The notes beneath the pieces were generated by a model that saw nothing but the letters and a program-made list of their open reading frames with translations, did not search any database and was not told the DNA's origin. Positions 1 to 34,247 of a DNA stretch of 34,247 nucleotides are shown here, one piece after another. The stretch is taken from positions 1 through 34,247 of the forward strand of contig CAMKNF010000002.1 of NCBI GenBank assembly GCA_946414115.1. The letters run 5' to 3'. A program made the translations under genes and the position numbers. This DNA is from an uncultured Ruminococcus sp. (lineage in GTDB: Bacteria > Bacillota > Clostridia > Oscillospirales > Acutalibacteraceae). Within the stretch, counting starts at the first letter, position 1. Every line of letters starts with the position of its first letter.

Positions 1-45
1 CCACCGAGATCTACACTCTTTCCCTACACGACGCTCTTCCGATCT
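1..45 (+). other. Illumina TruSeq/P5 adapter sequence (non-biological contamination at contig end)
   Basis: ccaccgagatctacactctttccctacacgacgctcttccgatct matches the 3' part of the Illumina P5/TruSeq universal adapter; lepA coding sequence starts immediately after it. Confidence 0.98.
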
Positions 46-1476
46 CTTGAAATCGTCCCTGTTGTCAACAAAATTGACTTGCCCAGCGCAGACCCCGACA
101 GGGTTATTCAGGAGATTGAGGACGTTATCGGAATCCCTGCCGAGGACGCACCGAAAATTTCGGCAAAGGCGGGAATCAACATTCACGCTGTTCTCGAAAA
201 GGTTGTTTCGGACATTCCTGCTCCGACAGGCGATATAAACGCACCGCTTCGTGCGCTGATTTTTGACAGCTACTACGACAGCTACAAGGGCGTTATCATA
301 TATGTAAGGCTCAAAGAAGGACAGATTCACCCGGGCGACGAATTTATGCTTATGGCTACGGGCAGTAAGTTTAATGTTGTTGAGTGCGGACTTATGCATG
401 CAACGCAGATGGAAAAGACCGACGGACTTTACGCAGGTGAGGTTGGCTATATTGCAGGCTCAATCAAAACGCTTGCCGATGCAAAGGTGGGCGACACCGT
501 AACACTTACGTCAAACCCTGCCGAAGAGCCTTTGCCCGGATACCGTGAGGCTCAGCCGATGGTATTCTGCGGTATTTATCCCGTTGACGGCGCAAAGTAC
601 GGCGACCTGAAGGACGCTCTTGAAAAGTTACAGCTTAATGATGCGGCTCTTTCGTTTGAGCCTGAAACCTCGGTTGCACTCGGCTTTGGTTTCCGTTGCG
701 GATTCCTCGGACTTCTGCATATGGAGATTATTCAGGAACGTCTTGAACGTGAATATCAGCTCGATTTGATTACAACCGCACCGAGCGTTATTTACAGAAT
801 CACACGCACAGACGGCACGGTTGAGATGATTGACAACCCCACAAACTACCCCGATCCCTCTCTCATTCAGACGGCAGAGGAGCCTGTTGCAGACGCACAT
901 ATCTACACGCCGAAGGAGTACGTCGGCAACATTATGGAGCTTTGTCAGGACAGGCGAGGAACGTTTGTTGATATGCAGTACATTGACGCTGACAGGGTGG
1001 ATTTGCACTACATTCTTCCGCTTGCCGAGATTATCTACGACTTTTTCGACACGCTCAAATCACGCACAAGGGGCTACGCTTCATTTGACTACGAGATGAA
1101 GGAGTATGTTCCGAGCCAGCTTGTAAAGCTTGACATTATGCTCAACGGCGAGGTTGTTGATGCACTTTCGTTCATCATTCACAAGGACAAGGCGTACGGC
1201 AGAGCGAGAAAAATGGCTGAAAAGCTCAAGGAGAAAATCCCCAGACAGCTGTTTGAAGTGCCGATTCAGGCTTGCATAGGCGGCAAAATCATAGCGAGAG
1301 AAACCGTTAAGGCTATGCGCAAGGACGTGCTTGCAAAGTGCTACGGCGGCGACATCAGCCGAAAGAAGAAACTTCTTGAAAAGCAGAAAGAGGGTAAAAA
1401 GCGTATGCGCCAGCTCGGCTCGGTAGAGGTTCCGCAGGAGGCGTTTATGGCTGTTTTGAAATTAGATACGGACTGA
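46..1476 (+). CDS. lepA: Elongation factor 4 (LepA), 5'-truncated
   Basis: Frame is open back to base 46 ([20 protein letters not shown]...), includes the G4-type NKID motif and the LepA C-terminus ([41 protein letters not shown]). The TTG at 79 is an internal Leu, not a real start. Confidence 0.97.
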
Positions 1477-1509
1477 TTTTATCAGGAGGAATTTTAACTT
1501 TATACATTT

Positions 1510-1585
1510 AGGGCTTGTTTAGTAAATAGCGGAATGCACCAAAAGATTTGATTTTGTGCGTTTCGTCATTTATTAAGCAAGCCCT
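1510..1585 (+). terminator. Long imperfect hairpin after lepA (terminator and/or MITE-like element)
   Basis: Left arm agggcttgtttagtaaat..gcggaatgcaccaaaa, loop gatttga, right arm ttttgtgcgtttcgt..atttattaagcaagccct; five G-U type pairs on the + strand; followed by ctttttg. Confidence 0.6.
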
Positions 1586-1718
1586 AATATCTTTTTGTAA
1601 AATTATGAATTTATACAGATTTTTTTGGAAAATCTTCTTTTATCGTGCTTTATAATACAATCACGGATTAAAAAAGCAAATACATAAGTTTTTAATTTTT
1701 ACTTAAGGAGAGATAATA

Positions 1719-2534
1719 ATGTTAACAGAAAAATTAACAGCTAAAAAAGGAAAGTCATATTTATCGGGAATTCTTGCATTGTTGATGATGTTTGTTTTCA
1801 GCATCACAGCAGTTTCCGCAAAGGAGAGAGAGCCTATTCCGGGTGATGTTGACTTGGATTCGGAAGTTACAGTTGCTGATGCTACGCTGATTCAAAAGTA
1901 TTTAGCAAGGATTTGTGACCTGTCTGATGCTCAGTTGGAAAATGCAGATACAGACAAGGACGGACATATCAGTATTATTGATGCCACTCGCATTCAGGAA
2001 TATCTGGTTTACGGGAGAGAGCTTGACCGGAAAGAACCGGAAGAAACTACTGCTGCAACACAGCCCACAACACAGCCTACAACAGAAATTACTGCTCATC
2101 GTGTATACCCTACGGAGCCTAAAGAAACCGAACCATTTGAAAACCTTACATACAGTGAAAAATATGCAAAGGAAGTCCTTGATTTAATCAATGAAGAGAG
2201 AGCAAAAGTCGGCGCAGCTCCTTTGGCGGCTGATGATACTTTGAATGAGGTTGCAAAAATAAGAGCTAAAGAAATTTCAACTTACTTCTCTCACACAAGA
2301 CCGGATGGTTCAAGCTGTTTTTCCGCTATTGAGGGTTTAAACATTAAGTGGAAGGCTCTGGGTGAAAATATTGCCGGCGGTTTTGACGAACCTACTCGTG
2401 TAATGAACGCTTGGATGCATTCGGAAGGACACCGTGCAAACATCTTAAACGATACTTTTGAGATTGTCGGCATTGCTTGCTATAATTATAACGGAAACTA
2501 TTATTGGGTTCAGTATTTTATGGCTGAATGGTAA
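1719..2534 (+). CDS. Secreted protein with N-terminal type I dockerin and C-terminal CAP/SCP domain
   Basis: RBS aaggag at 1705; signal peptide; dockerin repeats GDVDLDSEVTVADATLIQKYL / ADTDKDGHISIIDATRIQEYL; CAP motifs LINEERAKVGAAPL, SHTRPDGSS, GENIAGG, AWMHSEGHRANIL. Confidence 0.9.
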   Translation: MLTEKLTAKKGKSYLSGILALLMMFVFSITAVSAKEREPIPGDVDLDSEVTVADATLIQKYLARICDLSDAQLENADTDKDGHISIIDATRIQEYLVYGRELDRKEPEETTAATQPTTQPTTEITAHRVYPTEPKETEPFENLTYSEKYAKEVLDLINEERAKVGAAPLAADDTLNEVAKIRAKEISTYFSHTRPDGSSCFSAIEGLNIKWKALGENIAGGFDEPTRVMNAWMHSEGHRANILNDTFEIVGIACYNYNGNYYWVQYFMAEW

Positions 2535-2537
2535 TAC

Positions 2538-2584
2538 AAAAGGTCGGGCAACCGTTTAGCGGTTAAACCCGACCTTTGTTTTTT
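2538..2584 (+). terminator. Rho-independent terminator between convergent genes (likely bidirectional)
   Basis: aaaaggtcggg...cccgacctttgttttttt stem plus T tract. Confidence 0.85.
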
Positions 2585-2606
2585 ATTTACATTCAGTTGT
2601 GCAGAA

Positions 2607-3473
2607 TTATGCCTTGCCAACCGAGCCGAAGAGTTCCATTTTCTCCTTAACAGTAGCCTTGATAGCCTCTGCGCCGGGAGCGAGGAGCTTTCTGGGGTCA
2701 AAGCCCTTGCCCTGAAGGTCCTTGCCTGCTTCAATGTATTCTCTTGTTGCTGCTGCAAATGCGAGCTGGCACTCTGTGTTTACGTTAATCTTTGAAACGC
2801 CGAGAGAGATTGCCTTCTTAATCATATCGGCAGGAATGCCTGTGCCTCCGTGTAGTACGAGGGGCATTTCGCCTGTGAGCTGCTGAATAGCGTCGAGTGT
2901 TTCAAAGCTTAAGCCCTGCCAGTTTTCGGGATATTTGCCGTGAATGTTGCCGATACCTGCTGCGAGCATTGTAACGCCGAGGTCTGCAATCTGCTTGCAT
3001 TCCTGCGGATCTGCACATTCGCCTGCACCGATAACGCCGTCTTCCTCGCCGCCGATTGAGCCAACCTCAGCCTCAAGTGAAAGACCGAGCTTTTCGCAGG
3101 TTGCAACGAGTTCCTTTGTCTTTTCAATGTTCTCCTCAATCGGATAGTGTGAGCCGTCGAACATTACTGAGCTGAAGCCTGCTTCGATACAAGCCTTTGC
3201 GCCTTCGTATGAGCCATGGTCAAGGTGAAGTGCAACGGGAACTGTGATGTTAAGCTCCTCGAGCATACCGTTTACCATACCTACTACTGTCTTGTAGCCG
3301 CACATATATTTTCCTGCGCCCTCGGAAACACCGAGAATTACGGGAGAGTTAAGCTCCTGTGCTGTTAAAAGAATTGACTTTGTCCATTCAAGGTTGTTGA
3401 TGTTGAACTGACCTACTGCATAGTGGCCTGCCTTTGCTTTTGTAAGCATTTCTTTAGCATTTACTAATGGCAT
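2607..3473 (-). CDS. fba: Class II fructose-1,6-bisphosphate aldolase
   Basis: MPLVNAKEMLTKAKAGHYAVGQFNINNLEW, LDHG, GGEEDG, LHGGTGIP, KINVNTE motifs. Confidence 0.95.
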   Translation of the reverse strand: MPLVNAKEMLTKAKAGHYAVGQFNINNLEWTKSILLTAQELNSPVILGVSEGAGKYMCGYKTVVGMVNGMLEELNITVPVALHLDHGSYEGAKACIEAGFSSVMFDGSHYPIEENIEKTKELVATCEKLGLSLEAEVGSIGGEEDGVIGAGECADPQECKQIADLGVTMLAAGIGNIHGKYPENWQGLSFETLDAIQQLTGEMPLVLHGGTGIPADMIKKAISLGVSKINVNTECQLAFAAATREYIEAGKDLQGKGFDPRKLLAPGAEAIKATVKEKMELFGSVGKA

Positions 3474-3688
3474 TTTAATCTTCCTTTTGTAAAAAATTTC
3501 AGCAGAAAAACGTCTTTCCCTGTTGAGTTATTTTTATTATACAATATATTTTTTTAAATATAAAGCCTTTTGCGCAAACTTTTTGATAATTTTTTAACAA
3601 TTTATCAATTTGCCTTGTTTATCGGCGCATTTTGATGAATAATCACGAAATTTTCAGAATTTACTCACACACTTGTTTCATAACTTTG

Positions 3689-3717
3689 TTGATTTTAAAA
3701 ATATTAAGATGTATAAT
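3689..3717 (+). promoter_or_regulatory. Putative sigma-A promoter upstream of repeat copy A / htrA
   Basis: TTGATT (3689-3694) - 17 bp - TATAAT (3712-3717). Confidence 0.5.
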
Positions 3718-3731
3718 TAAACTATAATTTA

Positions 3732-4105
3732 GCCGAGTGCCTCGGCGGGCAAATCAAGTGGAAAAGTCGGTTTGTTAGGAGAAAATTGCAGCCCGAATTT
3801 TAAGTTGATATTTAGGTGACGTTTCGGGACGTCAAGGTGATTCCCATATTAGGGGAAATGTCGCAAAGCGACAAAAGGGTTGCCGTTTTCGCAGAAAAGC
3901 CGTCCCCTACGGATATAGAGGAAACGTTTGTTTTTAATCGTAGGGACACGGCGTGCCGTGTCCGCAGTGGCAATCAAACTATACCGATTAGATTGTAGTT
4001 ATAAAGGAAAACAAACCTTTCCGTAGGGGACGGTTTCCCAGACGTCCCAATGTATAAAATGTGAAACAATTTATACATTATGGCGAACACAGTTCGCCGC
4101 TACAT
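3732..4105. repeat. Mosaic palindromic intergenic repeat, copy A
   Basis: gccgagtgcctcggc ... cagcccgaattttaagttgatatttaggtgacgtttcgggacgtcaagg ... gccgtcccctacgg ... gaaacgtttgtttttaatcgtagggacacggcgtgccgtgtccg; shares modules with 9331-9600 and 11886-12315. Confidence 0.85.
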
Positions 4106-4140
4106 TTATAAACTTTAAATACCGAACAGGAGATAAAAAT

Positions 4141-5916
4141 ATGGACAACAATAATAACTTTGAAAACGGTTTTTACGGCTCTGCTCCGCAAAAGCCATTT
4201 ACCGATAAAAGCAGTGACGTTCCCGTAAATCCGCAGGCTTTTTCAGGCGAGGGTGAGAGCGTTAATCAGACTGAACAGACTGCGTTTGATGAGCAGAATG
4301 TGCAGAGCATAAACACTGTACCCGAACAGATGCAGAATGTCAATTACAGCAACGAGCCTTTCGGTGCGGAAAATCAGACTGCACCCGTGCAGAATACTCC
4401 CGAGGTACATAACGCACCGCAGGGAGCATATCGGCAGAATCCCGATTATGCCTATCCACAGCACAATGACTATTCAAATCCGCAGTATTCGGCAAGGGTG
4501 AATTATCAGCAGAACGGAATGCCCGTTCAGAATAATTACGGCGGTCAGAATGTAAATTACGGTGGCTGCAATCCACAGTATCAGTACAATCCTAATCCGC
4601 AGAATTACAACCCGAATTATCAGAATAACCGGAATATGCCTCCGCAGTACAATGCATATGCGCCTTATCCGCCGATGCCGCCGAGACCTCCGAAAAAGAA
4701 GGCGAACGCCGGACTTATTGCCCTTATTGTTGTGCTTTGCGTTCTGCTTGTGGGAAGTATGGCTGGATTTTTCGTTTATTTTGTGTCGGAAAACAGCAAA
4801 AAGCAAGACGACAATTCAAGCAACAGCTATAGCTTTACGATGCCGAATTACGGCTATAATATCCCGAGCACAGAGCCGACAACTGCTCCTGTTTCCGAGC
4901 ACAAGGAGTCGGACTACAGCGACAAGGCTGATGCAAATTACAAGGGCGTTGTGCTTGAAAGCAAACCGAAGGACGCTGACACAAACAAAAGCTATACGGC
5001 TGAATCCGCATTTAACAAGGTGTCGGATTCCGTTGTCGGAATTGTCGGCTACACAGATGAAATCACAACTGTTGAAAATTCTGCAACGCAGGGCAGCGGA
5101 ATTATCCTTACCTCTGACGGATATGTTGTAACGAACGCCCACGTTATCGGCAACAGCAAGACGCAATATCTTTTGCAGGTCGTAACCTCCGACGGCAAGA
5201 CCTACAATGCAGGCGTAGTGGGCTACGACTCGAGAACCGATATTGCAGTGCTCAAAATGGACGACGCAAAAGACCTTAAAGCCGCAACCTTCGGTAACTC
5301 GGAAAATATTGAGCTTGGCGAGGATATTATCGTTGTCGGCAACCCCGGCGGACTTGATTATCAGAACTCAATTACAAAGGGTATAGTTTCGGCTGTTGAC
5401 AGAAAAATGTCGTCAACGAGCCTTGTAAAATACATTCAGACCGACGCCGCAATCAACCCCGGTAACTCGGGCGGACCGATTGTGAACCTCTACGGTCAGG
5501 TTGTCGGCATTGCAACCGCTAAAATCGTTTCCGAAAAGTACGAGGGAATGGGCTTTGCAATTCCGTCTGCGACTGCAAAGGATATAATTGACACGCTTAT
5601 GAAAAAGGGTTATGTCGAGGGCAGAGTTAAGATTGGAATTACGGGCAGTAATGTTTCGTCAGATGTTGCTTCGGCTTACGGTATTCCGATGGGAATAATG
5701 GTTGACGAGATTTCAAAGGACGGTCCGTGCTACGGAACAGAGCTTAAGACCGATGATATTATTACGGGTGTTGACGACAAAGAAATTCAGTCGTTCAGCG
5801 ATATTTACGAGATACTCGAAACTCACAAGCCGGGCGATAAGATTGTGATTAAGTATTACAGAATGTCGGATCAGTCTACAGGCGAGGTAGAGGTTACGCT
5901 TGCCGAGGATAAGTAA
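4141..5916 (+). CDS. HtrA/DegP-like membrane serine protease with PDZ domain and long Q/N/P/Y-rich N-terminus
   Basis: RBS aggag; TM LIALIVVLCVLLVGSMAGFFVYFV; triad contexts TNAHVIG, DSRTDIAVLK, NPGNSGGPIV; C-terminal PDZ. Confidence 0.93.
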   Translation: MDNNNNFENGFYGSAPQKPFTDKSSDVPVNPQAFSGEGESVNQTEQTAFDEQNVQSINTVPEQMQNVNYSNEPFGAENQTAPVQNTPEVHNAPQGAYRQNPDYAYPQHNDYSNPQYSARVNYQQNGMPVQNNYGGQNVNYGGCNPQYQYNPNPQNYNPNYQNNRNMPPQYNAYAPYPPMPPRPPKKKANAGLIALIVVLCVLLVGSMAGFFVYFVSENSKKQDDNSSNSYSFTMPNYGYNIPSTEPTTAPVSEHKESDYSDKADANYKGVVLESKPKDADTNKSYTAESAFNKVSDSVVGIVGYTDEITTVENSATQGSGIILTSDGYVVTNAHVIGNSKTQYLLQVVTSDGKTYNAGVVGYDSRTDIAVLKMDDAKDLKAATFGNSENIELGEDIIVVGNPGGLDYQNSITKGIVSAVDRKMSSTSLVKYIQTDAAINPGNSGGPIVNLYGQVVGIATAKIVSEKYEGMGFAIPSATAKDIIDTLMKKGYVEGRVKIGITGSNVSSDVASAYGIPMGIMVDEISKDGPCYGTELKTDDIITGVDDKEIQSFSDIYEILETHKPGDKIVIKYYRMSDQSTGEVEVTLAEDK

Positions 5917-5920
5917 TTTA

Positions 5921-5965
5921 TTAATGCGGAATTCGGAATTAGCGGTCGCTTCGCTCCGAATTACG
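5921..5965 (+). repeat. Short dispersed repeat (ttaatgcggaattcggaatt..ggtcgcttcgctccgaatt), inverted copy at 9634-9689
   Basis: Compared with the reverse complement of 9634-9689: shared ttaatgcggaat, aattcggaat, ggtcgc..cgctccgaatt. Confidence 0.7.
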
Positions 5966-6006
5966 CAGGCTCGGTCGTTTTCGGCGGCTCGTAGAGTGAG
6001 CTGAAT

Positions 6007-6123
6007 ATGTTGCTCAATATAATGGGCGAGGGCGTTTACCACATCTACGACTACCGGCTTTTCTACAGAAATCTTGAAAAAAACGTTCAGACACGCCTTA
6101 ACGCATATCTGAACGATGAATAA
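6007..6123 (+). pseudogene. Possible remnant ORF (MLLNIMGEGVYHIYDYRLFYRNLEKNVQTRLNAYLNDE)
   Basis: 38-aa frame ending taa at 6121-6123, no visible RBS, preceded by repeat debris; composition looks protein-like. Confidence 0.25.
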
Positions 6124-6137
6124 CTAACATAAAATAA

Positions 6138-6226
6138 TGCAAGCTCAATTTGCAGAGCTTGCAGAGATAGTGTATGATTGTACAGCAAGAACCATCTAGA
6201 TTAACATCCGGATGGTTCTTACTGTA
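6138..6226. terminator. Pair of hairpins between convergent genes
   Basis: tgcaagctc/gagcttgca (6138-6163) and tacagcaagaaccatc/gatggttcttactgta (6181-6196 with 6211-6226, one G-T pair). Confidence 0.5.
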
Positions 6227-6245
6227 ATTTAGTCAAAAATTATAT

Positions 6246-7073
6246 CTAAAACATAAATAAACAAAATGCAATTACCGAAACAGCTAATAAAATAAATATT
6301 ACTAAATAAATTATCCACAGCGTTTTGTTCTTTTTTGTGTTTAAGAAAATGAAAATCAATCCCATCATTAATACAATGCAAAAAGCTAATGACAAGTTCA
6401 TTGCAATTAGGAATTTAAAATCTATACTGGGCTGAGTAGCAGCGTTATAGTTTATAGTGATTAAAGAAAAAATTGCAACTATTATTCCCATTAAAGCAAG
6501 TACATTAGAATATATTTTATGCGACATTGTGTCAATATCTTCTTTTGCTTCTTTAATTGTTTTGTCAACGTCTTTGATTTGTTTGCTGTACTCGGTTTCA
6601 TAATTGCCAAAACCAACATATTCCTGTTCATTATTAAAGGAAGCATTCTGTTGTTTATCATATGTAATATCAGGTTCTTCCGATAGTGTTTCAAACATAA
6701 TTTGTGCTATTTTTGTATTTCGTTCAATAGAAATAATATTACAGGAAATATTCTGTACACGAAGGAAAATAAATGTAGAGTGACCGGGGTGGTAACGTGG
6801 TGCATCTACACGCAGACCTTGTCTCATTCTGGAATTTTTTTCAGATACAATGCCTATAAGGTTATATGGCATATTTATCTTTTCTTTTGTTTTAACAAAA
6901 ATAGTTTCATTTGGCTTGAGATTATAGTTGTCAATACCTTTGCTGTTTTCAGCTAATATTTTGTCAACTGTTAAGTCATAAGAAACGCAATTTAAATTGT
7001 TCTCGTTATAGTTTTCTGATATTAAATTTTCTTGTTCTACTTTTTTTCGAATGTTTTTATCAACTAAAATCAT
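6246..7073 (-). CDS. dCTP deaminase/dUTPase-superfamily domain protein fused to coiled coil and about three C-terminal TM helices
   Basis: MILVDKNIRKKVEQENLI..SYDLTVDKIL..LKPNETIFVKTKEKINMPYNLIGIVSEKNSRMRQGLRVDAPRYHPGHSTFIFLRVQNIS..IAQIMFETL resembles Dcd; hydrophobic segments NVLALMGIIVAIFSLITI, FKFLIAMNLSLAFCIVLMMGLIFIFL, TLWIIYLVIFILLAVSVIAFCLFMF. Confidence 0.75.
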   Translation of the reverse strand: MILVDKNIRKKVEQENLISENYNENNLNCVSYDLTVDKILAENSKGIDNYNLKPNETIFVKTKEKINMPYNLIGIVSEKNSRMRQGLRVDAPRYHPGHSTFIFLRVQNISCNIISIERNTKIAQIMFETLSEEPDITYDKQQNASFNNEQEYVGFGNYETEYSKQIKDVDKTIKEAKEDIDTMSHKIYSNVLALMGIIVAIFSLITINYNAATQPSIDFKFLIAMNLSLAFCIVLMMGLIFIFLNTKKNKTLWIIYLVIFILLAVSVIAFCLFMF

Positions 7074-7429
7074 GTAATCGCCTCTAACTTTGCGTTGACA
7101 CTATAAAAACACTAATTATATATAATTATACTAGATTTTGATAAAATTAACATAGGCAAATATAACAAATATTATAAATTATTTTTGTGATTTGTATAGA
7201 AATCGTATTGCTTATATTAAAATTACACTTAAAAAATATTGAATTATATTGAAAATACTTTCAATTACTTTAGCAACCTCGCCTGTGAAATAAACCTCGC
7301 TGAATGGGAAGCATTTTTACAAGGGCATTTTTATCACAACAATATGATTGCTCTGTTTTCAACATACACGGTTTTATCCATTTAAACGTTTCTGCCGCAA
7401 AAATGCACATATAATTATGACGATTACTT

Positions 7430-8350
7430 TTACGTGCTGAAATCATTCAGCCACTCGGAGATGATTTTGTAATCTTCTTTGTGAAAGCCGTGAACGTCGT
7501 CATCATAGCTTACAAATTTACAGCTGACATTATACTCTTCAAACTTTTTATTCAATTCTTCTGCCTGTGCAAAGGAAACTTGTTTGTCGAGCTTGCTGTG
7601 AATCATCAGTACGGGAACTTTTATTTCGTCTGCCCAGTAAACCGCCGAGCGATTTTCATATTCATACGGCAAATCATCGGGTGAACCTCCGATATAATTC
7701 TGAAGTACGGTTTTCATATCATCCCTGTCGTTATAGGCTTTTAACAAGTTGCTGACCGCCGAAACGGCAATTATGCGTTTTACACGGCTGTCTGTTCGTG
7801 CTGTCATATACGTCATAATTCCGCCTCGTGATACTCCGGCAACGCACAACTTATCAATGCTTGCAAATTCAAAGCAGTTTTCGCATAAATCAATAAGTGT
7901 TGTGACATCTGTCAAATCGTCGCCGCCGAATTGGTCTTGTCCCGTTCCGCCGTCTGCGCCTCTGTATTGCGAGGCTAAAACAATTCTGTCGGTTTCGGCA
8001 GAAATCACCGCAGTATCTTCATCATCAAGAAGTCCGATTTTACTGTTTCCGCCACGGTTGTAAATGATGCATTCATATGGATTCAGGCTTTCAATACAGC
8101 CAATCGGAATGGAAATATACGCTTTAACGCTGTAAATATCGGAAGTGTATGTGAATTTGTATGTAACACATTTCTCGCTTAAATCGCCGTTTAATGCAAT
8201 CGGTTCAATATCGGAAATTCCGCTTTTGTTTTCATATGACTCAAAATTATACGGACTGTCAGAAGATATGTTCAATTTTGCCGTGTGTTTGCAGCCGGCA
8301 AAAAATATCGTAAGGGCAATTGTAAGAAGAAGTGAAAGCGGCTTTTTCAT
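7430..8350 (-). CDS. Lipoprotein alpha/beta hydrolase (dienelactone hydrolase / prolyl oligopeptidase-like)
   Basis: MKKPLSLLLTIALTIFFAGCKH lipobox; nucleophile GVSRGG; late Asp/His contexts HSKLDKQV and DDVHGF; GGAG 8 nt before the ATG at 8350. Confidence 0.8.
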   Translation of the reverse strand: MKKPLSLLLTIALTIFFAGCKHTAKLNISSDSPYNFESYENKSGISDIEPIALNGDLSEKCVTYKFTYTSDIYSVKAYISIPIGCIESLNPYECIIYNRGGNSKIGLLDDEDTAVISAETDRIVLASQYRGADGGTGQDQFGGDDLTDVTTLIDLCENCFEFASIDKLCVAGVSRGGIMTYMTARTDSRVKRIIAVSAVSNLLKAYNDRDDMKTVLQNYIGGSPDDLPYEYENRSAVYWADEIKVPVLMIHSKLDKQVSFAQAEELNKKFEEYNVSCKFVSYDDDVHGFHKEDYKIISEWLNDFST

Positions 8351-8355
8351 CACTG

Positions 8356-8946
8356 TCACTCCATATACCTTACAAGGGAAATTACCTTGCCGAGCAATAC
8401 AACCTCGTCAACTATAATCGGCTCAAAGCTGTCGTTTTCGGGTTGTAGGCGGAAATGACCGTTTTCCTTGTAAAATCTCTTTACGGTTGCTTCGTCACCG
8501 ACAAGCGCAACTACGATTTCGCCGTTTTCGGCAACGGGGGTGCGGTGGACGATTACAATGTCGTTGTCGAGAATACCTGCGTTTATCATACTTTCGCCCT
8601 GAACACGCAATGCAAAAAGCTCTCTGCCACGCTTAAGGCTTTCGGGAACGGGCACGTAGCATTCGATGTCCTCAACGGCAAGAATCGGGTAGCCTGCGGC
8701 AACTCGTCCGAGCACGGGAACTCCTGCCGACTTTTCCTCTCCGCTGATTTTTATGCATCTGTTTACGCCGTGTTCACGGGTGATTAACCCCTTTTCTTCA
8801 AGTGCCGTAAGATGATGATGAACTGTTGAGGTTGAGCTTAATCCTGTTTCAGTGCATATTTCACGTACAGATGGAACTCTGCCCTCGACAGAGCATTCCT
8901 TGAGATAGTCCAGAATCTTCTGCTGGCTTTTGCTTAAGGGTTTCAT
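8356..8946 (-). CDS. lexA: LexA SOS repressor
   Basis: MKPLSKSQQKILDYL..STSTVHHHLTALEEKGLI HTH, VAAGYP cleavage site, GESMINAGI serine and TVKRF lysine contexts. Start set at 8946; the ORF-track start at 9003 lies upstream of a good promoter. Confidence 0.95.
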   Translation of the reverse strand: MKPLSKSQQKILDYLKECSVEGRVPSVREICTETGLSSTSTVHHHLTALEEKGLITREHGVNRCIKISGEEKSAGVPVLGRVAAGYPILAVEDIECYVPVPESLKRGRELFALRVQGESMINAGILDNDIVIVHRTPVAENGEIVVALVGDEATVKRFYKENGHFRLQPENDSFEPIIVDEVVLLGKVISLVRYME

Positions 8947-8970
8947 AAAATCACGCACCTTTCCGACTAA

Positions 8971-8999
8971 AGTATAACACATAAAAACAGAAAAATCAA
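8971..8999 (-). promoter_or_regulatory. Putative lexA promoter
   Basis: Reverse strand TTGATT (8994-8999) - 17 bp - TATACT (8971-8976). Confidence 0.65.
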
Positions 9000-9113
9000 A
9001 CATTTGTTTTATTTTTTTGAAGATTTTTCAAAATATGACACAAAATAATCTTATGTACATAAAAACGACAAAAATTCTTGCGAAAAACATATAGTTTTCA
9101 AAACAAATTCAAT

Positions 9114-9142
9114 TTGATTTCACACAGTTTTCAAACTAATAT
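9114..9142 (+). promoter_or_regulatory. Putative promoter of candidate small RNA divergent from lexA
   Basis: TTGATT (9114-9119) - 17 bp - TAATAT (9137-9142). Confidence 0.5.
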
Positions 9143-9148
9143 TGTTTA

Positions 9149-9300
9149 ATATAAGCGTACTCAAAAGACGGAACCGCAACCGTCAGAGTATAATTGTTCT
9201 ACCCTCCTCAATACGAACCGACGTAGAGGTTCGTACTTGTACCCCTCATTTTTTAAAGAACAGAAAACGCCAAACCTTCCGTAAGGGTTTGGCGTTTTCA
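9149..9300 (+). ncRNA. Candidate structured small RNA with C-rich (anti-SD-like) motifs
   Basis: Hairpin 1 GUACUC/GAGUAU with inner GACGG/CCGUC (9157-9191); closing helix UUGUUCU/AGAACAG (9194-9200 with 9257-9263) around hairpin UACGAACC/GGUUCGUA (9212-9235); ACCCUCCUC 9201-9209 and UACCCCUC 9240-9247; terminal hairpin 9264-9298. Confidence 0.5.
9264..9298. terminator. Strong intrinsic-terminator-like hairpin, not adjacent to any ORF end
   Basis: aaaacgccaaacc-ttccgtaag-ggtttggcgtttt, 13-bp perfect stem. Confidence 0.75.
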
Positions 9301-9600
9301 TTTTACAGGGTAGCCCCTGAGGGCAAATCGGTCGAGTGCCTCGACAGGCAAATCGAGAAGAAAAGTCGATTTGTTCGGTGAAAATTGTAGCCCGAATTTT
9401 AAATTGATATATAGGTAACGTTTCGGGACGTCAGGGATGCCGTCCCCTACGGTGACACAGGAAACGTTTGTATTTTTCTATCGTGCAGCCACACAGGGCT
9501 GCCCCTACGGTGTGTTATATAACAATCGTTTTATTTATTACGTAGGGGCGACCCTATGTGGTCGCCCGAAACGTTGCCGATATAGCAACATAAAATCAGT
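9301..9600. repeat. Mosaic palindromic intergenic repeat, copy B
   Basis: gtcgagtgcctcgac..gtagcccgaattttaaattgatatataggtaacgtttcgggacgtcagggatgccgtcccctacgg..cagccacacagggctg..gtaggggcgaccctatgtggtcgccc. Confidence 0.85.
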
Positions 9601-9633
9601 AAGCAAACTTATACATACAGCACGCATTATTAT

Positions 9634-9689
9634 AAATTCGGAGCGCAGCGACCATTAATTACGCATTCCGAATTCGCATTCCGCATTAA
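9634..9689 (-). repeat. Short dispersed repeat, inverted copy of 5921-5965
   Basis: Reverse complement ttaatgcggaatgcgaattcggaat..ggtcgctgcgctccgaattta. Confidence 0.7.
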
Positions 9690-9740
9690 AAATTCCCGTT
9701 TAGCTTACTACAAGGCATAACAATAATGCGTAACTTTGAA

Positions 9741-10013
9741 TTATTGCTCACTGTGCTCAAGTTGCTTTTCACGCAGATACTTGTTCTTTGTTGCTATTCC
9801 GCCACGTATATGACGTTCGCTTTTGTTTATGTCGAGAACTCGTCTTACCTCTCGGTAAAGCGCAGGGTTGAGCGTTTTCAGCCGTTGGCTTACGTCCTTG
9901 TGCACCGTACTTTTGCTGACGCCGAACTTCTTTGCAGTGCTCCTTACGGTAGCTCCGTTTTCTATTATGTACTCGCCCAGCATTGCTGCACGTTCTTCCA
10001 CTATTCCTTTCAC
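9741..10013 (-). CDS. spoIIID: Sporulation transcriptional regulator SpoIIID
   Basis: VRSTAKKFGVSKSTVHKDVSQRL..NPALYREVRRVLDINKSERHIRGGIATKNKY matches the SpoIIID pattern; GTG start with ggaggg RBS. Confidence 0.93.
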   Translation of the reverse strand: MKGIVEERAAMLGEYIIENGATVRSTAKKFGVSKSTVHKDVSQRLKTLNPALYREVRRVLDINKSERHIRGGIATKNKYLREKQLEHSEQ

Positions 10014-10038
10014 AAGAAACCCTCCAATCGTCTTACTG

Positions 10039-10066
10039 ATTTATATGCAGAGGATTTATTGTCTAT
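10039..10066 (-). promoter_or_regulatory. Putative sigma-E-type promoter of spoIIID
   Basis: Reverse strand ATA (10064-10066) - 16 bp - CATATAAAT (10039-10047), just upstream of the RBS/GTG. Confidence 0.4.
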
Positions 10067-10168
10067 TCATTCGGTGTATTATGATTTGTTGCGATTACTG
10101 TACAATTTAACCGACCTTTTGTTAAAAAGCACAAAAATCATTCTAGTATTTCTATTAATTTATTATAA

Positions 10169-10197
10169 TTGATTTGTGGTTTGACAAGTGTTATAAT
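10169..10197 (+). promoter_or_regulatory. Putative sigma-A promoter
   Basis: TTGATT - 17 bp - TATAAT, upstream of the ATG at 10220. Confidence 0.6.
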
Positions 10198-10219
10198 TAG
10201 GGTGAAAAGAGGTGGTATT

Positions 10220-11704
10220 ATGAAAAAGTCTGGTAAATTACTTAAAAATTCAATCATTTTTATGCTTACTTTTTTAATGGCGTTTTCGTCAATGACTTTT
10301 GCTGTTTGTAATACCGCTTTTGCTGCCGAGATTGATTGTTCCTATATTACATACAATAAAGAGCTTTACGACAGCAACAAGGAACTGTGTGACAGGCTTG
10401 CCGAGGGTATGACTAATTTCAGCGAGCAGATTTATGTCGGTGATTTTCATATTAAAGACAAGGCGACTATGCGATATATAATCAAGACTGTTATCAGAAA
10501 ACACCCCGAACTGTTTTATGTTGATCCTACTCAATATATGCTTGGCTCGGACGGAACCTATATTGCTGTAATATGCCCGATTTATCTCTATGACACGCAA
10601 ACGGCACAGAAAATGATTGACGATTTTAACGCTGAATGTGATAAGTATCTTGAAAAAATTGACAGCAGCATGACCGAATTTGAAAAGGCGGTTGTATTGC
10701 ACGACGAACTTGTGCTCAACTGCAAATACGTTGACGATAACGATTCACTTTATGTTTCTGCGCACGAGTCTATTGTAAACGGAAACGCAAACTGTCAGGG
10801 ATACGCCGAGGCGTATTCTTATCTGCTGGCACGTGCCGGAGTGCACAGTGAAATTGTTGAATCTTCGGCTATGTATCATCTTTGGAACAAGGTGCGCATA
10901 AACGGTGTGTACTATAACGTTGACCTTACGTGGGACGACCCTATGCCCGACAAAAAAGGCCACGTTTCACACAAGTATTTTCTGCTCAGCGACAGCGCAA
11001 TAAGCAGCGGAAATGACGAGATTTCAGCTCATTACGGCTTTGATTATGCTTATTATAAATCCTACAACGCAAAGTATGACAACTGTCTGTTCCGTGAATT
11101 TGACACACAGTTCTGCTTGGTTGACAACAACTGCTACGTGATTGACAACAAGTATCAGAGCCAATATGAAAGATGTCTGCTTAAATACGACACAAAAACA
11201 GATAAGGCTGAAATTATCAAAAAGTTTGATTTCAGGTGGAAGTCAGGAGCAACAAGCTACTGGAAAGGCGGATATATGAGCCTTGACGAAAACAACGGCT
11301 TGTTGTACTTTAATTCTGCCGATTGCATTTACACTTATGATGTGGCTACAAATACAATGAACGAGTTTGCTTCTGTTGACACTTCTTCGGGCGATTGCTA
11401 CGGATTAAGAATAGCTGACGGCACTTTGTATTCGGCAGTTTCGACAAGCCCGAATGTGGAACTTGTTATGAAGTTTTCGGGTGAGTGTATTAAAAATACG
11501 CTTATTACAATTCCCAATATCGGACAAGGTGATGTAAACTGCGACGGCGTTATTAATATTGTAGATGTTACGGAGATTCAGAAGTATTCCACAGGAGGGG
11601 CAAGCTTTACAGACAAACAGCGTTTAGTCGCAGACTATAACAATGACGGTATTATTAATATTGTTGACGCAACAGAAATTCAAAAATTTATGGTTGGTTC
11701 ATAA
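10220..11704 (+). CDS. Secreted transglutaminase-like protein with C-terminal type I dockerin
   Basis: Signal peptide MKKSGKLLKNSIIFMLTFLMAFSSM; NANCQGYAEAYSYLLARAG..YHLWNKVRINGVYYNVDLTWDD Cys/His/Asp; dockerin GDVNCDGVINIVDVTEIQKY..ADYNNDGIINIVDATEIQKFM. ATG at 10220 follows RBS agaggtgg; the ORF-track start at 10169 overlaps the -35. Confidence 0.88.
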   Translation: MKKSGKLLKNSIIFMLTFLMAFSSMTFAVCNTAFAAEIDCSYITYNKELYDSNKELCDRLAEGMTNFSEQIYVGDFHIKDKATMRYIIKTVIRKHPELFYVDPTQYMLGSDGTYIAVICPIYLYDTQTAQKMIDDFNAECDKYLEKIDSSMTEFEKAVVLHDELVLNCKYVDDNDSLYVSAHESIVNGNANCQGYAEAYSYLLARAGVHSEIVESSAMYHLWNKVRINGVYYNVDLTWDDPMPDKKGHVSHKYFLLSDSAISSGNDEISAHYGFDYAYYKSYNAKYDNCLFREFDTQFCLVDNNCYVIDNKYQSQYERCLLKYDTKTDKAEIIKKFDFRWKSGATSYWKGGYMSLDENNGLLYFNSADCIYTYDVATNTMNEFASVDTSSGDCYGLRIADGTLYSAVSTSPNVELVMKFSGECIKNTLITIPNIGQGDVNCDGVINIVDVTEIQKYSTGGASFTDKQRLVADYNNDGIINIVDATEIQKFMVGS

Positions 11705-11778
11705 CAAAGGATTAAGGCTATTGGAAAAAGCTGATATCTGTGACATGAAATCAAGACCGTAACATAACGACATCAAGG

Positions 11779-11806
11779 AAAGAACTGTGATTTTGCAGTT
11801 CTTTCT
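11779..11806 (+). terminator. Intrinsic terminator after the dockerin/transglutaminase gene
   Basis: aaagaactg tgattttg cagttctttctt. Confidence 0.7.
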
Positions 11807-11885
11807 TGCTTATATTAAAACTTCAAATTATCATTTTAATTGAGCTGATATTATCAGTTTGGTTTTGTAAGATAAACGATAATTT

Positions 11886-12315
11886 GCCGAGTGCCTCGGC
11901 GGACAATTCGAGTGGAAAAGTAAGCTTGCTTGGAGAAAATTGTAGCCCGAATTTTAAATTTATATATAGTTAACGTTTCGGGACGTCAAGGATGCCGTCC
12001 CCTACGGATAAAGAGGAAACGTTTATTTTATAACTGTAGCGAGCGACGCCCCCGTCGCTCACGAATAACACTCAAACGTTGTTGTAAGGAATTTGAGCGA
12101 CGAGGGCGTCGCTCGCTACAATATTAGATTAACGTTTGTTTTTCAGTCGTAGGGACACGGCGTGCCGTGTCCGTGGTGATTATCAAACGTAACCGATTGT
12201 ATCAACATTATCTTTACAAACAAACATTTCCGTAAGGGACGGGTTCCCACACGTCCCATTCACAAAAAATGTGTGACAATTTTTGTGTGGACACGTCACG
12301 CCGTGTCTCTACGTC
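11886..12315. repeat. Mosaic palindromic intergenic repeat, copy C
   Basis: gccgagtgcctcggc..gtagcccgaattttaaatttatatatagttaacgtttcgggacgtcaaggatgccgtcccctacgg; 27-bp inverted repeat 12035-12061/12094-12120; gtagggacacggcgtgccgtgtccg. Confidence 0.85.
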
Positions 12316-12408
12316 AACGTTGGCTATAACTGCTACGTTAAATTATAGTTTAGCTTGCTAAAAATGCATAACCGGAAATTACCAATAAAGAATAAATATA
12401 AAATTTTA

Positions 12409-12437
12409 TTGTGTATGACTTCATCTTGTGGTATAAT
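12409..12437 (+). promoter_or_regulatory. Putative metF operon promoter
   Basis: TTGTGT - 17 bp - TATAAT (12432-12437). Confidence 0.5.
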
Positions 12438-12477
12438 AATATGAATACTATTTATAACGCAAGGTGGTTAAAAATAA

Positions 12478-13341
12478 ATGAAAATAAATGATATATTCAA
12501 TAAAAGCGACAGGGCGATTTTGTCGTTTGAGGTTTTTCCGCCCAAGAAAACCTCGCCGATTGAGTCGGTTTACAGCAAGCTTGAAGAAATCTGCGCTTTA
12601 AAGCCCGACTTTATCAGCGTTACCTACGGTGCAGGCGGTACGGGCGGTCACAGCAGAACGTGCGAAATTGCGTCAAAAATCAAAAACGATTTCGGCGTAG
12701 AGTCCGTTGCTCACCTTACCTGCGTGAACAGCACGAAGGCTGATATTGACAGCACTCTTGAGGACTTTAAAGCGCATAATATTGAAAACATACTTGCTTT
12801 GAGAGGCGACTACGTTGACGGCGTTGAGCCGAAAAGAGATTTTATTTATGCAAGCGATTTGTGCGAGTATATCAAGTCGCACAGCGATTTTGACCTCGGC
12901 GGAGCGTGTTATCCCGAGGTGCATTTAGAGGCAAAGGACGAGGTTGAGGACATTCTCAATCTTCGCAAGAAGGTTGAGGCAGGTGCAGAGCACCTTATCA
13001 GCCAGCTTTTCTTTGACAATTCCGTTTTCTACAGATTCCTTGAACGTGCAAAGATTGCAGGAATCAACGTTCCTATTGAGGCGGGAATTATGCCCGTTAC
13101 AAATAAAAGTCAGATTGAAAGAATGGTATCGATGTGCGGTGCAAGCCTGCCGTCAAAGTTTGCAAAAATTATGCAGAAATACGACTCAAAGCCCGAGGCT
13201 CTGCGTGACGCTGGAATTGCCTATGCGGTTGAGCAGATTGTCGACTTGCTCGCAAACGGAGTTGACGGCATACACCTTTACACGATGAACAACCCGTATG
13301 TTGCAAGGAAAATTTCCGAGGCGGTTGTGAGCCTGCTATGA
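12478..13341 (+). CDS. metF: Methylenetetrahydrofolate reductase
   Basis: ILSFEVFPPKK, FISVTYGAGG, HLTC, LALRGD, GGACYPE, AGIMPV motifs. Confidence 0.95.
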   Translation: MKINDIFNKSDRAILSFEVFPPKKTSPIESVYSKLEEICALKPDFISVTYGAGGTGGHSRTCEIASKIKNDFGVESVAHLTCVNSTKADIDSTLEDFKAHNIENILALRGDYVDGVEPKRDFIYASDLCEYIKSHSDFDLGGACYPEVHLEAKDEVEDILNLRKKVEAGAEHLISQLFFDNSVFYRFLERAKIAGINVPIEAGIMPVTNKSQIERMVSMCGASLPSKFAKIMQKYDSKPEALRDAGIAYAVEQIVDLLANGVDGIHLYTMNNPYVARKISEAVVSLL

Positions 13342-13982
13342 TAAAGCTTGAAAAACTCAACAGAAACGAAGCCGTGCGCTACCTCGGCGGTTCGGGAATA
13401 GCTTTGAACTACCGAATGGACAGGCTTATGGACGAGTGCGAAAAGGAAATTATCGCAAAGTCAAGTCCGAAGTATCTTTATGTTGAAAGGGATTTACCTT
13501 TTGAGGAGCTTATGCAGGGCGAGGATATAAAAAATCACCTTGACGGCTGTGAAAAGGCAATTGTTATGTGCGCAACGCTCGGTGCGGAAATTGACAAAAT
13601 AATCAGAATAAATCAGATTTCCGATATGGCTAAAGCCGTTGTGCTCGACAGCTTTGCAAGCGTTGCAATTGAGCAGGTGTGCGCAAAATTTGACGAGATT
13701 ATTGCCGAAAAGTACGAGGGATATTTTCAGACCTTCCGATTCAGCCCCGGCTATGGCGATTACCCGATTGAGCTACAGAAAAGCGTGCTTTCAATGCTTG
13801 ACGCTCCGAGAAAAATCGGTCTTGCCACAAACGAAAACAGCCTACTCACTCCCACAAAATCCGTTACGGCGGTTATGGGACTTTCAAAAACACCGATTGA
13901 CCGCAAAAAACGAGGCTGTGCGGTGTGCAATATGCGTGACAGATGCAAATTCAGAAGAAACGGAGAACACTGTGGATTTTAA
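13338..13982 (+). CDS. Stand-alone methionine synthase reactivation-domain protein
   Basis: 4-bp ATGA overlap with metF; FRFSPGYGDYPIELQKSVLSMLDAPRKIGL..LTPTKSVTAVMGL is the MetH activation-domain signature. Confidence 0.9.
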   Translation: MIKLEKLNRNEAVRYLGGSGIALNYRMDRLMDECEKEIIAKSSPKYLYVERDLPFEELMQGEDIKNHLDGCEKAIVMCATLGAEIDKIIRINQISDMAKAVVLDSFASVAIEQVCAKFDEIIAEKYEGYFQTFRFSPGYGDYPIELQKSVLSMLDAPRKIGLATNENSLLTPTKSVTAVMGLSKTPIDRKKRGCAVCNMRDRCKFRRNGEHCGF

Positions 13983-16356
13983 GGAATTTTTAGATTCAAA
14001 GGAGTTCGTTCTGCTCGACGGAGCAATGGGAACTCTCATACAGAAAAGCGGAGTTAAGTACGACTCCGTACCCGAAACATTGAATATCACTCACCCTGAA
14101 TTAATCGAATCCTTTCACAAGGCTTATGCCGAGGCAGGCTCGGATATTGTCTATGCAAACACCTTCGGTGCAAACGGCTACAAGCTAAAGGAAAGCGGTT
14201 ATTCGGTTGACGAGATTATAAAATCGGGCGTTGAAAACGCAAAAAAAGCCGTACTGGGTACGGACTGCCTTGTTGCGCTCGACATAGGCCCTATCGGTCA
14301 GCTTTTAGAGCCGGCAGGCTCGTTGAGCTTTGACTCTGCTTACGAATATTTCAAGGAGCAGATTGTTGCAGGACAGGATGCAGACGTTATCGTTTTTGAA
14401 ACGATGACCGACCTCTACGAGCTGAAAGCCGCCGTGCTTGCGGCAAAGGAAAACAGCGACAAGCCGATTATCGCAACGATGACTTTTGAGCGCAACGGAC
14501 GTACCTTTACGGGCGTTTCTCCTGCGGCAATGGCGGTAACTCTCACAGGACTCGGCGTTGATGCGCTCGGCGTGAACTGCTCTTTAGGACCTGACGAGCT
14601 TGAGGGCGTGGTAAGCGAAATTTCAAAATACACTGATTTACCGCTTGTAATCAAGGCGAATGCAGGATTGCCCGACCCCAACAGTAACGAGTACGATATT
14701 CTGCCCGATAAATTCGCAGATTGCGTTGCGGATTTGCTCAAATACGGCGTGAAAATTATCGGCGGCTGCTGCGGCACAACCCCCGAATATATAGTTGAAA
14801 TCAAGAAAATGCTTGCAGATAAAAGCTATCAGCCGCAGAAAAAGAGCGTTGACACAACCGTTTGCAGTGCCAGCACTGTGGTTGAAATCAACGGCCCGAG
14901 AATTATCGGCGAAAGGATTAACCCGACAGGCAAAAAGCTTTTCAAGCAGGCGCTTGTTGACAATAATATTGACTACATTCTCACTCAGGCTTTAAGTCAG
15001 GTGAGCGGCGGTGCGGAAATCCTCGACGTAAACGTAGGCCACCCCGAGATTGACGAGAAGAAAATGATGGTGCGTGTGCTCAAGGCAATCCAGAGCGTGT
15101 GCGACGCACCCTTGCAGATTGACTCCACAAAGCCCGACGTGCTTGATTCAGGCTTGCGCTACTACAACGGCAAGCCGATTGTAAACTCCGTAAACGGCGA
15201 GGAAAAGAGCCTTTCTACGGTACTCCCTCTCGTTAAAAAGTACGGTGCTTCGGTTGTCGGACTTACGCTTGACGAAAACGGAATCCCAAAGACTGCCGAG
15301 GGCAGATTTGAGATTGCAAAGCGCATTGTCAGCCGTGCCGAAAAGCTTGGAATCGACAGGCGTGACGTTTACATTGACTGCCTTACTCTCACCGTTTCAG
15401 CCGAGCAGGACGCCTGCCGTGAAACGCTGAAGGCGCTCCACAGGGTTAAAACCGAGCTTGGCTGTAAAACCTGTCTCGGTGTTTCGAATATCTCATTCGG
15501 TCTGCCGAACCGTGAGCTTGTCAACAGGACGTTCCTGACAATGGCTCTCGAAGAAGGTCTTGACCTGCCGATTATCAACCCGAATGTTGAGTCTATGACA
15601 GGCGCAGTTCGTGCCTACAGAGTGCTTTCGGGCATTGACAAAAACTCGGTTGAGTTTATTAACGCATACAATGACGCCGCTCCTGCGGTGACTTCCGCTC
15701 CGAAAAATACCGAGGTTGATATTTTCACCGCTGTGTACAACGGTCTGAAATCCGAGGGTGCGGCTGTTACGAAAAGACTTTTAGAAACCACCGATGCAAT
15801 GCAGATTGTAAACGAAATGCTTATTCCTGCGCTCGACAAAGTCGGTGATGATTTTGAGAAAAATAAAATTTTCCTGCCACAGCTCATTCAGAGTGCGAAT
15901 ACTGCGCAGGAGTGTTTTGAGGTAATAAAAAATCACATTTCAAAGACAAGTGGCTCGCCCGTCAGCAAGGGCAAGATTATCCTTGCAACGGTCAAGGGCG
16001 ACATTCACGATATTGGCAAGAATATTGTTAAGGTACTGCTTGATAATTACGGCTACACAGTTGTTGACCTCGGCAGGGATGTTGACCCACAGCTCGTTGT
16101 CGATACGGCTATTGAGCAGAACATCAAAATGATTGGACTTTCCGCTCTTATGACGACTACGCTCAAGAGTATGGAGGACACAATAAATCTTATAAGGCAA
16201 ACAAAAGAACTGCAAAACCCCGACGGCACAAGCAAATGCGTTGTGTTCGTGGGCGGTGCAGTTCTGACAGAAGATTACGCAATGAAAATCGGCGCCGATT
16301 ACTATTGTAAGGACGCCAAGGAAAGCGTTGATACGGCGAAGAGAGTGTTGGGTTAA
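13972..16356 (+). CDS. metH: Cobalamin-dependent methionine synthase lacking the activation domain
   Basis: GTG start (13972) after cggag; LLDGAMGTLIQ, GGCCGTTPEYI, GPRIIGERINPTGKK, ATVKGDIHDIGKNIVKVLLDNYGYTVVDLG (B12 DxHxxG). The ORF-track extension to 13639 is out-of-frame overlap with the preceding gene. Confidence 0.95.
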   Translation: MDFKEFLDSKEFVLLDGAMGTLIQKSGVKYDSVPETLNITHPELIESFHKAYAEAGSDIVYANTFGANGYKLKESGYSVDEIIKSGVENAKKAVLGTDCLVALDIGPIGQLLEPAGSLSFDSAYEYFKEQIVAGQDADVIVFETMTDLYELKAAVLAAKENSDKPIIATMTFERNGRTFTGVSPAAMAVTLTGLGVDALGVNCSLGPDELEGVVSEISKYTDLPLVIKANAGLPDPNSNEYDILPDKFADCVADLLKYGVKIIGGCCGTTPEYIVEIKKMLADKSYQPQKKSVDTTVCSASTVVEINGPRIIGERINPTGKKLFKQALVDNNIDYILTQALSQVSGGAEILDVNVGHPEIDEKKMMVRVLKAIQSVCDAPLQIDSTKPDVLDSGLRYYNGKPIVNSVNGEEKSLSTVLPLVKKYGASVVGLTLDENGIPKTAEGRFEIAKRIVSRAEKLGIDRRDVYIDCLTLTVSAEQDACRETLKALHRVKTELGCKTCLGVSNISFGLPNRELVNRTFLTMALEEGLDLPIINPNVESMTGAVRAYRVLSGIDKNSVEFINAYNDAAPAVTSAPKNTEVDIFTAVYNGLKSEGAAVTKRLLETTDAMQIVNEMLIPALDKVGDDFEKNKIFLPQLIQSANTAQECFEVIKNHISKTSGSPVSKGKIILATVKGDIHDIGKNIVKVLLDNYGYTVVDLGRDVDPQLVVDTAIEQNIKMIGLSALMTTTLKSMEDTINLIRQTKELQNPDGTSKCVVFVGGAVLTEDYAMKIGADYYCKDAKESVDTAKRVLG

Positions 16357-17192
16357 TTTATTTTAACAACAGTTATTTCGGGGCAGTTATTCAATCTCAA
16401 AACTGGATAGGCGTCGCCCAATCCTGCGGAAATTATCATTTTCGTATTGTCAAAATCAAATTCGCCTTTGTCATATTTCGGAAAAAATCCCTGATTCGGA
16501 GCGAACACTCCGCCGACAAAGGGAATCTGAACAGCTCCGCCGTGAGTGTGACCGCACATTACCAAATCGACGTTGCTGTCCTGCATAATGCTCTCAAGGT
16601 ATTCGGGTTGATGATGAAGAAGAATTGAATAGCAGTTTTTTGAGTTTTCTTTAAAATTGTCCCAGAAATACCTTTCGGGAGTGTCGTAATCGGGTGCATT
16701 GTATTCGTAATACGGAAAGTCGGACATACCACCGAGCAGGATTTTTTCACCGTTAATTTCAAGCGTTACCGATTCATTGTCAAGGAGCTTTGCACCTGTC
16801 GAGTTAATGTCATTTCTGAAGTCGATTTCGTCTTTAAGAGCAAGCTCGTGATTGCCGAGTACGCAGTAGGTCGGTGCAATTTCGGCAAGCTGAGGCAAAA
16901 GCTCACGCATAACGTGGTCGTCGGCTGAATATTTGTTGACCATATCGCCGCCTACGGCTATGAAGTCGGGATTTTGTTCCTTGATTTTTGCAACAAGGTC
17001 AGAGTTTTTATCACCGTATTCCTTGCAGTGCAAATCGGAAATGAACACGAATCTTACTTGCGAGTTAATCTTATCGGAGCTTAACGAATAGTTCTTGATT
17101 TCAATAGTATTTGAACAGTACAGACCATAAATAATTGTTGCGACAGCGACGATAAGTACAGATAAAATGATGATTTTGAGCATTTTTTTCAT
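16353..17192 (-). CDS. Membrane-anchored calcineurin-like metallophosphoesterase
   Basis: ISDLHCKEYG, GGDMVNK, LGNHE, HHQPE, CGHTHGG motifs; ATG at 17192 with gaggtg RBS. Confidence 0.9.
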   Translation of the reverse strand: MKKMLKIIILSVLIVAVATIIYGLYCSNTIEIKNYSLSSDKINSQVRFVFISDLHCKEYGDKNSDLVAKIKEQNPDFIAVGGDMVNKYSADDHVMRELLPQLAEIAPTYCVLGNHELALKDEIDFRNDINSTGAKLLDNESVTLEINGEKILLGGMSDFPYYEYNAPDYDTPERYFWDNFKENSKNCYSILLHHQPEYLESIMQDSNVDLVMCGHTHGGAVQIPFVGGVFAPNQGFFPKYDKGEFDFDNTKMIISAGLGDAYPVLRLNNCPEITVVKIN

Positions 17193-17509
17193 TTGCGACA
17201 CCTCGATTGAAACACGATTAACATAGAAGTATTTTAAAATATACATTTTGTTTTGTCAAACAAAATAATGATTATCAAATCTGCAAGCTCAATGTAAAAA
17301 GTATGTATCATATATTGCCATTTTACGGTTTTTATGGTAAAATATATCTTTAGAAATTCTTATTGTGTTTATTGCGAAATTTGTCAGAATGTTGATTTAA
17401 TGTGCGAATTTTGTTTTTCTTTATTGCAGATTAAGGCATATTGGCTTTTCTTACTTTTTGACAGGATACAAGTATAATTGAATAAAATTATATTGAGAGG
17501 AATCGAGTT

Positions 17510-18742
17510 ATGGAACTGAAACCTTTTGAAAAAAAAGTTTGGCTGGCTTCTCCGACTATGCACGGAGAAGAACTGAAGTATATTACCGAAGCATATGAAA
17601 CAAACTGGATGTCAACCATAGGTGAAAATATTAACAACGCAGAGAAAATTGCGTGTGAGAAAATCGGTTGTAAATATGCAGTTGCATTATCCTCGGGAAC
17701 GGCATCACTTCATATGGCAGTTAAGCTTGCCGGAGTAAAGCCGGGAGATAAGGTTTTTTGTTCTGATATGACATTTGACGCAACGGTAAATCCTGTTGTT
17801 TACGAAGGCGGAGTACCGATATTTATTGACACTGAACGTGATACGTGGAATATGGATCCGATAGCGTTGGAAAAGGCTTTTGAACTTTATCCTGAAGTAA
17901 AGGTTGTTGTAGTTGCTCACCTTTACGGTACGCCTGGTAAAATTGATGAGATTAAGGAAATATGCGAAAATCACGGAGCGGTAATAATTGAAGACGCTGC
18001 TGAATCATTCGGAGCAACATATAAAGGAAAACAGACAGGTTCATTCGGAAACTATAACTGCATAAGCTTTAACGGTAATAAAATAGTAACGGGAAGTACC
18101 GGAGGTATGCTGCTGACAGACAGCCTTGATGCTGCGAATAAGGTGCGAAAGTGGTCTACTCAGGCTCGTGAACAAGCGCCGTGGTATCAGCATGAGGAGC
18201 TTGGATACAACTATCGAATGAGCAATGTAATTGCCGGAGTGGTTCGTGCACAGATTCCGTATCTTGAAGAGCACATTGCTCAAAAGAAAGCGATATATAT
18301 GAGATATAAGGAAGGGTTTAAGGGATTGCCTGTTACAATGAATCCGTATGATGAGGAGAATTCCGAACCGAATTTCTGGCTGTCCTGTATGCTGATTGAT
18401 AAAGACGCAATGTGTAAACAAGTCAGAAGTGAAACCGAGTCACTTTATGTCAGCGAACCGAATAAAAGCTGTCCTACAGAAATTCTTGACAAACTTGCGA
18501 AATATAATGCAGAAGGTCGTCCGATATGGAAGCCGATGCATATGCAGCCCTTTTACAGAATGAATAGCTTTGTTACAAGAAACGGAAACGGCAGAGCTGC
18601 AACAAATGCTTATATAAAGAGCGAGTTCGTTGATATAGGAAAAGATATATTTAACAGGGGTTTGTGCTTGCCAAGTGACAATAAAATGACTGCTGAACAG
18701 CAGGATATGATTATAGCTATTATCAGAAGTTGTTTTGAGTAA
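17510..18742 (+). CDS. DegT/DnrJ/EryC1/StrS PLP aminotransferase (PglE-like)
   Basis: [84 protein letters not shown]. Confidence 0.9.
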
Positions 18743-18762
18743 CATTTAATCGGGAGGCAGAA

Positions 18763-19404
18763 ATGAATAATAAGCATAAGCCGTATGGCATTTATGAGAA
18801 ATACATAAAAAGACTGCTGGATATTATTTTTTCCTTTTTTGCTTTGGTCTTATTAAGCTGGCTTTATCTTATAATAGCAGTTCTTGTCAGAATAAAACTG
18901 GGCAGTCCCGTTATTTTTACTCAGAAACGCCCGGGAAAAGATGAAAAAATTTTTAAGCTTTACAAGTTTCGAACTATGACTGATGAAAGAGATGAAGACG
19001 GTAAACTTTTGCCTGATGAGGTTCGATTGACTAAATTCGGTAAGATTCTTCGAAAAACAAGTTTAGATGAATTGCCCGAGTTGTTTAATATCTTAAAGGG
19101 TGATATGAGTATTATAGGACCACGTCCGCTGCTTATAAAGTACTTGCCATTGTACAACGATAAGCAGAAACGCCGCCATGAGGTTCGACCGGGACTGTCG
19201 GGATATGCACAGGTGAATGGACGTAATACGATTTCATGGGAACATAAATTTGAGATGGATGTTGAATATGTTGATCATATCACGTTTTTGGGTGACGTAA
19301 AAATTTTGTTTAGCACGATAATTAAAGCTTTTGTGAAGCAGGAGGGAATTTCTTCTTCAACCTCTGCAACTATGGAAGAATTTAAAGGAACATCGGTAAA
19401 CTAA
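18763..19404 (+). CDS. Polyprenyl-phosphate sugar phosphotransferase (PglC-like)
   Basis: [75 protein letters not shown]. Confidence 0.92.
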
Positions 19405-20009
19405 TGAAAAAATTATTAATAATAGGAGCAAGTGGTCACGGAAAAGTAGTGGCTGATATAGCTAAAAAGAATAAATATGATGATATTGCTTTTTTAGATG
19501 ATAATGAAGACCTTTATAAAGGCGGAAATTATAAGATAGTTGGTAAATGCAGTAGATTTGAAGAATTCGACTGTGACATGTTTGTTGCAATAGGTAACGC
19601 AGAAATCCGCGAACGCTTGCAAAATATGTTGGAAGAAAAAGGTAAAAACATTCCTGTCTTGATACATCCTAACGCAGTTATTGCAGAAAATGTGTCTGTC
19701 GGAGCAGGAACAGTTATTATGCCAGGAGCTGTTGTTAATCCTGACAGCATAATTGGGAAGGGCTGTATTATTAATACCTGCTCTTCAGTTGATCACGATT
19801 GCATAGTTGAAAATTTTGCTCATATATCTGTCGGCGCTCATTTGGCGGGAACTGTTACTGTAGGTGAAAAGACATGGGTAGGAATTGGAGCTGTTGTAAG
19901 TAACAATCTGAAGATTGCCGATAATTGTATGATTGGTGCCGGAGCAACGGTAATTCATAATATAGAGGAGAGCGGAACATACGTTGGTGTTCCGGCAAAG
20001 AAAATATGA
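19404..20009 (+). CDS. PglD-like sugar acetyltransferase (left-handed beta-helix)
   Basis: KKLLIIGASGHGKVVADIA..SSVDHDCIVENFAHISVGAHLAGTVTVGEKTWVGIGA..GVPAK. Confidence 0.9.
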   Translation: MKKLLIIGASGHGKVVADIAKKNKYDDIAFLDDNEDLYKGGNYKIVGKCSRFEEFDCDMFVAIGNAEIRERLQNMLEEKGKNIPVLIHPNAVIAENVSVGAGTVIMPGAVVNPDSIIGKGCIINTCSSVDHDCIVENFAHISVGAHLAGTVTVGEKTWVGIGAVVSNNLKIADNCMIGAGATVIHNIEESGTYVGVPAKKI

Positions 20010-21082
20010 AAATCCTTATTTTAGCAAATTATGATGTAGGACTTTATCAGTTTCGAAAAGAGCTTATACAGGAACTTCTGAAATGTAATGAGGTGATTAT
20101 TTCACTTCCGTATGGAGATTTGGTTGTACCGCTAAAAACTATGGGGTGCAAATTTATTGATACACCGCTTGAACGGCGTGGAATAAATCCGATAACAGAC
20201 ATACATTTAATTAAAAAGTATTTTACTATTCTAAAATCAGAGAAGCCTGATTTAGTTATTTCCTATACAATTAAACCTAACATATACGGAGGGTTTGCTT
20301 GTCGTAGATTGAAAATTCCTTATGACATGAATATTACAGGATTGGGCACTGCTTTTGAAAATGATGGAATTTTGAAAAGGCTTGTTACTTATATGTATAA
20401 GTACTCCTGTAAGAGAGCTCATACAGTGTATTTTGAAAATTCTGAAAATAAAAAGATTTTCATAGATGAGCGTATTGTAAAAAGTAATCAAGCCTGCCTG
20501 CTCAGCGGAGCTGGAGTAAATTTGGAACATTACTCTCTTGCCGAATATCCTGAAAAAACAGAACCGGTTAAGTTTTTATTTATGGGTCGTGTTATGAAAG
20601 AGAAGGGGATTGAAGAGCTGTTTGCTGCTATGGATAGATTATATGAAGAAGGATATAAATGTGAGTTGGATATTTTAGGCGGTTATGAAGAAAATTATGA
20701 AGCTGCTATTCACAGTTATGAAAATAAGGGTTGGATGAAGTATCACGGATATATAAAAGATGTAAGACCTTTTATCAAGCAGGCCCATTGCTTTGTACTT
20801 CCGTCGTGGCACGAGGGTATGGCGAATACTAATCTTGAATGTGCGGCAATGGGCAGACCTGTAATCACAAGCAATATTCACGGTTGTATGGAGGCCGTCG
20901 AAGACGGTGTGAGCGGATATTTGTTTGAATGTAAAAATGTTGACAGCTTGTATGAAAAAATGAAGCTGTTTACAGAATTGTCATATGAGCAGAGAAAAAA
21001 TATGGGACTTGCAGGAAGAAAACGGATGGAAGAGATTTTTGACAAGAAAAAGGTAGTTGCAAAAACAATAGAAAACCTGTAA
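20006..21082 (+). CDS. Glycosyltransferase family 4 (PglA-like)
   Basis: ITGLGTAFE, FMGRVMKEKGIEELFAAM, LPSWHEGMANTNLECAAMGRPVITSNIHGCMEAVEDGVSG. Confidence 0.85.
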   Translation: MKILILANYDVGLYQFRKELIQELLKCNEVIISLPYGDLVVPLKTMGCKFIDTPLERRGINPITDIHLIKKYFTILKSEKPDLVISYTIKPNIYGGFACRRLKIPYDMNITGLGTAFENDGILKRLVTYMYKYSCKRAHTVYFENSENKKIFIDERIVKSNQACLLSGAGVNLEHYSLAEYPEKTEPVKFLFMGRVMKEKGIEELFAAMDRLYEEGYKCELDILGGYEENYEAAIHSYENKGWMKYHGYIKDVRPFIKQAHCFVLPSWHEGMANTNLECAAMGRPVITSNIHGCMEAVEDGVSGYLFECKNVDSLYEKMKLFTELSYEQRKNMGLAGRKRMEEIFDKKKVVAKTIENL

Positions 21083-21100
21083 TATAAAGGAGGCAGATGA

Positions 21101-22165
21101 ATGCAGAACGCAGACGTTAAACCGCTGGTTAGTATTATAGTTCCTGTTTATAATGTAGAACAATATCTGCCGCAGTGTCTTGACAGCATTGTAAATCAGA
21201 CCTATGAAAATATTGAAGTTATTTGTGTTAATGACGGTTCACCTGATAACAGTATAAAAATTTTAGAAGAGTATGCTTCAAGAGATTCAAGAATTAAAGT
21301 TGTTTCTCAAAAAAATCAGGGGTTGTCCGGAGCAAGAAACACAGGTATTAAGTATGCTTCCGGAAAATACATAATGTTTGTGGACAGCGATGACTGGATT
21401 GATCTTGATACTTGTCAAGTGGCAGTAAATGCAGCAGAAACAAATGATGCAGATTTTGTTTTTTGGTCTTATGTTCGTGAATTTGAAAATGATTCTAAAG
21501 AAAAACTTATGTTTTGGGATGATGGAACTGTTTTTGACGAAAAAACTGTAAAGTCGCAATTGCATCGTAGGTTATGCGGGTTGTTGGGAGAGGAGCTATC
21601 TCACCCTGAATATGCTAACGCAATAGAAACAGCATGGGCAAAGTTATATTTAGCGTCTGAAATAAAAAACAACGATGTTAAATTTGTTGATACAAAGGAA
21701 ATAGGTACCGAAGACGCTCTATTTAATTTATATGCGTTAGGATATGTAAAAAAAGGTTACTATATACGAAAATGTTTGAATCATTATAGAAAGACGAATT
21801 CTGTTTCACTAACTTCAAATTACAGTAGGCGTTTATATATCTGTTGGCAGAGACTTTTTGACCTTATGCAACAGTATATTGGTGAAAACGATTTATCTAA
21901 AGAATATGAAGACGCGTTGTCAAATCGTATTGCATTAAGTATATTGGGCTTGGGGCTGAATATTCTGTCCTCAGATTTCAGTGCAAAGAAAAAGAAAAAA
22001 CTTATTAAAGAGATAATTACGTCTGACAGATATAAAGAGGCTTATAAAAAGCTTGAATTTAAGTATTTTCCGCTACACTGGAAAATATTTTATGCATTTG
22101 CAAAAGCAGGAAACGCAACAGGGGTATATATGCTGCTCAAGGTGATACAGAGAATTATTAAATAA
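21101..22165 (+). CDS. Glycosyltransferase family 2
   Basis: VSIIVPVYNVEQYLPQCLDSIVNQTYENIEVICVNDGSPDNS..FVDSDDW. Confidence 0.9.
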   Translation: MQNADVKPLVSIIVPVYNVEQYLPQCLDSIVNQTYENIEVICVNDGSPDNSIKILEEYASRDSRIKVVSQKNQGLSGARNTGIKYASGKYIMFVDSDDWIDLDTCQVAVNAAETNDADFVFWSYVREFENDSKEKLMFWDDGTVFDEKTVKSQLHRRLCGLLGEELSHPEYANAIETAWAKLYLASEIKNNDVKFVDTKEIGTEDALFNLYALGYVKKGYYIRKCLNHYRKTNSVSLTSNYSRRLYICWQRLFDLMQQYIGENDLSKEYEDALSNRIALSILGLGLNILSSDFSAKKKKKLIKEIITSDRYKEAYKKLEFKYFPLHWKIFYAFAKAGNATGVYMLLKVIQRIIK

Positions 22166-22185
22166 GGGAAAAGGTAAATTACATA

Positions 22186-23307
22186 ATGATAATTCATTTT
22201 TCAATTTTATTTGTAATAATGGTTGTTTCTCTTATCTGGGGACCGGGAATCAGAGAGAAAAAACTCAACAGCATTTATGCTGAAACGGGAGAAGAAACAT
22301 TTAAAAGTTCAATTTGGCCGTGGTTGATTATTTTTGGTTATATTGCTTTTTTGGCGGCTATGCGAACTAATATGAACGATACCTCGGTTTACAGAGCATC
22401 TTTTGATAATCTTGAAGGAACATGGGAAGAAGCTATTGGTATTTGGCAAGGAGACGGAAAAGACAAGGGCTTTACTTTTCTTGCAAGTCTTTTTAAATTA
22501 TATGTATCTGACGATTACCATATGTGGTTTCTGTTTTTTGCGGCAATTGAGGCAATTGCTTTGATTTACATTTTGCGCCGTGAAGCTGTAAGTCTATGGG
22601 ACGCTTGTTTTTTCTTCTTTGCAAGCACACTTTACTATAATAATTTCTCGATGATGAGACAGTGGTTTGCGGTAGTTATTCTTTTTGTTGCTTCTAAATT
22701 TATTGCCGATAAAAAACCAATACCGTATTTTATTATTTGCATACTGTTGGCACAAATTCATACATCTGCACTTTTGTTTATAATAGTCTATTTTCTTGTT
22801 CAGGGAGAAGCGTGGAATAAAAAACAGAATATAATGATAGGCATATTTGCATTGCTTATGTTATTTTTGCAACCTTTATTATCAAGTATGAGCAGTATGC
22901 TTGAGGATACAACGTATGATTATGTTGTTAATACAATGCAATCTAATAGCGGTTCATCTGTAATACGTATTTTTATTTCGGCCGTTCCGGTTGTTCTGGC
23001 ATTTATTAACCGTAAAAAGGTTAAAGGCAAAATGATTAATGTCTGCGTAAATATGTCGTTGTTGAACCTTATGCTTAATGTTTTGGCAACCTTTACGAGT
23101 GGATTGTATATAATTCGCCTTGCCACATATACACAAATGTTTAATATAATTTTATATCCATATTTGCTTAATATTACTTTGAAAGAAGAGGAAAAAAGGT
23201 TTATAAAGCCTGTGTTTTACGTGCTGTATTTTGCATTCTATATTTATCAGATGAATCATCAGGGCGCATTCGGTTATTCAAGCGATGTTTTAGGAACATT
23301 TACATAA
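22186..23307 (+). CDS. EpsG-family / Wzy-like polysaccharide polymerase
   Basis: Multiple TM helices; FLAAMRTNMNDTSVYRASF and FSMMRQWFAVVILFVASKFI resemble EpsG. Confidence 0.8.
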   Translation: MIIHFSILFVIMVVSLIWGPGIREKKLNSIYAETGEETFKSSIWPWLIIFGYIAFLAAMRTNMNDTSVYRASFDNLEGTWEEAIGIWQGDGKDKGFTFLASLFKLYVSDDYHMWFLFFAAIEAIALIYILRREAVSLWDACFFFFASTLYYNNFSMMRQWFAVVILFVASKFIADKKPIPYFIICILLAQIHTSALLFIIVYFLVQGEAWNKKQNIMIGIFALLMLFLQPLLSSMSSMLEDTTYDYVVNTMQSNSGSSVIRIFISAVPVVLAFINRKKVKGKMINVCVNMSLLNLMLNVLATFTSGLYIIRLATYTQMFNIILYPYLLNITLKEEEKRFIKPVFYVLYFAFYIYQMNHQGAFGYSSDVLGTFT

Positions 23308-23337
23308 TTTATAATGTACATAGGGGAATGGGAAATA

Positions 23338-24459
23338 ATGGATAAGCCAATCAGAATTCTGAATTTATTTACGATTATGAACCGTGGCGGTGCGGAAACT
23401 ATGGTCATGAATTACTTTAGAAATATTGACCGTACAAAGGTTCAGTTTGATTTTATGGTTCACAGGCAAGAGCGAGGTGCCTATGACGATGAGATAGAAG
23501 CCTTGGGCGGAAAGATCTATCGTATGCCAAGCATCAGACCGTGGTCTGCGAATAGCTACCGTAAAGTAATAAGAGAATTTTATGTAACGCATTCCGAATA
23601 CAAAATTATTCATTCGCATATGTCGGAGCTTGGTTATTATGATTTTTTGGAAGCGGAAAAAGCAAAAATTCCGGTTAGAATTTGTCATGCCCATAACCGC
23701 CCGTATGGTGTGGATTTAAAATCTCCTGTCCGCTGGTACTATAAAACAAAGATGATGCCTCATATTACACATATGTTTATGTGTGGGGAGGAGTCAGGCG
23801 AGTGGCTTTTCGGCAAAAAAAATAAAGACAGATTCATTCAGCTGAACAATGCTATCGATGCCGAAAAGTACATTTATAATTCAGATAAACGAAACCAAGT
23901 TAGGAAATCATTGAGATTATCGGAAAATCAGATTGTAATCGGTCATGTCGGACGTTTTAATTTGCAGAAAAATCATAAGTTTATTATTGATGTTTTTGAA
24001 GAAGTACATAAGCGTAATGCAGATGCAGTTTTATTCCTTGTAGGAGATGATTCGAGTCCCTTGGGACAGGAAATACACGAAAAGGTCAATAATCTGGGAT
24101 TGAGCGATGGTGTTATTTTTACCGGAGTCAGATCTGATGTTGCAGATTTAATGCAGGCGATGGATGTTTTTCTCTTTCCGTCTTTGTTTGAAGGTTTGTC
24201 CGTTGCAAGCATTGAGGCGCAGTCTTCCGGACTTCCGTTAATAATTTCTGATAAGGTTCCGATTGAGTGTAAAAAAACAGATTTAGTAGAAGTAATGCCT
24301 CTTTCGGCGCCGGCATCTCTATGGGCTGAAAAGGTGTTGGATTCTTTGAATAAAAAGCGAATAAATACTTTTGAGCAAATCAAAGACGCAGGCTTTGACA
24401 TTAAAGAAAACGCAAAATGGCTTCAGGATTTTTATATCAATTCGGCAAAAGGAGAATAA
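23338..24459 (+). CDS. Glycosyltransferase family 4
   Basis: NRGGAETMVMNYFRNID; GHVGRFNLQKNHKFIIDVF; FPSLFEGLSVASIEAQSSGLPLIISD; ATG at 23338. Confidence 0.88.
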   Translation: MDKPIRILNLFTIMNRGGAETMVMNYFRNIDRTKVQFDFMVHRQERGAYDDEIEALGGKIYRMPSIRPWSANSYRKVIREFYVTHSEYKIIHSHMSELGYYDFLEAEKAKIPVRICHAHNRPYGVDLKSPVRWYYKTKMMPHITHMFMCGEESGEWLFGKKNKDRFIQLNNAIDAEKYIYNSDKRNQVRKSLRLSENQIVIGHVGRFNLQKNHKFIIDVFEEVHKRNADAVLFLVGDDSSPLGQEIHEKVNNLGLSDGVIFTGVRSDVADLMQAMDVFLFPSLFEGLSVASIEAQSSGLPLIISDKVPIECKKTDLVEVMPLSAPASLWAEKVLDSLNKKRINTFEQIKDAGFDIKENAKWLQDFYINSAKGE

Positions 24460-24460
24460 A

Positions 24461-25351
24461 ATGGCTTTATTAACCATATTTACACCTGCCTATAACAGGG
24501 TCGGCACATTAGTAAGAACCTATGAATCGTTATTAAAACAAGATTGTAAGGATTTTGTCTGGTTGATTGTTGATGATGGCTCTACAGATAATACTTCTCA
24601 ACTGGTTAGGGAATGGCAAAGCAACGATAATGGGTTTGAAATACGATATATTTATAAGGAAAACGGCGGTATGCATACGGCACATAATACTGCCTATGAA
24701 AATATTGATACCGAATTGAATGTTTGTATTGATTCCGATGATGAATTAGCTGATGGAGCGGTAAGCTGTATTCAAAAATTATGGTCAGATGTTGACCGTC
24801 AAAAATATGCAGGTATTATCGGTCTGGACGCAGATATGAATTCAGGAAAAGTTATAGGTACCGATTTCCCGGATAATATTAAAGAAACAACTCTTTGCGC
24901 ATTTTATGACGCAGGAGGGGTTGGCGATAAAAAACTGGTTTATCGCACCGATATTATGAAAGCCCTTCCGCCTTATCCTGTTTTCGGTAATGAAAAATAT
25001 GTTTCTTTAGGCTGGAAATATCAGCTGTGTGATCAAAAGTATAAGCTGGTTACAACAAATACTATTCTTTGCAATGTTGAATATCAGGCGGATGGTTCCT
25101 CTATGAATATGCTTAGGCAGTACAGACGAAATCCTAATGGGTTTGCATTTATTCGCAAAGAAAATTTGAAGTATATAAAGTCTAAGAAAAGAAATTTTAT
25201 TGACTGTATTCACTATGTATCCAGTAGTATTTTTGCAAAGAACAGGCATTTTATTGGTGAATCTCCAAAAAAGGTAATGACCGTTTTAGCTATTCCTTTT
25301 GGTGTTGCACTGAATATATACATAAGAATAAAAACAAGAAAAAGCAAATAG
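24461..25351 (+). CDS. Glycosyltransferase family 2
   Basis: MALLTIFTPAYNRVGTLVRTYESLLKQ..LIVDDGSTDNT..NVCIDSDDEL; ATG at 24461 after aaggag. Confidence 0.88.
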   Translation: MALLTIFTPAYNRVGTLVRTYESLLKQDCKDFVWLIVDDGSTDNTSQLVREWQSNDNGFEIRYIYKENGGMHTAHNTAYENIDTELNVCIDSDDELADGAVSCIQKLWSDVDRQKYAGIIGLDADMNSGKVIGTDFPDNIKETTLCAFYDAGGVGDKKLVYRTDIMKALPPYPVFGNEKYVSLGWKYQLCDQKYKLVTTNTILCNVEYQADGSSMNMLRQYRRNPNGFAFIRKENLKYIKSKKRNFIDCIHYVSSSIFAKNRHFIGESPKKVMTVLAIPFGVALNIYIRIKTRKSK

Positions 25352-25384
25352 AATTATTAATTGGTCAAGAGGGAAGTGAAGTAG

Positions 25385-26401
25385 ATGGATACCAATATAT
25401 TAACGGAACAACCGCTTGTCGGAATAATTGTTCCGATATATAACACAGAAAAATATGTTGAAAGATGTCTTAAATCAATTCTGAACAATACATATTCAAA
25501 TATAAAGGTATTTTGTATTGATGACGGAAGTAAAGATGAAAGTCCGGCAATAGTTGAGAAAATTGCAAAGAATGACAACAGAGTTATCCTTATTCGGCAA
25601 GAGAACAGCGGGGTGTCTGTTGCAAGAAACAGAGGCATTGAGGCTGCGTTTGAAGAAAATTGCGAGGTTATAGGATTTGTGGATTCGGACGACTGGGTTC
25701 ATCCGCAATATATCGAAATCTTGCTTTCGGGGATAATGGATGGAAATGATATTTCCATATGTAATTATGAAAGAACAACGACATTCAGTAATGAATATAG
25801 CATTGTGAATAACATTGATAGAATTGAATATGATTTGGACTGTATTAAGAAGAATACCGTAGCCAGAGATCTTATTTGTGTACGTTTATATAGAAGTGCT
25901 GTAATAAATAAAAACAGATTTGTTAAAGACATAAAAATAAAAGAAGATATTTTATTTAATATTATGATAATTGCAGCGAATAGTAATTTAAAGGAATGTT
26001 GGATAGATCAGAAATTGTATTTTTATTTTGACAGAGATAATTCAACAGTGCATAATTTTGAAGGAAAGGATTTACTGCCCTATTCAAGAGAATGTATTGC
26101 TCTGCTAAGCAGTTGTAATGATGAAAATAAAAAATCATTTCTGACAAATACTATTTTTAATAATACTTTTAGTGCAAGATATTTGTCTAAATTTGCTTCT
26201 GATTTTACGGCAACTGACAGGATTTGCAAAGATTTATTGAAAGAAACATGGAAGATAGTTAATAAAGACAATATAATACTAAAAAGGAAATTTCTATTAA
26301 AAACATTTTCTGCCTTCCCTTCGCTTTATCGTTTATTCAGAATTGCTACAGACAGAACAATGCTGGATTGGGAAAAAGCTCAGAAGAAAAAGAACAAATA
26401 A
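25385..26401 (+). CDS. Glycosyltransferase family 2
   Basis: VGIIVPIYNTEKYVERCLKSILNNTYSNIKVFCIDDGSKDES..GFVDSDDWV. Confidence 0.88.
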   Translation: MDTNILTEQPLVGIIVPIYNTEKYVERCLKSILNNTYSNIKVFCIDDGSKDESPAIVEKIAKNDNRVILIRQENSGVSVARNRGIEAAFEENCEVIGFVDSDDWVHPQYIEILLSGIMDGNDISICNYERTTTFSNEYSIVNNIDRIEYDLDCIKKNTVARDLICVRLYRSAVINKNRFVKDIKIKEDILFNIMIIAANSNLKECWIDQKLYFYFDRDNSTVHNFEGKDLLPYSRECIALLSSCNDENKKSFLTNTIFNNTFSARYLSKFASDFTATDRICKDLLKETWKIVNKDNIILKRKFLLKTFSAFPSLYRLFRIATDRTMLDWEKAQKKKNK

Positions 26402-26441
26402 TCATGTCTCTGTAACAAATTCATTACTCGAGGTGAAATAA

Positions 26442-27140
26442 ATGATACCTAAAAAAATTCATTACTGTTGGTTTGGCAGAGGTGAAAAGCCAAAGCTTGC
26501 TAAAAAGTGCATAGCAAGCTGGAAAAAATATATGTCGGACTATGAAATTATTGAGTGGAACGAAGATAATTTTGACATAGATATGAATGCATACACCAAA
26601 ATGTGCTACGACCAAAAAAAATATGCTTTTTTAACCGATTATGTACGATTAATTGTTGTGCAAAAGTACGGCGGTATTTATTTTGACACCGATGTAGAGG
26701 TAGTTCGTAACTTCGATGATTTGCTTGATAACATCGCTTTTTTTGGCTTTGAAACAAATGAGTATGTTAATACCGGTCTTGGATTTGGTGCAGAAAAGGA
26801 AAATGAAATTGTTAAGCAGATGATTCGAGAATATGACCGATTATTGGACGAAAAAAACGGAATGATTGGTTGTCCTATTTTGAACACCGAAGCACTATTG
26901 AAATTCGGTTTGGTTCAAAACGGAGAGAAACAAAGGATTGACAAGGCTGTAGTTTATCCAAAGGAGTATTTTAATCCAAGGGACAGTGCTACCGGTGATT
27001 TGAAAAGAACAGACAATACATATTCAATTCATTGGTACTCAATGTCTTGGTTACCGAAAAGATTAAGAATAAGAAGTAAAATTACACAGAAATTTCATCG
27101 AATTTTCGGTGAGAAATGTTTTGCGTGGTTGAAACGGTGA
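26442..27140 (+). CDS. Capsular-type glycosyltransferase (GT32-like)
   Basis: MIPKKIHYCWFGRGEKPKLAKKCIASWKKYMSDYEIIEWNEDNFD; YGGIYFDTDVEV (DXD). Confidence 0.9.
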   Translation: MIPKKIHYCWFGRGEKPKLAKKCIASWKKYMSDYEIIEWNEDNFDIDMNAYTKMCYDQKKYAFLTDYVRLIVVQKYGGIYFDTDVEVVRNFDDLLDNIAFFGFETNEYVNTGLGFGAEKENEIVKQMIREYDRLLDEKNGMIGCPILNTEALLKFGLVQNGEKQRIDKAVVYPKEYFNPRDSATGDLKRTDNTYSIHWYSMSWLPKRLRIRSKITQKFHRIFGEKCFAWLKR

Positions 27141-27239
27141 TAGAATGGAATTAAGTATAAACGAAAATATGATGGATTAATAAAGACTGTTTTATATAGC
27201 GCATTAAGTAGATTAGATAATTTAAAAAGGTGGAAAAAA

Positions 27240-27776
27240 GTGAAACCGTATTTGTTGGTTTTTTATAATAAAATTCGAATATTTTTTAAACATTTAAAGT
27301 GTAAAGGCTTGAAATCAAACGGCTTATTAATGATGAGCAGAAACACAAAAATTTGTGTTACAAAGCATAGTCAAGTAATTTTTGGTGATAGATTTATTAA
27401 TGACGGACGATTAGTTATCATCGTTGAAAACGGAAAATTAACTATTGGTAATAATGTTTATTTTAATGAAGACGCAATGATAAGCTGCAAATCATCAATA
27501 GAAATCGGCAATGGATGTAAGTTCGGCCCAAACATCAAAATTTTTGATAACAATCATAAATTTAATGCAGAAAACGGAGTGAGTTCGGAATTTAAAGCAT
27601 CACCGATTTCAATTGGCAAAAATTGTTGGATAGGTTCTAATGCTGTAATTTTAAAGGGAACGACAATAGGTGATAATTGCGTTATTGGTGCCGGGTGTGT
27701 TGTAAGCGGAAATATTCCTGAACGTTCTATAGTAACGCAAAACAGGACACTGAAAATTGAACCTATAAGAGAATAA
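27240..27776 (+). CDS. Hexapeptide-repeat acyltransferase
   Basis: IGNGCKFGPNIKIFDNNHKF..IGKNCWIGSNAVILKGTTIGDNCVIGAGCVVSGNIPE; GTG start after aggtgg. Confidence 0.85.
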   Translation: MKPYLLVFYNKIRIFFKHLKCKGLKSNGLLMMSRNTKICVTKHSQVIFGDRFINDGRLVIIVENGKLTIGNNVYFNEDAMISCKSSIEIGNGCKFGPNIKIFDNNHKFNAENGVSSEFKASPISIGKNCWIGSNAVILKGTTIGDNCVIGAGCVVSGNIPERSIVTQNRTLKIEPIRE

Positions 27777-27832
27777 TTTTGTAAAATTTTATAAGTAAAC
27801 AAATTTTCGATAATTGTAAAAAATTTTAAGGA

Positions 27833-29041
27833 TTGATTGTTATTAAAAAGATTTTTATTATGGCTCATTCTTTAGATATCGGAGGAGCTGAGTCTTCGCT
27901 GCTTGGTATTTTAGAAAATATTGATAAGAAAAATTACCAGGTTGATTTGTTTCTTCTCAGGCATACCGGCGAACTGATGCAATACCTTCCTAAAGAAATA
28001 AATCTTTTGCCGCCAAATAACAAATACTCTTCTTTGGGAATACCTATTACGGAGGTTTTGAAGAAGGGGCAATTATCAATTGCACTTGGACGTTATCAAG
28101 GTAAAAGAAAAGCTACAAAAAGAATAAAAGAACTTCACATACAATCGGACAATAATGTGGTTAACGAGTATAGCCATAAATATACGGTCAAATATTTACC
28201 TATGATGAGTGACAAAGTGTACGATTTAGCAATAAGTTTTATGTCACCTCATTACTTCGTAACTGAAAAAGTAAAGGCAAAGAAGAAGGTAGCTTGGATT
28301 CATACCGATTATTCTACATATAGCGTTGATGTTGATTCAGAAATGCAAATGTGGGATAAATATGACAACATAATTTCAATTTCTGATGATGTTTCAAAAA
28401 GTTTTATTAAAACTTTTCCATTGCTTAAGTCAAAAATTTGTTTAATTGAAAATATAATGCCAATGTCATATATGAAAGCGAAAATGAATGAGTTTTCTGT
28501 AGAAGATGAGATGCCAAATGGAGATTATACGAAAATTTTATCAATAGGAAGATTTAGCCCACAAAAAAACTTTACATCTGTTCCAAAAATCTGTAAAGCT
28601 ATATATGATATGGGACTTAATATTAAGTGGTACTTAATTGGTTATGGCGGAGAGGAAGAACTGATCAGAAAAAAAATTGATGATTATAATATGCAGGATA
28701 ACGTCATTATACTGGGAAAGAAAGACAACCCGTATCCTTATATTAAGGCTTGCGATATTTATGCACAGCCCAGCTTGTATGAAGGCAAATCTATTGCTGT
28801 TCGGGAAGCGCAGATTTTAGCAAAGCCGGTTGTAATCACTAATTACAGCACAGCTAACAGTCAGCTGGAAGATGGATTCGACGGTATTATTGTGCCAATG
28901 GATACTCAATTATGCGCAGAAGGTATTGCCGGATTAGTGAATGATAAAACACTACAAATTAAACTATCAAATAACACAAAAAGTAAGGACTATATTCTTA
29001 GCAATGAAATAAAAAAATTATATGACTTGATGGAGAATTAA
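27833..29041 (+). CDS. Glycosyltransferase family 4
   Basis: MAHSLDIGGAESSLLGIL; SIGRFSPQKNFTSVPKI; AQPSLYEGKSIAVREAQILAKPVVITNY; start probably TTG. Confidence 0.85.
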   Translation: MIVIKKIFIMAHSLDIGGAESSLLGILENIDKKNYQVDLFLLRHTGELMQYLPKEINLLPPNNKYSSLGIPITEVLKKGQLSIALGRYQGKRKATKRIKELHIQSDNNVVNEYSHKYTVKYLPMMSDKVYDLAISFMSPHYFVTEKVKAKKKVAWIHTDYSTYSVDVDSEMQMWDKYDNIISISDDVSKSFIKTFPLLKSKICLIENIMPMSYMKAKMNEFSVEDEMPNGDYTKILSIGRFSPQKNFTSVPKICKAIYDMGLNIKWYLIGYGGEEELIRKKIDDYNMQDNVIILGKKDNPYPYIKACDIYAQPSLYEGKSIAVREAQILAKPVVITNYSTANSQLEDGFDGIIVPMDTQLCAEGIAGLVNDKTLQIKLSNNTKSKDYILSNEIKKLYDLMEN

Positions 29042-29042
29042 T

Positions 29043-29591
29043 ATGATAAAATCTTTTATTAGGTCGATATTATATCGTTTCCGTGGCGAATATACGACTG
29101 AAAAGTTAATAAAAATGGGCATGAGAGTTGGACGAAACTTTTATCGCTTAAACGGTGTTATTTTGGATCCGGCGCATTGTTGGCTTATAGAAATAGGAAA
29201 CAATGTTACGCTTGCTCCACGGGTACATATACTGGCTCACGATGCAAGTACAGTTCACTATTTGGGTTATGCAAAAATAGGAAAAGTTACTATTGGAGAT
29301 AATGTGTTTGTCGGAGCGGAAAGTGTAATTTTACCAAATGTTACAATTGGCGACAACGTTGTTATCGGTGCTAACTCGACTGTTACAAAAGACCTTGAGG
29401 GTGGATTTGTATATGCTGGTTCCCCGGCAAAAAAAATATGCAGTATTGAGGAGTTTATAAATAAAAATAAGAATTTAATGGCAGAAGTTCCTTGTTACGG
29501 AGAAGAATTTACCGTCCGTAAAAATGTTTCTGACGAAAAGAAACAACAGATGATTAAGGAGTTAGAAGATTCAGCAGGATTTGTTGTTTAA
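29043..29591 (+). CDS. Hexapeptide-repeat acetyltransferase
   Basis: LAPRVHILAHDASTVHYLGYAKIGKVTIGDNVFVGAESVILPNVTIGDNVVIGANSTVTKDLEGG..AGSPAKKI. Confidence 0.9.
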   Translation: MIKSFIRSILYRFRGEYTTEKLIKMGMRVGRNFYRLNGVILDPAHCWLIEIGNNVTLAPRVHILAHDASTVHYLGYAKIGKVTIGDNVFVGAESVILPNVTIGDNVVIGANSTVTKDLEGGFVYAGSPAKKICSIEEFINKNKNLMAEVPCYGEEFTVRKNVSDEKKQQMIKELEDSAGFVV

Positions 29592-29643
29592 ATTAAAATT
29601 TGCTTGAATCAGCGTAATAATATAACCTTTTGGAGATTGTGAA

Positions 29644-30681
29644 ATGAAACCGTTAGTTACAATTGCGATTGCTGCATATAATGTTGAAAATTTTCTGGAA
29701 AAGGGTATGGAATCTGTTTTTAATCAAACATATGAAAACATTGAGATATTGTTGGTTGATGATGGTTCTACAGATAATACCCCTCAAATGTGTGATGAAT
29801 TTGCAAAAAATGATAAACGAGTAAAAGTTTTTCATAAAGAAAACGGCGGCTTAGGAAGCGCCAGAAACGTTGGCATAGAAAATGCAAATGGTGAATTTTT
29901 GTATTTTTTTGATGTTGATGATACTATAGAACCGGAATTGATTTCAGAAAATGTCAGAATGGCACAGGAGAAGAAGGCTGATTTGATAATATTCGGTTAT
30001 TATGCAAGATTCAGTAATGAAACCTCGGAAGAATTAATTGCTCTGAAAGAGCAGGAAATACATTCAAATAATGACTTAAAAAAAGCTTATGCAGAAGAAC
30101 TGCTCCGGTTAAAGCACGGGAATGGCTTTGCATGGAATAAGTTTTACAGAATGTCGTTTATCAGAAAATACGGTTTTAGATTTGGCAACCAACGCATTCA
30201 GCAGGATGAACCGTTTAATATGCAGCTGTATTTAAAACTTGACAATGTTTATATTTGTCCAAAAGCATATTACCATTATGTATTGTATGTAAACGGAAAT
30301 GCGGGTTCCAGATATTTACCGGATAAAGCAGATATTATTACCGATGTGTATCATAAATTTATGGATTTTTATAATAAATGGAATCTGAATGACGAAAAGG
30401 TGTTGCTTTATATACAGCACAGGTATGTTAGCGGAATTTTTGGTGTAGCAGTTTCAAATTTTTATCATAAAGATTGTCCGTATACTAAAAAAGAAAGAAA
30501 GAAACACATTGCAGAAGTTATAAAGTCTGACGAATTAAAGAAGTGTATTTTAACGGCTAAAATTGGATATGGCAAAAATCCTGTGAATACATTGCAGGCA
30601 TGGGCATTTAACCATCAAAAGGTTAGACTGTTGATGATAGCAACACAACTGAAGCGCATACTAAAAAAGATAATTAAGTAG
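29644..30681 (+). CDS. Glycosyltransferase family 2
   Basis: VTIAIAAYNVENFLEKGMESVFNQTYENIEILLVDDGSTDNTPQMCDEFAKND..FFDVDDT. Confidence 0.88.
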   Translation: MKPLVTIAIAAYNVENFLEKGMESVFNQTYENIEILLVDDGSTDNTPQMCDEFAKNDKRVKVFHKENGGLGSARNVGIENANGEFLYFFDVDDTIEPELISENVRMAQEKKADLIIFGYYARFSNETSEELIALKEQEIHSNNDLKKAYAEELLRLKHGNGFAWNKFYRMSFIRKYGFRFGNQRIQQDEPFNMQLYLKLDNVYICPKAYYHYVLYVNGNAGSRYLPDKADIITDVYHKFMDFYNKWNLNDEKVLLYIQHRYVSGIFGVAVSNFYHKDCPYTKKERKKHIAEVIKSDELKKCILTAKIGYGKNPVNTLQAWAFNHQKVRLLMIATQLKRILKKIIK

Positions 30682-30694
30682 GTAGGAATTGCAA

Positions 30695-31678
30695 ATGGAG
30701 TACGATGTATCGGTAATAGTTCCTGTCTTTAAGGCAGAAAAATATTTGAATAAATGTGTTAATTCATTGCTTAGCCAGACTATTGAGTCTTTAGAAATAA
30801 TTTTAGTGGATGACGGCTCTCCGGATAACTGCGGAAAAATGTGTGACGAATTTGCGAAAAGCAATGGAAATGTAAAAGTTATTCATATTGATAACGGCGG
30901 ACCTTCGAGAGCGAGAAATATCGGTATTCAGAATGCCTCCGGTAAATACATAGGATTTGCAGATTCGGATGATTATATTGATGCCGATATGTTTTTTTTG
31001 CTGTTTTCGGAGGCGGAGAACAAAAGTGCGGATATTGTTATGTGTTCTTATGCTATAGATGACGGTAAGAATGTCAAGGAATTGAAAATGGCATACAGGA
31101 CTGAATATAACGGGAGAAATGAACTGATAAACGGTCTTGCTGCACTTTATTCAAAACGCTGTCACAACGGCTTATACAGTGTATGTAATAAGTTGTTTAA
31201 CAAGGAATTATTACTAAATAATAATATTCTGTTTGATGAGAGCTTAATCAGAGCTGAGGACGCCTGGTTTGTATTTGATTGCTTGAAAGCTGCAGAAAAA
31301 TTTATTTTTATAAATAAAGTGCTTTATTATTATCGTCAGGTAGCTTCAAGTACTATGCATACAATACAGGATGACAGATATGAGAGAAGCAAAGCTTTTC
31401 GAAAAAAGCTTGAGCTGGAGGACAAAAACCTCGGCATTTCAATAGATTATAATGAGTTTTATTATGAGTTTTTATACGAAAGTTTTGTTTATTGTCGGGC
31501 GATGCTTCAGCAGAATAAAAAAGAAGCCGTAAAGAAAGTACTGAAAGATAAGTTTTTTTACAATGCCTGTCGATATGGAAAAAAACTGCCAAAGCATTTG
31601 AAAATAATGTGCTTACTGGAAAGGTGCAGATTACAAGGCACTTTGACGAGAATATTATCCCGTTGGGGTAAAGCTTAG
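30695..31678 (+). CDS. Glycosyltransferase family 2
   Basis: YDVSVIVPVFKAEKYLNKCVNSLLSQTIESLEIILVDDGSPDNCGKMCDEFAKS..FADSDDYI; ATG at 30695. Confidence 0.88.
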   Translation: MEYDVSVIVPVFKAEKYLNKCVNSLLSQTIESLEIILVDDGSPDNCGKMCDEFAKSNGNVKVIHIDNGGPSRARNIGIQNASGKYIGFADSDDYIDADMFFLLFSEAENKSADIVMCSYAIDDGKNVKELKMAYRTEYNGRNELINGLAALYSKRCHNGLYSVCNKLFNKELLLNNNILFDESLIRAEDAWFVFDCLKAAEKFIFINKVLYYYRQVASSTMHTIQDDRYERSKAFRKKLELEDKNLGISIDYNEFYYEFLYESFVYCRAMLQQNKKEAVKKVLKDKFFYNACRYGKKLPKHLKIMCLLERCRLQGTLTRILSRWGKA

Positions 31679-31696
31679 ATTTTGGGTGAAAACAGT

Positions 31697-32581
31697 ATGA
31701 TTTTTAAAAAAATTACAACATTAAGCCTTAGTATTTATAACACAATTGGTAAATACATATGGAGAAAACCAAAAATTAAATCCATTGACGAAACAATTGA
31801 CTATATTTTAAATAATCAATGTTCTGTGAGTCGTTTCGGTGACGGAGAGTTTGCTATAATCCAGGGAAATTATAACGGATTTCAAGAGAAAAACGGTGAA
31901 TTAGGCAATAGGTTAGCGGAAATATTAGTAGCTCCGGTTAATAATCATATAGTGTGTTTACCGGACGTTTTTGGCAATTTAAAAGGCCTAAAAAAGTCAT
32001 CTAAAGAGTTTAATAATGGTTTATTGCGCAATGAACGCAGAGCGTGGCTAAAACTTTTGAATATAGACAGACAGTATTATAATGCTTTTTTTACACGTTG
32101 TTATAATATGTTCGAAGACAAAACTCAATGCAGAAAGTGGTTTAGCAAAAATAAAAAAATATGGGAAAAGAAAAATATATTAATTGTAGAGGGGGAATTC
32201 AGCAGACTGGGCGTTGGCAATGACTTATTTGCTAATGCAGCAAATGTTCAACGCATTTTAGCACCTGCCCAAAATGCTTATTCTAAATATAACGAAATAT
32301 TTGAAGCAGCGAAAAAATACGGAGAGGGAAAGCTTGTATTAATCGCTTTGGGAATGACGGCTACTGTGTTAGCTTATGATTTGGCTAAATGCGGTATTCA
32401 GGCGATTGATATAGGTCATATTGATATTGAATATGAGTGGTATTTGATGGGTGCAGATAATAAAGTGGCGATTTCAGGAAAGTATGTGAATGAAGTAAAA
32501 GGAGGCGACTTGATATCAAATGATATCGACAAAGAATATTTGGAAGAATATCTGGAAGAAATTATTTTGGAAGTGATATAA
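31697..32581 (+). CDS. GT-D fold glycosyltransferase (DUF1792 / SP_1767-like)
   Basis: CSVSRFGDGEFAIIQG (DGE motif), ILIVEGEFSRLGVGNDLFANAANVQRILAPAQNAYSKYNEI, LGMTATVLAYDLAKCGIQAIDIGHIDIEYEW. Confidence 0.82.
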   Translation: MIFKKITTLSLSIYNTIGKYIWRKPKIKSIDETIDYILNNQCSVSRFGDGEFAIIQGNYNGFQEKNGELGNRLAEILVAPVNNHIVCLPDVFGNLKGLKKSSKEFNNGLLRNERRAWLKLLNIDRQYYNAFFTRCYNMFEDKTQCRKWFSKNKKIWEKKNILIVEGEFSRLGVGNDLFANAANVQRILAPAQNAYSKYNEIFEAAKKYGEGKLVLIALGMTATVLAYDLAKCGIQAIDIGHIDIEYEWYLMGADNKVAISGKYVNEVKGGDLISNDIDKEYLEEYLEEIILEVI

Positions 32582-32582
32582 T

Positions 32583-34097
32583 ATGAAAGCAAAACGCAGT
32601 TTATATAACTTCATTTTCAGTATAATAAGCCAAATCATTACATTTGCGATGGGTATTATTATTCCCAGACTGTTTTTAATGAGTTTAGGTTCCGAAGCAA
32701 ACGGTCTTGTATCGTCAATCGGTCAAGTGTTCACTTACGTAGGATTATTGGAAGCAGGAATCGGTGCTACTGCAATACAAGCCCTTTATAAGCCGATTTC
32801 GGAGAATAATAAACTTCAAATAAACAGAATACTTTCAGCGTCTAACCGAACATATAAAAGAATTGGGAAAATCTATATTCTGTGTGTGGCAGGCATTGCA
32901 ATTATATATCCCTTATTCGTAAAATCGGATATACCGGTATGGCAGATAGTCGGAGTCGTTATTTTTTCGGGAATGGGCAATGCAATCAATTTCCTTTTGC
33001 AGCAAAACTATGTTGTTCTGCTGTCTGCCGAAGGAAAAGGATATGTTACTACTAACTTGAATTTGATACTAAATGTTTTGTCAAGTTTAGCAAAAGCAGT
33101 ATTACTTATGCTTGGATATAATGTAGTTATTATTGTTGGAGCTCAATTTGTAATTACATTGCTTCGTATACTGTTCATGAGAATTTATATTAAGAAAGAG
33201 TATAAATGGTTGGATGTTAAGCAGGAACCGGATTTTTCCGCCCTTTCAAAGCAAAAATATGCAATGGTTCAGCAATTATCATATTTTGTTTATTCAAATA
33301 CAGATATTGTTGTTCTTACTGCCTTTTGTAATTTGAAAATTGTAAGTGTTTATGTAATATATAATACTATCATCGGTGTTATTGAAGGAATAGTGTCATC
33401 AATTACATCCAGCGTTACGTTTGCATTGGGACAACTGTATAACGAAGATTTTAAAATGTTTAAAAAGGTGTACGAAATTTATGATACGTTGTATATGACC
33501 ATAGTGTTTGCTTTATTTTCAGCAGTATATCTTTGTGTTATTCCGTTTTTGTCGGTGTATACACGTGGTGTAACAGATGTTAATTATTTAGATAATACAT
33601 TGGCGCTTCTGTTTGTGGTTTTAAAGTTGGTTACCACATTGAGATCACAGAGTCAAAATACGGTGAATTTTGCAGGATGCTTTAAGGAAACACAGAAAAG
33701 TGCTGTTTTTGAGGCAATTATTAATTTATCGGTTTCTTTAGTATGCGTTTATTTTATCGGAATATACGGAGTTATTATCGGAAGTATTGTCGGAACACTT
33801 TACAGAGGTATTTCTGTTACAAACTATTCGAACAAGCATATTTTAAAGTACGAAAAGACCGAAAAATTTAAAAAGTATATTCGTTGGGGAATCTATATTG
33901 CAGTATTTGCTATTATTTGTTTAGTTACAAATGGGATTCTCCCACAGAGTGCAGACAATTATTTGCAATGGTTCTGCCTTGCCGTACCATGTACTATTGT
34001 TCCTGTTGCAGTATATGGCATCCTTTGGGTTGTTTTAGACAGAAAAGTTGCATCTGATGCTATGCAAATTCTCAAGTCAAAATTAAAAAGGAAATAG
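32583..34097 (+). CDS. Wzx-type polysaccharide flippase
   Basis: Polytopic protein; FSIISQIITFAMGIIIPRLFLMSLGSEANGLVSSIGQVFTYVGLLEAGIG. Confidence 0.88.
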   Translation: MKAKRSLYNFIFSIISQIITFAMGIIIPRLFLMSLGSEANGLVSSIGQVFTYVGLLEAGIGATAIQALYKPISENNKLQINRILSASNRTYKRIGKIYILCVAGIAIIYPLFVKSDIPVWQIVGVVIFSGMGNAINFLLQQNYVVLLSAEGKGYVTTNLNLILNVLSSLAKAVLLMLGYNVVIIVGAQFVITLLRILFMRIYIKKEYKWLDVKQEPDFSALSKQKYAMVQQLSYFVYSNTDIVVLTAFCNLKIVSVYVIYNTIIGVIEGIVSSITSSVTFALGQLYNEDFKMFKKVYEIYDTLYMTIVFALFSAVYLCVIPFLSVYTRGVTDVNYLDNTLALLFVVLKLVTTLRSQSQNTVNFAGCFKETQKSAVFEAIINLSVSLVCVYFIGIYGVIIGSIVGTLYRGISVTNYSNKHILKYEKTEKFKKYIRWGIYIAVFAIICLVTNGILPQSADNYLQWFCLAVPCTIVPVAVYGILWVVLDRKVASDAMQILKSKLKRK

Positions 34098-34101
34098 AAA
34101 G

Positions 34102-34247
34102 ATGAGTAGAAAAAAGGTTATTATTGTAAATAATTTACTGGGATATTATGGTGCTGAAAATGTGCTGATTAATATGGTGAATAATTTAGATCAAAAAAAA
34201 TACGAAGTAACGGTTTTAACACTGAATGAAAGTGACAGCAGCAAATT
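34102..34247 (+). CDS. Glycosyltransferase family 4, N-terminal fragment cut by window end
   Basis: MSRKKVIIVNNLLGYYGAENVLINMVNNLDQKKYEVTVLTLNESDSSK. Confidence 0.7.
   Translation, partial: MSRKKVIIVNNLLGYYGAENVLINMVNNLDQKKYEVTVLTLNESDSSK

Follow-up and report, generated by a model that had tools for sequence, protein, structure and literature searches.

We describe a real, highly conserved small RNA (sRNA) gene that adjoins lexA in a Ruminococcus bromii-like gut bacterium, within a stretch of 34,247 nucleotides that is referred to here as the window. On the evidence of its sequence it is a conserved structured non-coding gene and, as far as tested, appears to represent a genuine, previously unannotated sRNA family of a known kind. 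It probably encodes a trans-acting sRNA of the Ruminococcaceae, activated by a response regulator, co-regulated with htrA, and blocking Shine-Dalgarno (SD) sequences by means of C-rich patches.

Structure and conservation of the sRNA gene

The initial annotation of this DNA had proposed that an sRNA gene, independent and equipped with a terminator of its own, lies divergent from lexA. All of the parts that it described are present where it had placed them, and both hairpins and the terminator were reproduced by the MFE fold of positions 9149-9305, which is identical to the centroid structure. This region folds at -51.7 kcal/mol, against -27.4 +/- 3.7 for dinucleotide shuffles (z = -6.6), and 0 of 200 shuffles folded as well. 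Fold, covariation and homologues all support the proposal of an independent gene, whose features are listed in Table 1. The locus is present as a single copy in its own genome, where the sole second match is that of the palindromic terminator with its own complement, and it is therefore not another copy of an intergenic repeat, an outcome that the initial annotation had named as refuting it.

Table 1. Features of the sRNA locus and of the adjoining lexA promoter (window coordinates)
Feature	Position	Strand	Basis or remark
Predicted sRNA, ~145 nt	9157..9300	+	Fold z, covariation, homologues; start inferred 7 nt downstream of the -10
Predicted activator box of four TTCA units, directly repeated every 11 bp	9097..9140	+	Core TTTCACACAGTTTTCATATT
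-10 element TTTAAT	9145..9150	+	Near-invariant in the genus alignment
Hairpin 1, with outer stem GUACUC/GAGUAU and inner stem GACGG/CCGUC	9157..9191	+	Covariation
C-rich motif 1, UUCUACCCUCCUC	9197..9209	+	Contains CCUCCU, the anti-SD core
Hairpin 2, variable stem between the C-rich motifs	9209..9239	+	Covariation
C-rich motif 2, UACCCCUCAUUUU	9240..9252	+	Near-invariant in the genus
Intrinsic terminator, hairpin 9263-9299 and U-rich tail	9263..9304	+	Both-side changes in 14/16 pairs
lexA, divergent neighbour, likely start codon 8946	8356..9003	-	TIGR00498 above cut-off
LexA-type box AAACATTTGTTT in the lexA promoter	8998..9009	.	135 bp from the sRNA -10

The gene is widespread: by counts that are lower bounds, because the filters were strict, a DNA search matched 44 of 60 genomes of the genus, within the family a covariance model matched 67 of 200 genomes, belonging to 44 of 135 genera, and a second model, applied to 396 genomes of the order, matched 27, of which 24 belong to the same family and 3 to two other families. 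One of the models, R2, has a poor predicted structure and therefore serves mainly as a sequence model. The pattern of two C-rich motifs was found in 101 stretches of named genomes; the 80 of these that were listed are from Ruminococcus or from its relatives within the Clostridia, among them R. bromii YE282 and 5AMG.

The hairpin stems and the C-rich motifs proposed initially are conserved in these relatives: the two motifs are nearly invariant, while the stems covary strongly. In a MAFFT alignment of 26 genus members (44 pairs), standard pairs make up 95.3% of the pair cells and changes on both sides are seen in 26 of the 44 pairs. The number of cells with such changes, 152, compares with 45 +/- 7 in shuffles and with 15-26 when the partners were slid by 1-3 columns. 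Most of the covariation is carried by the terminator and by hairpin 2, in which all 7 core pairs have changed on both sides and 98.9% of cells are paired. Hairpin 1 is paired in 96-99% of cells, with both-side changes in 4 pairs, and its apical loop CCGCA (9174-9178) is invariant across genera in a 32-sequence family alignment. The closing helix that had been drawn around hairpin 2 (9195-9200/9257-9262) does occur in the MFE fold, but it contains no pair changed on both sides and is broken in several relatives.

Among 111 distinct members, 106 share exactly the same motif 1 and the remaining 5 have one extra C. Hairpin 2, in contrast, is missing in many other genera and is an optional insert: in many family members the gap between the motifs is just 5-9 nt, and over the 111 distinct members it measures either 5-9 or 21-35 nt, with every one of the three frames represented. 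The fixation of motif 1, while hairpin 2 varies freely or is missing, argues for selection on the unpaired motifs. For motif 2, ACCCCUCA is retained in most other genera, and in family-level homologues hairpin 1 with its CCGCA loop is followed by UGUUCUACCCUCCUCAAUGUACCCCUCA or a closely similar sequence and finally by a terminator. Fold and alignments thus bear out the idea of two conserved unpaired C-rich motifs flanking hairpin 2.

Promoter and repeat box

TTCA repeats start at 9097, 9108, 9119 and 9130, forming an exact four-repeat match in the window, and the last of them (TTTTCA) starts 17 nt before the -10. Such 11-bp repeats, with the last unit 17 nt from the -10, have the geometry expected of OmpR/PhoB-family activator sites. 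The consensus of 65 genus promoters is TTTCA-N6-(A/T)TTCA-N6-TTTCACACAGTTTTCATATT...TTTAAT, with units at 11-bp spacing, and its -10 aligns with the canonical TATAAT of family-level homologues in other genera. The promoter named in the initial annotation, TTGATT-N17-TAATAT, is literally present but not conserved; the conserved promoter consists of the 11-bp repeats and the TTTAAT listed in Table 1.

A pattern of four units with at most one mismatch gave 87 matches in 40 genus genomes, versus 4 for a reversed control pattern. In the 15 other-genus genomes examined for the corresponding box (TTMA-N7-TTCAYA-N5-TTAACA), perfect matches occur only upstream of the sRNA.

Co-occurrence with htrA and candidate regulators

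Among the genes behind the box other than the sRNA, htrA is the recurrent one. In 19 of 40 genus genomes the repeat box stands ahead of HtrA homologues, at a similar spacing to an AT-rich -10. These htrA loci were mostly located via the box itself; therefore the evidence lies in the recurrence of one orthologous gene, not in the box scores. An independent protein search revealed a clear box at one htrA (G005) and a weaker one at another (G039). In distant genera htrA mostly has a weak box or none. Judged by sequence, the box is common to the sRNA and htrA. Further single matches precede genes for signal peptidase I, lipoprotein-like, PepSY and CotH proteins.

In the genome of the window, a CotH-kinase/dockerin gene (L067:2322-4440, contig C23) stands behind a TTCA repeat box and is a possible further regulon member, and a TTCACA-type box before an iron-type alcohol dehydrogenase-like gene (L068:2525, minus strand, contig C45) is probably due to chance.

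This genome encodes seven OmpR-type regulators. One OmpR-type regulator is present in 31 of 31 genus genomes, and in four of them it is encoded about 3.5-4 kb away from the sRNA. Some promoters of this conserved regulator carry a look-alike site (e.g. GACATACAGTTTTCACATT), but just 5 of 18 score for the box at p <= 0.05, so the statistics are only suggestive. In several genus genomes (L331-L334) a response regulator-histidine kinase (RR-HK) pair is situated about 3.5-4 kb from the sRNA, with the fumarase alpha/beta genes between this pair and lexA; in the genome of the window, the pair is on another small contig (L314, contig C214).

Two further candidates were considered and rejected. The repeats resemble the Pho box of the phosphate (Pho) regulon, but the pstS promoter of the same genome has no such box. 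A CssR-like regulator (RR-HK-HtrA operon) is encoded by other genera and by some members of the genus, yet none was found in the genome of the window. Operons of RR-HK-HtrA type, with a CssRS/CiaRH-like layout, were observed in other Ruminococcaceae genera and not found in the R. bromii subgroup (L284-L293).

Targets and proposed mechanism

The initial annotation had suggested the C-rich motifs as seeds for target prediction. With 416 genes of the same genome, motif 1 gave 77 translation starts at <= -12 kcal/mol versus 35 coding controls and was weakly better than shuffled motifs, whereas motif 2 performed no better at translation starts than its shuffled versions. A perfect 11-nt complement of motif 1 occurs almost nowhere in 40 genomes except opposite the sRNA itself, and a search of the same 40 genomes for long conserved targets with GAGGAGGGTAG returned almost only the complement of the sRNA. 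Thus no long conserved target was found, and pairing would need shorter cores. In a ranking that covered about one quarter of the genome, the best candidate is an ABC-transporter permease-like ORF with a predicted 12-bp match at its RBS (-22.9 kcal/mol; L071).

We infer transcription, the regulator, base pairing and targets as follows. An OmpR/PhoB-type response regulator would bind the 11-bp direct repeats and activate transcription from about position 9157. The same regulator probably activates htrA, which encodes a quality-control protease, and this would place the RNA in a regulon of the envelope or secretion-stress type. The transcript would end at its own terminator, while hairpin 1 and, where present, hairpin 2 would display the single-stranded C-rich patches CUACCCUCCUC and UACCCCUCAU. 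These patches may pair with the SD and start regions of target mRNAs and so block their translation, which, from the anatomy of the RNA and by analogy with the csRNAs and RoxS discussed below, is the most likely mechanism.

Relation to known RNAs

At the gathering threshold, no family of Rfam 15 matched the sRNA in the window, and 20 relatives gave no match save for neighbouring tRNAs; the impression that the RNA belongs to no named family is therefore upheld. Sub-threshold matches to tsr25 and NrrF were discarded, as they lay far below the cut-offs and arose mainly via the terminator hairpin. FsrA of Bacillus subtilis, which is controlled by Fur, is likewise a C-rich sRNA that represses translation; no sequence match between it and the sRNA described here was seen.

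The resemblance to RoxS/RsaE pointed out in the initial annotation holds as a working analogy, given the C-rich unpaired motifs, but not as homology: the covariance model RF01820 gave no match at the gathering threshold, nor up to E = 5 with permissive filters. RoxS/RsaE pairs with SD sequences through its C-rich regions, and its transcription is activated by an OmpR-family two-component system, ResDE/SrrAB (PMC4409812). The sRNA described here similarly has two near-invariant unpaired C-rich motifs with predicted SD pairing, and a promoter with direct repeats of the OmpR-family type. It differs in structure and in its promoter box, and is linked to HtrA rather than to NO/redox genes.

A second parallel is provided by the csRNAs of Streptococcus (ccnA-E, members of the CiaRH regulon), in which stem-loops surround an unpaired region complementary to SD sequences and start codons, and whose promoters carry 11-bp direct repeats of a response regulator with htrA in its regulon (PMC3091779, PMC4507080). 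The RNA from Ruminococcus also exposes unpaired SD-complementary sequence between stem-loops (CCUCCU in motif 1, CCCCUCAU in motif 2), and a regulon shared with htrA may be a further parallel, its box standing before HtrA homologues in 19 of 40 genomes. However, the CiaR box (TTTAAG-N5-TTTAAG) is not found here, the repeats being TTCA(C/T)A-N5, with TTTCA at 11-bp spacing and the core TTTCACACAGTTTTCATATT; the csRNAs are present in several copies per genome and not one; and they come from a different order of bacteria, with no sequence homology to this sRNA seen. The RNA thus appears analogous to both the pneumococcal csRNAs and RoxS/RsaE, unrelated to them in sequence, and a member of neither group. 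The main text of a survey of structured RNAs of the human microbiome mentions neither Ruminococcus nor lexA (PMC8040213), and its list of candidates may include this sRNA.

Alternative readings of the locus

The proximity of lexA had led the initial annotation to consider an SOS link, in which LexA would repress the sRNA from the shared intergenic region and DNA damage would induce it. Of 80 loci in the named set, about 70 do have divergent lexA beside the sRNA, as do 12 of 25 loci from other genera, and 71 of 76 intergenic regions between lexA and the sRNA contain a LexA-type box, AAACATTTGTTT. However, about 50-80 bp separate this box from the lexA start in most cases, its distance from the sRNA promoter and the -10 is variable, and in none of these intergenic regions does it overlap that promoter. 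It belongs to the promoter of lexA itself (135 bp from the sRNA -10 in the window), so SOS control is unsupported; moreover, the RNA is kept where lexA is not nearby (L078, L087, L090, L120, L121, L147, L151). We therefore regard LexA control as improbable. A structured RNA with a terminator at its end might equally be a cis-acting leader or attenuator of a downstream gene, but the downstream genes lie on either strand, at variable distances, and belong to no conserved family; in the window, spoIIID comes next, some 440 bp further on and encoded by the opposite strand. This reading is already largely excluded, and we give it very little credence. Downstream of the sRNA, positions 9310-9580 contain intergenic palindromes (e.g. 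CGTAGGGGCGACCCTATGTGGTCGCCCG) resembling dispersed intergenic repeats, followed by the spoIIID-type sporulation regulator (9741-10013, minus strand; TIGR02844 just above cut-off) and by a secreted protein that resembles transglutaminases and bears a type I dockerin, a possible amylosome-type component (10169-11704, plus strand).

It is also hardly conceivable that the locus is a small-peptide gene (UUG/AUG-UUC-UAC-CCU-CCU-CAA...). A short in-frame reading starts at motif 1 in many members, but the motif spacings are spread over all three frames (60/37/14), which excludes a conserved reading frame. Furthermore, 5 members carry the 1-nt insertion in motif 1, the codons of motif 1 show no synonymous variation, and the covarying stems cross the frame. 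A sponge or protein-titrating RNA, in which the partner of the C-rich patches and the CCGCA loop would be not mRNAs but another sRNA or an RNA-binding protein, has a low but appreciable probability: it would agree with the invariance of the loop across genera and with the failure to find a long conserved mRNA complement in 40 genomes. Against it stand the anti-SD core of motif 1, the preference of this motif for translation starts over coding sequence, and the fact that known C-rich RNAs of similar layout work on mRNAs (PMC4409812, PMC3091779).

Biological significance

A key starch degrader of the human colon belongs to the R. bromii group, from which, to our knowledge, no base-pairing sRNA has been described. 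The RNA reported here, probably trans-acting and SD-blocking, is strongly supported by evolutionary evidence; its promoter box is defined, and the candidates for co-regulation with it form a short list. Its expression, regulator and targets can therefore be tested directly. Tentatively, and with somewhat more doubt than confidence, we suggest that it founds a Ruminococcaceae-wide sRNA family, which would form the RNA arm of an envelope-stress two-component regulon and have arisen convergently to the streptococcal CiaR-csRNA-HtrA circuit; in this family a modular hairpin would have been inserted or removed between two fixed targeting motifs. The locus also suggests that the combination of an HtrA protease and an SD-mimicking sRNA under one stress regulator may have originated more than once in the Firmicutes.
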